Below are positions 1 through 64,000 of a stretch of DNA of 64,000 nucleotides, one piece after another. The stretch is from positions 6,944,001-7,008,000 of the forward strand of contig NZ_CP113910.1 of the NCBI RefSeq assembly GCF_024701375.2, written 5' to 3'. The translations under genes and the position numbers were made by a program. Positions within the stretch are counted from its first letter, which is position 1; each line of letters opens with the position of its first letter. This DNA comes from Streptomyces sp. KMM 9044. Its GTDB lineage: Bacteria; Actinomycetota; Actinomycetes; Streptomycetales; Streptomycetaceae. The notes beneath the pieces are model-generated. The model was not told the DNA's origin, did no database searches, and was given only the letters and a program-made list of their open reading frames with translations.

Positions 1-198
1 CCCGGGCAACGGCTCGGCGGCTGCCAGCGCGAGGCGCGGATGTCTGCGTTGTGTGACGACCCTCCCCCCGTCGTCGACCAGCATCCAGCGCCGGTCTCCG
101 GCGGGCCCCCAGGGCTCCACGACGACCTCCCGGAGAGGCAGGCTCCGGAAGGCCTTGACCGGATGGATGTGAATCGAGCGCAGCAGCGTGTTCCCCAT
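1..198 (-). CDS. MOSC-domain protein, N-terminal part (cut by window edge)
   Basis: The first 66 codons of a minus-strand gene, open to the window edge, begin at an ATG at 198. They contain the start of the MOSC N-terminal beta-barrel domain: an opening L-R-S-I-H-I-H-P-V-K-A segment, then G-D-R-R-W-M and V-T-Q-R-R-H-P. Proteins of this type (YcbX/YiiM-like) are predicted to handle sulfur and molybdenum-cofactor chemistry through a C-terminal Cys-containing MOSC domain, which lies outside the window. The frame is uninterrupted and GC3-rich. The family is clear; the substrate is not. Confidence 0.8.
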   Translation of the reverse strand, partial: MGNTLLRSIHIHPVKAFRSLPLREVVVEPWGPAGDRRWMLVDDGGRVVTQRRHPRLALAAAEPLPG

Positions 199-319
199 GG
201 ATGCATCGTGCCAGCCGGCGACGACTTCGGGGGCCTGCGGCCCGCGGGACGGCTCAGGGCCCGGGGCTCACCGCCTGGAACGGCTCGGTGTCCGGTACTC
301 GGCGAGCACCGGACACCGC

Positions 320-757
320 TCAGTACCCGCGGTACTGCTGGTTGTTGTACGGGTCCTGGTACGGCGCCGGCGCTGGGCGCGGGGCCGCGGGGCGCATCGC
401 CTCGTAGCCCGCACCGGGAGCGGCGGGACGTGGCTGCTGCGGCTGGGGGCCGGGGTAACCGCGCGGCGCGGTGGCCTGCTGCGGGATGTACGGCGAGTGC
501 GCCTGCTGGAGCGGCGCCGGCTGCTGTGCCTGCGGGTACCCGTAGGCGGGCTGGGAAGGGGCCGCCGGGAGTGCGGGCAACGCCGAGGGAAGCGCGGGCA
601 GGTGACTGCCCGGCGCGTCATAGGCGGAGGGGACCCGGATCGGAGCGATCTGCGGGGTGCCCCGCTCGGCCACGAGCGAGTCGTAGATCGGAGTGTCCGG
701 GAAGGAGGCGGAGTAGTAGCCGCCGCCATAAGTGGAGCGGGGGGAGGTCATGGCCAT
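320..757 (-). CDS. Pro/Gln-rich conserved Streptomyces protein (DUF6643-like)
   Basis: A 145-residue protein whose first 45 residues are well ordered (S-T-Y-G-G-G-Y-Y, then P-I-Y-D-S-L-V-A-E-R-G-T-P-Q-I) and whose remainder is low-complexity Pro/Gln/Ala/Tyr sequence ending P-Y-N-N-Q-Q-Y-R-G-Y. I recognise this as a protein conserved across Streptomyces without known function (DUF6643 from memory). There is no signal peptide or membrane segment. Two starts are possible, ATG at 757 or at 751 (M-A-M-T-S-P). Neither has a Shine-Dalgarno sequence, which suggests a leaderless transcript. It is divergent from the terD-like gene across about 280 bases. Confidence 0.75.
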   Translation of the reverse strand: MAMTSPRSTYGGGYYSASFPDTPIYDSLVAERGTPQIAPIRVPSAYDAPGSHLPALPSALPALPAAPSQPAYGYPQAQQPAPLQQAHSPYIPQQATAPRGYPGPQPQQPRPAAPGAGYEAMRPAAPRPAPAPYQDPYNNQQYRGY

Positions 758-1036
758 AAGTTAAGCCCACGATGTGCTGGTTGGGGAGACCGATAAGAGG
801 GTTGTTTTCCGTGTCCGACGTACCCTGGGATAAGTAATTCGGGCGAACTTGGATGAAACGGCTGAACGTCGGGATGATTGTCTGGTAAAAGCCGAGTTCC
901 GGCGGGGTTACCTGCGGTGATCGACCTCTCCACGCATGCCCCGTGAAAGTTGCCGCGCGCGGGTATTAGGTTGTGCGGACGAAGCACGACGCATGCCGGG
1001 CACCGCCTGGCGGGGTGGCACGTGATGGGGGCGGAC

Positions 1037-2332
1037 ATGTCAATGTCGAAGGGATCGAACACGCCGATGCCGACCACGGCACTCCGCGTGGAACTGGGGT
1101 GGCGCACCGGCCCCGGAGTCCCCGACGCGGACGCCTCCGCGCTCCTGCTGGCCGGTGGCAAGGTCCGCTCCGACAGCGACTTCGTCTTCTACAACCAGCC
1201 CGTCCATTCCTCCGGAGCCGTCCGGCACGAGGGCAAGCGGAACGCCGGCGGGCAGGTCACCGACACCGTCCTCGTCGACCTCGCGCGCGTGGAGCCCGGC
1301 ATCGAGACGGTGATCCTCGCGGCCTCCTGCGACGGCGGGGCCTTCGGCCGGATCCCGGGCCTGTACATCGAGGTCAAGGACGCCGCGCAGGGTACCGTCG
1401 CCGCCCGCTTCGACAGCACGGGCGCCACCAGCGAGAGCGCCTTCGTGCTCGGTGAGTTCTACCGCCGCCAGGGTGCCTGGAAGTTCCGTGCCGTCGGACA
1501 GGGCTACAGCAGCGGACTCGAGGGCCTGGCCAGCGACTACGGCATCACCGTCGACGAGCCGCAGCGCGCCGTCCCTGCCTCCCCGGCGGTCGCTCCCCCG
1601 CCCTCGCCCCCGCCCCCGGCGCTCCCGGTCACCGCCCCGCCGCCTCGGCCGGCCGCCCCGCCCTCGTCGGCCGCGCCTCCCGCGGCGTCGCCGGTCCGGC
1701 TCGCCAAGGTGACGCTCACCAAGGCCGTCCCCTCCGTCTCGCTGGCCAAACAGGGAGGAACCTCGGGAGTCCTGAGGGTGAACCTCAACTGGCAGGTGCG
1801 CAAACAGTTCTCCGGCTGGGCGGGCAAGCTGGGGCGTCCGGTCGCCACGCACTCCGACCTCGACCTCGACCTGTGTGCCCTGTTCGAACTCAGCGACGGC
1901 AGCAAGGGAGTCGTCCAGGCCCTCGGCAACGCGTACGGGGCACTGCAGCGGCCCCCCTTCATCCATCTCGACGGCGACGACCGCACCGGTGCCGTGGACT
2001 CCGGCGAGAACCTCACCGTCAGTCTCGACCACCAGCAGCACTTCCGCCGGATCCTCGTCTTCGTCACCATCTACGAGGGCGCCCGCTCCTTCGCCGACCT
2101 GCACGCCACGGTCACCCTCCAGCCGCAGCACGGTGCCCCGATCGACTTCTCGCTCGACGAGTGCACCGTTCCCTCGACGGTGTGCGCCCTCGCCCTCATC
2201 ACCAACACCGGCGGCGACCTCGTCGTTCAGCGCGAGGCCCGCTACCTGGTGCCCGAGCGGGGCGTCAGTCCGCAGCGCACCGTCGACCGCGTCTACGGCT
2301 GGGGCATGAACTGGACTCCCGGCCGCAAGTGA
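1037..2332 (+). CDS. TerD-family protein with Pro-rich linker
   Basis: TerD-family proteins bind calcium and are tied to tellurite and stress resistance; the exact role is unknown. The N-terminal part (about residues 8-175) has the typical S-K-G-x-N start, a V-x-L-G-W strand, a D-F-V-F-Y-N-Q-P motif and V-D-L-A-R-V-E-P. A Pro/Ala-rich linker (about 178-223) joins it to a second TerD-like half containing L-D-L-D-L-C-A-L-F and a D-D-R-T-G-x-x-x-x-G-E-N motif. The 431-residue length is that of two-domain members. I chose ATG 1037, with a GGGGGCGG sequence before it; in-frame ATGs at 1025 and 1043 are alternatives. Confidence 0.88.
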
Positions 2333-2377
2333 TCCCCGGCCGGCAGCGGCTCCGGCGGCACGGGATCCCCGGCCGGG

Positions 2378-2401
2378 CATGAGACGTCCTGACGCCTCAT
2401 G
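2378..2401. terminator. Imperfect palindrome between convergent genes
   Basis: CATGAGACGTC followed by GACGCCTCATG forms an imperfect hairpin in the 89-base gap between the convergent terD-like and glycosyltransferase genes. Its place suggests a shared terminator; there is no U-tract. Confidence 0.4.
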
Positions 2402-2421
2402 ACACCTGACGGGCCGCCGGT

Positions 2422-3597
2422 TCAGCCCTCGTCGGGCACGGCGCCCGGACGCGTGTAGGTGCGGCCCTTCCAGGCCGCACCCCGCCCGCGGCAGTGCCGC
2501 ACCGCCGAGCCGACCGTCATCAGCAGGTACAGGAACGCGGTGAACGGCAGCAGGGGAGCGAGCCACAGCGGCTGCCGGTAGTAGCGCAGCATCGGAACGT
2601 ACGTCCCCGCCATCACCAGCCAGGCAGCCGCGCCGGCGGCCGCGGCCGGCGTACTTCCCGTCGCCAGCCCCGCGACCACCACCACCGGTGGCACCAGGTA
2701 CACCAGTGCGAGACCCGCGACCGTACCCGCCAGCAGCACCGCGCTGTGCCGCAGCTGCGCGTACGCGCTCCGCGACACCATGTGCCACAGGTCGTTCAGC
2801 CGCGGGTACGGACGCACACTGTCCACCCCGTCCGCCAGCCCCAGCCAGACCCGCCCGCCGCCGGCCTTGACCGCCCGCGCGATCGCCACGTCGTCGATGA
2901 GGGCCTGCCGGACGGCGTCCGGGATCCGCGCCCGCCCGGCCGCCTCCGCCCGCAGCAGCACACAGCCCCCGGCCGCCGCGGCCGTCCGCGACCCGTCCCG
3001 TCCGATCCGGCGGAACGGATACAACTGCGCGAAGAAGTACACGAACGCCGGCACGATCATCCGCTCCCAGGCGCTCTCCACGCGCAGCCGCGCCATCTGT
3101 GAGACGACATCGAACCCGCCGGTGAGGGCCGCCGCGACCAGCCGGCGCAGGCTGTCGGGCGCGTGCGCGATGTCGGCGTCCGTGAGGAGGAAATACTCGG
3201 GCGCACGCGCGCGAGCCAGGCCGATCCCGTGCCGCACCGCCCAGAGCTTGCCGGTCCAGCCGCCCGGCGGCTCGCCGGGCGAACCCACGGTCAGCGGCAG
3301 TCCGCCGTGCCGGTCCGCCAGCTCACGCGCGAGCCGCCCGGTGCCGTCCGTACTGCCGTCGTCGACGAGGAAGACCTCCGCCCGCCCGGGATAGTCCTGG
3401 GCGAGCAGCGACGGCAGGCTCAAGGGCAGTACCGCCGCCTCGTCCCGCGCGGGAACGACCACGCACACCGACGGCCACGCCTCCGGTTCCCGCAGGGGCG
3501 GAAGCCGGACGTCCGTACGCCAGAAGAAGCCCTGCCCGAGCAGCAGCCACAGCCAGGCGGTGAGGGACACGACGGCGGTCCATACAAGGGCGCTCAC
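2422..3597 (-). CDS. Family 2 glycosyltransferase, HpnB-like membrane protein
   Basis: A 391-residue membrane glycosyltransferase. An N-terminal membrane segment (residues 4-22) precedes a GT-A domain with V-V-V-P-A-R-D-E-A (46-54), D-D-G-S-T-D-G-T (79-86) and the metal-binding T-D-A-D (139-142). A later D-D-V-A-I-A motif and two or three C-terminal membrane segments follow. Length and layout fit the 'hopene-associated' HpnB family, named for its genomic context in hopanoid producers; the sugar acceptor is not established. There are no hopanoid genes beside it here. The start is the GTG at 3597, 57 bases from the divergent racemase gene, so the two may share a promoter region. Confidence 0.85.
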   Translation of the reverse strand: MSALVWTAVVSLTAWLWLLLGQGFFWRTDVRLPPLREPEAWPSVCVVVPARDEAAVLPLSLPSLLAQDYPGRAEVFLVDDGSTDGTGRLARELADRHGGLPLTVGSPGEPPGGWTGKLWAVRHGIGLARARAPEYFLLTDADIAHAPDSLRRLVAAALTGGFDVVSQMARLRVESAWERMIVPAFVYFFAQLYPFRRIGRDGSRTAAAAGGCVLLRAEAAGRARIPDAVRQALIDDVAIARAVKAGGGRVWLGLADGVDSVRPYPRLNDLWHMVSRSAYAQLRHSAVLLAGTVAGLALVYLVPPVVVVAGLATGSTPAAAAGAAAWLVMAGTYVPMLRYYRQPLWLAPLLPFTAFLYLLMTVGSAVRHCRGRGAAWKGRTYTRPGAVPDEG

Positions 3598-3654
3598 GTG
3601 CGCAGTCTGCCCCGGACGAGCGGCCGGACACGGCCCATCATCTATCGTGACCGG

Positions 3655-4440
3655 GTGAAGATCGCGCTCATGGACTCCGGAATCGGCCTGCTGGCGGCCG
3701 CCGCGGCGGTACGGCGTCTCCGCCCCGACGCCGATCTTGTCCTCTCCCTCGACCCCGACGGCATGCCCTGGGGGCCCAGGACCCCTCAGGACCTCACGGC
3801 CCGCGCCCTCGCCGTCGCCGAGGAGGCCGCCGCGCGCCGGCCCGATGCCCTGATCGTCGGCTGCAACACCGCGACCGTGCACGCGCTCACCGCCCTGCGC
3901 GCCCGCCTCGAACCGGTCCTGCCCGTCGTCGGCACCGTCCCGGCGATCAAGCCGGCCGCGGCCGGCGGCGGACCACTGGCGATCTGGGCGACCCCCGCCA
4001 CGACCGGCAGCCCGTACCAGCGGAACCTGATCCAGGACTTCGCCGGCGGCGTCGACGTCACCGAGGTGCCGTGCTGGGGGCTCGCGGAGGCCGTGGAACG
4101 CGCGGACGAGAGCGCGATCGACGCGGCCGTCGCCGCCGCCGCCGAACTCACCCCGGACGAGGTGACGACCGTCGTCCTGGGCTGCACCCATTACGAACTG
4201 GTCGCCGAACGCATCCGGGCCGCGGTGCAGCGCCCCGGCCTGCTGCCGCTCGTCCTGCACGGCTCCGCCGGAGCGGTCGCCGCCCAGGCCATGCGCCGCC
4301 TCGGTGAGCGGCCCGCTCCCGACGCCCCGGCGACCGGCACTCTCACCGTGCTGCTGAGCGGACGCGAGGGCGCGCTGCCCCGGCCCGCCCTCACCTACGC
4401 GGAGGGCAGGCTGCTCCAGCAGGTCACCCCCGCGGGGTGA
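3655..4440 (+). CDS. Aspartate/glutamate racemase family protein
   Basis: Cofactor-independent racemases of this family use two cysteines to invert acidic amino acids; MurI supplies D-glutamate for peptidoglycan. The 261-residue protein has the N-terminal D-S-G motif (residues 7-9), the first Cys in G-C-N-T-A (C70) and the second in G-C-T-H-Y-E (C177), so both catalytic residues are present. It diverges from typical MurI (for example E in place of P after G-C-T-H-Y), so I call it a paralogue rather than the housekeeping enzyme. The GTG start at 3655 gives the D-S-G motif its usual distance from the N-terminus. Confidence 0.8.
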   Translation: MKIALMDSGIGLLAAAAAVRRLRPDADLVLSLDPDGMPWGPRTPQDLTARALAVAEEAAARRPDALIVGCNTATVHALTALRARLEPVLPVVGTVPAIKPAAAGGGPLAIWATPATTGSPYQRNLIQDFAGGVDVTEVPCWGLAEAVERADESAIDAAVAAAAELTPDEVTTVVLGCTHYELVAERIRAAVQRPGLLPLVLHGSAGAVAAQAMRRLGERPAPDAPATGTLTVLLSGREGALPRPALTYAEGRLLQQVTPAG

Positions 4441-4521
4441 CCCCGGCCACCCGACACCTCGGCTCCGCCCCCGCCCGGTCGGCGCAGTGCGCCGGGCGAC
4501 GCGGTACCGGGGGAGCGAAAC

Positions 4522-5085
4522 GTGAGTAACCTCGTGAGCATGAGGGATCGTCCCCGCGGTGCCCACACCTCGTACTCCTACGTCTGGACCGGTCGCGCGA
4601 CCAACCGGATGCAGTGGCTGCCGGCGCTGATCGGTGCCGCCTGCATGGCGCTCGGCATCGTGCTCGCCGCCGACTCGGCCTGGTCGAACGGAACCGCGCC
4701 GCTGGCCATGGCCGTCGTCGGATGCATCGCGGCCGGACTACTGGTCCTGTTCGGCACCCTCGCCTTCGTGCACGTCGTGCTGCGTGTCGACGAGGACAAC
4801 GTGGAAGTGCGCTGCGGCCACATCGGGGTGCCGCGCCGCCGCATCCCGCTGTCGCACGTCGCCGGAGCCGCGTTCGTCCCGCACGTCACCCCCCGGCACT
4901 GGGGCGGCTGGGGCTACCGCTGGCGGCCCGAGAAGGGCACCGCGGTCGTCGTGCGCCGTGGTGAGGGCATCGCCCTGAGTCTGTGGGACGGACACACCCT
5001 CACGATCACCGTGGACGACGCGGAGGCGGCGGTGGCCGTCATCCGTGACCGTCTCCACCCGCACCGGCCGGGCCCGACGGGCTGA
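4522..5085 (+). CDS. Two-helix membrane protein with PH-like C-terminal domain
   Basis: A 187-residue protein with two hydrophobic helices (about 30-50 and 60-83) followed by a soluble beta-rich domain containing V-D-E-D-N-V-E-V-R and a G-W-G-Y-R-W motif. This layout resembles the small bacterial PH-domain membrane proteins common in actinobacteria. The function is unknown. The GTG start at 4522 follows GGGGGAGCG; an ATG at 4540 is an alternative. It lies 81 bases downstream of the racemase gene on the same strand. Confidence 0.7.
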   Translation: MSNLVSMRDRPRGAHTSYSYVWTGRATNRMQWLPALIGAACMALGIVLAADSAWSNGTAPLAMAVVGCIAAGLLVLFGTLAFVHVVLRVDEDNVEVRCGHIGVPRRRIPLSHVAGAAFVPHVTPRHWGGWGYRWRPEKGTAVVVRRGEGIALSLWDGHTLTITVDDAEAAVAVIRDRLHPHRPGPTG

Positions 5086-5104
5086 GCTGCCACGCCGGGG
5101 ACGG

Positions 5105-5557
5105 TCACGAAGCGGGCCGGGCCCCGCGTACCGGAGGCGGGTGGACGGGCGTCGCGAGTCCCGCGAGCAGGTCCGCACCCACCGGGACCGCGGTGAAACT
5201 AGGCGCGTCGCCCACCGCGGCGGTCGTCGGCGCCGCACCCGCCGAGAGCACCACGGGCGTGGCACGCGGACTGCGCCACAGCACGCACAGCCGAAGGCCA
5301 ACGCCGACAGTGCCACCCCGACGACGCCCTGTTCGGCCGCCGGGTGGAACGGGGCGGGCGGGGCCTGCCGTCGGATGGCACGGTCCGGCCGGCCGCCGTG
5401 CCCAGTTTTCCGGAGCGCCCGGCCCCCACCCCCGGACCCACGTCATGACGCACCATCCCGGGCGCGTCCCGCCACAGCTCCACCCGGTGCGGGGCCGGCC
5501 CTCCAGCGCGTCGGCCGACCCGGCGTTCCCGGCGACCGCCCAGGTCAGTCCCGTCAC
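5105..5557 (-). CDS. Doubtful minus-strand ORF, possibly a decayed gene
   Basis: The 520 bases between the membrane-protein gene and lnt have no clear gene. On the minus strand the last 50 codons (about 5105-5260) show strong GC3 bias and read as a small Ala/Pro-rich tail. The upstream part looks like a mixture of frames, with a hydrophobic stretch (A-L-S-A-L-A-F-G-C-A-C-C-G) in a neighbouring frame at about 5316. One frameshift would join the two. I do not recognise a family. Confidence 0.2.
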   Translation of the reverse strand: MTGLTWAVAGNAGSADALEGRPRTGWSCGGTRPGWCVMTWVRGWGPGAPENWARRPAGPCHPTAGPARPVPPGGRTGRRRGGTVGVGLRLCVLWRSPRATPVVLSAGAAPTTAAVGDAPSFTAVPVGADLLAGLATPVHPPPVRGARPAS

Positions 5558-5607
5558 CCCGGCGGCGGCACGGTCGGTGCCCGGACCGGTCGCCGTAGAC
5601 TCGCGGA

Positions 5608-7212
5608 GTGACCGTCACCGCAACCTCCGTCGGCGAGTCGGACCCGATGCCCCCGCAGACCGCGCCCGGTGCGTGGCGCCGGCGGCTCGTGCGCCTCGTT
5701 CCGTTCGCAGCGGCAGCACTCTCCGGGCTGCTCCTCTACGTCAGCTTCCCGCCGCGCACCCTGTGGTGGCTGGCGCTGCCCGCCTTCGCCGTCTTCGGCG
5801 GGCTGCTGCGCGGGCGGAGCTGGAAGGCGGGGCTCGGCATCGGTTACCTCTTCGGCCTGGGCTTTCTGCTGCCGCTGTTGGTGTGGACCGGTGTCGAGGT
5901 CGGCCCGGGCCCGTGGATCGCCCTCGCCGTGATCGAGGCGGCCTTCGTCGCACTGGTCGGTGCCGGTGTCGCCGCGGTCTCGAAGCTGCCCGGGTCGCCG
6001 GTGTGGGCCGCCGCGCTCTGGACCGCCGGGGAGGCGGCACGCGCGCGCGTGCCGTTCAGCGGGTTTCCCTGGGGCAGGATCGCGTTCGGGCAGGCGGACG
6101 GAGTGTTCCTGCCGCTCGCCGCGCTGGGCGGCACTCCCGTGCTCGGCTTCGCGGTCGTCCTGTGCGGCTTCGGCCTGTACGAGATCGTGCGCGTGGTCCT
6201 GGACACCCGCCCTACCACAACCGTGCGCCGCGTCGCGGCGGCCGTCGGCGCGCTGAGCGTGGCGGCCCCCCTCGTGGCCGCGGCCGCCGCCCGGCCACTG
6301 GTGAGCGACACGGCCGAGGACGGCACGGCGACCGTCGCGGTCGTCCAGGGCAACGTGCCGCGCCTGGGGCTCGACTTCAACTCCCAGCGGCGTGCCGTCC
6401 TCGACTACCACGCGCGCGAGACGGAGCGCCTGGCCGCCGCCGTCGACGCGGGTGAGGCCGAGCGGCCCGACATCGTGCTGTGGCCGGAGAACTCCTCCGA
6501 CATCGACCCCTTCGCCAACGCCGACGCGCGTGCCGTCATCGACCGCGCGGCGCAGGCGATCGGCGCCCCGATCTCGGTCGGCGCCGTGGTGGGCAAGGAC
6601 GGCAACCTGCTCAACGAGCAGGTTCTCTGGGACCCGGACAAGGGCCCCGTCGACATCTACGACAAGCGGCAGATCCAGCCCTTCGGCGAGTACCTCCCAC
6701 TGCGCTCCCTGGTCGGGGCGATCAACGACGAGTGGACGTCGATGGTCCGCCAGGACTTCAGCCGAGGCACCGAACCGGGAGTGTTCACCATGGCCGGCAC
6801 CGGCGTCGGACTCGTCACCTGTTACGAGGCGGCCTTCGACTGGGCGGTGCGCGACACGGTGACCGACGGTGCCCGGCTGATCTCCGTCCCCAGCAACAAC
6901 GCGACCTTCGGCCGCAGCGAGATGACCTACCAGCAGCTCGCCATGTCCAGGGTCCGCGCCGTCGAGCACAGCCGCACCGTCACCGTCCCGGTGACCAGCG
7001 GCGTCAGCGCGATCATCATGCCGGACGGGAAGGTCAGCCGGAGGACCGGCATGTTCGTGGCCGACTCCCTGGTGCAGGATGTGCCGCTGCGTTCCTCGCT
7101 GACGCCCGCCACCCGCCTCGGCATCCTCCCCGAGATCGCCCTCGTCCTGGTCGCCGTGGGCGGCCTGGGGTGGGCCCTCGGCTCCGGTGTGCGCGGGCGG
7201 GCGCGCCGGTGA
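5608..7212 (+). CDS. lnt: Apolipoprotein N-acyltransferase
   Basis: Lnt adds the third acyl chain to the N-terminal cysteine of lipoproteins at the outer face of the membrane. The 534-residue protein has about six N-terminal membrane helices (residues 25-225), a nitrilase-fold domain (about 245-490) and a final membrane helix (about 505-525). The catalytic triad is visible: E294 in W-P-E-N, K353 in Y-D-K-R-Q-I-Q-P-F-G-E-Y and C405 in V-T-C-Y-E-A. No dolichol-phosphate-mannose synthase domain is fused, unlike in some mycobacteria. It starts at GTG 5608. Confidence 0.93.
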   Translation: MTVTATSVGESDPMPPQTAPGAWRRRLVRLVPFAAAALSGLLLYVSFPPRTLWWLALPAFAVFGGLLRGRSWKAGLGIGYLFGLGFLLPLLVWTGVEVGPGPWIALAVIEAAFVALVGAGVAAVSKLPGSPVWAAALWTAGEAARARVPFSGFPWGRIAFGQADGVFLPLAALGGTPVLGFAVVLCGFGLYEIVRVVLDTRPTTTVRRVAAAVGALSVAAPLVAAAAARPLVSDTAEDGTATVAVVQGNVPRLGLDFNSQRRAVLDYHARETERLAAAVDAGEAERPDIVLWPENSSDIDPFANADARAVIDRAAQAIGAPISVGAVVGKDGNLLNEQVLWDPDKGPVDIYDKRQIQPFGEYLPLRSLVGAINDEWTSMVRQDFSRGTEPGVFTMAGTGVGLVTCYEAAFDWAVRDTVTDGARLISVPSNNATFGRSEMTYQQLAMSRVRAVEHSRTVTVPVTSGVSAIIMPDGKVSRRTGMFVADSLVQDVPLRSSLTPATRLGILPEIALVLVAVGGLGWALGSGVRGRARR

Positions 7213-7287
7213 CGCCCAGTCGTACGTGCGGCGCACGCCTCCTGAAGCGTCGTGGGGCGGCCCGATCTGCCCGCTAGGGTCGGAGGC

Positions 7288-7767
7288 ATGGCTACTCCTG
7301 ACTTCATCAGCACCCTGCGCGCCTTGGCCGGTCACCAACTGCTCTGGCTTCCCGGGGTCACCGCCCTCGTCTTCGACGACGAGGGCAGAGTGCTGCTGAA
7401 CCGCCGGTCCGACACCCGTAAGTGGTCGGTGATCGGCGGCATCCCCGACCCGGGGGAGCAGCCCGCTGCCTGCGCGGTGCGCGAGGTCGAGGAGGAGACC
7501 GCGGTGCGCTGTGTCGTCGAGCGGGTCGTGATGGTCCAGGCACTGAACCCGGTGACGTACGACAACGGCGACATCTGCCAGTACATGGACATCACCTTCC
7601 GCTGCCGTGCCGTCGGCGGTGAGGCCCGGGTCAACGACGACGAATCTCTGGACGTCGCCTGGTTCGCCGTGGACGCGCTGCCGGAGCTGAATGAGTTCGG
7701 GCGCTTCCGGATCAAGCAAGCCATGGCTGACGCACCCACATGGTTCGACCCCGCTACTTCTGGCTGA
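7288..7767 (+). CDS. NUDIX hydrolase
   Basis: A 159-residue NUDIX pyrophosphohydrolase. The full NUDIX box is present at residues 51-73 (G-x5-E-x7-R-E-V-E-E-E-T-A-V), so metal binding and catalysis should be intact. Members cleave nucleoside diphosphates linked to another group; the substrate cannot be read from the sequence. The ATG at 7288 sits two bases after GGAGG, which is close; no other in-frame start nearby is better. It is 75 bases downstream of lnt but separated enough to have its own promoter. Confidence 0.9.
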   Translation: MATPDFISTLRALAGHQLLWLPGVTALVFDDEGRVLLNRRSDTRKWSVIGGIPDPGEQPAACAVREVEEETAVRCVVERVVMVQALNPVTYDNGDICQYMDITFRCRAVGGEARVNDDESLDVAWFAVDALPELNEFGRFRIKQAMADAPTWFDPATSG

Positions 7768-7821
7768 ACTGTGGGGCACCATCACATGGGGCGGAGCAGG
7801 GGCGCTGTCTAGGGGCAGGAC

Positions 7822-8028
7822 ATGACCGCGCCCCACGCCCTCGCCACCCCCCAGGCCCCTCTGCTCGACCTCGGTGGCCGTACCGCCCTCGTCACCGGCG
7901 CCAAGGTGAGAGCCGTCGACCGGGACGCCGCCGGCCTGGAGGCGCTGGACGCTCAGGCCGGGGACCTCAAAGGCAGCGTCGAGCCGCACGTGCTCGAGCT
8001 CATGGACGGCGGCTGGTCCGCGCACTGA
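7822..8028 (+). pseudogene. Collapsed short-chain dehydrogenase (3-hydroxybutyrate-dehydrogenase-like)
   Basis: This 68-codon open frame keeps the two ends of an SDR enzyme and has lost the middle. It begins like a normal SDR (L-D-L-G-G-R-T-A-L-V-T-G-A), jumps from the Gly-rich loop straight to K-V-R-A-V-D-R-D (the second strand), and then from residue 55 to the family's usual C-terminal D-G-G-W-S-A-H. The cofactor loop (G-x-x-x-G-I-G), the catalytic Tyr-x-x-x-Lys and about 190 residues are missing. The frame stayed open across both deletions. It cannot be an active enzyme. Confidence 0.72.
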
Positions 8029-8104
8029 GCCACGACCGACCAGGCGGTGCGAATGACGTGAGAGAAGATCCCTGAGCCGGCCGTGGTGCCCCACGCCGAC
8101 GCCC

Positions 8105-8235
8105 GACTCTGCTGCTCAATTCGAGGGATGGTCACGCACCGCATCCGAGAGGGGCCGGACCGCCTCCTCGCGAGGCCCGTTCCACGCGCCCCGTCGACAG
8201 GCCGGCGTCACTCTCCGCAATTGAGCAACAGAGTC
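8105..8235. mobile_element. MITE-like element, copy 1, with 6-bp target duplication
   Basis: A 131-bp element with terminal inverted repeats GACTCTGCTGCTCAATT (left) and GACTCTGTTGCTCAATT (right, reverse complement), 16 of 17 bases matching. It is flanked by ACGCCC at 8099-8104 and 8236-8241, a 6-bp target duplication. It has no coding capacity. The interior closely matches the element at 53329-53469, apart from about 10 inserted bases and a few substitutions. It is non-autonomous; the parent transposase is not in this window. Confidence 0.85.
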
Positions 8236-8365
8236 ACGCCCTCACCCAAAACCCACGCCGGATGTCCCGGTGCCCGCTCGGCCATGCTGTGCAGACAGGC
8301 CCACGGCTCCCTGCCCGCCGAGTTGTCCACAGGCCTGACGGGGCGGCCGCGGGATGAGGAATCCC

Positions 8366-8796
8366 GTGACCACGTCCCGCGATCACGTGCAGTCCGCCGA
8401 GCGCCCGGGCCCCGGTACCGGGGTGTCCGGCCGGACGCGCCCCGACGGCCGTACCGCGCACGAACCGCACGACGGTCTCGCGCACGATCGTTTCGATCAC
8501 GACCGTCCGGTACCCGCCGGTACCCGCCGGTACCCGCCGGTACCCGCCGGTACCCGCCGGTTCCGCACAGGGCAGCACCGAGACGCCGTTCCTGGAGCTC
8601 CTGGCCCGGGGCGCGTCCGCCGAGGCCTACGAGCAGCCGGTGCTCCTGGCCCGTGCCGAGGGACTGCCCACCGAGCGGATCACCGCCCTCGAACAGGCCC
8701 GGCGGCTCGCCCTGCGCGTCCGCTCCGGCCTGGAGGGACGGCGCCGCCGGGAGGCCGAGCTGTCCGCGCTCTTCGAGGCCGCCCACGACCTCGCCC
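8366..8796 (+). pseudogene. PucR-like regulator, N-terminal fragment, frameshifted at a decamer array
   Basis: From 8574 the frame reads like the start of Streptomyces PucR/GAF-type regulators (F-L-E-L-L-A-R-G-A-S-A-E-A-Y, then I-T-A-L-E-Q-A-R-R-L-A-L-R-V, then A-E-L-S-A-L-F-E-A-A-H-D-L-A) and then breaks off into unrelated sequence at about 8797. The GAF and C-terminal HTH domains are gone. A plausible start is GTG 8366, five bases after GATGAGGA. The 10-bp array at 8509-8562 puts that start one base out of frame with the rest; with four units instead of five the frame is continuous. Confidence 0.6.
8509..8562. repeat. 10-bp tandem repeat, five copies (GGTACCCGCC)
   Basis: Five perfect head-to-tail copies of a 10-bp unit (tacccgccgg in register 8511-8560), each with a GGTACC palindrome, within the 5' coding part of the pucR-like fragment. 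On the other strand the unit is GGCGGGTACC, which fits the GGCGG-N5 pattern of the arrays at 39231 and 41031. Confidence 0.95.
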
Positions 8797-9142
8797 AGGT
8801 GGGCGCCTGGATCCCCCGGGTCTGCTTCGTTCGCCAGGCCGGGGGAGTAACGTCCCTCGGACGTCGACGCCGGTGCCTGTCGGTCCGGAGGCGTGACTCT
8901 TGCCATGGTGCGGAACTCCCACTCGACGTGAAGGCGGTGAGGCTCGCCGCAGAGCGGTGCGGTCTCCGGCGGCGGCCTGGAGGAAAGCGCGAACGCGGTG
9001 AACTCGGGACCGCCGGCCCGCCCGAACGGCGACCCTTCCCTGAACTGCCGTCGGAGTTGTTGACGATACTTTCAACTTGTGCCGAGCCGCCCGCTCGGGG
9101 GCGCTGTGGTCCGAGCCGCGCCCCCACCGAAAGGGGTAACCC

Positions 9143-9360
9143 GTGCGTTCGCCCCTCGTCCGCGGTCTGCCCGGTCTGCCGGTCTCCCGGCCGAACGAGA
9201 CCGGCCGCTGTAGCCTGCGCGGCGGCTGCGGCGATACTCGCTTCGCTTCTGGGTGCGAGTACCGCGAGCGGCGCGGCGGCGTCCCTCCCCGGGGCCACGG
9301 CGGGCGGCCTGGCGGGCCCGCCTGCGGTGAAACCCGTACTGGACTGCCCGGAGGTGATGG
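9143..9360 (+). pseudogene. N-terminal remnant of a secreted protein
   Basis: A GTG at 9143 after AAGGGG starts V-R-S-P-L-V-R-G-L but reaches a stop within about 23 codons. In another frame the sequence continues as a clear signal peptide (A-A-A-A-A-I-L-A-S-L-L-G-A-S-T-A-S-G-A) and a mature N-terminus ending P-A-V-K-P-V-L-D-C. It resembles the start of secreted tannase/feruloyl-esterase-like proteins, but only weakly. After about 9360 no coding signal continues. Between this and the pucR fragment (8797-9142) I see only a weak inverted repeat near 9060. Confidence 0.4.
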
Positions 9361-9576
9361 GCAGCACACGGGCCTCCCCGGACAGCGCCCCGGCGACACG
9401 GAAACCGGGGAGACCGCATCCGGCACCTGTGTGCGCCGGTCACCCGTATGCCCGACCACCGGTCGGCATAAGACGGTGCTTCCCGGAGACTCGATGGTGC
9501 GAGCGTGGGTGAGTGCCCGGTGGCGTGCTGCGCGACCACCGGTGACGGCGAGGAGACGGGCAAGGTACTGAGGTCC

Positions 9577-10089
9577 ATGAGCACCATCGAAGAGTCGATC
9601 GACATCGACGTCCCGGTTCATGTGGCGTACAACCAGTGGACGCAGTTCGAGACGTTCCCCCGCTTCGTGGACGGCGTCAAACGCGTCGACCAGATCCAGG
9701 CGGTGATGACCCACTGGGTGACCCGGTTCGGCCCGAGGACGTACGAGTACGACGCGGAGATCGTGGAACAGGTCCCGGACCGGCTGGTCCGCTGGAACGT
9801 CCTCGACAAGCCCCGGCACGCCGGCACGGCGACCTTCGAAGAACTCGGCACCGGCCGCTGCCGGGTGACCCTGCGCGTCGACCTGCGGTCCCGGGGACTC
9901 CTGAAGCGGACGGCGGCTGCTCCCGGCCTCGCCCGCCGTGTGGTCCACACCGCTCTGACGTCCTTCAAGGAGTTCACCGAGGGACAGGGCCGCGAGACCG
10001 GCGCCTGGCGCGGCGAGATCAGCAGGGGCCACGTCCAGCCCACCGAGGGCCGGAGCCGTCCCCACGTGCCGACCTGGCCGACCGGCTGA
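9577..10089 (+). CDS. SRPBCC-family (cyclase/dehydrase-like) protein
   Basis: A 170-residue protein with the SRPBCC hydrophobic-cavity fold signature: an early beta strand (S-I-D-I-D-V-P-V-H-V-A-Y), W-T-Q-F-E-T-F-P-R-F-V-D-G-V (about 24-37) and a C-terminal helix L-T-S-F-K-E-F-T-E. These proteins bind lipids or polyketides; this stand-alone type has no fixed substrate. The last 25 residues are Pro/Arg-rich and probably disordered. The ATG at 9577 was chosen because the SRPBCC fold begins there. It precedes the YdeP-like gene by 117 bases with a hairpin between them. Confidence 0.75.
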   Translation: MSTIEESIDIDVPVHVAYNQWTQFETFPRFVDGVKRVDQIQAVMTHWVTRFGPRTYEYDAEIVEQVPDRLVRWNVLDKPRHAGTATFEELGTGRCRVTLRVDLRSRGLLKRTAAAPGLARRVVHTALTSFKEFTEGQGRETGAWRGEISRGHVQPTEGRSRPHVPTWPTG

Positions 10090-10132
10090 CCGGCCGGGCG
10101 ATGGGCGGGCCGGACCAAAGGGCCGGCCGGTC
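10088..10132 (+). terminator. Inverted repeat after the SRPBCC gene
   Basis: GACCGGCCGG (10088-10097, overlapping the stop codon) pairs perfectly with CCGGCCGGTC (10123-10132) across a 25-base loop. The loop is long, so this is a weaker terminator candidate than others in the window. Confidence 0.4.
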
Positions 10133-10206
10133 CCGTACCCGGCAGAGCGGCCACGGGGCCGTAGGGGCGTCGGGGGGACGCAGGACACGGAGCGAGGAGA
10201 GACACG

Positions 10207-12540
10207 TTGCAGAAGCCGCCGAGCGAGGAACCGGCCGACGACCGCCTTGAGGTCACCCCGCCCCACACCTGGGCCGCGGGCGTACCAGCGGTGTACAACG
10301 CGATGAAGTACTCCCTGGGCCAGACGTCGGTCCGGCGTACGGGGCTCACGCTGTTGAACCTCAACCAGGTCAGCGGCTTCGACTGCCCCGGCTGCGCGTG
10401 GCCCGAGCCCGAACCGGGGCACCGCCCCATGAACGAGTACTGTGAGAACGGCGCCAAGCACACCAACGATGAGGCCACCTCACGCCGTATCACGGCTGAT
10501 TTCTTCCGCCGGTACCCGATCAGCGAGCTGGCCGGGAAGTCCGACCGGTGGCTCAACCAGCAGGGCCGCCTCACCCGGCCCGTGGTCAAGCGGCCCGGCT
10601 CCGACCACTACGAGCCCATCAGCTGGAGCACGGCCCTCGACCTGCTCGCCGACGAGCTGAAGGCGCTGGACTCCCCGAACGAGGCGGTCTTCTACACCTC
10701 CGGCCGCGCCAGCAACGAGGCCGCGTTCGTCCTGCAGCTCTTCGCCCGCGCGTTCGGCACCAACAACCTGCCGGACTGCTCCAACATGTGCCACGAATCC
10801 AGTGGCGCCGCGCTCAACGAGACCCTCGGCATCGGCAAGGGCGACGTGTCGCTGCGCGACATCTACCACGCCGACCTCATCCTGGTCGTCGGCCAGAACC
10901 CGGGCACCAACCATCCCCGGATGCTGTCCGCGCTGGAGAACTGCAAGCGCCGCGGAGGCAGGATCGTCGCCGTCAACCCGCTGCCCGAGACGGGCCTGGT
11001 CCGCTTCAAGCAGCCCCAGCGGCCCCGCGGCATCATCGGTCGCGGCACGCAGATCGCCGACCGCTTCCTCCATATCAGGATCGGCGGAGACCTGGCCCTG
11101 TTCCAGGCGCTCAACCTCCTGCTCCTGGAGGCGGAGGAGGCCGCGCCCGGCACCGTCCTCGACCGGGACTTCATCAACGCCCAGACTGAGGGTTTCGAGG
11201 AGTTCACCCGGCACCTGCGCGCCACCGTCTCCTGGCCCGAGGCAGAGAAGGCCACCGGTCTGACCCGCGCCCGGATCGAGGAAGTGCGTGACATGGTCCT
11301 CGAGAGCAAGCGCGTGATCGTCTGCTGGGCGATGGGCCTGACCCAGCACAAGCACGGTGTGCCCACCATCCGCGAGGTGGTCAACTTCCTGCTGTTGCGC
11401 GGCAACATCGGCCGGCCCGGTGCCGGTGCCTGCCCCGTGCGAGGTCACAGCAATGTGCAGGGTGACCGGACCATGGGCATCTGGGAGCGGATGCCGGACC
11501 ACTTCCTCGACGCACTCGCCCGTGAGTTCCACTTCGAGCCGCCCCGCGAGCACGGCTGGGACTCCGTCAACTCCATCCGGGCCATGCGCGACGGCCGTGC
11601 CACCGTCTTCCTCGGCCTGGGCGGGAACTTCGTCCGTGCCGTTCCGGACAGCGAGGTCAGCGAGGCCGCCATGCGCAACTGCCGGCTGACCGCGCACATC
11701 TCCACCAAGCTCAACCGCTCCCACGTCGTGTGCGGCGAGACCGCCCTGATCCTGCCCACCCTCGGCCGCACCGAGCGGGACGCGCAGGCCACCGGCGAGC
11801 AGTTCGTCACCGTCGAGGACTCCATGAGCCGGATCCACGCCTCCCGCGGCGTCCTCGAACCAGCCTCCAAGCACCTCCTCAGCGAGGTCGCCATCCTCAG
11901 CCGCCTGGGCCGCCGTACCCTCGGCGACAAGCCCTCCGTCCGCTGGGAACGCTTCGAGACCGACTACGACTGCGTCCGCGACCACATCTCCCGTGTCGTC
12001 CCCGGCTTCGAGGACTTCAACACACGCGTCCGCCGTCCCGGCGGCTTCGGCCTGCCCAACCCGGTCAACGAGGGCGTCTTCTCCACGCCCGTCGGCAAGG
12101 CCCTCTTCAGCCGCAACGACTTCGAGGCCCTGACTGCCCCGCCCGGCCATCTGATCCTGCAGAGCCTGCGCTCCCACGACCAGTGGAACACCGTTCCGTA
12201 CACGGACGACGACCGTTACCGCGGTATCCACGGATCCCGCCGCGTCGTCTTGGTCAACTGGTACGACATGCGTGAACTCGGCCTGGGAGAGGGGGAGCCG
12301 GTTGATCTGGTCGGTGTCTGGAAGGACGGTGCCGAACGCCGGGCGGAGAACTTCCGGGTGGTCGGCTACCCGACCTCACGGGGCTGTGCGGCGGCCTACT
12401 ACCCGGAGACCAATGTGCTGGTGCCGCTGGACAGCGTGGCGGACCTGAGCAACACACCGACGTCGAAGGGGATCGTGGTGCGGCTGGAACCCCGGGAGGG
12501 GGCGCGTGCGGGGGCGGCGGGAGAAGGAGCTTCGCTCTGA
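10207..12540 (+). CDS. YdeP/FdhF-type molybdopterin oxidoreductase
   Basis: A 777-residue protein of the DMSO-reductase/formate-dehydrogenase superfamily, YdeP branch. The N-terminus lacks the usual four-Cys iron-sulfur motif and has only C-P-G-C (C60, C63). The molybdopterin domains follow: W-S-T-A-L-D-L-L, A-F-V-L-Q-L-F-A-R, N-M-C-H-E-S-S-G and G-Q-N-P-G-T-N-H-P-R-M. A C-terminal MoCo-dinucleotide-binding part contains L-Q-S-L-R-S-H-D-Q-W-N-T and G-C-A-A-A-Y-Y-P-E. The substrate is unknown; YdeP is linked to acid resistance in E. coli. The start is a TTG at 10207 after GAGGAGA. It is full length and intact. Confidence 0.88.
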   Translation: MQKPPSEEPADDRLEVTPPHTWAAGVPAVYNAMKYSLGQTSVRRTGLTLLNLNQVSGFDCPGCAWPEPEPGHRPMNEYCENGAKHTNDEATSRRITADFFRRYPISELAGKSDRWLNQQGRLTRPVVKRPGSDHYEPISWSTALDLLADELKALDSPNEAVFYTSGRASNEAAFVLQLFARAFGTNNLPDCSNMCHESSGAALNETLGIGKGDVSLRDIYHADLILVVGQNPGTNHPRMLSALENCKRRGGRIVAVNPLPETGLVRFKQPQRPRGIIGRGTQIADRFLHIRIGGDLALFQALNLLLLEAEEAAPGTVLDRDFINAQTEGFEEFTRHLRATVSWPEAEKATGLTRARIEEVRDMVLESKRVIVCWAMGLTQHKHGVPTIREVVNFLLLRGNIGRPGAGACPVRGHSNVQGDRTMGIWERMPDHFLDALAREFHFEPPREHGWDSVNSIRAMRDGRATVFLGLGGNFVRAVPDSEVSEAAMRNCRLTAHISTKLNRSHVVCGETALILPTLGRTERDAQATGEQFVTVEDSMSRIHASRGVLEPASKHLLSEVAILSRLGRRTLGDKPSVRWERFETDYDCVRDHISRVVPGFEDFNTRVRRPGGFGLPNPVNEGVFSTPVGKALFSRNDFEALTAPPGHLILQSLRSHDQWNTVPYTDDDRYRGIHGSRRVVLVNWYDMRELGLGEGEPVDLVGVWKDGAERRAENFRVVGYPTSRGCAAAYYPETNVLVPLDSVADLSNTPTSKGIVVRLEPREGARAGAAGEGASL

Positions 12541-12547
12541 TCCCGGC

Positions 12548-12565
12548 CGCGGCGGCGTCGCCGCG
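12548..12565 (+). terminator. Hairpin after the YdeP-like gene
   Basis: CGCGGCG and CGCCGCG form a 7-bp stem with a 4-base loop, eight bases after the stop codon. A factor-independent terminator without U-tract, as is usual in Streptomyces. Confidence 0.55.
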
Positions 12566-12944
12566 ATCCCGGCCGCACCGCCCGATGGCACATCGCCCAC
12601 CCCGGGGGGCCGCTCTCGCCTCAGTGCCGGTTCTGGTGCTGGTCCCCATGCCGGCCGGGGCACGCCTTCCAGCCGGTGCCGTAACCGCCCGGGGCACCTG
12701 GAACGCTGTCGGCGTCCGGGCCGCCGCAGAGGCTCTCCGCGGCGGCCCGGAGACGCGGCACCGGTGCCCGCGCGGAAAAGGGGGGACGCGGAATCCAGGT
12801 CGCGCCTGCTGTGTGCCACGGTGGCGCCCCTCGATCGCTCCTTTCCCTTCCTGCTTGTCGCGGGCCCGCCGATCCTGGGGAGGCGCCCACCACCGTGTAC
12901 GGATCGAGGTCCGGTCACGCCTCACCGCTCCGCGCCGGGCAGTT
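12566..12944. other. No recognisable gene between YdeP-like gene and IS110 remnant
   Basis: About 380 bases with frames open on both strands but no family resemblance, no ribosome-binding site at a credible start and no repeat. I see nothing functional in it. Confidence 0.4.
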
Positions 12945-13567
12945 CGAGGAGCCTTCTCCGAGAGCCTGCGGCGACCGGCCCTGCGCAGGGCGGCCGGGGG
13001 AGCCGTAGCGTTCCAGGAGCCAGGTGACGGCCTGGTGGTCGAGGCGGGGCCCAGGACGCGTTCCAGGCTGGGGTGGAACTGGGTGAGCAGGCCGCGTATC
13101 CGGTTGGACGTGCGGGTGGCCTCGGCGGCGACGTCCTGGTCGAAGCCGCCGAGGACCGTGAGTTCGGCGGTGATCTCGTCGGTCAGCTCCAGGGACCGCA
13201 GGGTGTGCGGCATGGTGCGGGCGGTGTCCGCGATCACCGCGGCGTCCTTGGCGTCGGTCTTGGCCTCGCCGGGGTAGAGGTCGGCGATCCGCCGCATCGC
13301 CAAGCCGGGCAGGTAGGCGACACGGCAGCCCGCGTCGCGGGCGACCGTCAGCGGCAGGGCCCCGATAGAGGCGGGCTGGTCCACGATCACCAGAACGGTG
13401 CCGAACTTCGCGGTCAGCTTGTCGAAAACGGCCCGCAGCCTGGGTTCGCTGTCGGGCAGCGGCTTGTCGAAGACCTTCTTGCCCGCGGGGGTCAGTCCGT
13501 GGCCGTGGTGGGTGGACTTGCCCACGTCCAGGCCCAGGAACACGCCGACGTTGTCGATCTCGAACAT
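12945..13567 (-). mobile_element. IS110-family transposase, 3'-truncated remnant
   Basis: An ATG at 13567 opens the N-terminal DEDD (RuvC-like) domain of an IS110 transposase: F-L-G-L-D-V-G-K-S-T-H-H (residues 10-21), D-Q-P-A-S-I-G-A, and E-A-K-T-D-A-K-D-A-A-V-I-A (101-113). At about residue 174 the frame slips by one base and is restored about 20 codons later, at P-A-A-L-R-R-A-G-R-R. Homology then stops near 12945. The C-terminal Ser-containing transposase domain is missing, so the element is dead. No IS ends are visible. Confidence 0.85.
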
Positions 13568-13828
13568 GCTGCCCCTCCAGCGGTGTCGACGGTGCCGGCC
13601 TCGGCTCGGGTGTCGTGCTCGCGCATCCACGTTATGCAGACCTGCCGCCCGCGAGCTGTCCGGCATTGCGCCGGACCGGGCGGTGGCCGGACCTCTGATC
13701 AGCGTCTCCGACGAACCCCCCCGGGCCCGGTGACACCACCCCCCAGGTCATGCCTTCGACAGGGGGACACCGTCATGCCGGGCCCGGAGGCCAGCGGCCC
13801 TCTTGCAGGACCGCGAAAAAGATAACGG

Positions 13829-13893
13829 GGAGCCGTACTCGGCACACTTCTCGGCTGGCGGACCACGTTCTGGGCCGTCGCAGCGCTCTGTCT
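13829..13893 (+). pseudogene. Fragment of an MFS transporter
   Basis: Twenty-one codons read [21 protein letters not shown], a typical MFS segment (helix 5 to 6, with the L-G-W-R-x-x-F-W motif). An upstream stop and the switch to antisense epoxide-hydrolase sequence at about 13895 bracket it. The match is short but distinctive. Confidence 0.4.
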
Positions 13894-13894
13894 C

Positions 13895-14014
13895 GAGACC
13901 CTTGAGGTGGGCCGACGGATCGCCGCGGCTCCATCCGACACCGGGCAGTCCGTCCGGCCAGCGGGTGGCGGCCAGACGTGAGTGGAGCTCGTCGAGCCCT
14001 TCGGGGGCATGCCG
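13895..14014 (-). pseudogene. Fragment of an epoxide hydrolase (EHN domain)
   Basis: Forty codons on the minus strand read [18 protein letters not shown], then G-V-G-W-S-R-G and H-L-K, the hallmark of the epoxide-hydrolase N-terminal (EHN) domain. The alpha/beta-hydrolase core is absent. It abuts the MFS fragment head to tail, so a deletion joined two formerly separate genes. Confidence 0.6.
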
Positions 14015-14138
14015 GGGAAGGGGGCCTGCCGACGACGGGGGCCGTGGCACGGGGCGCGGCGGGAGCGCTCCGCCGGACGGAGCCGTCGGGCTTGGTCGGG
14101 GAAATGCGCACAACGGTGGGTGTCCTCCGACGGCGTTC

Positions 14139-14152
14139 GGGCACTCGGTCCC
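14139..14152 (+). promoter_or_regulatory. Possible DevR/DosR-type box
   Basis: GGGCACTCGGTCCC, 30 bases before the ATG of the Rv2629-like gene, resembles the DosR/DevR palindrome GGGACTNNNGTCCC (outer GGG and GTCCC halves kept). Rv2629 belongs to the DosR dormancy regulon in Mycobacterium tuberculosis. One half-site is imperfect, so this is a suggestion. Confidence 0.35.
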
Positions 14153-14181
14153 GGAATCGCTGGGACGTATGTGGAGGAACC

Positions 14182-15378
14182 ATGCAGTTGTCATTCCTTG
14201 AGCCGCTTTTCGACCGTCCCGGCCCCTGGGCGACGGTCTACTTCGGCCCCGGCGAGAACGACGAGGCGGGTGCCAAGCGGCGCGAGCTGTCCGTACGGGA
14301 AGCCTGCCGGACGCTGGAGGAGAACGGTGCTGACCAGGCGACCACGCAGGCGGTCCACGACGACCTGATGGGCCTGAGCCCCGCGAAGGACCCGGCGGGC
14401 CGGGTCGTCTTCGCCACTGGAGGCGAGGTCGTGCTCGGACATCGTCTCTCCCGGCCCCCGCAGCGGGACATCGTGGCCTGGGCCCCTCTGCCGCGCCTGA
14501 CCCCCCTGCTGGAACTGGCCGGCCAGGACCCCGTGTGCCTCGTGGCGTACGTCGACCGGGCCGGCGCGGACTTCGAGGTGCGCGGGGTGACCGGGCGCCC
14601 GCAGGACGCCGGGCAGGTGGAGGGCCGGCAGTGGCCGATGCACCGCACGTCCACGGCGGACTGGTCCGAGCGGCACTTCCGGCTCAAGGTCGAGAACACC
14701 TGGGAGCACAACGCCGACGAGATCGCACGGGCACTGACCGGAGTGTACGAAGAGTCCGGCGCCGATCTGATGGTGCTGGTCGGTGATCCCCGCGAACGGC
14801 CGGCGGTGCACGACAGGCTCCCCGACGCCGTCCGCGAGGTGACGGTGGAGACCGAGCACGGAGGCCGCGCCGCCGGTTCGTCCTCACCTGCACTCGAGCA
14901 GGCCATCGAGCAGGCCCGGAGCCAGTACACCCGCCGTCGCGTGGAGGAGGCGCTGGAACGCTTCCGCGCCGGACGGGTGGGCACCGATCGGCCCACGGAC
15001 GCCGTCGAGGGTGTCCCGGCCGTGGTGGAGGCGGCACGCGAGCACCGTATCGACACCCTGCTGATCCGGCCCGACGGACCGGATCTGGGCCGTGAGACGT
15101 GGGTGGGTGCGGAGCCCGATCAGGTGGCGGTGCGCCGGACCGATGCGCAGACCCTCGGCGAGAGCGACCCCGCCTCCGCCCGCGCGGACGACGCGCTGCT
15201 GAGGTCGGCCGCCGCCACGACCGCCGACGTGCTGGTTGTTCCGCCGCTGGATCCTCGGAATGTTTCCGATGCCCCCGAGGTTTTCGAGGCAGCCGAAGGT
15301 GCGAGGGCCGACGCCGACATCCCGGTGGGCGGTCTCGGTGCCCTGCTGCGCTGGACGTACGAGCCCACCGTGCGGTGA
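14182..15378 (+). CDS. Rv2629-like / bacterial archaeo-eukaryotic release-factor (baeRF) family protein
   Basis: A 398-residue protein related to M. tuberculosis Rv2629 and the baeRF families, which share the eRF1 domain-2/3 fold and are thought to act on stalled ribosomes or in dormancy. Recognisable parts are T-V-Y-F-G-P near the N-terminus, the [14 protein letters not shown] segment (about 164-178), A-D-L-M-V-L-V-G-D near 194, and a C-terminal L7Ae-like part with D-T-L-L-I-R-P and D-V-L-V-V-P-P. I see no G-G-Q peptidyl-hydrolase motif. ATG 14182 follows GGAGGAAC. Confidence 0.75.
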
Positions 15379-15411
15379 CGGGGAACAGCGCTCGGCCCTG
15401 ACCTCCGTACA

Positions 15412-15441
15412 GTTGCCGCCGTCCGCCGGGGCGGCGGCAAC
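15412..15441 (+). terminator. Hairpin terminator after the Rv2629-like gene
   Basis: GTTGCCGCCG pairs with CGGCGGCAAC (10 bp, perfect) across a 10-base loop, 34 bases after the stop. Confidence 0.6.
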
Positions 15442-15487
15442 ATGTGCGAGGCGGTGTATGACCTGGACAACGTTGCCACCGTTGCCA

Positions 15488-15520
15488 CATGTCAATATAT
15501 GACCAATCGATTATTTGAAT
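15488..15520 (+). promoter_or_regulatory. AT-rich promoter/operator of the MFS gene
   Basis: A sharply AT-rich island in GC-rich DNA. It contains GTCA-ATATA-TGAC (15491-15503), a GTCA/TGAC inverted repeat like a MarR or GntR site, and the palindrome AATCGATT just after. No linked regulator gene is present nearby. Confidence 0.4.
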
Positions 15521-15684
15521 GACCCTCGGTCCGAGGGAGTTCCCACGACGCCGTCACCCAGGCGCGCAGCTCGAACTCACCACGACCGCCACGGGCCGAG
15601 AGACTTCTGGGCTCTGGGCCCAGGGGCCGACGTCGCCCCCGCCCCCGCTCCTGCACCGCTGCCTTCGAAAGGTTGTTCCGCACC

Positions 15685-16893
15685 ATGCCGCTGGCTCTGC
15701 TGGCCCTGGCTGTCGTCGCGTTCGCCATCGGCACGACCGAGTTCGCCACGATGGGGCTGCTGCCCCAGATCGCCGAGGGGATCGACGTGTCCGTGCCGCA
15801 CGCCGGCAACCTCGTCTCCGCCTACGCGCTCGGTGTCGTCGTCGGCGCACCCCTGCTGACGGGCATCGGTGCGCGCATGCCCCACAAGCGACTGCTGCTT
15901 CTCCTGTCGGGACTGTTCGTGGTCGGCAATGCGGCGTCCGCGCTCGCTCCCGACTTCGGTCTGCTCTTCGCCGCACGGTTCCTGGCGGGTCTGCCGCACG
16001 GAGCGCTGTTCGGTGTGGGAGCCGTCGTCGCCTCACGACTGGTCGCCCCGGGGCGCGCGGCGCGTGCCGTCTCAAGGGTGTTCCTCGGTCTCACCGTCGC
16101 CAACATCGTCGGAGTCCCGGCCAGCACGGCCCTTGGGCAGCAGTTGGGCTGGCGGGCCGCCTACTGGGCGGTCACCGCCATCGGACTCGTCGCCCTCGTC
16201 ATGCTGGCCTGCTTCGTCCCCCACCAGCCACGTGGCAGGCAGTCCGGCATCCGGACCGAGCTGCGGGCCATGGGCAACAGGCAGGTCGCGATCGGCATGG
16301 CCGTCGCCGTGGTCGGGTTCGGCGGATTCTTCGCCGTCTACAGCTACTTGGTGCCCATGCTGACGAATCTGACGGGAATATCGGACTCCTCGACCACTCT
16401 GGTCCTAGCGCTCTACGGCGTCGGCATGACGCTCGGCACGCTGATCGCGGGTCCGCTCACGGACCGTGCCCTGCGGCCGACGCTGTATGCGGGCCTGGCG
16501 CTGCTCGCCGCGGCACTGGTGACGTTCTACTTCACCGTGCACAGTGTCGTGCCCGCCCTGTTGACGATCACCGTCATCGGCGCGATGGGCTCTCTCATCA
16601 CCACGCCCGTCCAGATGCTGCTCATGGCCAAGGCCAAGAACGCCCCGACGATGGCGGCGGCCTCCAACCACTCCGCGTTCAACCTGGCCAACGCGGGTGG
16701 GGCCTGGATCGGCGGTCTGGTCATCTCGGCGGGCTGGGGCTGGGCCGCGCCCAGCCTGGCCGGTGCGGCTCTTGCCCTGGCAGGCCTCGGTCTGGCCTTC
16801 ACGGGGGGTCTGATGGACCGGGGCAGCCGGTCCTCCGACGTGATCATGGAAGGTCCGGCCGTGGCCGACCAGGAGACACGTACGGTCACGTGA
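15685..16893 (+). CDS. MFS drug-efflux transporter (AraJ/Cml-like, DHA1 family)
   Basis: A roughly 402-residue, 12-helix major facilitator. The N-terminus reads F-A-I-G-T-T-E-F-A-T-M-G-L-L-P, the signature of the AraJ/CmlR-like branch. Motif C-like G-L-T-V-A-N-I-V-G-V-P lies in helix 5, and L-G-W-R-A-A-Y-W follows it. Members export drugs or sugars; the substrate here is unknown. The ATG at 15685 matches family starts; a TTG at 15673 in the same frame directly abuts a GAAAGG. It ends at a strong hairpin. Confidence 0.87.
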   Translation: MPLALLALAVVAFAIGTTEFATMGLLPQIAEGIDVSVPHAGNLVSAYALGVVVGAPLLTGIGARMPHKRLLLLLSGLFVVGNAASALAPDFGLLFAARFLAGLPHGALFGVGAVVASRLVAPGRAARAVSRVFLGLTVANIVGVPASTALGQQLGWRAAYWAVTAIGLVALVMLACFVPHQPRGRQSGIRTELRAMGNRQVAIGMAVAVVGFGGFFAVYSYLVPMLTNLTGISDSSTTLVLALYGVGMTLGTLIAGPLTDRALRPTLYAGLALLAAALVTFYFTVHSVVPALLTITVIGAMGSLITTPVQMLLMAKAKNAPTMAAASNHSAFNLANAGGAWIGGLVISAGWGWAAPSLAGAALALAGLGLAFTGGLMDRGSRSSDVIMEGPAVADQETRTVT

Positions 16894-16913
16894 CGACTTG
16901 AGAAGAGGATGAA

Positions 16914-16954
16914 CCGTGCCGGGCCCGTCAGAAGTGTGGGCGGGCCCGGCACGG
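16914..16954. terminator. Perfect 14-bp hairpin terminator
   Basis: CCGTGCCGGGCCCG (16914-16927) and CGGGCCCGGCACGG (16941-16954) are perfect inverted repeats with a 13-base loop, 20 bases after the MFS stop. The right arm overlaps the end of the IS3 remnant. Confidence 0.85.
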
Positions 16955-17233
16955 TGTCCAGCCAAGGGGGGGCGACACCGGGGGGGGCTTCCCCCGAAGC
17001 GTGGACACCGTTTGCCATGCGGCAGAGGTCAGCGTAACCGATCGCTGTTCGAAGGCGATCGGACTGACGTATCCAAGGCCCGAGTGCCTGCGTCGCGTGT
17101 TGTAGCGGGTGACCCACCGGAACACTGCGAGGCGGACCTCACGCGACCCTGACCAGCGTTTCTTTCCCTGGAGGGTCTCTCTTTTCAGGGTTGCGTTGAA
17201 ACTCTCCGCGGCGGCGTTGTCCGCGCTCGCCCC
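16928..17233 (-). mobile_element. IS3-family transposase OrfB, C-terminal remnant
   Basis: About 100 minus-strand codons carry the end of the IS3 integrase core: D-N-A-A-A-E-S-F-N-A-T-L-K-R-E, with the catalytic Glu in A-E-S-F, then W-V-T-R-Y-N-T-R-R-R-H-S-G-L-G-Y and S-P-I-A-F-E-Q. The N-terminal two thirds of the transposase, OrfA and both IS ends are missing. Upstream it is fused at about 17235 to unrelated DNA. Confidence 0.85.
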
Positions 17234-17235
17234 GG

Positions 17236-17333
17236 CGGCCGGCGAACTGGCCGGCGCGAGCAACGGGCTGCTCACCCTCGGTCCGGTGTGGGCCCACTTG
17301 GCCGACCTCGCGGTCGCCCTCAAGGACACGTGA
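17236..17333 (+). pseudogene. C-terminal scrap of an unidentified plus-strand gene
   Basis: About 32 codons, E-L-A-G-A-S-N-G-L-L-T-L-G-P-V-W-A-H-L-A and on to a TGA at 17331, look like a real helical C-terminus cut by the IS3 remnant. I do not recognise the family. From 17334 to 17485 a second short piece, V-T-K-T-A-A-A-V-L-S-A-A-V-A-V-P-L-S-H-L, ends in a TAA just before the hairpin and may be another gene end. Confidence 0.25.
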
Positions 17334-17485
17334 CGGTTCTCCACCGCCGCCGGACGGCCGATCCGGTGCGGGAGCGCACCACCGGCCCCGGCCGCGACGG
17401 CGCACCGGCGCGTCCGTACCCGCCGTGACGAAGACGGCGGCTGCCGTCCTTTCGGCCGCGGTCGCCGTACCACTGTCGCACTTGT

Positions 17486-17534
17486 AAAGCGGAACGCTGC
17501 TCCGTATTATTTCCGGAGCGGCGTTCCGCTTTTT
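17486..17534. terminator. 19-bp intrinsic terminator with U-tract
   Basis: A 19-bp stem (17486-17504 with 17514-17532, one G-T pair) with a 9-base AT-rich loop is followed by a run of T and preceded by a run of A, so it is bidirectional. It follows the TAA at about 17485. An E. coli-style U-tract terminator is unusual among the hairpins of this window. Confidence 0.85.
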
Positions 17535-17616
17535 CGTGGTGTCGGAGTGGACGTCCGGCAACCAGGCCACGCCGCGCCCTACCACAACACCCCACTCCCT
17601 ATGGAGGAACACGGCC

Positions 17617-18636
17617 ATGCAATACCGCACCTTGGGCCGCACCGGCGTGCAGGTCAGCTCCCTCGCGCTCGGCGCGATGAACTTCGGCAGGATCGGACGC
17701 ACCACTCAGGACGAGGTCACCGCCGTCGTCGACGCCGCCCTGGAGGCAGGGATCAATCTCGTCGACACCGCCGACGCGTACAGCGGCGGCGAGTCGGAGG
17801 AGATGGTGGGCAGGGCCGTCGCCGGGCGTCGTGACGACATCGTGCTGGCCACGAAGGCGACGATGCCCATGGGGGACGAGCGAAATCATCAGGGCAGTTC
17901 GCGCCGCTGGCTGGTCACCGCCCTTGAGGACAGCCTGCGCCGCCTCGGCGTCGACCACGTCGACCTCTACCAGATCCACCGATGGGACCCGCACACCAGT
18001 GACGAGGAGACCCTGTCGGCGCTGACCGATCTGCAGCGCGCCGGAAAGATCCGCTACTTCGGCTCCTCGACCTTCCCGGCGCACCGGATCGTGCAGGCCC
18101 AGTGGGCCGCCCGTGACCATCGCCTGAGCCGCTACGTCACCGAACAGCCCAGTTACTCGATCCTGCAGCGCGGGATCGAGACCCACGTGCTGCCCGTGAC
18201 CGAGGAGTACGGCCTCGGCGTACTGGTGTGGAGCCCGTTGGCCTCCGGCTGGCTCTCGGGTGTGGTCCGCGAGGGCCGGGACGTCACCACCAACCGCTCC
18301 ACGTTCATGCCGCAGCGCTTCGACACCGCCGTCCCCTCCAACCGGGCCAGGCTCGACGCCGTCGAGCGACTCGCCAGGATCGCCGATGAGGCCGGCCTGA
18401 CCATGATTCAGCTGGCGCTCGGATTCGTGACCGCGCACCCCGCTGTGACCAGCGCGCTGATCGGCCCTCGCACACTGGACCACCTGCGCTCGCAACTTGC
18501 CGCCGTCGGCACCGTGCTCCCCGCCGACGTGCTGGACGCGATCGACGCCGTGGTCACCCCCGGCACCGACCTGGCCGCGCACGAGAAGAACGACACCCCG
18601 CCCGCGCTGCTCGACCCCTCGCTGCGCCGCCGTTGA
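17617..18636 (+). CDS. Aldo/keto reductase
   Basis: A 339-residue (beta/alpha)8-barrel NADPH-dependent reductase. The catalytic tetrad is visible: D50 and Y55 in D-T-A-D-A-Y, K80 in A-T-K, H121 in Q-I-H-R-W-D. C-terminal NADP-binding residues lie in A-L-I-G-P-R-T-L-D-H-L. It belongs to the YajO/Tas-like bacterial group acting on small aldehydes and ketones; the natural substrate is unknown. ATG 17617 follows GGAGG by nine bases. It stands alone between two terminators. Confidence 0.9.
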   Translation: MQYRTLGRTGVQVSSLALGAMNFGRIGRTTQDEVTAVVDAALEAGINLVDTADAYSGGESEEMVGRAVAGRRDDIVLATKATMPMGDERNHQGSSRRWLVTALEDSLRRLGVDHVDLYQIHRWDPHTSDEETLSALTDLQRAGKIRYFGSSTFPAHRIVQAQWAARDHRLSRYVTEQPSYSILQRGIETHVLPVTEEYGLGVLVWSPLASGWLSGVVREGRDVTTNRSTFMPQRFDTAVPSNRARLDAVERLARIADEAGLTMIQLALGFVTAHPAVTSALIGPRTLDHLRSQLAAVGTVLPADVLDAIDAVVTPGTDLAAHEKNDTPPALLDPSLRRR

Positions 18637-18673
18637 CCCTCCGGGGGCCGCGCGCCGAAGGGGAACGCGCACG

Positions 18674-18710
18674 GCAGGCCGTCGCACGGGTGCTCCCCGC
18701 GACGGCCTGC
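18674..18710 (+). terminator. Perfect 12-bp hairpin terminator
   Basis: GCAGGCCGTCGC pairs exactly with GCGACGGCCTGC across a 13-base loop, 37 bases after the aldo/keto reductase stop. The DNA from here to the riboswitch (18711-18929) shows no gene. Confidence 0.8.
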
Positions 18711-18929
18711 ACGGAACGCGCCGTGGCCGGCGCCGACGCAGGTCGCGGTCCGTTCGGGGCCAGAATGCCGGTGTCCACACCGGCGCGGCTCGGCGGGAGG
18801 CGTCCGTCCACCCGTGAGGACAGCTGCAGCGTACGCGTCCGAACCCTCTGAGCAGTCCCATGTCCGACCGGTCCGCCACCGACGGCACCGGACAGGGCAA
18901 CCCCATACGCTCCGTCCAGGCCGCCCGGC

Positions 18930-19135
18930 CGATCTTGGTACGCTTCCGAGCCAGTCGTGCCACATCCGAGGCCAGGGAATCCGGTGGAAATCCGGAACTG
19001 ACGCGCAGCGGTGAGGGGGGACGGGCGGAGCATTCATGACGCCACTGGGGCGGCCGGCCGGAAGAACGACGCGCACTGCCCCGGGAAGGCGCTCCGTCCG
19101 GGCGAACCCGAGTCCGAAGACCTGCTGGCACCAGG
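18930..19135 (+). ncRNA. Cobalamin riboswitch
   Basis: The aptamer core is well conserved: GGGAATCCGGTGGAAATCCGG (18976-18995, the B12-box region), then ACTGACGCGCAGCGGTGA, and later GAGTCCGAAGACCTGCTGG near 19110. Between them lies the expected variable arm. 5' and 3' segments (GAGCCAGTC near 18950, CTGCTGGC near 19125) can close the outer helix. It lies about 70 bases upstream of a vitamin-B12-type substrate-binding lipoprotein gene, the usual target. The downstream genes are broken, so it now controls nothing functional in this window. Ends are estimated to within 20 bases. Confidence 0.88.
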
Positions 19136-19204
19136 CCGCCATGGGCGGCGGGGTCCTCCGCAGGCCAGGCTCCGCGTGCGAGTCCCGACAGGCAAGGCGT
19201 CCCC

Positions 19205-20119
19205 GTGCCCCGTGCTCTCCCCGCTGCCGTGCCGCAAGCCCTTCTCATCGCTCCCGCCCTGCTGCTCACCGCCTGTGATGGTGACCCCGGAGACGACGGC
19301 GCCGGCAAGGGCCCGGACAAGCCCGCCGCGTCCGTCCACCCGCTCGCCCTCGACAACTGCGGACACCAGGTCACAGTGAAGTCCGTACACCAACGGGTCC
19401 TCTCCCTCAACCAGGGCACCACCGAGATCCTGCTCGCCCCCGGCCTCGCCGAACGCATGGCCGGCACCGCCACCTGGACCGACCCGGTGATGAAGGACCT
19501 CGAGAAGGCCGACGCGTCGGTGCCCCGCCTGGCGGACAACGGTCCGTCCTTCGAGAAGATGCTGGAACCGAACCCGACTTCGTCACCGCCTCCTTCGTCT
19601 CCACACTCGGCAGAGGCGGCGTCGCCACCCGTGAGCAGTTCGGGGAACTGGGCGTACCCACGTATGTCTCACCAGCCGACTGCGCCGCCGGAAAGGGCAA
19701 CGACAGCGGTGGTGACGGCTCCCGCAGTGAGCCGCTCGCCCTCGACACCGTCTACGCCGAAATACGCGACCCTGCGTGCGTGTTCGGCATCGAGGAACAC
19801 GGTGACAAGCTGGTCGCGGAACTGAAGGAGCGGGTACGCAAGGCCACCGACGGCCTGGACGCTTCCGGCACCTCCCTCATGTACCGGCTCGCCAACTCGC
19901 AGTCGCCCTACCTGGCAGGCTGCTGCGGCGCCCCCGGTGCCATCACCCGCGCGACCGGTGCCGAGAACGGCCTTCTCCGACACCCACGACGAGTGGCCGC
20001 AGATCAACCGGGAGACCGTCGCCGACCGCGGCCCCGACGTCATCGTCCTCGGCGACCTCACCCGCAGGTCCCGGACCGCGGAAACCGCCGAGGCGAAGAT
20101 CCGTTTCCTGGAGACCAAT
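19205..20119 (+). pseudogene. Cobalamin/iron-type ABC substrate-binding lipoprotein, frameshifted
   Basis: A GTG at 19205 starts a lipoprotein signal (L-L-L-T-A-C-D) and a BtuF/FepB-like binding protein (N-C-G-H-Q-V-T-V-K, then V-L-S-L-N-Q-G-T-T-E-I-L-L-A). The frame shifts at about 19568, continues in the second frame through F-G-E-L-G-V-P-T-Y-V-S-P and F-G-I-E-E-H-G-D-K-L-V, shifts again at about 19968 (F-S-D-T-H-D-E-W-P-Q-I-N), and breaks off after R-F-L-E-T-N. Two single-base changes and a 3' truncation disable it. Its place after a cobalamin riboswitch argues for B12 uptake. Confidence 0.8.
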
Positions 20120-20121
20120 AC

Positions 20122-20418
20122 GGCTCCGGCAAGTCGACACTGCTGCGCCTGCTGGCCGGCGTCCTCACGCCATCCGCCGGCGTCGTCCGGCTCGACGGCC
20201 GGGCCCTGCCCGAGGCCGGCCGCCGGGCCGTCGCGCGCGCCGAGGACACCCTCGTGGCCTGGAAGCGGGCCGAGAACAACAAGGGCACCTTCCCGCTGTC
20301 CGGCGGTGTCGTGGCCTTCAAGAACTTCGTGGGCGCGGCCAACGAGCGCAACACCGTCCGCGACACCCCGGTCACCGGCAACACCTGCACGCTCTTTGAG
20401 CCCGCCGGACTGTGCTGA
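20122..20418 (+). pseudogene. ABC ATPase fragment fused to an unknown C-terminus
   Basis: The sequence jumps into an ABC ATPase Walker A region (G-S-G-K-S-T-L-L-R-L-L-A-G-V-L-T-P-S-A-G) and runs about 45 codons before switching near 20250 to unrelated sequence ending V-T-G-N-T-C-T-L-F-E-P-A-G-L-C. The permease gene expected between binding protein and ATPase is gone, as is the rest of the ATPase. The last 55 codons look like the end of another, unrecognised protein. Confidence 0.65.
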
Positions 20419-20544
20419 ACTCCCCGCCGCACCACCGACCCGTCCCTCACCACCCCGCCCCCAGCTCCCGCCCTCCCTCGCCACGGCACAACAGAAGAAG
20501 CGAGGCGACGGATGGCGCCGGCCCCCGGCTGTGGGAGGACGGCG

Positions 20545-20899
20545 CGCCGGCCGGCCGGGCCCGGCTCATCGCCGGGGACCGCCGCCAGGACGTCCCCGTA
20601 CGGGCGGACCTCTGCCTCATCAAGAACGTTCTGGAGCGGGCACGACGACAGCACCCGCCGGGTCCTGGCCGGCATCCGCGCGGCCCGGAGCGCGCGCCGT
20701 CGTCATCGACAACCTCGTCGACGACACCCCGCCGATGCGGTTCACCACGGCCATGGACCTGCTGCTCCTCACCGTCGGCGGTGCCAAGCACACCCGGCAG
20801 AGCATGACCGGCCGGCTGACCGAGGCGGGCCTGGTCATCGGCGAGGTCCGGCCGGTCAACGCCTGCCCGCACGCCTTCGAGTGCACCGTCCCCGGCTGA
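20545..20899 (+). pseudogene. O-methyltransferase, C-terminal remnant, frameshifted
   Basis: The first frame reads L-I-A-G-D-R-R-Q-D-V-P-V-R-A-D-L-C-L-I-K-N-V-L, matching the D-F-F-x-x-V-P-x-A-D-x-Y-x-L-K-x-V-L-H motif of SAM-dependent O-methyltransferases (methyltransferase family 2). After a shift the second frame continues D-D-S-T-R-R-V-L, then V-V-I-D-N-L-V-D and M-D-L-L-L-L-T-V-G-G-A-K-H-T to a normal C-terminus. The N-terminal half is missing. Confidence 0.7.
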
Positions 20900-20924
20900 T
20901 CCGTACCGCACCGGCCGGGTCCAG

Positions 20925-20973
20925 CCCCGAGGCCGCCGGTCCCGCGACACGCACGGGACCAGCGGCCTCGGGG
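20925..20973. terminator. 20-bp hairpin ending the pigment operon
   Basis: Two 20-base arms (20925-20944 and 20954-20973) pair with a single G-T position and a 9-base loop. The hairpin starts 18 bases past the stop of the last pigment gene on the minus strand and also ends the methyltransferase remnant on the plus strand. Confidence 0.85.
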
Positions 20974-20990
20974 CGTTCCGGGCCGGCCGC

Positions 20991-21326
20991 TCAGGAGCCG
21001 GCGCCGCGCTCCCAGTGGTAGAAGCACTGCGCCATGGCGTCCTTGGGGCTGCGCCAGGTCCGGGGGTTGTACGGGCTGACGTACGCCTCCAGCTGTTCGC
21101 TGATGCCGCGGAACTCGGGGTGTCCGGCCACCTTCGCGATGGCGGGCGCCGGGTCCCGCTCGGACTCGATGAGGTGCAGATACACGTCGTCGCCGAACTG
21201 GAAGAGCCGGCGTCCGCTCACCCCGATCAGGCCAGGCAGTTCACCCCGGTCGGAGGCGGCGAACACATCGGCGATCTGTGACGCCGAGCCGGGCGCCATA
21301 CGGGCCACGATGAGTGCGTGGTGCAT
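20991..21326 (-). CDS. whiE-ORFVII: TcmI-type polyketide cyclase (WhiE ORFVII)
   Basis: A 111-residue TcmI-family cyclase with the dimeric alpha/beta-barrel fold. It has the family's A-L-I-V-A-R-M-A-P-G start, L-F-Q-F-G-D-D-V-Y-L-H-L-I-E and a C-terminal F-Y-H-W-E-R. It directs late ring closure of the aromatic polyketide. It is the last gene of the minus-strand pigment operon, 28 bases after the aromatase gene, and is followed by a strong hairpin. In Streptomyces the WhiE product is the grey spore pigment, made late in sporulation. Confidence 0.9.
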   Translation of the reverse strand: MHHALIVARMAPGSASQIADVFAASDRGELPGLIGVSGRRLFQFGDDVYLHLIESERDPAPAIAKVAGHPEFRGISEQLEAYVSPYNPRTWRSPKDAMAQCFYHWERGAGS

Positions 21327-21354
21327 CGACGGTCCTTTCCGGATCGGTCGGCGG

Positions 21355-22100
<746 letters not shown>

Positions 22101-22127
22101 GTGTGTCTGCTCCTTCCGCGCCCGGAC

Positions 22128-23378
22128 CTACCGGGCGGATTCGCCGCCGCGGCGCACGACCAGCGCCGCGTTGGAGCCCATGAGTCCCCTGCTGAGGACG
22201 AGGGCCGTGCGCAGCTCGGCGGGCCGAGCACGCGCCATCACCAGGTCGAGGTCGTGGCAGATGTCGAACACGTTGGGCGTGGGCGGCACCTGGTCGTGTT
22301 CCATGGCGAGCACCGCGGCCACCGTGTCCAGCACGGGCGCCGCGCAGTGGGCCCGTCCGAAACCGGTCTTCGGCGCAGTGACGGGTACCCGCCTGCCGTG
22401 CGCGCCCAGCGCGTCGGCGATCGCCAGCGCCTCGGCGCGGTCCGCCTCCGGTACGCCCATCGCGTCGGCGAACACCACGTCGATGTCCTCCGGCGCGGCG
22501 CCCGCCTCGTCGAGGGCGCCGCGGATCGCGCGGGCCAGACCCTCCCGCGACTCCTCCCACCGAGAGGCGCCGGTGAAGGTGGCGGCATGGCCGGCGAGGG
22601 TGGCCCGCACCGGTACCCCCCGCTCGCGGGCCCGTTTCTCGTCCTCGACGACGAGCAGCGCACCGCCCTCGGCGGGCACGAACCCGCAGGCCTTCGCGGT
22701 GAAGGGGCGGTAGGCGAGGTCCGGGTCCTCGACGGCGCTGATCTCGGGGTAGCCGAGCTGGCAGACCATCGAGTACGGGGCCAGCGGGGCCTCCGCGGCC
22801 CCGACGACCATCGTGTCGGTGCCGCGCCGGACCGCACCGGCGGCGTGTGCGAGGGAGTCGAGACCACCGGCCTCGTCGCTCGCCACCACACCGCACGGGC
22901 CCTTGAAACCGCTGCGGATGGAGATCTGTCCGGTGCTCGCGGCGTAGAACCAGGCGATGGACTGGTACGGGCCGACGAACCGGGGGCCCTGCCCCCACAG
23001 CTTCTGCAGCTCACGCTGCCCGAACTCACCGCCGCCGGAGCCGGCCGCGGTGACCACGCCGACGGAGAACGGCTCCGCGGGATCACCGCTGCCGAGCCCG
23101 GCGTCGTCGAGGGCGAGGGCGGCAGCCGCCATCGCGAAATGACTGAACCGGTCGGTCTGGACCAGGAACCGGTCCTCGATGAGGGCCGCCGCGTCGAAGG
23201 AGCGGACCTCGCCCGCCACCCGCAGCGGCAGGTGCCCGCAGCCCTCACGGGTGATGCGGTCCAGCACGCCGATGCCTTCACTGACGGACTTCCAGTAGGC
23301 GTCGGTCCGCTGCCCGTTGGGTGCGATCACACCGATGCCGGTGACGGCCGCGCGGCGGGGTTGCCGAGTGCTGCTCAT
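22128..23378 (-). CDS. whiE-ORFIV: Ketosynthase beta subunit / chain-length factor (WhiE ORFIV)
   Basis: A 416-residue KS-beta partner that sets chain length. It has the thiolase fold but lacks the active-site Cys: the segment aligned with the KS-alpha C169 reads A-S-D-E-A-G-G, so position 169 is Glu. Many chain-length factors have Gln at this site. The ATG at 23378 overlaps the KS-alpha stop (ATGA), which fits the 1:1 translational coupling expected for the heterodimer. Confidence 0.95.
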
Positions 23379-24643
23379 GGTGTCCTCCCACCCGGCCCGG
23401 TCAGCAGTACCGCGGACTGGAAGCCGCCGAAGCCGCTGCCGACGGAGAGCACGTTCCTCAGCTTCCGGGGGCGGGCGGTGCGCGGCACGTAGTCCAGGTC
23501 GCACTCGGGGTCGGGGGTCTCGTAGTTCGCCGTCGGCGGTACGGCCTGGTGCCGCAGGGCGAGCACGCAGGCCACCACCTCGATCGCGCCGATCGCGCCC
23601 AGCGAGTGCCCCACCATCGACTTGATGGAGCTCATGGGCGTGTCGTAGGCGTGGGCCCCGAGGGACCGCTTCACCGCGGCCGTCTCATGCCGGTCGTTCT
23701 GCCGGGTGCCGGAGCCGTGCGCGTTGACGTAGTCGATCAGTGTGGGATCGATACGGGCCTGGTCGAGGGTGCTGTTGATGGCCCGCGCCATCTCCAGGCC
23801 CTCGGTGGTCAGACCGGTCATGTGGTAGGCGTTGCCGTACGTGGCGTAACCGCCGATCTCGCAGTGGATCCGCGCGCCACGGGCCCGCGCGTGCTCGTAC
23901 TCCTCGAGGACCAGGACAGCCGCGCCCTCGCCCATCACGAACCCGTCGCGGTGCGCGTCGAAGGGGCGGGAGGCGTGCTCCGGGTCGTCGTTGTTCGGCG
24001 ACGTCGCCTTGATGGCGTCGAAGCACGCCATCGTGATCGGCGAGATCGGAGAGTCGGAGGCCCCGGCGATGCAGACGTCGGCCCGGCCCTCGGCGATGGT
24101 GTGGAAGCCGTATCCGACCGCGTCGAGCCCGGAGGTGCAGCCCGTGGAGACGGTCTGCACCGGGCCCCGCGCGCCGAACCGCTCGGCGACGACCGAGGCG
24201 AGCGTGCTCGGCTGGAACGCCAGGTGCAGCTTGGGGTCGGCCGCCCGGTGGTCCACGTTCCAGCGGGTGCCGTGCTCGCTGACCTGGACGTAGTCGTGCT
24301 CCAGCCGGGTGGTGCCGCCGACCGCGCTGCCCAGCGACACCGCGGTGCGCCACGGGTCGTCGCCGGCCTGGTCGAGCCCGGAGTCGCGGACCGCCTCCCC
24401 GGCGGCGACCACGGCGAACTGGATGTACCGGTCGGCGTGCTGGCACAGATCCGGATCGAGTCCGTGGTCGAACGGGTCGAAGTCGCACTCGGCGGCTATC
24501 CGCGAGCGCAGGCCGCTCGGGTCGAACAGGGTGATGCCGCGGGTCGCGGTGCGACCGGCCGCCAGAAGGTCCCAGAACGCCGTCGCCCCGGTGCCGCCGG
24601 GAGCGACCACCCCGATACCGGTGACGGCCACCCGGCGGGTCAC
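23375..24643 (-). CDS. whiE-ORFIII: Ketosynthase alpha subunit of the pigment PKS (WhiE ORFIII)
   Basis: A 422-residue beta-ketoacyl synthase that condenses malonyl units. Catalytic residues are all present: C169 in S-T-G-C-T-S-G, H309 in N-A-H-G-S-G-T, K341 and H346 in [10 protein letters not shown]. The GTG start at 24643 overlaps the cupin stop (GTGA), and the stop overlaps the chain-length-factor start, forming a tightly coupled unit. Confidence 0.96.
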
Positions 24644-25122
24644 TTTATAGCCTCACTGCGCCCGGCCGGCCGGCCCTGTCCGGTCCCGGACGCGACCGGC
24701 CCGCCCACGGTCAGCTGGGGGCCGGCCTCGGAGCCGGCGTTCTCCTCGGTGTCGACGTGCCCGAGGCTCGGATGCGGGGCCAGCGGGCCCAGGTGGAAGA
24801 CCATGCGGGCCTCGGCGTCGGAGACGTTGCGGAAGCGGTGCCGCATGTCGATCGGGATCATCAGACCCTGCTCGGCCCGCAGCGCGAACGGCTCCCCGTC
24901 CAAATCGACTTCGAGCGCGCCGCTGACGACGTACACGAACTCCTCGGAGTACGGGTGGTAGTGCTCGCCGATGCGCTCACCGGGCTGGATGACGGCCAGA
25001 CCCATGAAGCCGCTGGTGGAACCCACCGTGGCCGGGGTGAGGAGGGTCCTGAGGTCGCCTCCGCGCCTTCTGTTGGGTTCCGTCTCGCTCAGGTCCACGA
25101 TGCGTGGATGCTGCTTGGACAT
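24640..25122 (-). CDS. whiE-ORFII: Cupin protein of the spore-pigment cluster (WhiE ORFII)
   Basis: A 160-residue single-domain cupin. The metal-binding motif 1 is visible as [10 protein letters not shown] (about 60-69) and motif 2 as H-R-F-R-N near 103. Cupins in aromatic PKS clusters act as cyclases or oxygenases; the role of this one in pigment assembly is not established. ATG 25122 was chosen because it follows GGAGG-type sequence (GGAGGTACC). It overlaps the ketosynthase gene by four bases. Confidence 0.9.
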
Positions 25123-25191
25123 GGTTGGTACCTCCGGGTGGGGCGGGGGGGCGCCCGGGCGGCCGGCCGCGGACGTCACCACGTTTTGCCG

Positions 25192-26331
25192 TCAGGAATC
25201 CGCTGCGCTGCGGTCGGTGACGGGCAGCATGTCGGCGTGCGACAGCAGCCGGTTGAGATTGCGCTCCGAGTTCAGCGGGACGTCGACGCCGACCGCAGCG
25301 CCGTCCAGGAGCCGCTCCAGCTCCGCCGCCCTCCCCGCACCCTTGACGCCCAGGGCCCATTCGGGGTCGCGGTCGAGGTCGCCGGTGACGTCGACCATGC
25401 GGACCACGATGTCGTCGCGCTGGAAGACGGTGCTCGTGAAGACGCGGCTGTCCGGGTCGCAGGCCGCGGCCTGGTCCTGATGGGCGAGGAACCGGGCCAG
25501 CTCCATGCCCCGGCCCTGGACGGCCGGGTAGTACAGCGCGTGCCGCCGCAGACCGGCGGGCTCGGGGCCGTCCGCGCGGACGTGGTGCACGGAGGGGAGC
25601 GCGGCCCGGGTGAAGAACACCCGCGCCGAGCCGGGATCGGACAGATCCCGCTCCTGCTCCAGGTGGGGGTCTATGGCCGTTTCGACTGCCCGGATCTCGG
25701 GCCGGGCGGCCACGTGGCGCAGCGCTGCGGCCAGGTCCCCCTCGACCTCCATGCACCGCACCACGCGGTTGCCGTGCATGAACACGGAGGTGCGACGCAG
25801 TCTCGTGTCCGTTTCCAGCAGGGCCTTGGGAGACGTGTACCCGGCCAGGTGCTCCGCGACCTTGGACTCGCTGCCCGGCTTGACGGTGAAAGTGAGCGCG
25901 TGGCGGGCCACCCCGGCGCCCACACGGACCTGCGCCTGCAGACCGGACCGCGTCTTCGCCCCGGGGCGCGGCTCCGTCTCGCGCAGGACGCTGTAGCGCA
26001 CGGAGCGGGTGTCGCGGACACAGCTGTGCATCGGGCGGACGATCTCGATGTGCTCCTCGCTGTTCACCCAGGCGAGGAAAGGGAGTGCGCTCTCCCACTC
26101 GCTGGTGATGAGCCACTGCGAGGGGTTCTCGATCGACTGGCAGAGCTGGTCCTGGATGTGCCCGGGAATGGAAGCGACCTTGCTGCTCATGTGTTCGTAA
26201 GCCTCGAGGAACTGCTCCTGCGCCCCGTCGTACAGGTCGAGCAGCAGAATCACCCGCAGCCTGGATCCGTCGAACGCCGACTGCGCTATGCGTCCCGCCA
26301 TGGGTCCGGTCGTGCGTTCCGTCGTGGTCAT
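25192..26331 (-). CDS. whiE-ORFI: SchA/CurD-like protein of the spore-pigment cluster (WhiE ORFI)
   Basis: A 379-residue protein of the SchA/CurD family, found only in spore-pigment-type clusters. It appears built of repeated ferredoxin-like alpha/beta units: V-I-L-L-L-D-L-Y-D-G-A-Q-E-Q-F-L, then H-A-L-T-F-T-V-K-P-G-S, then L-Y-Y-P-A-V-Q-G. The biochemical role is unknown. ATG 26331 follows GAGGAGAGG. It is the first gene of the minus-strand operon and is divergent from the hydroxylase gene. Confidence 0.9.
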   Translation of the reverse strand: MTTTERTTGPMAGRIAQSAFDGSRLRVILLLDLYDGAQEQFLEAYEHMSSKVASIPGHIQDQLCQSIENPSQWLITSEWESALPFLAWVNSEEHIEIVRPMHSCVRDTRSVRYSVLRETEPRPGAKTRSGLQAQVRVGAGVARHALTFTVKPGSESKVAEHLAGYTSPKALLETDTRLRRTSVFMHGNRVVRCMEVEGDLAAALRHVAARPEIRAVETAIDPHLEQERDLSDPGSARVFFTRAALPSVHHVRADGPEPAGLRRHALYYPAVQGRGMELARFLAHQDQAAACDPDSRVFTSTVFQRDDIVVRMVDVTGDLDRDPEWALGVKGAGRAAELERLLDGAAVGVDVPLNSERNLNRLLSHADMLPVTDRSAADS

Positions 26332-26578
26332 CCGGCGCACCTCTCCTCTTCTTCACGAAAGGCTCTTCAGTGGAGGTCGGAAACGGCCTCGTCGCCGAAA
26401 CGGCAGGGCTCGCCCTGAACCGATCATTGACGCGCCCCGCGATGTGCGCGAGACACACGGAGCAGGTGGGTGAACCACGCGCCAACCGGGTGCCGCCGGG
26501 ACGCGAATCGGTCCGTAACGGGCATGGATGCGGCGTCCTGTTCCCTCGCCCGTCGAGGGCGACGCTGGAGGAACTTCA
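26332..26578. promoter_or_regulatory. Divergent promoter region of the spore-pigment cluster
   Basis: The 247 bases between the divergent whiE operon and hydroxylase gene must hold both start sites. In S. coelicolor the equivalent two promoters are under sporulation control, one needing sigma-F. I could not place -10 or -35 elements with confidence. Confidence 0.5.
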
Positions 26579-28240
26579 ATGAACCGATTGCAAGAGGCCG
26601 GCGAGACCGGCCACCGGACCCCCGTTCTCATCGTCGGCGGCTCCCTCGTGGGTCTGTCCATGTCCGTGTTCCTGGGGCGTCTGGGCGTGCCGCACATGCT
26701 CGTCGAACGTCACACGGGCACGTCGGTCCACCCGCGCGGGCGAGGCAACAATGTGCGCACCATGGAGCTGTTCCGGGTGGCCGGAGTGGAGCAGCGGATC
26801 AGGGAGGTCGCGTCGGTCCTCGCGGACAACCACGGCATCATGCAGACGCCGAGCCTGGCGGACGGCGACGGCGAGTGGTTGTTCAAGGAGATCGACCCCG
26901 GAGGCGGGCTGGCCCGGTTCAGCCCCGCCGGGTGGTGCCAGTGCAGCCAGAACGACCTCGAACCGGTGCTGCTGGCCCACGCCCGTGAACTCGGCGGCGA
27001 TCTGCGCTTCGCGACCGAGCTGATGTCGTTCGAGCAGGACGACGACGGGGTGGCGGCCCAGGTCAAGAGCCGGGAGACCGGCGAGCCCACCACCGTCCGC
27101 GCGGACTACCTGGTCGCCGCGGACGGCCCGCGCAGCCCCGTGCGGGAGCGGCTCGGCATCAGGCAGAGCGGTCCGGGCGACCTGTTCCACAACGTGAGCG
27201 TCACCTTCTCCTCCCGCGACCTCGCAGGTGTCGTCGGCGACCGGCGGTTCATCGTCTGCTACCTGACGAACCCGGAGGCCGACGGGGCACTGCTGCCCGT
27301 CGACAACACCGAGAACTGGGTGTTCCACGCACCCTGGCACCCCGAGGACGGCGAAACACTCGAGGAGTTCACCGACGAGCGGTGCGTCGCCCACATCCGG
27401 CGGGCGGTCGGCGTGCCCGGCCTCGACGTCAAGATCACCGGCCGGGCCGCCTGGCACGCTGCCGAGCGGGTCGCCGACCGGTACACCGACCGCCGAGTCT
27501 TCCTCGCCGGCGACTCGGCCCACGAGATGTCGCCCACCGGGGCGTTCGGCTCCAACACCGGCATCCAGGACGCGCACAACCTCGCCTGGAAGCTGGCCGC
27601 CGTCCATGCCGGCTGGGCGGGCCCCCGACTGCTGGAGTCCTACGAGGCCGAGCGCCGGCCGGTCGCGGAGGCGACCAGCGCCCGTGCCTCGAACCGCTCG
27701 GCCGAGCACAGTCACCCCGGCTACACGCCCGCGGCGGGCGCCGGCAGCAAGGGCCCCAAGGGCGGAATCCTCAACGTGGCGCTGGGCTACCGCTATCCGC
27801 AGGGCGCGGTCGTCGGCGGCGACCCGGCGGCGCCGGTCGTCCCGGAGGGGCTGCAGCTGACGGGAGAGCCGGGCACCCGGGCCCCCCACCTGTGGCTGGA
27901 CCGCGACGGCGTCCGCATCTCCACCCTCGACCTGTACGAGCGGTCCCTGGTGCTGCTGACCGGCGAGTCGGGCGACGGCGCCTGGCACACCGCGGCGGCA
28001 CGAACGGCACAGCAGCTGCAGGTGCCGCTCGGCGCCTACCGGATCGGTACCGGCCCCGCCGCGGACCTGACGCCGGACGACGGAGTGGACTGGGCCCAGG
28101 CCCACGGCGTCACCGGGGACGGCGCGGTCCTGGTCCGCCCCGACGGATTCGTGGCGTGGCGCTCCGAAGGGGCGGCGGTGGACCCCGCGGCGGCGTTGCG
28201 GAAGGCCGTCACGGACATCCTGGCCCGGGAACAGGACTGA
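26579..28240 (+). CDS. whiE-ORFVIII: FAD-dependent polyketide hydroxylase (WhiE ORFVIII)
   Basis: A 553-residue class A flavoprotein monooxygenase that hydroxylates the aromatic pigment precursor. Motifs: the Rossmann loop V-L-I-V-G-G-S-L-V-G-L-S (about 15-26), D-G-P-R-S-P-V-R (the DG motif), and G-D-S-A-H-E-M-S-P-T-G-A-F-G (the GD motif binding FAD ribose). A C-terminal thioredoxin-like domain follows. ATG 26579 lies after GGAGG. It is transcribed away from the other pigment genes, as in S. coelicolor, and converges on the TPR-like gene. Confidence 0.94.
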   Translation: MNRLQEAGETGHRTPVLIVGGSLVGLSMSVFLGRLGVPHMLVERHTGTSVHPRGRGNNVRTMELFRVAGVEQRIREVASVLADNHGIMQTPSLADGDGEWLFKEIDPGGGLARFSPAGWCQCSQNDLEPVLLAHARELGGDLRFATELMSFEQDDDGVAAQVKSRETGEPTTVRADYLVAADGPRSPVRERLGIRQSGPGDLFHNVSVTFSSRDLAGVVGDRRFIVCYLTNPEADGALLPVDNTENWVFHAPWHPEDGETLEEFTDERCVAHIRRAVGVPGLDVKITGRAAWHAAERVADRYTDRRVFLAGDSAHEMSPTGAFGSNTGIQDAHNLAWKLAAVHAGWAGPRLLESYEAERRPVAEATSARASNRSAEHSHPGYTPAAGAGSKGPKGGILNVALGYRYPQGAVVGGDPAAPVVPEGLQLTGEPGTRAPHLWLDRDGVRISTLDLYERSLVLLTGESGDGAWHTAAARTAQQLQVPLGAYRIGTGPAADLTPDDGVDWAQAHGVTGDGAVLVRPDGFVAWRSEGAAVDPAAALRKAVTDILAREQD

Positions 28241-28262
28241 CGGTGCGCGCGGTGAGGCGGCG

Positions 28263-29237
28263 TCAGGCCCCTCTGACGCCGCCCTGCCGTCCCCGCTCCG
28301 CCTTGGCCTTGTGCTGTTCGAACCGCTGGACCGCGGGTCCGTCGTCGTCCCACGGCCACGGGGTCACCGTGCCCTGGAGCGCCTCGAAGACATGGTGCGC
28401 GTCGACGGCCCGGCCGGCCGCGCACAGCGCGTACGCCAGGACGTTCAGGTCCGCCTGGGCCGCCGCGTGCTGGAAGAATCCCGGCTTCGCCCAGAGGGAT
28501 GCGGCCTGCTCGAGCGAGGCCGCGATCTGCCCGCCGTTCCACAGCTGGTCGGCCGTCATGGCCCGGACACCGCCCTGCGCCACCAGTCCCTGGTACTGCC
28601 GGACGGCCGCGGTCAGTTCGATCGCGGCGCACGGCGCGTTGGCCGGTATCCGGGCGCGCACCACATCGATGAAGTCCAGGACGGCCGCACTCGAACCCCC
28701 TTCCTCCGGCGACAGATGGGCGAGCATCTGCAGATAGGCCTCGCGGTGCCAGCGGTCGCGTCCGGTGGCCTCCCGCCAGATGGCGTTGACCTCGCTCTGC
28801 GGATACCGCTCGATGCGGGCCATGCCGAGCAGGACCACCCAGGGCAGCGGATCCGCCGGACTCAGCTCCGCGGCCCGGTGGCACTGGGTCACCAACTGCC
28901 CCGCGTCCTCCAGGTGTCTGTCCCGCAGGCCGTGCATCAGGCCGACCCACGAGTGGAACACCAGCGCGTCGGGATCCTTCGGCGACCTGGTCAGCCAGGC
29001 CGAGGCCAGGTCGGATCCCGATTCGGCCGTCTCCCCGGCCAGCACGGACACCCGATGGCTGCGCCGGTCCCAGTTGTCCCCGGTCTCCTCAAGGAACCCC
29101 GCGACGAGAGTCACCTCTGTCGACTTGACACCTCCACCGCGCTTGCTCACCTGCCGGAGGACGCGCGCGAGTGCGTCGTCGTCGAGAGCGGGGACAATAC
29201 GGGGACGTTTACCGGTACGACTACTGAAAAGCGCCAT
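28263..29237 (-). CDS. Conserved TPR-like helical protein
   Basis: A 324-residue, mostly helical protein with a pattern of short paired helices (L-V-T-Q-C-H-R-A-A-E-L-S-P-A-D-P is TPR-like). It has no signal or membrane segment. Proteins like it sit next to whiE clusters in other Streptomyces, from memory; the function is unknown. It starts at ATG 29237 and its 3' end is 22 bases from the hydroxylase stop. Confidence 0.75.
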   Translation of the reverse strand: MALFSSRTGKRPRIVPALDDDALARVLRQVSKRGGGVKSTEVTLVAGFLEETGDNWDRRSHRVSVLAGETAESGSDLASAWLTRSPKDPDALVFHSWVGLMHGLRDRHLEDAGQLVTQCHRAAELSPADPLPWVVLLGMARIERYPQSEVNAIWREATGRDRWHREAYLQMLAHLSPEEGGSSAAVLDFIDVVRARIPANAPCAAIELTAAVRQYQGLVAQGGVRAMTADQLWNGGQIAASLEQAASLWAKPGFFQHAAAQADLNVLAYALCAAGRAVDAHHVFEALQGTVTPWPWDDDGPAVQRFEQHKAKAERGRQGGVRGA

Positions 29238-29390
29238 GTTCGCAGACTAGGAACTGTGCCGGGCTGGGCAACCGATACGAGCCGATCGTTACCGATCCGG
29301 ACCTCGACGTAACGCGGTTTCGCCACCACATCGTCGCCTGGGGCCTGAACATGCCCTTACCTATGGGTAGTTGAGGGGGCCGGCGCGGAG

Positions 29391-29429
29391 CGGCGGGGCG
29401 GGCCGACTGCTCGCCGGCCCGCCCCGCCG
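29391..29429. terminator. 15-bp GC hairpin after gap
   Basis: CGGCGGGGCGGGCCG (29391-29405) and CGGCCCGCCCCGCCG (29415-29429) pair perfectly across nine bases, 62 bases beyond the gap stop on the minus strand. Confidence 0.8.
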
Positions 29430-29490
29430 TATCCTCCGCGTACCTTCCGGCGGTATGTCCTGCCTGCCTGCCCGTGTCCGTGCCTGGCGG

Positions 29491-30942
29491 TCAGGAAGCC
29501 TGGGCCGACGCCGGGAAGGTCGGGTACTCCACCCCGGAGACGTACTGGACGACCCGGACGACCTGGCAGGAGTAACCGAACTCGTTGTCGTACCAGAGGT
29601 ACAGGATCGCGTTGTCGCCTTCGACCTTGAGGGCTCCGGCGTCGACGATCGAGGCGTGCCGCGAGCCGATGAAGTCGCTGGAGACCGCGTCGGGGGCGCT
29701 GATGAAGTCGATCTGACGCTTCAGCGGTGAGGTGAGCGACACCTCGCGGAGGTACTCGAGCACCTCGCCGCGGCCGGCCTCGCGGCCCAGTCGCAGGTTG
29801 AGGATCGCGATGGAGACGTCCGGCACCGGGACCCGGATCGAGCTGCCGGTGATCGTCGCGTCGAGGTCGGGCAGTGCCTTGGCGACGGCGGAGGCGGCAC
29901 CCGTCTCGGTGATCACCATGTTCAGCGGCGCGGAGCGGCCGCGGCGCTCGGACTTGTGGTAGTTGTCCAGCAGGTTCTGGTCGTTGGTGAACGAGTGGAC
30001 GGTCTCCACGTGGCCACGCAGTACGCCGTATTCGTCCGCCATCGCCTTGAGTGGCGGGACGATCGCGTTGGTGGTGCAGGACGCGCAGGAGATGATCTGC
30101 TCGTCGGGCTTGAGGGTGTCGTGGTTCACGCCGTGCACGATGTTGGGCACGTCACCCTTGCCGGGCGCGGTCAGCACCACCTTGTCGACGCCGGGCCGCA
30201 GGTGCAGCGAGAGGCCCTCGCGGTCGCGCCACGTGCCGGTGTTGTCGATGAGGATGGCGTTCTTGATGCCGTACGCCGTGTAGTCCAGCTGTGACGGGTC
30301 GTCGGCGTAGATCACCTTGACGGTGTTGCCGTTGGCGACGATCGTACTGCTCGCCTCGTCCACGGTGATCGTGCCCTGGAACTGCCCGTGCACGGAGTCG
30401 CGGCGCAGCAGGGAGGCGCGCTTGACGATGTCCTGCTCGCCGCCCCGGCGGACCACGATGGCGCGCAGCCGCAGGCCGTTGCCGGAGCCGGACTTCTCGA
30501 TGAGCAGGCGGGCGAGGAGCCGGCCGATACGGCCGAAGCCGTAGAGGACGACGTCGCGCGGCTCGCGCCGGTCGATCTTGTGGGCACCGGTGGCGCCCGC
30601 CACGGCCTCGGCGGTGAACTCCTCCACCGACAGTCCGCGGTTGTCGGTGCGGTAGGTCGCGGCGAGCAGACCGAGGTCGATCTGGGACGGGCCGAGGTCG
30701 AGTGCGGTGAGCGCCCGGAGGAACGGCAGCGTCTCGGTGACCGACAGCTCCTGGCCCGAGATCTGACGGGCGAAGCGGTGGGTCTTGAGGATCGAGACCA
30801 CCGACTTGTTCACCAAGGAGCGGCTGTGCAGCAGGACGGTGACGTCGCGCTCGCGGTGGAGCTTCCCGATGACCGGGATCATCGACTCCGCGATTTCCTC
30901 GCGGTGTTTCCAGTTGGTGAACGAGTCTTCGTTGACAGTCAC
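29491..30942 (-). CDS. gap: Glyceraldehyde-3-phosphate dehydrogenase, long form
   Basis: A 483-residue GAPDH, about 130 residues longer than the standard enzyme. The added N-terminal helical region (residues 1-128) precedes the NAD-binding start V-V-L-Y-G-F-G-R-I-G-R. The catalytic Cys is C289 in S-C-A-S-C-T-T-N-A-I, and the P-loop-like S-G-S-G binding and W-Y-D-N-E-F-G-Y C-terminal motif are present. Long-form enzymes are a separate branch of glycolytic or gluconeogenic GAPDH in actinobacteria. The GTG start at 30942 has a poor Shine-Dalgarno sequence. It stands alone. Confidence 0.93.
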   Translation of the reverse strand: MTVNEDSFTNWKHREEIAESMIPVIGKLHRERDVTVLLHSRSLVNKSVVSILKTHRFARQISGQELSVTETLPFLRALTALDLGPSQIDLGLLAATYRTDNRGLSVEEFTAEAVAGATGAHKIDRREPRDVVLYGFGRIGRLLARLLIEKSGSGNGLRLRAIVVRRGGEQDIVKRASLLRRDSVHGQFQGTITVDEASSTIVANGNTVKVIYADDPSQLDYTAYGIKNAILIDNTGTWRDREGLSLHLRPGVDKVVLTAPGKGDVPNIVHGVNHDTLKPDEQIISCASCTTNAIVPPLKAMADEYGVLRGHVETVHSFTNDQNLLDNYHKSERRGRSAPLNMVITETGAASAVAKALPDLDATITGSSIRVPVPDVSIAILNLRLGREAGRGEVLEYLREVSLTSPLKRQIDFISAPDAVSSDFIGSRHASIVDAGALKVEGDNAILYLWYDNEFGYSCQVVRVVQYVSGVEYPTFPASAQAS

Positions 30943-31186
30943 AGGATTATCTTTCGAGCTAGGCGTCGCTCATATGATAACCGTGCCGATCAGGGGGTTC
31001 TGAGGGGGTGCCCGCCCTCCGGGTGCCCGTCAGGATTGCGGCCCGCGCGATCGGGTACGCGTGCAGGACCGCGCCCGGAGCGGATCCCGGAGCGGATCCC
31101 GGCCCGACCGCTGATCTGCCGATCCGCCGATCCGCCGGTTCCGTCCGGGACGGGTCCGTACGACCGCCGTTACGAGGGAAACTGCC

Positions 31187-31588
31187 ATGGAGACACCCGC
31201 GCACGAGAACAACGCCCCCACGTCCGCCCAGCGGGCCCTGAACACTCTCGCCGAGAACACCCAGGACGCGGCGGCACTGGACGCACTCGCCCACAGTGAC
31301 GTACTCATCCCCGTGCCCGACGACGCGGGCGACGAGGCCGCCGAGCCCGGCGCGGTCGCGCTGCCCGTGATGGAGCAGCCGGACGGCATCCAGGTGGTGC
31401 CGGTGTTCACCTCGGAACTGGAGATGTCGGGGCTGCTGCCCTTCGTCTCCCGCTACCGGCTGGTGCCGCTCGGTGCGCTGGCCGCGCAATGGCCGGCCGA
31501 CGAGCTGTCCCTCACCATCGACGGCAGCTCGGAGCACCGCCTCACACTGACGTCCGAGGGGGTGCGCACCCTGCTTGCCCGTCCCTAG
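31187..31588 (+). CDS. SseB-like family protein
   Basis: A 133-residue protein carrying the SseB N-terminal-like domain: D-V-L-I-P-V-P-D near residue 40, V-V-P-V-F-T-S-E-L-E-M (about 69-79) and a C-terminal S-L-T-I-D-G-S. It was named after a Salmonella secretion chaperone, but in actinobacteria the function is unknown. Its 3' end overlaps the convergent marR gene by 47 bases, so the two transcripts are antisense to each other there. Confidence 0.75.
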   Translation: METPAHENNAPTSAQRALNTLAENTQDAAALDALAHSDVLIPVPDDAGDEAAEPGAVALPVMEQPDGIQVVPVFTSELEMSGLLPFVSRYRLVPLGALAAQWPADELSLTIDGSSEHRLTLTSEGVRTLLARP

Positions 31589-32018
31589 GCGCGCCGCCGG
31601 GCATGCCGCGGCCGTCCGGTGCGGCGGGCCACTCGCCGAGCGCGCGTGCCAGGGCCGCGCGCTGGAGCGGCAGTACCCCGGCGTGCAGGGCGCGGCCCTT
31701 GCCGGTGAGCGTGACGTAGACGCCCCGCCGGTCCTCCGCGCAGATGCTGCGGGCGACCAGGCCGTCCTTCTCCAGCCGGGCGATGAGGCGCGACAGTGCA
31801 CTCTGGCTGAGGTGGACCCGCCCGCCCAGATTCTGCACCCTGCACTGCTCGCCCTCCCGGGGCGACGCGGTCGCGAGCAGGTCGAGCACCTCGAAGTCGG
31901 ATGCGCCGAGACCGTGCGGATGCAGCGCACGATCGATCTCGCCGAGGGTGCGGGCGTGCACCGCCAGGATCTCCCGCCACCGCTCCTCGAGCCGGACGCC
32001 GACCGTGTCCGCTGTCAT
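31542..32018 (-). CDS. MarR-family regulator
   Basis: A 158-residue winged-helix regulator. The HTH lies at about residues 65-90 (V-H-L-S-Q-S-A-L-S-R-L-I-A-R-L-E), followed by the wing (D-R-R-G-V-Y-V-T-L-T). MarR proteins are dimeric repressors released by phenolic or oxidative ligands. The ATG at 32018 has no Shine-Dalgarno and lies seven bases after a TACTGT -10-like hexamer, which suggests a leaderless mRNA. The promoter overlaps an inverted repeat, so autoregulation is likely. Confidence 0.88.
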   Translation of the reverse strand: MTADTVGVRLEERWREILAVHARTLGEIDRALHPHGLGASDFEVLDLLATASPREGEQCRVQNLGGRVHLSQSALSRLIARLEKDGLVARSICAEDRRGVYVTLTGKGRALHAGVLPLQRAALARALGEWPAAPDGRGMPGGAPRDGQAGCAPPRTSV

Positions 32019-32019
32019 G

Positions 32020-32050
32020 GTTGAACAGTAACATTTGTTCGATATTCAAC
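32020..32050. promoter_or_regulatory. marR promoter and putative operator
   Basis: GTTGAA (32020-32025) and TTCAAC (32045-32050) bracket an AT-rich stretch directly upstream of marR. On the minus strand it contains TTAGTT, 17 bases, TACTGT, with the expected start point at the A of the ATG. Confidence 0.5.
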
Positions 32051-32095
32051 TAATGAGGGGATGGTGCGCGTCGTGCCCGGGCCCGGCGCGTGTTC

Positions 32096-33116
32096 CTAGG
32101 CCGACCCGCGCTTCACCAGTTCCGTCGGGAGGATCACCGTTGCCGGGTCCTCACCGCCGACCTGGGCCAGCAGAACCCGTACCCTCTCGGAGCCGATGCG
32201 GTCCCACGGCTGCCGGATCGTGGTCAGGCCGGGACTGGTGGAGACCGCGGCCTGGGAGTCGTCGAAGCCGCCGACCGCCACGTCCTCCGGTACCCGCCGC
32301 CCCGCGCGGTGCAGCGCCGTCAGCACGCCCTGCGGCGCCATCAGGGCCGAGGCGACGAACACGTCGTCCATGTCGGGCGCCCCGGCCGGCAGCCGCTCCG
32401 CGCCCGCCTCGCCGCTGGCCCTGCTGTAGTCGCCGGAGACGAGGAGCCGCTCGTCGCTCCCGATGCAGGCCTCGGCGAGCACCTCCTTGTACCCGGCGAG
32501 GCGCTCCACGCCGCCCGGGGTGTCGAGCGGGCCGGTCACCATGCCCCCCCTGCGCCGGCCGAGCGACAGCAGATGGCGCACCATGTCACGGGCGCCGTCC
32601 CGGTCGTCCGCGGCCACGTGGCTCACCTTGGCACCCAGTCCGGTCGGCTTGCCGCACGCGACCAGCGGGACGCCCGCGGCCCGCAGCTCCTCGGCCACCG
32701 GATCGCCCGAGTGACTGGAGACCAGCAGCACCCCGTCGACATGCCCGGCGGTGATGCACCGCACTATGCGCCGCCGTTCGGCCTGCGTGCCGGCGATCAT
32801 CAACAGCAGCGGAATGTCGTGCGCGCCCAGTGCCTGCGTGCAACCACGCAGCAGAGCATTGAAGTCGGGATCCTCGGAGAACCGCTCCTGAGGATCCGTC
32901 AGCAGGAAGCCCACCGAGTCGGAGCGGCCGGTGATCAGCGAGCGGGCGTGCCGGTTCACCACGTAACCCGTCCTGCGGATCGCGGTGCTGACCGCTTCCG
33001 CCGCGGACGGGCTGACGTAGTGGCCGCCGCTGAGCACGCGCGAGACACCGGCCTCGCGCGCCACGTCATGGATCGTCGGCGGCCTGCGCCTGCCCCCCCG
33101 TGTTGCTCAGGGGCAT
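32096..33116 (-). pseudogene. LacI-family sugar regulator with frameshift and damaged HTH
   Basis: A LacI/GalR regulator: sugar-binding core with V-G-F-L-L-T-D-P, V-D-G-V-L-L-V-S-S-H-S and F-D-D-S-Q-A-A-V. The true start is ATG 33116 (M-P-L-S-N-T-G-G), but a run of seven C at 33093-33099 puts it out of frame; six would read on through R-R-R-P-P-T-I-H-D-V-A-R-E-A-G-V-S. In addition the HTH reads G-V-S-R-V-L-S-G-G where relatives have G-V-S-R-G-T-V-S-R-V-L, a 12-bp loss between GTCTCGCGC repeats. A GTG at 33067 could still express a protein with a shortened HTH. Confidence 0.75.
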
Positions 33117-33755
33117 GACTTTACGGCTCCGGACAGCAGATTCAGGCTCCAGAACCGCTGGATGACCGGGAAGAGCGCGGCCAGAGGGAACACCGCGGGG
33201 AACGCACCCGTGATCACCAGGGTGTACAACGCCGGGGTGTTGGAGCCCTGTTCGAGGAGCGTGTGCAGACCGAGCGTGATGGGGAACTTCTTGTTGTCGC
33301 TGAGCATGATGTACGGCAGCGGGAAGTTGTTCCAGATCGCGACGAACTGGAGCAGGAACACCGTCACCAGTCCGGGCAGCATCACCGGAAGCGCGACCCG
33401 GGTGAAGATGCGCCATTCGCCGGCCCCGTCCATCCGCCCGGCCTCCACCACGTCCGACGGCACCGACGCCGCGGCGTAGATCCGCGCGAGGTAGACGCCG
33501 CACGGGGGGAGAGGATCTGCGGCAGCAGCACGGACGGGTAGGAGTCCGTGAGGTCCACCTGGGCGAGCAGCAGGTACTGCGGGACGGCGAGGATCGCCGG
33601 CGGCAGCAGCACACCCGCGAGCAGCACGTTGAACAGCGTCTCGCGGCCCCGGAAGCGGTAGACCGCCAGCGCGTAGCCGCTGAAGGGCGGCCTGCGCGGC
33701 GGCCGAGTGGATGTCGCCGTTGCCGAAGGCGTCCTGGTACACCTTCATCAGCGGA
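33107..33755 (-). pseudogene. Carbohydrate ABC transporter permease (MalG-like), broken
   Basis: The last part of a MalG-type permease. The EAA loop is intact (V-V-E-A-G-R-M-D-G-A-G-E-W), as are V-F-L-L-Q-F-V-A-I-W-N-N-F and the C-terminus Q-R-F-W-S-L-N-L-L-S-G-A-V-K. At about 33500 the frame shifts to that carrying V-L-L-P-P-A-I-L-A-V-P-Q-Y, and at about 33690 again (G-N-G-D-I-H-S-A-A-A-Q). The first helices are missing, cut at about 33755. The stop overlaps the lacI start, so regulator and permease once formed an operon. Confidence 0.8.
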
Positions 33756-33774
33756 CACCCGGTGGACGAACGAC

Positions 33775-33969
33775 GTGGCGAGCATCGTGGAGGCCGTTCC
33801 GAACGGGCGCGGCCTCGGGATCTTCTACTGGGCGGCCACCTGGACCGCCCGCACCGGCAACGGCTGGGACCCGGCCGGCCCGGCCTCCGGCAACGGCTGG
33901 GACAACCAGGCGCTGTTCGGCTACGACGACCGGGCGCTGCCCGCGATGTCGTGGTTCGGCCACCGGTGA
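33775..33969 (+). pseudogene. Endo-beta-1,4-galactanase (GH53), C-terminal fragment
   Basis: Sixty-four codons match the end of GH53 arabinogalactan endo-galactanases: G-L-G-I-F-Y-W-A-A-T-W-T, then G-N-G-W-D, N-Q-A-L-F-G-Y-D and A-L-P-A-M-S-W-F. The catalytic part is gone, and the fragment abuts the antisense permease remnant. Together they mark a collapsed galactan-uptake and degradation locus. Confidence 0.8.
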
Positions 33970-33992
33970 GCGTGTGAGCTCCTGACGTACTC

Positions 33993-34037
33993 CGGGGCCC
34001 GGCCGTGCACCGACGGGACGTGTGCGGCCGGGCCCCG
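33993..34037 (+). terminator. 13-bp hairpin after the GH53 fragment
   Basis: CGGGGCCCGGCCG and CGGCCGGGCCCCG pair perfectly with a 19-base loop, 24 bases after the stop. It outlived the gene it served. Confidence 0.75.
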
Positions 34038-34094
34038 CACTGGTGCGCCGTGGAGTCCCTGTGCTCTTCAGCCGTCTTTCTCACGGGGTGGTTC

Positions 34095-34123
34095 GGCTCT
34101 CCGGGACAACGCGCCGGAGAGCC
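34095..34123. terminator. 10-bp hairpin
   Basis: GGCTCTCCGG and CCGGAGAGCC pair perfectly with a 9-base loop between the GH53 remnant and the small HTH gene. Confidence 0.55.
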
Positions 34124-34192
34124 TGACACGAAGGCGTCGGCCGCGGGACGGTAAAAGCGCCCGGAGAGGACGCCGGGGCGGAGGCGGACAAC

Positions 34193-34447
34193 ATGATCAG
34201 GACTCCCGACGACGGGACACGGCTGCACATCCTGGCCTGGCCGGGGGAACCCGGCCGCGCCGAACACGGCGCCACCGCGGAGGCCGTCGCCGGCCGGTTC
34301 GGCATGACCCACCCGGTCGCCCTCACCCACCTCCGGCTGCTCGCGGCCGTCGGCCTGCTGCGCACCGCCGCCGCCGGGCGTCCGTACTACCGGTGCGACG
34401 AGGTGCGGATCGCCGAGGTCGCGCGGATGCTCGAAAAGGGCTGGTAG
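34193..34447 (+). CDS. Small ArsR-like winged-helix protein
   Basis: An 84-residue stand-alone winged-helix domain: A-T-A-E-A-V-A-G-R-F-G-M-T-H-P-V-A-L-T-H HTH (about 27-46), wing near G-R-P-Y-Y-R. The single Cys makes ArsR-type metal sensing unlikely. ATG 34193 follows GGAGGCGG. It precedes the fluoride riboswitch by about 80 bases; a role in fluoride response cannot be inferred, as the riboswitch controls the operon by itself. Confidence 0.65.
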   Translation: MIRTPDDGTRLHILAWPGEPGRAEHGATAEAVAGRFGMTHPVALTHLRLLAAVGLLRTAAAGRPYYRCDEVRIAEVARMLEKGW

Positions 34448-34530
34448 CGCATACGGCTGACGGCATACACGTCCGTGGGCTCCCGTGGCCGCGGGCGTTA
34501 GACTGGTTCTCGGCCGTGAGTACGTCCTGC

Positions 34531-34590
34531 GGCGCGGCGGTGGGGCCCGCCGTAACCGAACCGCGGCACCGCCGCCAACGGTCCCTACTT
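34531..34590 (+). ncRNA. Fluoride riboswitch (crcB motif)
   Basis: GGCGGTGGGGCCCGCCGTAAC (34537-34556) and the 3' element CCAACGGTCCCTACTTG match the aptamer pattern GGCGAUGRGGCCCGCC-xAAC ... UGAUGGCCUCUACUG, including the pseudoknot-forming GGCCC and CCUAC ends. It lies 57 bases before the first crcB. The aptamer should bind fluoride through magnesium and turn the operon on. Confidence 0.83.
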
Positions 34591-34646
34591 GTTGCAGACG
34601 CGCGCCCGTACGTCCGGGCCGCTCGACGAGTAGGAGACATAGGCCC

Positions 34647-35096
34647 GTGCCACCCCCGCACCCACCCGCCCAAGCCCACCGTGCACGCCCCCTCCTGCGC
34701 GCGCACGCTCCCGTCGTCGCCGTGGTCGCGGTTGGCGGGGGAGCGGGCGCCGCCGGCCGCCACACCGCCTCCCTGTGGTGGCCGACACCGGCGGACGGCT
34801 TCCCGTGGACGACCCTGGGGGTCAACATCACAGGCTGCGCCGTGATCGGCGTCTTCCTGGTGATCGTCACGGAGGTCCGCGCCGCCCACCCCCTCGTCCG
34901 CCCGTTCTTCGGCACCGGTGTCCTCGGGGGTTTCACCACCTTCTCGGCCTATGCCGTCGACGGCCGGAACCTGTTCGACGGCGGCAGCGGGGGTCTCGCC
35001 CTCGTCTACCTGGCCGTCACCCCGCTCGCGGCGCTGGCCGCCGTGTGGGCGGCCGCGTCCGCGGCCCGCCGCGTTCTGAAGAGGAGGCAGTCATGA
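34647..35096 (+). CDS. crcB: Fluoride ion channel, first subunit (CrcB/Fluc)
   Basis: A 149-residue, four-helix CrcB/Fluc fluoride channel subunit. Family motifs are G-A-A-G-R-H (about 33-38), [13 protein letters not shown] (60-72) and the hallmark G-F-T-T-F-S-A-Y. With crcB2 it probably forms a heterodimer that lets fluoride leak out of the cell. GTG 34647 follows GGAG by about 11 bases. It is the first gene after the riboswitch and overlaps the DUF190 gene (ATGA). Confidence 0.92.
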
Positions 35097-35470
35097 CACG
35101 GCTGACCGGCAGCGCCCTGCGCCTGACCGTGTTCATCGGGGAGAGCGACACCTGGCACCACCGGCCCCTCTACTCGGAGATCGTCCACCGTGCCCACGCG
35201 GCAGGACTGGCGGGAGCCAGTGCCTTTCGCGGTGTCGAGGGCTTCGGTGCCTCCTCGCTCGTCCACACTTCCCGGTTGCTCTCCCTGAGCGAGGACCTGC
35301 CGGTGGCGGTCGTGGTCGTCGACACCGAGGAGCGTGTGCGCGCCTTCCTGCCGGAGCTGGACGCGCTCGTCACCGAAGGTCTGGTGACCCTCGAGACCTG
35401 CGAGGTCGTCCGCTACCCGGACGGCGACCGTCGTGCCCACACATCCGGGCCGGAGGGCGAGGGTCCGTGA
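35093..35470 (+). CDS. DUF190-family protein of the fluoride operon
   Basis: A 125-residue DUF190 protein (PII-like fold): [30 protein letters not shown] and [11 protein letters not shown]190 genes often sit with crcB and are thought to modulate transport, but no activity is proven. It starts at ATG 35093 after GAGGAGG, overlaps crcB1 by four bases and crcB2 by four bases. Confidence 0.9.
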
Positions 35471-35841
35471 CCTGGCTGCTGGTCGTACTGGGCGCCATGG
35501 TCGGGGCGCCGCTGCGTTATCTCACCGACCGTGCGGTGCAGTCCCGGCACGACTCGGTCTTCCCCTGGGGGACCTTCACGGTGAACGTCGCCGGCTGCCT
35601 GATGCTCGGCCTGCTCACCGGCGCGGTGGCCGCGGGCGCCTCGGGCCCGCGACTCCAGCTGCTGCTGGGAACCGGTCTGTGCGGTGCCCTGACCACGTAC
35701 TCCACCTTCTCCTACGAGACGCTCCGCCTCACCGAGGCGGGGGCCGCCCGTTATGCCGCCGTGAACGTCGTGGCGAGCGTCGCGGTCGGCCTGGGCGCGG
35801 CGTTCGCGGGCGCGGCCCTGGCCGACGCGCTGTGGGCGTAG
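35467..35841 (+). CDS. crcB: Fluoride ion channel, second subunit (CrcB/Fluc)
   Basis: A 124-residue CrcB paralogue: G-A-P-L-R-Y near residue 13, [13 protein letters not shown] (37-49), [15 protein letters not shown]. Actinobacteria commonly have two crcB genes forming a heterodimer. The GTG start at 35467 overlaps the DUF190 stop, so the three proteins are made in step. The operon ends at a hairpin. Confidence 0.93.
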
Positions 35842-35869
35842 TGGGCCGCCCGCCCTTGCCCGCCCTTCC

Positions 35870-35894
35870 GCCGGAAGGCGGGCCGCCTTCCGGC
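35870..35894. terminator. Hairpin between crcB operon and desaturase remnant
   Basis: GCCGGAAGGC and GCCTTCCGGC (10 bp, 5-base loop), 28 bases after the crcB2 stop. Confidence 0.7.
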
Positions 35895-35895
35895 A

Positions 35896-36536
35896 GCGGG
35901 CCTCGCGCAGTGGTTCCCCCACGTTCCTGAGATGGCGCAGCGCCGTGACATACGAGGGGAACAGCCCCGTCCGGCAGTACGGGATGCCCAGCTCGGCGCA
36001 GTACCGCTCGGTGATGACCTGGGCCCGGCCGAGAGCGGGGGTGGGCACGCTGGGAAAGAGATGATGCTCGATCTGGTGGTTCAGCCCGCCCATGAAGACG
36101 TCGACGAACACACCGCCCGTGACGTTGCGGGAGGTGAGGACCTGACGGCGCAGGAAGTCCAGCCGCTCCCCCTCCTCCCCCTCCTCCCCCTCCTCGGCCT
36201 CCTCGGCCATCGGCAGGTCCTTGTGGTTGGGGGCGAACACGGAGCCGAGGTAGATTCCGAACGGACCTTGGTGGACGGCGGCGAAGGCGAGCGCCCTGCC
36301 GGGGGGAGAGCACCGCGAACAGGCCGCCGAAGTACACGGCGAAGTGGGCGACGAGCAGGGTCCTCTCCAGCACCGGCCGCTTCACCGCAGGGCCACGCAG
36401 GGCCTTGAAGCTGCTGAGACTCAGGTTGAGACCCTCCAGGGTCAGCAGGGGGGAACAGGGCGGCCTGGTGCTTGCCCGCGAATCGTGCGGGGCTCTGTGC
36501 CCGGATCGCCTGACGGCGCGACCAGACCAGCAGGTC
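35896..36536 (-). pseudogene. Fatty-acid desaturase, broken
   Basis: Membrane fatty-acid desaturase pieces on the minus strand. Three frames carry successive parts: R-R-Q-A-I-R-A-Q-S-P-A-R-F-A-G-K (about 36510), L-L-T-L-E-G-L-N-L-S-L-S-S-F-K-A-L-R-G, and from about 36240 F-A-P-N-H-K-D-L-P, then the third histidine box G-G-L-N-H-Q-I-E-H-H-L-F-P-S. One shift lies at the GGGGGG run near 36300. The N-terminal His boxes are missing. An E-E-G repeat (36169-36205) is inserted after the second part. The last frame has no stop and runs antisense into the crcB operon. Confidence 0.8.
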
Positions 36537-36539
36537 GGG

Positions 36540-36854
36540 GGCGACATCCGGGCCCTGCCCGACGGCAGCGCCGTCGCCGTGAAGATCTCCGACGGAGCCG
36601 ACCGGGCCCGCGTGCCGGTGACCGCGGCCGCCCTCTCCCGCGCAGGGGGTGACCAGGCCGTGCTCACCGCGCCGGCGAACCGCTGCTCGGCGGCGGCCTG
36701 CCGGACGGCGGTTTTTGCCCGGTACCGGCGTTGGAGCCGCTGTCCGGGACCGCCGCACGAGGCTGACGGCCTTTCGGAGTGCCGAGCGGCGTGATGGGCG
36801 GCGTGATGAGCGCGGTGCGGTGCGGTGCGGGGTGGTGCGGTGCGGTGCGGCCGG
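36540..36854. other. Unassigned DNA with a short plus-strand coding-like stretch
   Basis: From about 36540 to 36670 the plus strand reads D-I-R-A-L-P-D-G-S-A-V-A-V-K-I-S-D-G-A-D and onward with GC3 bias, perhaps a remnant of an unrecognised gene cut by the desaturase remnant. From 36808 to 36850 there is a GGTGC pentamer repeat just after dacC. Confidence 0.3.
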
Positions 36855-38075
36855 TCAGTCCTGTACCACCGGGCCCCACCTGAGCCGCAGGAACAGGCCC
36901 GTGCCCACCGCGCCCAGCAGTGCCGTGCCCGCCACGGTCCACACCACCGTCCGCTCGGACCCGTCGTCCCGTGCCGCCGGAACCGTGGTGAGGGCCGGGG
37001 CGGCCGTGGGCTGTGCCTCGGGCCCCGGCAGCGACACGACCTGCAGGGCGTCCAACGACCCCACTGCATCGACCTCGTCCGACGCCTCGAACCCCCAGTC
37101 CAGCAGCGTGCGGGCCTCCTCGTACACGGCGTGCGCACCACCCCGTCGGGGGTTCAGCACCGTCACCACGAGAGTGCGTCCGTCCCGGCGGGCCGCCGAC
37201 ACGAGGGTGTGGCCGGCGCCGCTGGTGTAGCCGTTCTTGATCCCGACGATCCCCGGGTACCGTTCCACCCCGTCCGAGCCGGTGAGCAACCGGTTGGTGT
37301 TGCGGATTGCGTACGACCCGTCGTCGCGGCCCGGGAACACGGCCTCCTCGCGGGAGCAGTACCGGACGAAGTCGGGGTTCTGCAGGCCGGCTCGGCCGAA
37401 CACCGCCAGGTCGAACGCCGACGACACCTGGCCCGGGGCGTCGTAGCCGTCGGGCGACTTCACCCGTGTGTCGTGGGCGCCGAGGGCGTGGGCCTTGTCC
37501 TGCATCCGTTCGGCGGTGGCCTTCCAGCCGCCGTTGAGCGAGGCCAGCACGCGCACGGCGTCGTTGCCGGAGCTGAGGAAGACCCCGTTCCACAGGTCGG
37601 AGATCCGGTAGGTGAGGTTCTCGGCGACCCCGACACGGCTGCTGCCGGGGCCGACGTCCGTCAGTTCCTCCTCGCTGACGGTGTGCCGGATACCGGCGGG
37701 CAGGACGGGCAGCAGGGTGAGTGCGAACAGGGTCTTGATGGTGCTGGCGGGCGGCAGCCTGCGGTGCGCGTCGTGCGCGGCGAGCACCGCACCGGAGCCG
37801 GCGTCGGCCACCAGCCACGACCGGGCGGACAGCTCCGGGAGCTCGGGCGCCCCGGCGCGCGGGCGGACCTGGGTGCCGGAGCGGTACAGCAGCGCATCAG
37901 GTGCCGCCGCGGGCGTGGCCCGCGGTCCCGCGGCCATCCGTGCTCCGGAGCCGGGCGACGGCGCGGGGTCCGCGCGCGTACCGGCATTCGCCGTGGCGGG
38001 GGCGAACGCCAGCAGGCCCGCTGTGCAGAGGGCACAGGTGGATACGGCCGCCCGCGAAGCAAAACCGACAGTCAT
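36855..38075 (-). CDS. D-alanyl-D-alanine carboxypeptidase (PBP5-type)
   Basis: A 406-residue low-molecular-weight penicillin-binding protein that trims peptidoglycan side chains outside the membrane. A signal peptide (about 1-32) is followed by a disordered stretch and the peptidase S11 domain: S111-x-x-K114 in A-S-T-I-K-T, S-S-G-N-D for the S-x-N motif, and K-N-G-Y-T-S-G where most relatives have K-T-G. A C-terminal membrane helix (about 377-399) anchors it. The ATG at 38075 gives a normal signal peptide. Confidence 0.9.
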   Translation of the reverse strand: MTVGFASRAAVSTCALCTAGLLAFAPATANAGTRADPAPSPGSGARMAAGPRATPAAAPDALLYRSGTQVRPRAGAPELPELSARSWLVADAGSGAVLAAHDAHRRLPPASTIKTLFALTLLPVLPAGIRHTVSEEELTDVGPGSSRVGVAENLTYRISDLWNGVFLSSGNDAVRVLASLNGGWKATAERMQDKAHALGAHDTRVKSPDGYDAPGQVSSAFDLAVFGRAGLQNPDFVRYCSREEAVFPGRDDGSYAIRNTNRLLTGSDGVERYPGIVGIKNGYTSGAGHTLVSAARRDGRTLVVTVLNPRRGGAHAVYEEARTLLDWGFEASDEVDAVGSLDALQVVSLPGPEAQPTAAPALTTVPAARDDGSERTVVWTVAGTALLGAVGTGLFLRLRWGPVVQD

Positions 38076-38241
38076 ACCGCAAACGTAGGAAGGAGATCCC
38101 GGACGGCCGCGATGACCGGGCCGGAGGCCCTCCGCAAGCACTCGGATGCCGCACGGCGGTACGACGGCAACGACTGCCCGCGGCCGGGAGGTACGGCGGC
38201 CGAAACGGCCGGGTGCCGGGAACAGCCGGCCGCCCGGGGCG

Positions 38242-39409
38242 TCAGCTGCCAGGCAGGGTGGGCTGGACACGCCGGAGGAAGGCCGCGTTGTCGGGGGCCT
38301 CGTGCACCCGCTCCAGCAGTGTCTCCAGGCCGGACTGCCCGTCCCGGGACTGCAGCACCCTGCGCAGACCGCGGGCGGCCGTCAACTCCGCCGGCGTGAG
38401 CAGCAGTTCCTCGTGGCGGGTGTCGGACGCGACGATGTCGACGGCCGGGAACAGCCGGCGGGACGCCGCTTCACGGCTCAGCCGGAGCTCCATGTTGCCG
38501 GTTCCCTTGAGCTCCTCGAAGTAGAATTCGTCGGCGCGGGAACCGGTCTCCACCAGGGCCGAGGCGAGGATCGTGAGTGAACCGCCCTCTTCGGCCCCGC
38601 GCGCGGCACCGAAGAACCGCTTCGGTCCGATCCGCGCCGTGGCGTCGACCCCGCCGCTCATGGTGCGGCCACCGGAGGCGGCGGCGTTGTTGTACGCGCG
38701 GCAGAGCCGGGTCAGCGAGTCGAGCAGGACGACGACGTCCTCGCCCGCCTCGACCAGCCGCTTGGCCCGCTCGATCACCAGCCGGGCCAGGGCGATGTGC
38801 TGCTTGGCGGGCCGGTCGAAGGCCGAGGCGTACACCTCGCCGTGCACCGAGCGCCGTATGTCGGTGACCTCCTCGGGGCGTTCGTCGAGCAGCACCACCA
38901 TCAGGCGGCACTCGGGGTGGTTTCCCGCGACGGCCGCCGCGAGCTGCTGGATCAGTACGGTCTTGCCGGTCTTCGGCGGGGCCACGAGCAGGCCCCGCTG
39001 CCCCTTTCCGACAGGGGCGAGCAGATCGACGACGCGCCCGGCCAGCCCGGACGCGGGGTGCTCCAGACGCAGCCGCTCCTGCGGGTGAAGCGGCGTCAGC
39101 TCCCCGAAGCGGGGCCGGTCGTGCTGCGCTTCGAGGGTCCGGCCGTTGATCCGGGTGACCTCGGTCAGGCCGTACCGGTCGCTGCGCAGGCCCTCGACCA
39201 GGTCGCCCTTGCGCAGGCCGTACCGGCGGAGTGCGGCGGAGTGCGGCGGAGTGCGGCGGGGGGGGGGAGAGAGGGACGGCGGGGTCGGAGGGGGAGGGCA
39301 GACAGGTGCCGGCCCGCAGGTGCCCCTTCCCGGCCGGGTCGATGTCGAGGACGCCGCTGACGGGCCTGGGCTGTTGCTGGACGGTGGGGCGGTCGAGTGC
39401 GGTGGTCAC
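38242..39409 (-). pseudogene. Short Rho-factor paralogue, frameshifted at a decamer/poly-G array
   Basis: A Rho-type helicase without the long insertion of the main Streptomyces Rho. GTG 39409 starts T-T-A-L-D-R-P-T and G-V-L-D-I-D-P-A-G-K-G-H-L-R (Rho N-terminus). From 39230 downward another frame carries L-R-K-G-D-L-V-E-G-L, the RNA-binding part, Walker A in P-P-K-T-G-K-T-V, D-E-R-P-E-E-V-T and Walker B V-V-V-L-L-D-S-L-T-R, through to a normal end. The frames are joined by three 10-bp repeats and a G10 run; the span is one base too long. Loss of one decamer or one G gives a 385-388-residue protein. Confidence 0.8.
39231..39267. repeat. 10-bp tandem repeat (GTGCGGCGGA, three copies) plus G10 run
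   Basis: Three head-to-tail 10-bp units at 39231-39260, the last merging into ten consecutive G (39258-39267). A fourth degenerate unit, TACCGGCGGA, precedes them. In register the unit is GGCGGAGTGC. It lies within the coding part of the rho-like gene where the reading frame breaks. Confidence 0.95.
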
Positions 39410-39706
39410 GGGGACGGTCCTTTCGTGGACGACTGGGGGAGGTGACACGTGCGGGGAAGGGGAGAACCGCGCAGGAGGACGCATGCAGCACTCGGGGCAG
39501 TGGGAACAGCACCTCGGCCATGGCGGTGAACCCTGCTCACGAGGTGGTGTGGAAATGCCGGACGGCCGGCCCGGAACGACGGGCGGAACGGCGAACCGAT
39601 GAGAATCTGAGGAAGAACTGGCACCGACGCCTGAATGAGGGCGCGAAAAGAGTGCTGACCGCACCGTACCACTGGGGTGTATATGTGCGAAGGGGTGAAG
39701 CCGGAA

Positions 39707-39738
39707 GAGGGCCCGCCGGAAGCGACCGGCGGGCCCTC
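39707..39738. terminator. Perfect 13-bp hairpin terminator
   Basis: GAGGGCCCGCCGG and CCGGCGGGCCCTC with a 6-base loop, 64 bases beyond the NTF2-like stop. The stretch 39410-39706 between it and the rho-like gene holds no recognisable gene. Confidence 0.85.
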
Positions 39739-39801
39739 GGGCGGGGACGGGGGAGCGGTTCGGAACGAGAGTCCCGGGCGGAGCGGTTCGGACGCAGCTG
39801 T

Positions 39802-40200
39802 TCAGGCCGAGCGGTCCTGCGCGGCCCGCGCGATCTGGTCGAACTTCGCGGCCATGGCCGCCTGGAGCGCCTGCGCACCCGACAAGGGACGGACCATCAC
39901 GGTGAGTCGGTCGATGCGGCCGTGGTCGTCGACATGGACGATGTCGCAGCCCTCGACCGCGCGGTCGCCCACCCGAGCGGTGAACACGAGTACGTGGTCA
40001 CGGCCGTTCGCGTCATTGACCTCCCGCACATAACGGAAGTCCTCGAAGACCTCCGCCACAGCGTGCAGGATCGCCGCGGTGACCGGCCTGCCGGTGTACG
40101 GCTTGAAGACGACCGGGCTGGAGAAGACGACATCCTCGGCCAGCAGCGCTTCGGCGGCGTCCATGTCGTGCGCCTCCACGGCCTCACGGAATGCCCGCAT
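39802..40200 (-). CDS. NTF2/SnoaL-like protein
   Basis: A 132-residue alpha+beta-barrel protein of the nuclear-transport-factor-2-like superfamily: helix A-F-R-E-A-V-E-A-H-D-M-D-A-A, strand L-L-A-E-D-V-V-F-S-S-P-V-V, and V-E-G-C-D-I-V-H-V-D-D. The fold serves as ligand-binding or isomerase scaffold; no catalytic residues can be assigned. The ATG at 40200 follows GAGGAG by five bases. It diverges from the methyltransferase gene across 80 bases. Confidence 0.8.
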   Translation of the reverse strand: MRAFREAVEAHDMDAAEALLAEDVVFSSPVVFKPYTGRPVTAAILHAVAEVFEDFRYVREVNDANGRDHVLVFTARVGDRAVEGCDIVHVDDHGRIDRLTVMVRPLSGAQALQAAMAAKFDQIARAAQDRSA

Positions 40201-40280
40201 CACAACTCCTCACAGTCGGCGGATCGCACAGTGCGGACGAGGTTAGCCTTCCGGGCGGATCCCAGGGCTAGGCTGATCCG

Positions 40281-41024
40281 ATGTTCAGCCCAGAAGGCCC
40301 CCGCCTGAGTGAACTCGCCGTCCAGGCGCTGTCGTCCGTGGAACGTGGATACGACCTCCTCGCGCCGAAATTCGACCACACCCCCTTCCGCACGCCCGCC
40401 CCGGTGCTCGACGCCACCGCCGAGGCACTGCGGAGGCTGGGGCCGTTCGACTCCGGGCTCGATCTGTGCTGCGGCACCGGGGCGGGCATGGACGTGCTGG
40501 CATGGGTGTGCCGCCGGCGTGTCACCGGCGTCGACTTCAGCGCGGGCATGCTCGGCGTCGCGCGCGAGCGGAGCCGGCCCGGAGGGCCGACGACCGGATG
40601 GGTGCGGGCGGACGCACGGACGCTGCCGTTCGGGCCGGTCTTCGATCTGGTGGTGAGTTTCGGGGCGTTCGGCCACTTCCTGCCGGTTGAGCTGCCGGGG
40701 CTGTTCGCCCAGGTCCACCGTGTACTGCAGCCGGGCGGACGGTTCGCCTTCCCGGTGGCCGCCCCGCCCCGGCCGGGTTCCCTCGCGTACGGGGCGCTGT
40801 TGGGCTTCGACGCGGCGATGCGGGTGCGTAACGCGGTGTGGCGCCCGCCGTTCGTCATGTACTACCGCGCCCTCCGCTTCGATGATCTCCAGCGCGAGCT
40901 GGACCGGGCCGGGTTCCGGGTCGAGCTCCACCCGCTGTCCGAGTTCGGGCAGCGGCCGGACGGCAGTCCGCGCGTCCGTCTGGTCGTCGCCGAGCGACCC
41001 GAGGAGCGGCGGGCCGGCCAGTAG
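40281..41024 (+). CDS. SAM-dependent class I methyltransferase
   Basis: A 247-residue methyltransferase. Motif I is G-L-D-L-C-C-G-T-G-A-G (about 58-68), the acidic loop V-T-G-V-D-F-S-A-G-M-L follows, then A-R-T-L-P-F-G-P-V-F-D-L-V and H-R-V-L-Q-P-G-G-R-F. The substrate is unknown. It has an ATG start and diverges from the NTF2-like gene. Six bases after its stop begins a 10-bp tandem array. Confidence 0.85.
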   Translation: MFSPEGPRLSELAVQALSSVERGYDLLAPKFDHTPFRTPAPVLDATAEALRRLGPFDSGLDLCCGTGAGMDVLAWVCRRRVTGVDFSAGMLGVARERSRPGGPTTGWVRADARTLPFGPVFDLVVSFGAFGHFLPVELPGLFAQVHRVLQPGGRFAFPVAAPPRPGSLAYGALLGFDAAMRVRNAVWRPPFVMYYRALRFDDLQRELDRAGFRVELHPLSEFGQRPDGSPRVRLVVAERPEERRAGQ

Positions 41025-41030
41025 TCTGTC

Positions 41031-41087
41031 CGGCGGATCCCGGCGGATCCCGGCGGATCCCGGCGGATCCCGGCGGATCCCGGCGGA
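41031..41087. repeat. 10-bp tandem repeat, five copies (CGGCGGATCC)
   Basis: Five perfect copies at 41031-41080 and a partial sixth. Each unit holds GGATCC and, in register GGCGGATCCC, shows the same GGCGG-N5 design as the other two decamer arrays. It lies between the methyltransferase stop and the gntR stop. The following DNA to 41266 has a duplicated ACGCACTCCTCCA motif (near 41104 and 41150) but no gene I recognise. Confidence 0.95.
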
Positions 41088-41266
41088 GACGCGGGGTTCC
41101 GGCACGCACTCCTCCAAGCTCTTCGAGCAGGGGCGTCCCAGCGCGTCGACGCACTCCTCCACCTTGCAGCCGCACGCACCGGACCCCGCTCACCCCAGCG
41201 GAACAGGCACTGCCGGTTGCCTCCGGCTTGATCCGCCGAGCAGGCCCTCGTCGTCCGCCGTGCCGG

Positions 41267-42058
41267 TCAGACCGCTGCGGGCAGGGTGAACCCGTAGACG
41301 AGTGAGTCCTGTTGGGCGTCCACGATCAGCTCAGTGATCTCCAGCGGCCGGGCGTACTGGTCGTGCCCCCGCCGGGTGACCCGTACGGACGGTGTGCCCG
41401 CGATCCTGGTGATCGTGTCGCGGTGGTGCAGCGTCAGACCGGCCCTGCGCAGCCAGTCGTAGGCGCGCCGCAACTCCGCGGCGGTGGCGCCGTCGGCGCG
41501 GTCGCGGCAGCGGGCCAGCTCCTCGACCTCCGAGAGCGCGACGGCGGAGAACGAGCTCACCGCCGTACGCAGTTCGCGCCCGTCGGCCGACGCGGACCAG
41601 TAGCGGTGCACCAGCATCGGCCGGGAGGGTGCCGGAGCCAGCGCCTCGGCGTGCCCGGGCGGCGGAGCCTCCCGGGACACAGTGGCCCGTGCCGTCGCGC
41701 CCCGGCCGGCGTACTGCGCGCCGACCGGGAAGGTGAGCGAGGCGGCCGTCTCCACCGGCAGCCCCTGCAGGGCGGCATGGCTGCCCCGCCGGTCGGTGGC
41801 GACCAGACCGTCGCGGCGCAGCACCTCCAGCGCCTGCCGTACGGTCTCCCGGCTCACCCCGAAGCGATCGGCCAACTGCCCCTCGCCCGGGAGATGTTCG
41901 CCGGGTGGAATGGCTCCGTCGCGCAGCTCGCCGAGCAGCTCCGTCGCGATCCGCCGGTAGAGCGGTTCGTCACCGAAGTGCGGAGGGCCGTGTGGAACGC
42001 TGCGCGGTGTGGTGGGTGGCGAGGTTTGTGGAGGATCGTGCGGGGTGGTGCGGGCCAT
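41267..42058 (-). CDS. GntR-family regulator, HutC/UTRA type
   Basis: A 263-residue regulator. The wHTH (about 33-95) contains Y-R-R-I-A-T-E-L-L and G-V-S-R-E-T-V-R-Q-A-L-E-V-L-R-R-D-G. The UTRA ligand domain follows with L-V-H-R-Y-W-S-A, and a C-terminal S-L-V-Y-G-F strand. This is the architecture of DasR and other sugar-phosphate sensors. A near-perfect dre-like palindrome sits 65 bases upstream, so it may be autoregulated or controlled by DasR. The first 28 residues are Pro-rich and poorly conserved; the start could be further in. Confidence 0.87.
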   Translation of the reverse strand: MARTTPHDPPQTSPPTTPRSVPHGPPHFGDEPLYRRIATELLGELRDGAIPPGEHLPGEGQLADRFGVSRETVRQALEVLRRDGLVATDRRGSHAALQGLPVETAASLTFPVGAQYAGRGATARATVSREAPPPGHAEALAPAPSRPMLVHRYWSASADGRELRTAVSSFSAVALSEVEELARCRDRADGATAAELRRAYDWLRRAGLTLHHRDTITRIAGTPSVRVTRRGHDQYARPLEITELIVDAQQDSLVYGFTLPAAV

Positions 42059-42122
42059 GCCGCACCTCCTGTTGGTGACGTTCCGCGACGGCGTGGGTTC
42101 GTTGTGCCACCACGTCCATCAT

Positions 42123-42134
42123 TGGTCTAAACCA
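42123..42134. promoter_or_regulatory. dre-like GntR/DasR site
   Basis: TGGTCTAAACCA differs at one base from the palindrome TGGTCTAGACCA recognised by DasR, the N-acetylglucosamine regulator of Streptomyces. It lies 65 bases before the gntR start. Confidence 0.65.
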
Positions 42135-42180
42135 CCAGGGAAGGGTGGTCCGGAAGTTCGGCCGAAACAGGACCGGGGCG

Positions 42181-42210
42181 ACGTCCCCGCACGGTGTCGT
42201 GCGGGGACGT
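42181..42210. terminator. Perfect 12-bp hairpin after the acetylxylan esterase gene
   Basis: ACGTCCCCGCAC and GTGCGGGGACGT with a 6-base loop, 99 bases beyond the esterase stop on the minus strand. Confidence 0.75.
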
Positions 42211-42308
42211 GCGTGCGGTGCGGCGGCGGCCGAGTCCATTCTCCGGGAGTCGGACCAATCGCGGGAGCCCGCCCGCCCGTCCTGTCCGAAAGTCCGCGGT
42301 TCGGCGCT

Positions 42309-43277
42309 TCAGAGGTGCGAGCGCATCCACCGGAGTTGGGCCGCCTCCTGGAAGGGGCCGCCACCCTCGTGGTCGTTGAAGTCGTACACCTCGATCGACT
42401 TGTCGTCGTGCCTCCAGGCGTTGAACGCCGCGAAGACCGTCGAAGGCGGGCAGGTCTGGTCCTCGAGTCCCGTCGAGAACAGCGCGGGCGCCGAGCCGCG
42501 GGCGGCGAAGTGCACGCCGTCGAAGTAGGACAGGGTGCGCAGGGCGTCGTCGGTACGGCCCCGGTGCGTCCTCAGGTAGAGGCCTATCTCCCGGTACGGA
42601 TGCCGGTCGGTGAGCGTCGTCGCCCGCGGGAAGTCGCACAGGAACGGCACGTCCGGGGCCACCGCCGTCAGGTCCGGGACCAGCCCGCCCACCGCGAGGG
42701 TGATGCCGCCTCCCTGGCTCGAGCCGAGAACCGCAGTGCGTGCCGCATCGGTCAGGGGGTGGGAGCGGGCCGCCTCCACCGCGCGTACCGCGTCCGTGAA
42801 CACCCGGCGGTAGTAGTAGTTCTCGGGCGCGTCGATGCCGCGTGTCATGAACCCGGGGTACGCGGGTGCGCCGCCCTCCGGGTCCGCCGTGCCGCCACCG
42901 CCGCCCCAGGCGCTGCCCTGGCCGCGGGTGTCCATCACGAAGTGGGCCCGGCCCGTCGAGGCCCACAGCAGATGCTCGTGGGGCAGCCCGCGGCCACCGC
43001 CGTAACCGATGAACTGCACGACCAGCGGCAGCGGGGCCCCGGCCCCGGCCGGCAATGTCAGCCAGCCCTTGACCGGGTGGCCCCCGAATCCGGCGAAGGT
43101 CACGTCGAAGACCCGCACCGTGGCCAGGCCCGTGTCGACCGGCTCGAAGCGGGCGTCCAGATCGTGCTCGCGAGCCTCCGTGAGCGTCCTGTTCCAGAAC
43201 GCGTCGAAGTCGTCCGGTGCCGTGGACACGCTGCGGTAGGCGCGCAGTTCGTCGAGGGGAAGATCGAACAGGGGCAT
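42309..43277 (-). CDS. Acetylxylan esterase / cephalosporin-C deacetylase family
   Basis: A 322-residue alpha/beta-hydrolase (CE7) that removes acetyl groups from xylo-oligosaccharides inside the cell. The nucleophile is S187 in G-S-S-Q-G-G. The oxyanion-loop motif M-D-T-R-G-Q-G is at 115-121, with a Gly-rich stretch after it, and the catalytic His lies in D-H-E-G-G-G near the end. Length is normal. A 28-bp AT-rich palindrome 85 bases upstream is a likely operator. Confidence 0.92.
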   Translation of the reverse strand: MPLFDLPLDELRAYRSVSTAPDDFDAFWNRTLTEAREHDLDARFEPVDTGLATVRVFDVTFAGFGGHPVKGWLTLPAGAGAPLPLVVQFIGYGGGRGLPHEHLLWASTGRAHFVMDTRGQGSAWGGGGGTADPEGGAPAYPGFMTRGIDAPENYYYRRVFTDAVRAVEAARSHPLTDAARTAVLGSSQGGGITLAVGGLVPDLTAVAPDVPFLCDFPRATTLTDRHPYREIGLYLRTHRGRTDDALRTLSYFDGVHFAARGSAPALFSTGLEDQTCPPSTVFAAFNAWRHDDKSIEVYDFNDHEGGGPFQEAAQLRWMRSHL

Positions 43278-43361
43278 GAGGAACCGCCTTTGTGCCGGGA
43301 CCGTACGGAGCGATCACACCGTACGCGGGCCGTCGTAGCGCCCGCCAGACCCTTCGCCGGA

Positions 43362-43389
43362 CTCTGTTCATGTATATACAAGAACAGAG
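43362..43389. promoter_or_regulatory. 28-bp AT-rich palindromic operator
   Basis: CTCTGTTC-A-TGTATATACA-A-GAACAGAG is symmetric at 26 of 28 positions, 85 bases before the esterase start and 95 bases past the flavin reductase stop. The core TGTATATACA resembles GntR-type sites. Low-GC palindromes are rare in this genome. Confidence 0.7.
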
Positions 43390-43484
43390 AGGCGCAGGTA
43401 AAGGGCGTGGAAAGCGTTTGCTGTCGACGGGTGCGGAACGGCAGCCGGGCCGGCCTGCCCCGGCTCCGCCCCTCCCGGCGCGGG

Positions 43485-44348
43485 TCAGCCGAAGCGCTCG
43501 ATACGGATCCGGTCCACGGGCTGTCCGGCCGCGACGAGCAGCCTGGAGGCATGCTCGGCAAAGGAGTTGGAGCCGCACACATAGGCCTCCCACCCACCCG
43601 GAGGTGCTTCGGCCAGGATCGGCGCCACATGTGCGGCCGCCATACGTCCCACGGCCACGTCCTGTGGCGCGCTGCGGGTGAACACCGGCAGGGTCTCCGC
43701 GCCGAACTCACCCTTGTAGATCAGCTCCTCGGGGCTGCGCGCCGACACCAGCAGTCGCAGGGGCAGCGACAGGCTCCGGGCCCTGTGGTGCCGCACCATC
43801 GACATCAGCGGGACGACGCCCGAGCCGGCACCCACCAGGAGTGCGGGCCGGTCGCCCGGCCAGGCGAAGAAGCCACTCAGCGGACCACGCACCTCGACCC
43901 GGTCGCCGGGCCGGGCCACCGAGTGGAACCAGCCCGACACCTCGCCGCCCGCCACATGGTCCAGGGTCAGCTCGACGTGCCCGGAGTCGTCCGGCGCGGA
44001 CGCGATCGAGTAGTGGCGCTGGGCCACATAGCCGTCCTCGGCGGTCAGCCGCAGCAGCAGATGCTGACCGGGCACATGCCCCGGCCATCCCGGCACGGCG
44101 AAGCGGAAGGTCGCGGCGCGCGGGGTCTCGCGACGGATGCCGGTCAGTGTCGCAGTCCGCCACACCGAGGCCGTCTGCTTGCTCACCCCGATGCGCCCGG
44201 GCACGGCGAACCGTGTCGGAGGGGCGAACGGCGCCGGTGAGGCCTCCGCCCTCCGGCTCCGTGCCCCCTGCGGCTGCGCCGCACACCCCGCCACCGCAGT
44301 CCCTTCGGCCGCCTCAGCCACTTCAACCACTCCAGCCATCTCAGTCAC
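43485..44348 (-). CDS. Ferredoxin-NADP reductase-like flavin oxidoreductase
   Basis: About 287 residues. After a variable N-terminus (1-50) comes an FAD-binding barrel with R-H-Y-S-I-A-S-A-P (the R-x-Y-S motif), and an NAD-binding domain with G-A-G-S-G-V-V-P-L-M-S-M and a C-terminal Y-V-C-G-S-N. It is encoded just after, and overlapping, the sulfite-oxidase-like gene. Such pairs are taken to be an electron-transfer partner and a molybdoenzyme. The start, GTG 44348 or ATG 44339, is uncertain. Confidence 0.85.
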   Translation of the reverse strand: MTEMAGVVEVAEAAEGTAVAGCAAQPQGARSRRAEASPAPFAPPTRFAVPGRIGVSKQTASVWRTATLTGIRRETPRAATFRFAVPGWPGHVPGQHLLLRLTAEDGYVAQRHYSIASAPDDSGHVELTLDHVAGGEVSGWFHSVARPGDRVEVRGPLSGFFAWPGDRPALLVGAGSGVVPLMSMVRHHRARSLSLPLRLLVSARSPEELIYKGEFGAETLPVFTRSAPQDVAVGRMAAAHVAPILAEAPPGGWEAYVCGSNSFAEHASRLLVAAGQPVDRIRIERFG

Positions 44349-44946
44349 CGGAGTACCGCTGTTCCTCCCAGGGATTGCCACGCGCATGGTAGCCGTTGCC
44401 CTCCCAGAACCCCGGCTCGTCGTGGTCGAGGAGCCGCAGGCCCGCGATCCACTTGACGCTCTTCCAGAAGTACAGATGCGGCACGATCAGCCGGGCCGGG
44501 CCGCCGTGCTCCGGTGCGAGTGGCCGGCCGTCGTACGCACAGGCGATCCAGGCCCGCCCGCCGGTCAGGTCCGCGAGCGGCAGGTTGGCCGTGTAGCCGG
44601 TGTGCGCGTAGGCGACCACATGTGTGGCGGCCCCATGGGGCCGGGCCACCTCCCAGAAGGCGTCCAGGGAGACGCCCCCGAACCGCACCCCGAACTTCGA
44701 CCAGCCCGTCACACAGTGGATCGCGCCCTCGTACACCGAGGCCGGCAGGGCGTGGGCCTGCTCCCAGTTCCAGGTGCGGGGCTCTGCCACCAGCCCGTCG
44801 ATCCGCAGCGCCCAGTCGGCGGGCGCGAGGTCGGGCGTGACCTCGGCGGACAGGACGGGCCATTCGTCGCCCGCGTCGTACTGACCGGGCGGCAGGCCGG
44901 GATTGTGCACGCGGGGGCGGCCGGTGAAGCCGCGGGTGATGCTCAC
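44341..44946 (-). CDS. Sulfite-oxidase-like molybdopterin enzyme (MsrP/YedY family)
   Basis: A 201-residue molybdopterin-dependent oxidoreductase. The Mo-ligand Cys lies in I-H-C-V-T-G-W-S-K-F, followed by G-V-S-L-D-A-F-W and a C-terminal F-W-K-S-V-K-W-I-A-G-L. It lacks a Tat signal peptide, so it appears cytoplasmic. It overlaps the flavin reductase gene, which probably feeds it electrons. Substrate unknown; MsrP repairs oxidised methionine. Confidence 0.87.
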   Translation of the reverse strand: MSITRGFTGRPRVHNPGLPPGQYDAGDEWPVLSAEVTPDLAPADWALRIDGLVAEPRTWNWEQAHALPASVYEGAIHCVTGWSKFGVRFGGVSLDAFWEVARPHGAATHVVAYAHTGYTANLPLADLTGGRAWIACAYDGRPLAPEHGGPARLIVPHLYFWKSVKWIAGLRLLDHDEPGFWEGNGYHARGNPWEEQRYSGD

Positions 44947-45286
44947 GTGATCGGCGATTCCGTTGCTAGTGGTGCTCAGGTGGTTTTGGACTCAACCGTA
45001 AGGGGTGTCCGGGAACACCGGCACGCACCGGTTCTGTCCGCCCTCCCGCCCTCCTGCGGACCGCCCGCCCCGTGGGCTCGCCGACCACAGGAGATGTGCC
45101 GGACGGCCGGTGATGCCGTCGGGTACTGTTGCGGTCCGGCTGCGGATGGTCCCAGTCGTCGACGGCCAGGGGGTGAGACCCATTACCGCTCTGTCAGGTC
45201 GGGTGCTCTCACCACGAAGTGACACGGATCGCTCCCAGTAGGTGACCGCGGGAGCATCCTTCGGCTCTCGAAAGGCTCCTGCCGCC

Positions 45287-46129
45287 ATGCCGTCCCGTTC
45301 TTCCCGCTCCTCGTGGGCTTCCTCCTCGGTCTCTTCCTCTCCCGTCGCTCCGTCCCCGCCCGCCGCACCGGGCTCCGTCGTGGCCGCGCTGCGCGCCGCG
45401 GGCTGTGTCTTCGCCGAGGCCGAGGCCGAACTGATCTTCGCCGCCGCGTCCACCCCGGCCCACGCGACCGGGATGGTCGAGCGCAGGGTCCGCGGACTGC
45501 CCCTCGAACTCGTCGTCGGCTGGGCCGAGTTCAGCGGCCTGCGGATCACGGTGGCCCCCGGGGTCTTCGTCCCCCGACGCCGCACCGAGTTCCTCGTGGC
45601 GCAGGCCCTCGCGCAGGCACCCGACGCGTCCGTCGTCGTGGACCTGTGCTGCGGTTCGGGTGCCGTCGGCGTCGCCCTGGCCGACGGACTCGGCACGGTC
45701 GAGTTGCACGTCGCCGACATCGATCCGGCAGCCGTGCGCTGCGCCCGCCGCAATGTCGCGGACCTCGGCGGCCTGGTGCACGCCGGAGACCTGTTCGACG
45801 CGCTGCCCGGCACGGTGCGCGGCCGGGTCGACATCCTCGCGGCCAATGTGCCCTACGTACCCAGCGACGAGATCGGCCTGCTGCCCCCGGAGGCCCGTGA
45901 CCACGAGCCGCGCGTCGCGCTCGACGGCGGTGCGGACGGGCTCGACGTGCTGCGCCGGGTGGCCGCCGGGGCCCCCGAGTGGCTGGCACCCGGCGGCTGC
46001 CTCCTGGTGGAGACCGGTCGCCGCCAGGCCCCCGCTGCCGTCGCCGCCTTCACCGGTGCCGGACTGCGGACCCGTCTGGCCGTCTCGGAGGAGGAGCACG
46101 CCCATGTCGTGATCGGCGTCAGACCGTAG
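45287..46129 (+). CDS. HemK-like protein N5-glutamine methyltransferase
   Basis: About 280 residues of the PrmC/HemK group, which methylates glutamine side chains. Motif I is V-D-L-C-C-G-S-G-A-V-G-V, then A-D-I-D-P-A-A-V-R-C-A-R. The catalytic N-P-P-Y is replaced by N-V-P-Y-V-P, typical of the actinobacterial 'putative N5-glutamine methyltransferase' set apart from PrmC. The Ser-rich first 25 residues make the start uncertain: ATG 45287 or GTG 45242. The last 11 bases overlap the convergent phosphatase gene. Upstream, 44947-45241 holds no gene. Confidence 0.85.
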   Translation: MPSRSSRSSWASSSVSSSPVAPSPPAAPGSVVAALRAAGCVFAEAEAELIFAAASTPAHATGMVERRVRGLPLELVVGWAEFSGLRITVAPGVFVPRRRTEFLVAQALAQAPDASVVVDLCCGSGAVGVALADGLGTVELHVADIDPAAVRCARRNVADLGGLVHAGDLFDALPGTVRGRVDILAANVPYVPSDEIGLLPPEARDHEPRVALDGGADGLDVLRRVAAGAPEWLAPGGCLLVETGRRQAPAAVAAFTGAGLRTRLAVSEEEHAHVVIGVRP

Positions 46130-48260
46130 CTCCGCCCGATGCGGCGGAACGGCCGGGGGAGACCGGACCGCCGGGCAGGGTGGCACGGGCGATGAGCAGG
46201 GCCACGTCGTCGAAGTTGTCGGGCTCGTGCAGGGTGCGCAGCAGCAGGTCGCACATCTCCTCGAGGGAGTGGTCGGGCCGGCCGCGCAGCAGCGTGAGCA
46301 GGCGGTCGAGGCGCTCGTCCAGCGGGTGGTGCCGGGTCTCGACCAGACCGTCGGTGTAGAGAACCAGCTGGTCGCCGGGCTCGAGTTCCACGACAGTGGT
46401 GGAGAACTTGACGCCGCCCACCCCCAGCGGCACCCCGGTCGGCAGGTCGAGCAGTTCCGGGGTACCGCCGGCCCGGACCCGCACCGGCGGCAGATGCCCG
46501 GCGTTGGCGATCAGGCACTGCCGCTCACGGGGGTCGTGGACCACGTAGACGCAGGTGGCGATGGCGTCTTCGAGATCGCCGGTGATCCGGTCGAGATGCT
46601 CCAGGAGCACCGCGGGATCGAGACCGAGTGAGGCCAGCGTATGCGTCGCCGTGCGCAGCCGCCCCATGGTGGCCGCCGCCGGGATGCCGCTGCCCATCAC
46701 GTCCCCCACGACGAGGGCCTTCCTGCCGCCGTCCAGCGGGATCACGTCGAACCAGTCGCCGCCCACCTCGCTGGTGGCACCCGCCGGCTGGTAGCGGGAG
46801 GCGACCTCGAGCCCGCCCGTCACGGGCGGGTGGCTCGGCAGCAGGCTGCGCTGCAGGGTGAGTGCGGCGTCGCGGGCGCTCTGGTACCAGCGGGCGTTGT
46901 CGATCTGCACCGCCGCGCGGGCGGCCAGCTCCCGGGCCAGCAGCAGATCGTCCTCGCCGAACGGCAGCGGGTTGCCGGCGCGCTTGAGGTCGAGCGCGCC
47001 CAGTACCTCGCCGTGCGCGATCAGCGGCACGGCCAGATACGAGTGCACACCCGCCCGGCCCAGCAGTTCGGCCGCCTGGGGGGAACGGGCTATACGGGTC
47101 AGGTCCTCATCCTTGACCTGCGGCACCAGCACGGGCAGGGCGGTGCGTACGCACTCGGCGACGAACCGGTCCGGGGCGTAGCGGGCCACCTCGCCCGGCT
47201 GGTCGGCCGCTTGCAGGGCGTCCCCCGAGCCGACTCCCGTGCCCTCTACCGCCAGTGCCCGGATCACCGCCGACTCGGCCGGACCGAGGGCGCTGCGGCG
47301 GCCCAGGACCACCGTGTCCAGCAGGGCCACGGCGGCCACGTCGGCCAGCTCCGGTACGGCCACCTCGGCCAGCTCACGCGCCGTGCGCTCCAGGTCGAGC
47401 GTGGTGCCGATCCGCGCCGAGGCGTCGGCGACGACGGCGAGCCGGCGCCGGGCCCGCTCGGCCTCGAGGCCCGCCCGGTGCTGCTCGGTGACGTCCACCA
47501 CCGACAGGGCCACGCCCAGCACCGAGCCGAGCGCGTTCTCCAGCCGGAACAGGGAAGCGGACCAGGCGTGGTCCTCGTCGGGATCGGCCGGGGTCCGGCC
47601 GATCATGAACTGGTCGACGACCGGCTCCCCCGTCTCCAGGACCTGCCTCGCGGTGGCCTCGACGGTGCCGGTGTCCAGCTGCGGCAGTACCTCGGGGACC
47701 GTGCGGCCCAGGTGTTCCTCGACCGGGACGCCGTTGAGCCGTTCGAGTGCCGGGTTGACCGAGACGTAGCGCAGGTCGGTGTCCAGGACAGCCAGCCCGA
47801 TCGGGGACTGGGCGACGATCCGGGTGGACAGCGCCACGTCCTGCTCCATCCGGCGCACGGTTGCCTGGTCGACCGCGAGACCGAGGGCGTAGACGGCACC
47901 CTGGTCGTCGGTCAGCCGCACGTTGCGGAACTCCACGAGCCGGGTGCTGCCGTCCTTGCGCCGGATGGGAAACGCCCCGGCCCAGCTCCGCCCGGTCTGC
48001 ATGACGTCGGAGAACAGCTTGACGACCAGATCCAGATACCGCTCGTGCACCATGATCCGGGCGGCGTACCGACCCAGTGCCTCCTCGGCGCCGTACCCGA
48101 ACAGTTCCTCGGCCTGAGGGCTCCACAGCACGATCCGGCCCTCGGGGTCCAGCACCACCGAGGCCACGCGCAGCACGTCGAGCAGCCCACTGGGACGGAC
48201 AGGTCCGGGGACCGCTCCGTCTCCGTCGCCCTCGACCAGGGGTGACCCGGATGAACTCAT
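46119..48260 (-). CDS. PAS/GAF-domain PP2C (SpoIIE/RsbU-type) phosphatase
   Basis: A 713-residue signalling phosphatase: PAS domain 1 (about 25-130), PAS 2 (about 145-265), GAF (about 285-460) and a C-terminal PP2C/SpoIIE domain (about 490-695) with G-G-D-W-F-D-V, V-V-G-D-V-M-G-S-G and N-A-G-H-L-P-P. It is expected to dephosphorylate an anti-anti-sigma factor in response to signals seen by PAS and GAF. There is no membrane segment. Streptomyces have dozens of such proteins; the partner is not next to this gene. Confidence 0.92.
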   Translation of the reverse strand: MSSSGSPLVEGDGDGAVPGPVRPSGLLDVLRVASVVLDPEGRIVLWSPQAEELFGYGAEEALGRYAARIMVHERYLDLVVKLFSDVMQTGRSWAGAFPIRRKDGSTRLVEFRNVRLTDDQGAVYALGLAVDQATVRRMEQDVALSTRIVAQSPIGLAVLDTDLRYVSVNPALERLNGVPVEEHLGRTVPEVLPQLDTGTVEATARQVLETGEPVVDQFMIGRTPADPDEDHAWSASLFRLENALGSVLGVALSVVDVTEQHRAGLEAERARRRLAVVADASARIGTTLDLERTARELAEVAVPELADVAAVALLDTVVLGRRSALGPAESAVIRALAVEGTGVGSGDALQAADQPGEVARYAPDRFVAECVRTALPVLVPQVKDEDLTRIARSPQAAELLGRAGVHSYLAVPLIAHGEVLGALDLKRAGNPLPFGEDDLLLARELAARAAVQIDNARWYQSARDAALTLQRSLLPSHPPVTGGLEVASRYQPAGATSEVGGDWFDVIPLDGGRKALVVGDVMGSGIPAAATMGRLRTATHTLASLGLDPAVLLEHLDRITGDLEDAIATCVYVVHDPRERQCLIANAGHLPPVRVRAGGTPELLDLPTGVPLGVGGVKFSTTVVELEPGDQLVLYTDGLVETRHHPLDERLDRLLTLLRGRPDHSLEEMCDLLLRTLHEPDNFDDVALLIARATLPGGPVSPGRSAASGGATV

Positions 48261-48419
48261 CGCACGCCCCGCCTTCGCCGATCTCCGCAGCGCGTCGTGA
48301 CGGTGCCGACATCACCTGTTCTACCGCGCGTGGGGGTGATCTTCCGCCTCTTGCGCTGTCTTCTCCACCGTCCTTCCTCCCTCCGCCGGGTGCCCCGCGA
48401 TCGCGCGGGCACGCCGGTC

Positions 48420-48443
48420 GTGCGCGGAGGTACCTCCGCGCAC
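48420..48443. promoter_or_regulatory. 24-bp perfect palindrome
   Basis: GTGCGCGGAGGTACCTCCGCGCAC lies in the 272-base gap between the divergent phosphatase and 48533 genes. As both genes point away from it, an operator is more likely than a terminator. Confidence 0.55.
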
Positions 48444-48476
48444 AAGGTGTTTTGCCGGGAGAAAGCCGGGAACGCC

Positions 48477-48507
48477 CCTTGCCAAGGCATGACACGGCCT
48501 GGCAAGG
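48477..48507. promoter_or_regulatory. Imperfect inverted repeat before the 48533 gene
   Basis: CCTTGCCAAGGC (48477-48488) and GCCTGGCAAGG (48497-48507) pair with one bulged base, 26 bases before the start codon. An operator or a 5'-UTR hairpin is possible. Confidence 0.4.
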
Positions 48508-48532
48508 CGTGGCGAGGAGAGGAGCGATCACC

Positions 48533-48913
48533 ATGGGCAGCGAACGGCCGCACCCGGAATCCGTCTCGGTCGAGCTCAGCGGGTGCGACAGGCACGACGT
48601 ACAGATCGTGTTCGACGCACTGGGTGCGTACTTCACGTCCGACCGGCGCTCCGACGACATACCGGAGGAGTTCTCCGACACCCGTCCGACGGTGTGGCTC
48701 GGCACGTTCGACGTCGCCGACCCGCACGAGGGCGGCGCCCGCCCGGGCGGCCCGGTGCGGCTGGCGTCCTCGGTCGACGCCGACGTGCACGGCGGCTACT
48801 GGGCGATCGACCGGTTCCGCGCCACCCTGGACGACCTGTTCACGGTGCACGATCTGAGCACGGTCTCCGGCGACCAGGAGGAGGAGTTGCACGTCCGCCT
48901 CGAAAGCCGGTGA
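48533..48913 (+). CDS. Conserved actinomycete protein of unknown function
   Basis: A 126-residue acidic soluble protein with S-V-E-L-S-G-C, D-A-L-G-A-Y-F, W-L-G-T-F-D-V-A-D and a C-terminal H-V-R-L-E-S. No known domain. ATG 48533 follows GGAGAGGAG. It is transcribed toward the FadH-like gene and ends 25 bases before that gene's palindromic operator. Confidence 0.65.
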   Translation: MGSERPHPESVSVELSGCDRHDVQIVFDALGAYFTSDRRSDDIPEEFSDTRPTVWLGTFDVADPHEGGARPGGPVRLASSVDADVHGGYWAIDRFRATLDDLFTVHDLSTVSGDQEEELHVRLESR

Positions 48914-48937
48914 CCGCCGCCGGGCCGGTGTGCCCTC

Positions 48938-51032
<2,095 letters not shown>

Positions 51033-51063
51033 GCCGGCCTCGGGCCGTCCCTAGGATGGGATC

Positions 51064-51819
51064 ATGTCACTCCCGCACGCGATCCTCACCGCCCTGCTCG
51101 AGAAGCCGTCGTCGGGGCTGGAGCTGACCCGTCGCTTCGACAAGTCGATCGGCTACTTCTGGTCTGCGACGCATCAGCAGATCTACCGTGAACTGGGGAA
51201 ACTGGAGGCCGAGAGCCTGATCCGGGCCCTGTCCGCCGGACAGCCCGCCCGCGGACAGAAGAAGGCCTACGAGGTCCTGCCCGCGGGCCGCGTCGAACTG
51301 GCCCGCTGGGCCTCCACGTCGCAGGACCCCAAGCCGATGCGCGACGCGCTGCTGCTGCGGCTGAGGGCGGCGGCGGTGGTCGGCGCCGAGGGCCTCGAGG
51401 CCGATCTCCGCCGCCATCTGGATCTGCACGAAAGGCAGTTGGCGGAGTACCAGGAAATCGAACGACGGGACTTCCCGTCCGGCAGGGACGCCCCGGACGA
51501 CCGGCTCCGGCACCTGGTGCTCCGGGCCGGCATCGACCTGGAGACCTTCTGGACCGGGTGGCTCGGGCACGCGCTCGCGGAGTTCGCGGAGATCCCCGAG
51601 TTCGCGCAGAACGCGCAGAACGCGCAGAACGCGCAGAACGCGCAGAACGCGCAGAACGCGCAGAACGCGCAGAACGCGGTGAACGCGGACAGTGCGAAGA
51701 TCACGGCGAACGCGCGGCCGGCGGACGCCGAGGGGACCGAACCGCAGGGCCCCGCGCATGCAAAACCGTCCGGCTCCCGGCGTGCGGAGCCGGACGGTCC
51801 GGGCTCCGGACGGGCGTGA
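51064..51819 (+). CDS. PadR-family regulator with C-terminal AQN repeat
   Basis: A 251-residue regulator. The winged HTH (about 1-80) begins A-I-L-T-A-L-L-E and has S-G-L-E-L-T-R-R-F-D and Q-I-Y-R-E-L-G-K-L-E. A helical dimerisation part (about 95-175) follows. Unusually, residues 181-204 are seven A-Q-N triplets plus A-V-N, encoded by a 9-bp tandem repeat, with a further disordered tail. PadR regulators respond to phenolics. It probably represses the upstream fadH-like gene and itself through the 48938 palindrome. Confidence 0.9.
   Translation: MSLPHAILTALLEKPSSGLELTRRFDKSIGYFWSATHQQIYRELGKLEAESLIRALSAGQPARGQKKAYEVLPAGRVELARWASTSQDPKPMRDALLLRLRAAAVVGAEGLEADLRRHLDLHERQLAEYQEIERRDFPSGRDAPDDRLRHLVLRAGIDLETFWTGWLGHALAEFAEIPEFAQNAQNAQNAQNAQNAQNAQNAQNAVNADSAKITANARPADAEGTEPQGPAHAKPSGSRRAEPDGPGSGRA
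51604..51666 (+). repeat. 9-bp in-frame tandem repeat, seven copies (GCGCAGAAC)
   Basis: Seven perfect 9-bp units encode (A-Q-N)7 in the padR tail; a degenerate eighth, GCGGTGAAC, follows. Since the unit is three codons, copy-number change would alter only tail length. Confidence 0.95.
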
Positions 51820-51870
51820 CGCCGGCCGCCCGGCCGGAGCGCGTCGGACGTGATGGCGACCGGCGCCGTC

Positions 51871-52416
51871 TCAGAAACGGTTCGGTTTGTTGCGTCGGCG
51901 CAGGTACCAGGCCGTGGCGACGAGACCGGTACCGACGAGCGCGCCGCCCGCCACCAGCGTCACCGTTCCGTAGTCCGTGGAGCTCCCTCCGATGCCGCCC
52001 ATCACTCCGAGGGAGGGCGAGGGCGAGGCGGTGACCGAAGGGCCGGGGGTGGGAGTGGCGCCGGGAGAGACGACGATGGACTGGGTGCCCGCGGTCGTCC
52101 CGTTCGAGCACATCACGATCACCGTGTGGGTGCCCGAGCCGACGTCCGACCATGCGGCGGACTGCCCCGCGCCGGTCCCCGACAGGGCGACCTGACGGCC
52201 CTCGGAGAAATTCGACTGGTTGCTGTCGAGCAGGGAGGCGGTGCCCCAGCTGCCGTTGAGCTGGGCGCACGCGGTGGTCGTCACGGAGACGGTCGAACCG
52301 GTCGTACTCACGGAGATGCCGGGACCCGAGGCGGCCGGCCCGGCCAGTGCCAGGGGCAGCGCGGCGGCGGCTGCGAAGGTCAGAGCGGAACGAGCCAGGG
52401 ACTTCGAGTAGCGCAT
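51871..52416 (-). CDS. Secreted, C-terminally anchored small protein
   Basis: A 181-residue cell-surface protein: signal peptide (about 1-30, S-A-L-T-F-A-A-A-A-A-L-P-L-A-L-A-G), a Ser/Thr-rich beta domain with two Cys (in T-A-C-A-Q-L and I-V-M-C-S-N) likely disulfide-bonded, a Pro/Ser/Thr stalk, and a C-terminal membrane helix with positive end (Y-L-R-R-R-N-K). There is no L-P-x-T-G or L-A-x-T-G sortase motif. ATG 52416 follows GGAAGG. Function unknown. Confidence 0.75.
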   Translation of the reverse strand: MRYSKSLARSALTFAAAAALPLALAGPAASGPGISVSTTGSTVSVTTTACAQLNGSWGTASLLDSNQSNFSEGRQVALSGTGAGQSAAWSDVGSGTHTVIVMCSNGTTAGTQSIVVSPGATPTPGPSVTASPSPSLGVMGGIGGSSTDYGTVTLVAGGALVGTGLVATAWYLRRRNKPNRF

Positions 52417-53182
52417 GTGAACTGCCTTCCGGCGGCACGGCCGGCGGTACATCCCTTGCGCCGCCGAGGGTCGGGGAGCGCCCGTGCTGCCACGGGCCCA
52501 GCCAATGCGCACCCGGCCCGCGGCGCATTCCGGCCGCCGCCGGGCAGGTGACGACGCCCGTCATCCGGTCGAACCCGTCCCTCGGCCCGGCCCGGTCCGT
52601 TCGTCTCGGCTCAGCGCCTCGGGCCCGTCGTCACCGTGCGCTCCGCGGAGAATCCGCCCCAGGTTCCGTCCGGCAGCCTGGCCCGGATCCGTATCCGATG
52701 GCTGACCTCCGCCTCCCGTCCCGCGTAGAAGCTGTACGTCGCCCGGTCGCGCGGTGCCTGCCCCCGTGGACGACGGAGGCGGCCGGGCGGCCGTCCAGTG
52801 GCACCTGGTACTCCGCGATCACCCCGTCCGCACGCGGCGGCACCCAGCTGAGGTCGATGTGGTAGGCACCCTCGGCCCGGTGGCCCGCGGCGCGGAAACC
52901 GGTGGGTGCCGCGGCGCGGCCGTCGTCGCTGCCCGGTGTGGTCAGGCGGAGGGGAGAACCGGCGGGAGACAGGTTGTCGGCCGCGTCCCGCGCCCGGACC
53001 GTGAAGAAGTAGCGGGTGCCCGGCCCAAGCCCCGTCACCACGGAGGCCGTCTGGCTCCCGCCGGCACTGTGGATCTTCGTTTCTCCCTGGTGCACGTCGT
53101 ACGACAGGACTCCCCGGTCGTCCGTCGAGGCGGACCAGGACAGCTGGGCCGCCCTGTTGCCGACCGCTTTGCCGCGGAGGTC

Positions 53183-53322
53183 GACTCTGCTGCTCCATTC
53201 GGCGAGCGATCACGTGCCGTGCTTTCAGGGCTCGGCCGCGCCCGGCCTGCCTGCATCTGCGACGCGCTCTGAAGGCCGTATCGGCACGGCGTCATCACGC
53301 CGGGTAATTGCGCAGCAGAGTC
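53183..53322. mobile_element. MITE-like element A (diverged family member)
   Basis: 140 bp with ends GACTCTGCTGCTCCATT and (reverse complement) GACTCTGCTGCGCAATT, 15 of 17 matching. It is flanked by GAGGTC at 53177-53182 and 53323-53328. The interior differs strongly from copies 1 and B but keeps similar sub-terminal stretches. It lies directly beside element B inside the FN3 gene. Confidence 0.82.
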
Positions 53323-53328
53323 GAGGTC

Positions 53329-53469
53329 GACTCTGCTGCTCCGTTCGAGGGATGGTCACGCACCGCATCCGAGAGGGGCCGGCCGGGGCTGGACCGCTTC
53401 CTCGCGAGACCCGTTCCATGCGTCCCGTCGACAGGCCGGCGTCACTCTCCGCAATTGGGCAGCAGAGTC
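53329..53469. mobile_element. MITE-like element B
   Basis: 141 bp with the same ends as element A and an interior closely matching the copy at 8105. GAGGTC flanks it at 53323-53328 and 53470-53475, so the array is target-A-target-B-target. It carries no gene. Confidence 0.85.
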
Positions 53470-54211
53470 GAGGTCCGAGGGACGGCTGGGCGCGGACCGG
53501 TCGGCCGGCGTCGTCGCCCGTACCTCCCGGCTGCGCGGCCCGAGCCGCCCTTCCGCGTCCCGCGCCCGAACGGTGAAGGAGTACGTGGTGGAGGGTTGAA
53601 GCCTGGTGACATCCGCCATGTGCCTGGAACCGGGCACCTTTTGACCTTTGTGGTGCCCCGGTGCGCCTCGTACCGGGGCACCCGCGCGCTCGCGGCTGCG
53701 ACGGTGTCCCACATGACATGCACACGGGTGGCGCTGCCGGCCTCGGCCGTGACCCCCGCCGGTGCTCCGGGCGGCTGCCCGCCGTCCCCGTTGCCGGCTC
53801 CGGACCCGCCCCCGCAGGAGACGAGGAGGAGAAGGACCGGAGTGAGCGCGCCGCGGAGCGGGAGGGACGAGCGGAGCGCACCGCCGCGCGGCGGGAGAGG
53901 GCGGTGCGGGGGCACGGCAACGGCAGCAGGAACGCTTCGCACGCCTCCGCCTCCCGACGACGCACGGGAATGGTCCGGACCAATGGACCGGACTCATGGT
54001 GACGTGTATGACGTGACCACATCAAGAGGGTGGTGCCGTGGATCCGGCGACACCCCCGCCGCGTACGGACACCGGCGCCGGCTCGAGCGCCCGGCCCACC
54101 GCCCGGACATGCACCGTACGGCCCTGCTGAGGTGGCCGCGCCAGGGGTCCGGCACGAGATTGGGCCGGGGCGGAGTGCCCGTCCGTGTCCCCTACGAGAG
54201 GCCCGTCAACC

Positions 54212-54913
54212 GTGATACCTGTCCAGTCGCTCGCACTGGCCGTGGCCGGCGTCGCCGTGCTCACCCCCACGATGCTCCACAGCACCTCGTCGCAGGTCCG
54301 CTCGGAATCGCCGGCCGCGCAACAGGGGGGCTCCGTCGACGCCGCCGACCTCCTGGCCGAGGTGCGTGACTGCACCCCCGTCTCCCGAGGCAAGTACCGG
54401 AGCGACCAGGGTGCCCCCGCCACCATCCCGGTGTGCGGCACCGACGAGGCCGTGTTCTGGAAGGCCGACATGGACATCGACTGCGACGGACAGCCCAGCA
54501 CCCGCTGCAGCTCGGCCACCGACCCGTACTTCTCCGCCTCCACGGCGTTCGCGCAGTCCGACGGCCGTCCGCTGAACTCCGCGACCCTCCCCTTCGTGGT
54601 GGTGCCGGTGCCGAGCGCGCTCTGGGACTACCGGGCGCACGGTGTCCGCGGCGGCTCGGTGGTGGCCGTCGTGTACGGCGACCAGGTGCAGTACGCGGTG
54701 GTCGGCGACACCGGCCCCGCCGGCATCATCGGTGAGGCGTCCTACGCGACCGCCGAGGCGCTCGGTATCGATCCCGACCCGCGGAGCGGCGGCACACCCT
54801 CCGGTGTCACCTACATCGTGTTCAAGGACAGCCGGGTGACTCCCATCGAGGACCGGAAGGCCGCGGTGGCGGCCGGGGAGGAACTGGCCCAGCGATTCGT
54901 GGACGGCGGCTGA
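54212..54913 (+). CDS. Chitosanase, glycoside hydrolase family 75
   Basis: A 233-residue secreted hydrolase that cleaves chitosan. The first 25 residues are a hydrophobic signal-like segment (L-A-L-A-V-A-G-V-A-V-L). The GH75 core contains A-V-F-W-K-A-D-M-D-I-D-C-D-G and V-V-G-D-T-G-P-A-G-I-I-G-E-A-S, where the Asp and Glu are the likely catalytic pair. The GTG at 54212 after GAGAGG was chosen. A large family in actinobacteria and fungi. Confidence 0.88.
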   Translation: MIPVQSLALAVAGVAVLTPTMLHSTSSQVRSESPAAQQGGSVDAADLLAEVRDCTPVSRGKYRSDQGAPATIPVCGTDEAVFWKADMDIDCDGQPSTRCSSATDPYFSASTAFAQSDGRPLNSATLPFVVVPVPSALWDYRAHGVRGGSVVAVVYGDQVQYAVVGDTGPAGIIGEASYATAEALGIDPDPRSGGTPSGVTYIVFKDSRVTPIEDRKAAVAAGEELAQRFVDGG

Positions 54914-54955
54914 GCCGGACCACCCGCCCGTTCCTTTCGGCCACACCCGTGCTCG

Positions 54956-55369
54956 TCAGGTCTTCCGGTAGGTGTACGCCTCCTCCGCCGAGGCCGCCAC
55001 CGCCGCGAGGTCCGCTCCCGTCGAGGCTGTGACCACCGCGGCGACCGCGCCCTCCACGAAGGGCGCGTCCACCAGCCGGGTGTCCTTCGGCAGTTCGTCG
55101 ACCTCGGTGAGCAGCGCCTTCACGGTGAGCACCGCGCTGCCGAGGTCGGCCAGGACGGCGACCCCGGCGCCGCGGTCGACGGACGAGGCCGCGGCGGCGA
55201 CGAGGTCGGCGCTCGTACCGAGACCTCCGTCCTGCGTGCCGCCCGCGGGGGCCACGGGCACCGCCCTGCCGGCGCCCGCCAGGTCCTTGGCCATCTCGGC
55301 CACCGACGCCGCCACCTGAGCACTGTGCGACACCAGGACGATGCCCACCAGTTTCCCGCCGTCACTCAC
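54956..55369 (-). CDS. dhaM: PTS-dependent dihydroxyacetone kinase, phosphotransfer subunit
   Basis: A 137-residue single-domain DhaM (EIIA-mannose-like). The phosphorylated His is H15 in L-V-S-H-S-A-Q-V. It passes phosphate from HPr to the ADP bound in DhaL. It lacks the HPr and EI-like domains of E. coli DhaM. The last gene of dhaKLM; its start overlaps the dhaL stop by eight bases. Confidence 0.92.
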   Translation of the reverse strand: MSDGGKLVGIVLVSHSAQVAASVAEMAKDLAGAGRAVPVAPAGGTQDGGLGTSADLVAAAASSVDRGAGVAVLADLGSAVLTVKALLTEVDELPKDTRLVDAPFVEGAVAAVVTASTGADLAAVAASAEEAYTYRKT

Positions 55370-55988
55370 CGGAGAGTCCCCCGGCTTCGACGGCCTCGGA
55401 GGCGTCGGCGAGGCCCGCGATCAGCAGGGCCGACGAGGCGGCCCCGGGATCCTGGTGTCCGACGCTCCGCTCGCCCAGGTAACTGGCCCGGCCCTTGCGG
55501 GCCCGCAGCGGCGTCGTGGCCACCGCACCCTCCTCGGCGGCGGCCCGCGCCGCGGCGAAGGAGTCGCCGAGCGCGTCCACCGCGGGCATCAGCGCGTCGA
55601 TCATCGTCTTGTCGCCCGGGGCCGCGCCTCCGAGCTGCCGCACCGCGTCCACCCCGGTGCCCAGTGCCTCGGCCAGCTGCTGCCTGCTCACCTCGGTGGC
55701 GTCGCCGAGTGCCTTGCCGGTGCGGCGCAGCAGCGTCCCGTACAAGGGTCCGGAGGCGCCGCCCACCGTCGAGATCAGCAGCCGTCCGGCCTGGGTGAGC
55801 ACGGCGCCGGGCGTCGCGGGCGGCTCCTTGTCCAGCGCGGCCCGCACCGCACTGAACCCGCGCTGGAGGTTGCTGCCGTGGTCGGCGTCACCGATGGGCG
55901 AGTCGAGAGCGGTGAGCCGCTCCGCCTCACGGTCGACGGAGGCGGCGGTCACCGCCATCCACCGGCGGAAAAAGTCGGCATCGAGCAC
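55362..55988 (-). CDS. dhaL: Dihydroxyacetone kinase ADP-binding subunit
   Basis: A 208-residue helical-barrel subunit that holds ADP permanently as coenzyme. The metal-binding Asp residues are in A-L-D-S-P-I-G-D-A-D-H-G (D29, D34, D36). Other motifs: G-G-A-S-G-P-L-Y-G-T and G-A-A-P-G-D-K-T-M-I-D-A-L. It sits 48 bases after dhaK and overlaps dhaM. Confidence 0.95.
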   Translation of the reverse strand: MLDADFFRRWMAVTAASVDREAERLTALDSPIGDADHGSNLQRGFSAVRAALDKEPPATPGAVLTQAGRLLISTVGGASGPLYGTLLRRTGKALGDATEVSRQQLAEALGTGVDAVRQLGGAAPGDKTMIDALMPAVDALGDSFAAARAAAEEGAVATTPLRARKGRASYLGERSVGHQDPGAASSALLIAGLADASEAVEAGGLSGE

Positions 55989-56036
55989 TGGAACTCCTCG
56001 CGTACGGGGAACTGTGAATCCTCTGTCCGGCGTTCC

Positions 56037-57029
56037 TCACATGCCCCAGCGCAGTCCCGGGGTCTTCACCGGCGCGTCCCACAGCCGCAGTGTCTCCTCG
56101 TCGACCTGGCACAGGGTGACCGAGGCCCCCGCCATGTCGAGCGACGTCACGTAGTTGCCCACGAGTACCCGTACGACGGGGACACCGCGCTCGCCGAGCA
56201 CCCGCTGCACCTCGGCGTTGAAGCCGTACAGCTCCAGCAGCGGGGTCGCGCCCATGCCGTTGACCAGGACCAGGACCGGATTGCGCGGTGTGAGGTCGTG
56301 GAGGATCGCATCGACGGCGGCCTCGGCGATCTCGCCCGAGGTCATCATCGGCCGTCGTTCCCGGCCCGGTTCGCCGTGGATGCCGATGCCCAGCTCCAGC
56401 TCGCCCGCCGGCAGATCGAAGGTGGGGCTGCCCTTGGCGGGTGTGGTGACAGCGGTCAGGGCCACGCCGAAACTGCGGGAGTTCTCATTGACCTGCCGGG
56501 CGAGAGCCTCCACCCGCTCCAGCGGCTGCCCCTCATCGGCCGCCGCGCCCGCGATCTTCTCCACGAACAACGTCGCACCGGTGCCGCGCCGGCCCGCGGT
56601 GTAGAGACTGTCGGTCACCGCGACATCGTCGTCGACCAGTACCTTCGCGACCTGGATGCCCTCGTCCTCGGCCAGCTCGGCGGCCATATCGAAGTTGAGC
56701 ACGTCACCGGTGTAGTTCTTCACGACGAACAGCACCCCGGCGCCGCTGTCCACGGCAGTCGCCGCCCGTACCATCTGGTCGGGTACGGGAGAGGTGAAGA
56801 CCTCTCCGGGGCAGGCCGCCGAGAGCATCCCGGGCCCCACGAACCCGCCGTGCAGCGGCTCGTGTCCGGAACCTCCGCCGGAGACCAGACCCACCTTCCC
56901 GGCCACGGGAGCGTCCCGCCGGACGATCACCCGGTTCTCCACATCCACCGCAAGCTCGGGATGCGCCGCAGCCATCCCCTTCAAGGCATCAGCGACTACG
57001 GTCTCCGGCACGTTGATGAGCATCTTCAC
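56037..57029 (-). CDS. dhaK: Dihydroxyacetone kinase substrate-binding subunit
   Basis: A 330-residue subunit that binds dihydroxyacetone covalently through His. H218 lies in G-I-G-I-H-G-E-P-G and H56 in G-G-G-S-G-H-E-P-L-H; both numbers match E. coli DhaK. With DhaL and DhaM it makes dihydroxyacetone phosphate using PEP-derived phosphate. GTG 57029 follows AGGAGG. Confidence 0.96.
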   Translation of the reverse strand: MKMLINVPETVVADALKGMAAAHPELAVDVENRVIVRRDAPVAGKVGLVSGGGSGHEPLHGGFVGPGMLSAACPGEVFTSPVPDQMVRAATAVDSGAGVLFVVKNYTGDVLNFDMAAELAEDEGIQVAKVLVDDDVAVTDSLYTAGRRGTGATLFVEKIAGAAADEGQPLERVEALARQVNENSRSFGVALTAVTTPAKGSPTFDLPAGELELGIGIHGEPGRERRPMMTSGEIAEAAVDAILHDLTPRNPVLVLVNGMGATPLLELYGFNAEVQRVLGERGVPVVRVLVGNYVTSLDMAGASVTLCQVDEETLRLWDAPVKTPGLRWGM

Positions 57030-57423
57030 GGGTACCTCCTGGAGGGCTTGGCAGGTGGGTTCTTGACTTGTGTCTTTGCTGGTCAGGGTAGACGTGGACT
57101 GTTCGCGACCGTGGTGGTCCGTAGCACTCCGTGCCGGTCGTGAGCGGGTTCCGGCGGCACTGGTGCCGACTTTGGTGACGCTGTGTCAGTTATTTGTGGC
57201 GGGTCGGCTGCGAGTCGGTGGAAGCCCTATGAAAACAATATCGACCTTGCGGCCACGAAGGTCACGTGAGGTGGCATCCGGAGCGTTCGGTGTAAGTGGG
57301 CGACGACTTCTTCGGGGCGTGATCCGGCGTGGGGCCTGCTCGGCCTTGGCCGTACCCGTCAGGCCGGTTTTCCCCGGCCTTGCACCATCGTGTCGGCGTC
57401 CGCCCTGGCACATCGAGGGAAGC
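57030..57423. other. Intergenic region between dhaK and the GntR remnant
   Basis: About 390 bases with no gene. It must hold the dhaKLM promoter on the minus strand. A short AT-rich stretch (ATGAAAACAATATCGACC near 57229) stands out. I see no clear inverted repeat. Confidence 0.4.
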
Positions 57424-58108
57424 GTGCCCGTGGTTACGGCGTGGACAAGGACCGGATTCTCTCCGGGGCAGCGGCTGAGGCTGGTGGAGCTGGTGCGACG
57501 GTTCTCGGTGAGCCAGTCCGTCGTACGGGAAGCTCCCACCAGGCTGTCCGGCCAGGGACTGGTGGTCGCCACGCCGCAGCAGGGCTTCAGTGTCATGACC
57601 CTGCTTTTGAAGCGCCTCAACGAGCTGACCGAGGCGCGGACCGAGATCGGGCCGACGGTGCTCCGGCTGGTTCGTGCGTGGTGGAGGCATCGAGGGGGAG
57701 GCGCAGGCGGTCGCCGCCCACCACCCGGCCGCGACCCCGGTCATGGTCGAGGGCGGCACCAACGGGGAATGGTTCGACGTCCACGAGCGCTTCCACCAGG
57801 CGCTGCTCGACGGCTGTGGCAACGAGCAACTGCTCTCCGCGGCGACGACGCTCCGGGACGCGGCGGCCATTTACCGGCACTGGGCGCACCCTGTGGGGCA
57901 CGACTACGGGCGAAACGTTGCTCGTGAGCATGAGGAGATCCGCAGGGCCGCGGCCGACAGGGATGCCGGCCTGGCCGCCGATCTCCTGGCCCGGCGCATC
58001 GACCGCACCGCCGAGGCGTTGCGGGCCGTCGCCGAGGACGGTGAGCCCGGCTCCGGGGCTGTCGGCCCGGTTTCGCGTGAGTCCGCGGTGCCAGGCGTCT
58101 CCGCGTAG
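57424..58108 (+). pseudogene. GntR/FCD regulator, frameshifted
   Basis: GTG 57424 opens a GntR wHTH: L-V-E-L-V-R-R-F-S-V-S-Q-S-V-V-R-E-A, then G-L-V-V-A-T-P-Q-Q-G-F-S-V-M and L-T-E-A-R-T-E-I. At about 57670 the frame shifts by one base. The FCD ligand domain continues from R-G-G-G-I-E-G-E-A-Q-A-V through H-E-R-F-H-Q-A-L-L-D-G-C and Y-R-H-W-A-H to the end. Apart from the shift the gene looks near complete. It sits divergent to dhaKLM and may once have regulated it. Confidence 0.75.
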
Positions 58109-58768
58109 CTTCCGGCCTGCCGGAGCTCATGACCCGGCCGCCCGCGAGGGTTGACTCGGGCTTTCCTCGCCTGGAGTCCGTTCTCCACGGACTGATCCTG
58201 GAGGGCTTCGGTGGCGTTGCCGCGTCGGGCGGTGCCTCGGGGCGTCCGGGACCGGAAAACGCTCACCCGAGGCGCTTCGCACTCCGTCTGGTGCCGCTCG
58301 CCAGGAGGTGAACGGCGACGGCTCCGTGGGGCCGACGGCGCGTACGGACCGGACCCGGGCTCTCGCTGATCGGGTACGCCCCCGAGCCGTCCCCGGGAGG
58401 GCCTGGTGCGCGGGAGGGGGCAGGCGGGGAATGCGGAGGGGGCCGCGCGGGGGCGGACACCGATTCCAGCCGTGAGGCCCAGCGGGCGCCACGAGTCGGA
58501 CGCGCCGTCGGCCCGCCCGTCACCACGATCCCCGTTGCCGTAGGGAAGCACAGTGGGCAGTCGTCACCGCGAGCCGTGCGCCCGGCGTGAATGAAAACGA
58601 CATCTATACTCATCTGAGCGTTGATCCATGTATCGGGATGTGACACCCGGCGGCGGAGCGGCTCTCGGGCTTCCCCGATGCACGTCACCAACGGAGCCGC
58701 CGGTCTCCCGTGCCCCGACGCACCGGGCTGCCCGGGACGGGACGACGCCGAGGGCGGGGAACAGAAGC
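58109..58768. other. Long intergenic region before the permease pair
   Basis: About 660 bases without a gene I can support. The stretch 58129-58311 is open on the plus strand but shows no family. An AT-rich promoter-like segment lies at 58588-58640 and includes a possible Zur box. Confidence 0.4.
58592..58606 (+). promoter_or_regulatory. Weak candidate Zur box
   Basis: TGAAAACGACATCTA shares TGAAAA-x-GA with the actinobacterial Zur consensus TGAAAATGATTTTCA but lacks the right half. It is in the only AT-rich stretch upstream of the COG0701/TIGR03943 pair, genes often found with zinc-response genes. Confidence 0.3.
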
Positions 58769-59800
58769 GTGGAGAAGCAGGAATACGTGGAGAGCCGGCG
58801 GGGCTCGGCTGCTGATGTGGTGCGTCTGGTCGTGCGCACCCTCGTGTACGTGGTGGTGGGCGGTGGTGCGCTCATCGTGATCGCCACGGTCGTCCCGGTT
58901 CTCGGGCCGATGCTCGTCATCGATCTCTACACCCCGCCGGTGGCCGCCTGGTGGACGGTGTTCACAGCGGTCGTCGTACAGGGGATCCCCTTCCTGCTGC
59001 TCGGCACGCTGGTCTCGGCGGCCATCGGGGCCTTCGTGTCCGAGCGGGTTCTCAGCCGGCTGCTGCCGCGCAATCCGGCGCTCGCCGTTCCCGTCGCGGG
59101 CGCCGCCGGTGTCGTACTGCCAGGGTGCGAGTGCGCGTCCGTGCCGGTGGCCGGGAGCCTGATGCGGCGCGGGGTGGCTCCGGCGGCCGCGCTCGCCTTT
59201 CTCCTGTCGGCGCCCGCCATCAACCCGGTGGTGCTGGTCTCCACCTCCATCGCCTTCCCCGGCAGCCCGGGCATGGTGCCGGCACGGTTCGTCGCGTCGC
59301 TCGCCACCGCCGTCGTCATGGGCTGGCTGTGGGCGCGGTTCGGGCGGGAGGAGTGGCTGCGACTGGCCAAGACACGTACGACGACCGGGGTGTCCGGGTC
59401 CCGGTGGCAGGATTTCCGGGCCGGGCTGCAGCACGATTTTCTGCACGCGGGCGGCTTCCTGGTCGTCGGGGCGGCGGCTGCGGCGACGTTCAACATCGCC
59501 GTACCCCTGTCGGTGCTGGACGTCTTCACCGGGTCGGAGTGGCTGGCGGTGCTGCTGCTGGCCGTCCTGGCGGTGGTCCTGTGCGTGTGCAGCGAGGCCG
59601 ACGCGTTCGTGGCCGCTTCGCTGAGCGGGTTCTCGCCGACGGCGCGGCTGGCGTTCATGGTCGTCGGGCCGATGGTGGACCTGAAACTGCTGGCGTTGCA
59701 GGCGGGTACTTTCGGGCGGGACTTCGCGGTGCGGTTCTCGGCGGCCACATGGGTCGTCGCGGTAGTGAGCAGTGTGCTCGTGGGGTGGTGGCTGCTGTGA
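58769..59800 (+). CDS. Permease, COG0701 / DUF318 family
   Basis: A 343-residue membrane protein with about eight helices. It has the family's paired motifs: P-G-C-E-C-A-S-V-P-V-A near the first half, A-P-A-I-N-P-V-V-L-V-S and, in the second half, C-S-E-A-D-A-F-V-A-A-S. The cysteines may bind metal. The transported substrate is unknown. The GTG start at 58769 puts the first helix at about residues 20-45. It overlaps the next gene by four bases (GTGA). Confidence 0.87.
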   Translation: MEKQEYVESRRGSAADVVRLVVRTLVYVVVGGGALIVIATVVPVLGPMLVIDLYTPPVAAWWTVFTAVVVQGIPFLLLGTLVSAAIGAFVSERVLSRLLPRNPALAVPVAGAAGVVLPGCECASVPVAGSLMRRGVAPAAALAFLLSAPAINPVVLVSTSIAFPGSPGMVPARFVASLATAVVMGWLWARFGREEWLRLAKTRTTTGVSGSRWQDFRAGLQHDFLHAGGFLVVGAAAAATFNIAVPLSVLDVFTGSEWLAVLLLAVLAVVLCVCSEADAFVAASLSGFSPTARLAFMVVGPMVDLKLLALQAGTFGRDFAVRFSAATWVVAVVSSVLVGWWLL

Positions 59801-60519
59801 GGCGCTACGGTCCGGCGCTGGTTCTGGTCCTGTGCGGAGGCGCGGTGCTGCGCAGCTCGCTGTTCAGCGAGCTGTACCTGCGGTACGTGCAGCAAGGGCT
59901 GCGGCCGTACCTGATCGCGTCGGGCGTGCTGCTGCTGATGCTGGGCATCGTCGGTGCGGTCGTCGCGGGCGGGGAAACCCGCGACGAAGACCGGCGTGAG
60001 CACGCGGACGGGCACGACCACAGCCGCGGTCCCCGCGTCGCCTGGCTGCTCGTCGTCCCGGCGCTGTCCCTGCTGCTCTTCCCGCCGCCCGCCCTCGGTT
60101 CGTACAGCGCCGAGCGGGAGAAGGCCACATACGCCGCTCAGGGCATCGGTACGTTCCCCGCCCTGCCCGGGGGCGACCCGGTCGACCTCGCTCTCGGCGA
60201 GTTCACCTCCCGTGCCCTTTACGACAGTGGCCGGACGATGAAGAACCGCACGATCCGGATGACCGGGTTCGTCACCCAGGACGACGAGGGCACCTGGTAC
60301 CTGACCCGGCTCCTCATCTCCTGCTGCGCCGCCGACGCACGGTCGGACAGGATCGAGATACGTGAGGCCGGCGCCCCTGCCGTCGACAGCTGGGTGTCCG
60401 TCACCGGCACCTGGGTGCCGGAGGGCAGGCTCGGCTCCGACGAGGCGTGGCCGCCCGTGCTCGCCGCCACCGATGTCAGGCACGTCGAGCAGCCCGAAAA
60501 TCCGTACGAGAAGGGATAG
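59797..60519 (+). CDS. TIGR03943-family partner of the permease
   Basis: A 240-residue protein with two N-terminal membrane helices, a His/Asp-rich loop (H-A-D-G-H-D-H-S-R), a third helix and a large extracytoplasmic domain with R-M-T-G-F-V-T, L-L-I-S-C-C-A-A-D-A and V-T-G-T-W. It is almost always beside the COG0701 permease and forms a complex with it. The loop could bind zinc. It is translationally coupled to the permease. Confidence 0.88.
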   Translation: MRRYGPALVLVLCGGAVLRSSLFSELYLRYVQQGLRPYLIASGVLLLMLGIVGAVVAGGETRDEDRREHADGHDHSRGPRVAWLLVVPALSLLLFPPPALGSYSAEREKATYAAQGIGTFPALPGGDPVDLALGEFTSRALYDSGRTMKNRTIRMTGFVTQDDEGTWYLTRLLISCCAADARSDRIEIREAGAPAVDSWVSVTGTWVPEGRLGSDEAWPPVLAATDVRHVEQPENPYEKG

Positions 60520-60687
60520 TTCCCGCAGAGCGGCCCCGCGGCCCGGGCAGGAACCCTCGACGGTTCCGCCCGGCGGAACGCCTGCCCCGTCGCCGCCCTG
60601 AGCGCAGACGGAACAGACGACGGGCCGGCGCTCCCCGGGCGGACGGCGGCGTCGCCTCGAACGGCGCGCAACCGAGGGAGCCCATCG

Positions 60688-60701
60688 GGGACAAAGGTGC
60701 C
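60688..60701 (+). promoter_or_regulatory. Candidate DevR/DosR-type box before the USP gene
   Basis: GGGACAAAGGTGCC fits GGGAC-N4-GTCCC with one mismatch. It is 106 bases before the start of the two-domain USP, a class of gene under DevR/DosR (OsdR) control in actinobacteria. Confidence 0.45.
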
Positions 60702-60806
60702 GACGCACCCCATGAACACCAAGATGGTGAGTACGAGGCCCTGTTCCCCCAGGCGACCGCGGGGAACAGCGTGGCAGGCACCGCACGAGCGCCCCCAGGA
60801 GGAGTC

Positions 60807-61718
60807 ATGACTTCCACAAGCCGGCACGGCAACGCACTCGGAGCGGTTGTCGCAGGCGTCGACGGCTCCGCGTCGTCGCGGGCGGCGGTCCTGTGGGCGG
60901 CGGGCGAGGCCGCCAGACGAGGACAGCAACTGAGGCTTGTCTTCGGGGCGGATCTGGACCGGCTCGGCCGCTTCGCCGCGTTCGAGACGACCGAGCGCCT
61001 GCGAGAAGCGGGGGGCGCGTATCTGGCCGGGGCACAGGAGGCGGTTCACGGGCACTTCCCGAGGCTGCCGGTGGAGCGCGAGTTGAGCGACAAGAACGCG
61101 GTGGCGGCTCTGCAGGAAGCGGCCGCACCCGATGCGACCGTCGTCGTCGGCAGCAGAGGCCTGGGGGGCTTCCCCGCTCTGTTGCTCGGCTCCGTGAGTC
61201 TGGCTGTTGCCGCGCACTCCTCCGTCCCGGTGGTCGTCGTACGAGGCCGGGCAGACCGGCTCGAGACGGGAGTCGTGGCTGCCGCCGTTCGGGACGAGAC
61301 GGACGCCGACTGGGTGCGGCGGGCGGCAGCCGAGGCGGAGCTGCGCAAGGGAACACTGCATCTGATCAACGTGTGGAACCCCCTGTCCCACATCGGGAAC
61401 CTGGTCACCACGCTCGACGGCCCGGGCGACATCACGGCGCAGGCACGGGCCAGGACCGATGCCCTCGCTGCCGTGGTCCGCCGAAGCCACCCCGCCCTCA
61501 AGGTCACCTCCGATGCCGGCGCGGGCACCGCGACCGCCGCCACGCTCATGGACGTGTCCGCTCGCGCCGATCTGCTGGTGATGGGGGCCCGACGCCGGGG
61601 CATGGGCTCGGGGCCGGCCCTCGGCCGTCTGGGACACGCTGCTCTGCACCACGCCCGGTGTCCGGTCGAAATCGTGCCCTGGCCGGGTGAGCCGGACCAG
61701 GAGGAACCATGGCGGTAG
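60807..61718 (+). CDS. Two-domain universal stress protein
   Basis: A 303-residue tandem USP. Each half has the Rossmann-like fold: V-V-A-G-V-D-G-S-A-S-S near residue 14 with the ATP motif G-S-R-G-L-G-G-F-x-x-L-L-L-G-S-V-S; the second half is more diverged (G-A-R-R-R-G-M-G near 275). USPs of this kind are induced by hypoxia or nitric oxide in mycobacteria. ATG 60807 follows GGAGGAG. Its stop overlaps the next USP remnant. Confidence 0.92.
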   Translation: MTSTSRHGNALGAVVAGVDGSASSRAAVLWAAGEAARRGQQLRLVFGADLDRLGRFAAFETTERLREAGGAYLAGAQEAVHGHFPRLPVERELSDKNAVAALQEAAAPDATVVVGSRGLGGFPALLLGSVSLAVAAHSSVPVVVVRGRADRLETGVVAAAVRDETDADWVRRAAAEAELRKGTLHLINVWNPLSHIGNLVTTLDGPGDITAQARARTDALAAVVRRSHPALKVTSDAGAGTATAATLMDVSARADLLVMGARRRGMGSGPALGRLGHAALHHARCPVEIVPWPGEPDQEEPWR

Positions 61719-61948
61719 CAGGTGTGTGCAACGAGATCCTTGTCGGAGCGGATCCGAAGGACTCGTCCCGTCCGGCTCTTGCGTAGGCCACCCCGGCCGC
61801 CTCGACGGGGGGCGCCGTGCGTCTTCTGCTGTCCGTACCGCCCCTGCACGACACGCGTCACGTGGATGTCCAGCCCCACCACGAGACACTGCGGGTGGAA
61901 GGAGAGAAAGCCCTGGCGGCTGCCGTGGAGACCACAAGAGACCTCGTG
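61709..61948 (+). pseudogene. Truncated universal stress protein, plus strand
   Basis: ATG 61709 (after GAGGAA) opens E-I-L-V-G-A-D-P-K-D-S-S-R-P-A-L-A and stops at once with TAG. The same frame region continues with L-L-L-S-V-P-P-L-H-D-T-R-H-V-D-V and E-K-A-L-A-A-A-V-E. At about 61948 it meets the 3' end of the opposite-strand USP. So a second plus-strand USP lost most of its length. Confidence 0.7.
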
Positions 61949-62430
61949 CCGACCCCGATCACCACCCGACCGAAGAGGCCCTGCCGGCTGCGCTCCGAGC
62001 CGCGGACGACGAGGACCGGACACAACGCGCGGGCAGCCACCGTGAGGCTGACCGAGCCCAGCAGCAGCCCGGCCACCTCGCCTCTCCCGCGTGAGCCGGT
62101 GACCAGGGCTGATGCCTCGCGCCCCGCCTGCAGTAGCGCGGACACGGCATCGTCGGGCAGCACGTCGCCCGACACCTTCACCTCGGGATTGCGCAGCCGG
62201 GCACGTTCCAGGCTCGAGGCGATGATGTGCTGCGCCATGACCTGTTCGGCGGGGCGATCGGTCCTGAGGGAGGGGCGGGCTCCTTCGTAGCGTTCCCACA
62301 AGGAGGCGTGGACGAGGCGCACGGGCACGCCGAGGCGTGCCGCTTCGTCCACCGCCCAGTCCACCGCCCAGTCCACTGCCTGAAGGCTGCAGTCCGATCC
62401 GTCGACGCCTGCGACAAGCGGGGGCTCCAT
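61858..62430 (-). pseudogene. Truncated universal stress protein, minus strand
   Basis: ATG 62430 starts a normal first USP domain: L-V-A-G-V-D-G-S-D-C-S, a duplicated A-V-D-W, and G-S-R-G-R-G-E-V-A-G-L-L-L-G-S-V-S. The second domain has only its first strand (R-V-V-I-G-V-G) before the frame runs antisense through the plus-strand USP remnant to a stop at 61858. The first domain may still fold. The region 62431-62610 has no recognised gene. Confidence 0.75.
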
Positions 62431-62610
62431 GATGTCCCTCACCTTCCCTCCTGTGCGGGCGATGGCAGATCCCCTGCCAGTACGGTCACACTGCCCGCGA
62501 ACCGCCGCAGCCTCAGCGACCTGCCGGAGGTCTTCCTGATCCTGAGGCGTACCACCACCGAGGCCGGCGAACAGGCCCGGCGGTTCGCAGAGAGCCGGCT
62601 CGAAGGCGCG

Positions 62611-63615
62611 TCAAGGCTGGATGTCGAGTACGTCCGGCACCGGTCGGCGTGGTGTGGCGGGGCCTGTGGGGCCGTATCCGAGGCGCAGCACGATCTGTGT
62701 GTGGCCTGCGCCCGACACGGGGTCGCGCAGGGGCCAGCGCAGGTCGCCCCACTCGAGGGCCTGGGTGGCGAAGGAACTGGACAGGCCTTCCAGAGTGGCC
62801 AGCAGCAGGACGCGCTCCATGGCCTGCCCGGCGCGCAGCCAGTCCTCGGGGCCGTCACGGAACGTGCTGAGGACGGCCAGCTGCGGCGTCCGTTCGAACT
62901 CGGCGCTGCCACGGCCCGCCACCGGCCTGTGCCCGGCGAAGTCGCGCATGGGGGCCTTGCCGCCCCGTTTGCGTGGTCCGAAGGCGTAGCCGGGCACCCC
63001 GTCCGAGACCTTCTCCTCGGACGGGGCGTCGATGCGGGTCCATCGCGCCAGGTCCTCGTCGCTGCCGCGGTCGGAGAGGTTGCGTGCCTCGGCCTCCTCG
63101 AGCAGCCGCAGCACCTCGTCGAGGTGCCACGAGGACGAGAAGGCCAGCATCGCTCCCTCATGGCGTGCGGCGCCGACGAGGGCCGCGCGCACCTCCTGGG
63201 GTATCTCCGTCCCGTCGAACGGGAAGCGGCTGCTGTGCCTTTGGGGAATCGCCGGATACAGGGGGGCGAGGTCGTTTTCACCGCTCCCGAGTCCGGTCAG
63301 CCGCGCCGAGGCGAGCAGCGCGGAGTCGGCCGGGTCGGGCAGCAGGCGAATCGCCGGGTGCAGGCCCTCGTGGACCGCCGCGACCCGCAGGTTCAGCAGA
63401 GCGGCGCCGCAGCCCAGGTGCAGGGCGCGGCTGTCCGGGTCGGCGTGCGACAGGACGCGGCCGGGATCCGCTCGCAGGTGGAGGGTGCGGCTGCCCCGGA
63501 CGTAGCGGAAGCGCCACGGCTGGACGTTGTGCATCGACGGCGCCGCAGCGGCGTCGCGGACCAGGGCGGCCACACGCTCGTCGGACAGCGGTTCCGGTTC
63601 GGGTCGTTGGTTCAC
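62611..63615 (-). CDS. Acg-family nitroreductase-like protein
   Basis: A 334-residue member of the Acg (Rv2032/Rv3131) family, which has the FMN nitroreductase fold in degenerate form. It has A-A-A-A-P-S-M-H-N-V-Q-P-W-R-F near the N-terminus, L-G-C-G-A-A-L-L-N-L, and L-R-L-G-Y-G-P-T-G near the C-terminus. In mycobacteria these proteins may sequester flavin during dormancy. GTG 63615 follows GAAGGAAG. It neighbours USP and PPOX genes, the usual company. Confidence 0.9.
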   Translation of the reverse strand: MNQRPEPEPLSDERVAALVRDAAAAPSMHNVQPWRFRYVRGSRTLHLRADPGRVLSHADPDSRALHLGCGAALLNLRVAAVHEGLHPAIRLLPDPADSALLASARLTGLGSGENDLAPLYPAIPQRHSSRFPFDGTEIPQEVRAALVGAARHEGAMLAFSSSWHLDEVLRLLEEAEARNLSDRGSDEDLARWTRIDAPSEEKVSDGVPGYAFGPRKRGGKAPMRDFAGHRPVAGRGSAEFERTPQLAVLSTFRDGPEDWLRAGQAMERVLLLATLEGLSSSFATQALEWGDLRWPLRDPVSGAGHTQIVLRLGYGPTGPATPRRPVPDVLDIQP

Positions 63616-63710
63616 CGGGGTCTTCCTTCGCCGGGTCCTGTGGTTCGGATCGGGGTGGGGCCGGGCTCGCGGGCCCGGTCGGCGGAACACGATCCGGGCG
63701 AAGGTGCCGC

Positions 63711-64000
63711 TCACCGGCCGGCCGGAGTGATGCGGTGTCCGGTCAGACTGGTGGGCCGGATCGACACCCACATCTCGCGTTCGTCCCCGGCCCACGGAGC
63801 GGTGTGGGCGTTTTCGTCCAGCCGCCGTATGCTGCCGGGGTCCGTGACCAGCCGCGCGGGGCCGACGGCGAGCACGCTCCAGCCCTGGCTCATGGCCTCG
63901 TCCATGTGGTCGACCTCGAAGGCGGTGTCCGATCCCACGGCCGCCGCGGGGACGGAGCCGGGGGAGGTCCGGAAAACGATCGCGTCGTCGACGACGTCGT
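63711..64000 (-). CDS. Pyridoxamine 5'-phosphate-oxidase-like flavin protein, C-terminal part
   Basis: The last 96 codons of a minus-strand gene open to the window edge. It has the split-barrel signature: D-V-V-D-D-A-I-V-F-R-T, then V-D-H-M-D-E-A-M-S-Q-G-W-S-V-L-A-V-G and the C-terminal V-S-I-R-P-T-S-L-T-G. Such F420- or FMN-binding proteins occur with USP and Acg genes in dormancy clusters. Confidence 0.85.
   Translation of the reverse strand, partial: DVVDDAIVFRTSPGSVPAAAVGSDTAFEVDHMDEAMSQGWSVLAVGPARLVTDPGSIRRLDENAHTAPWAGDEREMWVSIRPTSLTGHRITPAGR

Follow-up and report, generated by a model that had tools for sequence, protein, structure and literature searches.

Probable successive insertion of two IS1182-type miniature elements beside a retained CTTTG motif in a Streptomyces FN3 pseudogene

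The window, a 64,000-nucleotide stretch of Streptomyces sp. KMM 9044 DNA (C1:6944001-7008000 of the 7.43-Mb genome), contained a fibronectin-III (FN3) lipoprotein-like gene that was interrupted by 293 bp. The two side-by-side miniature elements (MITEs A and B) and the three GAGGTC copies of a 6-bp target duplication, which an initial annotation had described from the window alone, were all recovered (Table 1). A third member of the group, MITE C, was located elsewhere in the window. Both A and B carried GACTCTGCTGC at the start and GCAGCAGAGTC at the end. With one mismatch allowed, this end motif had 148 matches in the genome, whereas the reversed control had 4. These counts and the recurrence of A-B tandems indicate that the window pair is not a chance resemblance. 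REP/BIME-type mosaic repeats were excluded by the duplications, the IS-like ends and the empty sites of the elements. A search with Rfam gave two matches, both at chance level.

Table 1. Positions of the MITEs, target copies, motif and interrupted gene in the window.
Feature	Position	Strand	Description	Basis
CTTTG anchor motif	53167..53171	+	Separated from target copy 1 by 5 bp (CCGCG)	Sequence and fixed offset genome-wide
GAGGTC target copy 1	53177..53182	+		Sequence
MITE A	53183..53322	+	140 bp; likely later insertion	
GAGGTC target copy 2	53323..53328	+	Separates A from B	Sequence; spacer equal to local duplication in 21/24 multi-element arrays
MITE B	53329..53469	+	141 bp; likely earlier insertion	
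GAGGTC target copy 3	53470..53475	+		Sequence
MITE C	8105..8235	+	131 bp; third group member; duplication ACGCCC; CAAAA 5 bp beyond the duplication on the right side	
FN3 lipoprotein-like pseudogene	52614..53942	-	Broken by A and B; two further frame changes	Pfam fn3 matches in two fragments; orthologues aligned by tblastn across three frames

The interruption of the FN3 gene, as proposed earlier, was supported by empty sites in relatives. At all 15 aligned FN3 loci of the same genus, the fit was better when the 293 bp were left out, and the opposite outcome, that every relative would contain the insert, was not found. In the alignment with the genome G049, the gaps of 312 nt in the query and 19 nt in the subject differed by exactly 293. 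The local protein junction across the insertion also stood as it had been described, but the claim of a readable coding effect did not. When compared with its orthologues, the window gene had two extra frame shifts, at about 53.6 and 52.76 kb. Therefore, excision of the 293 bp would leave the frame still closed, and the loss of the gene is not attributable to the insertion of A and B. The window FN3 gene is a pseudogene irrespective of any effect of the MITEs.

The census of the genome retained at least 109 distinct elements, composed of 42 A, 53 B (two of them without two clear ends) and 14 C elements of 131 bp. These were arranged in at least 84 insertion arrays, which were 60 single, 23 double and one triple. 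Both counts are minima, since each search scored no more than 40 candidates, and an 80-bp mini-element at C1:3129677-3129756 lies outside the census. Mean identities within the families were 98.5% for A, 91.2% for B and 97.3% for C, and A and B were 61% identical to each other. An exact 6-bp duplication flanked 62 of the 84 arrays, so that the group does have further copies with such duplications, the lack of which would have spoken against the initial annotation. The 109 elements in 84 arrays thus showed the many copies, target duplications and empty sites that are expected of MITEs. One repeated segment (500 bp, 99.4-100% identity) differed between its copies in the element that occupied one particular position, which was C alone, C together with A, or an IS copy (L153, L009, L010, L109, L181, and L317). 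No match to A or B was found in plasmid or phage records, and plasmid relatives of the A-B-A array matched one flank only and thus provided no empty site.

The insertion sites shared a motif at a fixed distance. When offsets were counted outward from the element, 63 of the 84 arrays had an exact CTTTG, or CAAAG where the motif was on the other side, at offset 11, so that 5 bp separated it from the 6-bp duplication; with at most one mismatch, 78 arrays had it there. Every other offset from 0 to 29 gave at most one exact match. When shared flanks were merged, the motif was exact at 61 of 81 distinct sites and within one mismatch at 76, which left five sites without it at this offset. Where the duplication was exact, compliance within one mismatch was complete (60 of 60 sites). 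The logo of 70 sites read (C/T)TTTG with a weak preference for G just outside, and the remaining columns were near background. Both orientations of the elements occurred. The targets of A, B and C were not palindromic, with a mean best stem of 6.80 at 71 sites against 6.89 in shuffled flanks, and hairpin targets formed by inverted repeats, as in IS1272, were not found at these sites.

It is very improbable that CTTTG merely mirrors AT-rich intergenic DNA in which two MITEs came to share a spot by chance. In favour of this reading, the motif was mostly extragenic: only 6 of 68 unoccupied CTTTG sites looked intragenic, compared with 610 of 2000 positions drawn at random from the window. However, a compositional preference would not place the motif exact to the base, at one offset out of 30, and leave the positions around it near background, and chance co-occupancy is about 2 sites, compared with 20 observed.

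The 293 bp is best understood, with high confidence, as two miniature elements with IS1182-type ends that were likely inserted successively 5 bp from a retained CTTTG. B probably came first, and A then probably entered between the motif and the resident B. In the proposed mechanism, an IS1182-family transposase would recognise (C/T)TTTG to one side of its target and would cut 5 bp from the motif with a 6-bp stagger. The motif, the 5-bp spacer and one target copy would then survive beside the new element, and the site would be regenerated for further use. A second insertion would give the order target-new-target-old-target, with the newcomer adjoining the motif. In CRISPR arrays, the spacer acquired last is the one adjacent to the leader. 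Each newcomer would likewise displace older elements away from the motif, and an array would retain the order of arrival in the manner of spacers beside a CRISPR leader. Retention of the motif and one target copy would explain the triple GAGGTC, and regeneration of the site predicts that the spacer between elements equals the local duplication and that the younger family lies nearest the motif.

Both predictions were compared with the multi-element arrays. The spacer was equal to the local duplication in 21 of the 24 arrays, and A was nearest the motif in 20 of the 21 arrays that contained A and B. Without three arrays that had a foreign spacer, A was nearest in 17 of 18 (one-sided p 7e-5, with the arrays taken as independent). 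The exceptions in order were one A/B array with B nearest (L158) and both A/C arrays, in which C was nearest. These fit the stepwise scheme only if B or C moved after A, and the C family is little diverged, with the identity given above.

The spacers also bear on the possibility that the A-B pair entered the FN3 gene as one two-element unit in the style of a composite transposon. Three arrays (L017 at C1:5871551, L144 at C1:224917, and L104 at C3:26403) had the form B-GACCTG-A, but their outer duplication was another sequence. They look like copies of L160 (C1:3551760), in which all three target copies were GACCTG; one spacer of L104 was 10 bp. These three arrays were not built stepwise at their own sites, and the B-GACCTG-A pair seems to have been transferred either as a single unit or by conversion. 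The B parts of the GACCTG arrays nevertheless differed by 4-10 substitutions, so no simple recent copy is represented. An inner spacer that differed from the outer duplication, as expected of a composite transposon, was confined to these 3 of 24 arrays, and a moved unit would not give the spacer equal to the local duplication that was present in the window and in the 21 arrays. A joint entry of the window pair is therefore improbable, and successive insertion is retained for the FN3 site.

The relative age of the families is consistent with this order. B is likely older than A, as judged from its position in the arrays, its greater divergence and, more weakly, its distribution. The initial annotation had stated that the order of insertion could be read and that the element family was not recognised; it had overlooked the IS1182 origin and the CTTTG anchor, from which follow the order B before A and an explanation for the double use of the site.

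Other regularities were observed at the junctions. Of the two-element arrays in which A adjoined the motif, 19 when copies of the GACCTG pair are counted, A and B were co-oriented in 15. Facing ends often resembled each other more closely than did randomly drawn ends of the same type (for example L127, L141, and L157), with p 0.058 for all 21 junctions and p 0.0056 for a post-hoc subset of eight with the left end of A. In L173 (3362-3402), the left end of a B element that adjoined a broken IS resembled the IS end. The likeness of facing ends is perhaps due to correction of a quasi-palindrome.

Second insertions were more frequent than expected. For 41 A sites and 63 B/C sites among 1278 CTTTG sites per genome (a number derived from 11 window counts), chance co-occupancy was about 2.0, and an alternative estimate from a larger CTTTG sample minus occupied sites was about 1.3. 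The 20 co-occupied sites, counted without the foreign-spacer set, thus represent second insertions at occupied sites about 10 times more often than expected. Stepwise insertion would hold equally if this excess arose solely because a small number of CTTTG sites are permissive or attractive, with occupancy itself of no influence, and this is a reasonably probable account. Occupied sites are known to be usable, and different elements lay at one place of the repeated segment (L153, L109, and L317). On the other side, the coding context was alike, with 43 of 80 occupied and 35 of 68 unoccupied CTTTG sites being intergenic-like, and coding status as the cause of the excess is accordingly unsupported. 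Homotypic pairs were also missing (no A-A and one B-B), though recombination between near-identical neighbours could delete them. A stronger reading can be offered only tentatively and is rather unlikely. It holds that a clade of IS1182-type DDE transposases recognises a PAM-like TTTG at a fixed distance, always leaves it intact and has an active preference for occupied sites. The resulting polarised, newest-first stacks would then be the transposon equivalent of CRISPR arrays, in which the successive bursts of a single genome are recorded.

The source of the ends was found among full-length insertion sequences. The genome encoded several IS1182-like transposases, and full-length ISs with the same ends, which the initial annotation had named as confirming evidence, were present both in the own genome and elsewhere. 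In its 17-bp right end, A was identical to ends of these IS copies. The one copy of the own genome with exactly A/B-type ends (C1:425929-427778) had GACTCTGCTGCGCAATT at both of them. Its reading frame was broken at a short internal duplication, and the halves of its transposase scored 149 and 109 bits, below the IS1182 cut-off of 270. All five intact transposases tested with the IS1182 model, two of them from the own genome, scored 297-310 bits against the same cut-off, and the intact helper transposases also matched the DDE_Tnp_1_6 domain. Other transposases of the own genome were open, with lengths of 578, 582, 619 and 625 aa. The putative helper ISs were 1.8-1.95 kb in length and had inverted terminal repeats around one transposase gene, as is characteristic of IS1182. 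The transposase model, the DDE_Tnp_1_6 domain and the inverted ends place the putative helpers of the window elements in the IS1182 family. A and B shared only their ends with these ISs, and the MITEs would have been mobilised in trans by an IS1182-family transposase. In two near-identical transposase copies (L316 1420-3279 and L319 649-2526), a Glu-Ala repeat tract was of differing length.

The ISs largely followed the same target rule. Among eight own IS copies, counted by eye, the motif was exact in five, within one mismatch in six and missing in two, and all four with an exact duplication had the exact motif. Among 46 other actinobacterial loci, 14 of the 17 elements with both ends complied within one mismatch, 10 of them exactly, and L221, L236, and L262 did not. 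On plasmids, 7 of 10 distinct sites with resolved ends complied (misses at L374, L378, and L388); GTTTG was the motif at two of the compliant sites, one in Rhodococcus opacus and one beside a Streptomyces transposase of 53% identity. Transposase matches were located at 125025-126742 on the Streptomyces sp. NBC_01216 plasmid NZ_CP108679, and at C3:125022-126742 in the same-genus genome G025. None of the seven more distant IS1182 members with resolved ends complied (L345, L346, L348, L351, L352, L353, and L356), and hairpin-like targets were found among them for L351 (stem 12), L348 (stem 10), and, less clearly, L346 (stem 9). Therefore, the target rule belongs to a clade and not to the whole IS1182 family.

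At least 4 of 392 genomes of the genus, the own genome included, had a match at 1e-10 among the best two candidates per genome, and among 61 genomes searched at 1e-3 strong matches occurred only in the own genome. When the own genome was compared with the close relative G355 (98.8% identity across 3.1 kb of a single locus), two B insertions were common to both at matching places. At window 60546-60618, G355 had B beside CAAAG, whereas the own genome was without B and read CGACG for CAAAG. One own B had no counterpart in G355 and was located within a locally diverged stretch. No A was present among the two G355 matches listed. The synteny with G355 in the stretch compared ended near window 58570, with the FN3 site outside it.

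The target differs from those of known relatives and resembles, in part, those of unrelated systems. According to PMC5678879, IS1272, a member of the IS1182 family, replaces inverted repeats and leaves no duplications, whereas the elements described here had an unpaired TTTG at a fixed distance, a 6-bp duplication and non-palindromic targets; the hairpin target has been reported for IS1272 and is not known to hold across the family. ISPse1 is given with a 4-bp duplication in PMC3281130. ISAjo2-type elements of the IS1202 family, as described in PMC10132070, insert 5 bp from a XerC site that stays outside the duplication, and thus share the fixed 5 bp from a recognised sequence. These ISAjo2-type elements differ in the XerC site, the single orientation and the 5-bp duplication, compared with a 4-5 bp motif, both orientations and an IS1182 transposase here. 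The casposase reads a TCAAATC leader motif 8 bp from its target, as stated in PMC6614799. Casposons and CRISPR acquisition likewise retain a leader motif at a fixed distance and duplicate the target in each event. This likeness is one of working only, without common membership, as those systems use an unrelated Cas1-type enzyme and form 14-15-bp duplications.

A, B and C correspond to prokaryotic MITEs in being short and non-coding, with inverted ends, duplications, many copies and IS-shared ends, and are set apart from them by ordered stacking on a retained anchor. In the text of the MITE review PMC10969869, the terms Streptomyces, IS1182, tandem and nested were absent. Among the titles and abstracts listed, no report of a TTTG-anchored IS1182 element or of ordered MITE stacking was found. 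The anchored, re-usable and order-keeping target is thus what is new, and the element type, an IS1182-type MITE, is ordinary.

For this IS clade, the result provides a short and testable target code, TTTG-N5-6 bp, that is mostly extragenic in a GC-rich genome. The tandem arrays likely reveal the order in which their elements arrived, and could be used to place the bursts of mobile elements of a single genome in sequence. Furthermore, a re-usable landing motif of 4-5 bp that is read by a single DDE transposase would be useful for actinobacterial genetics.
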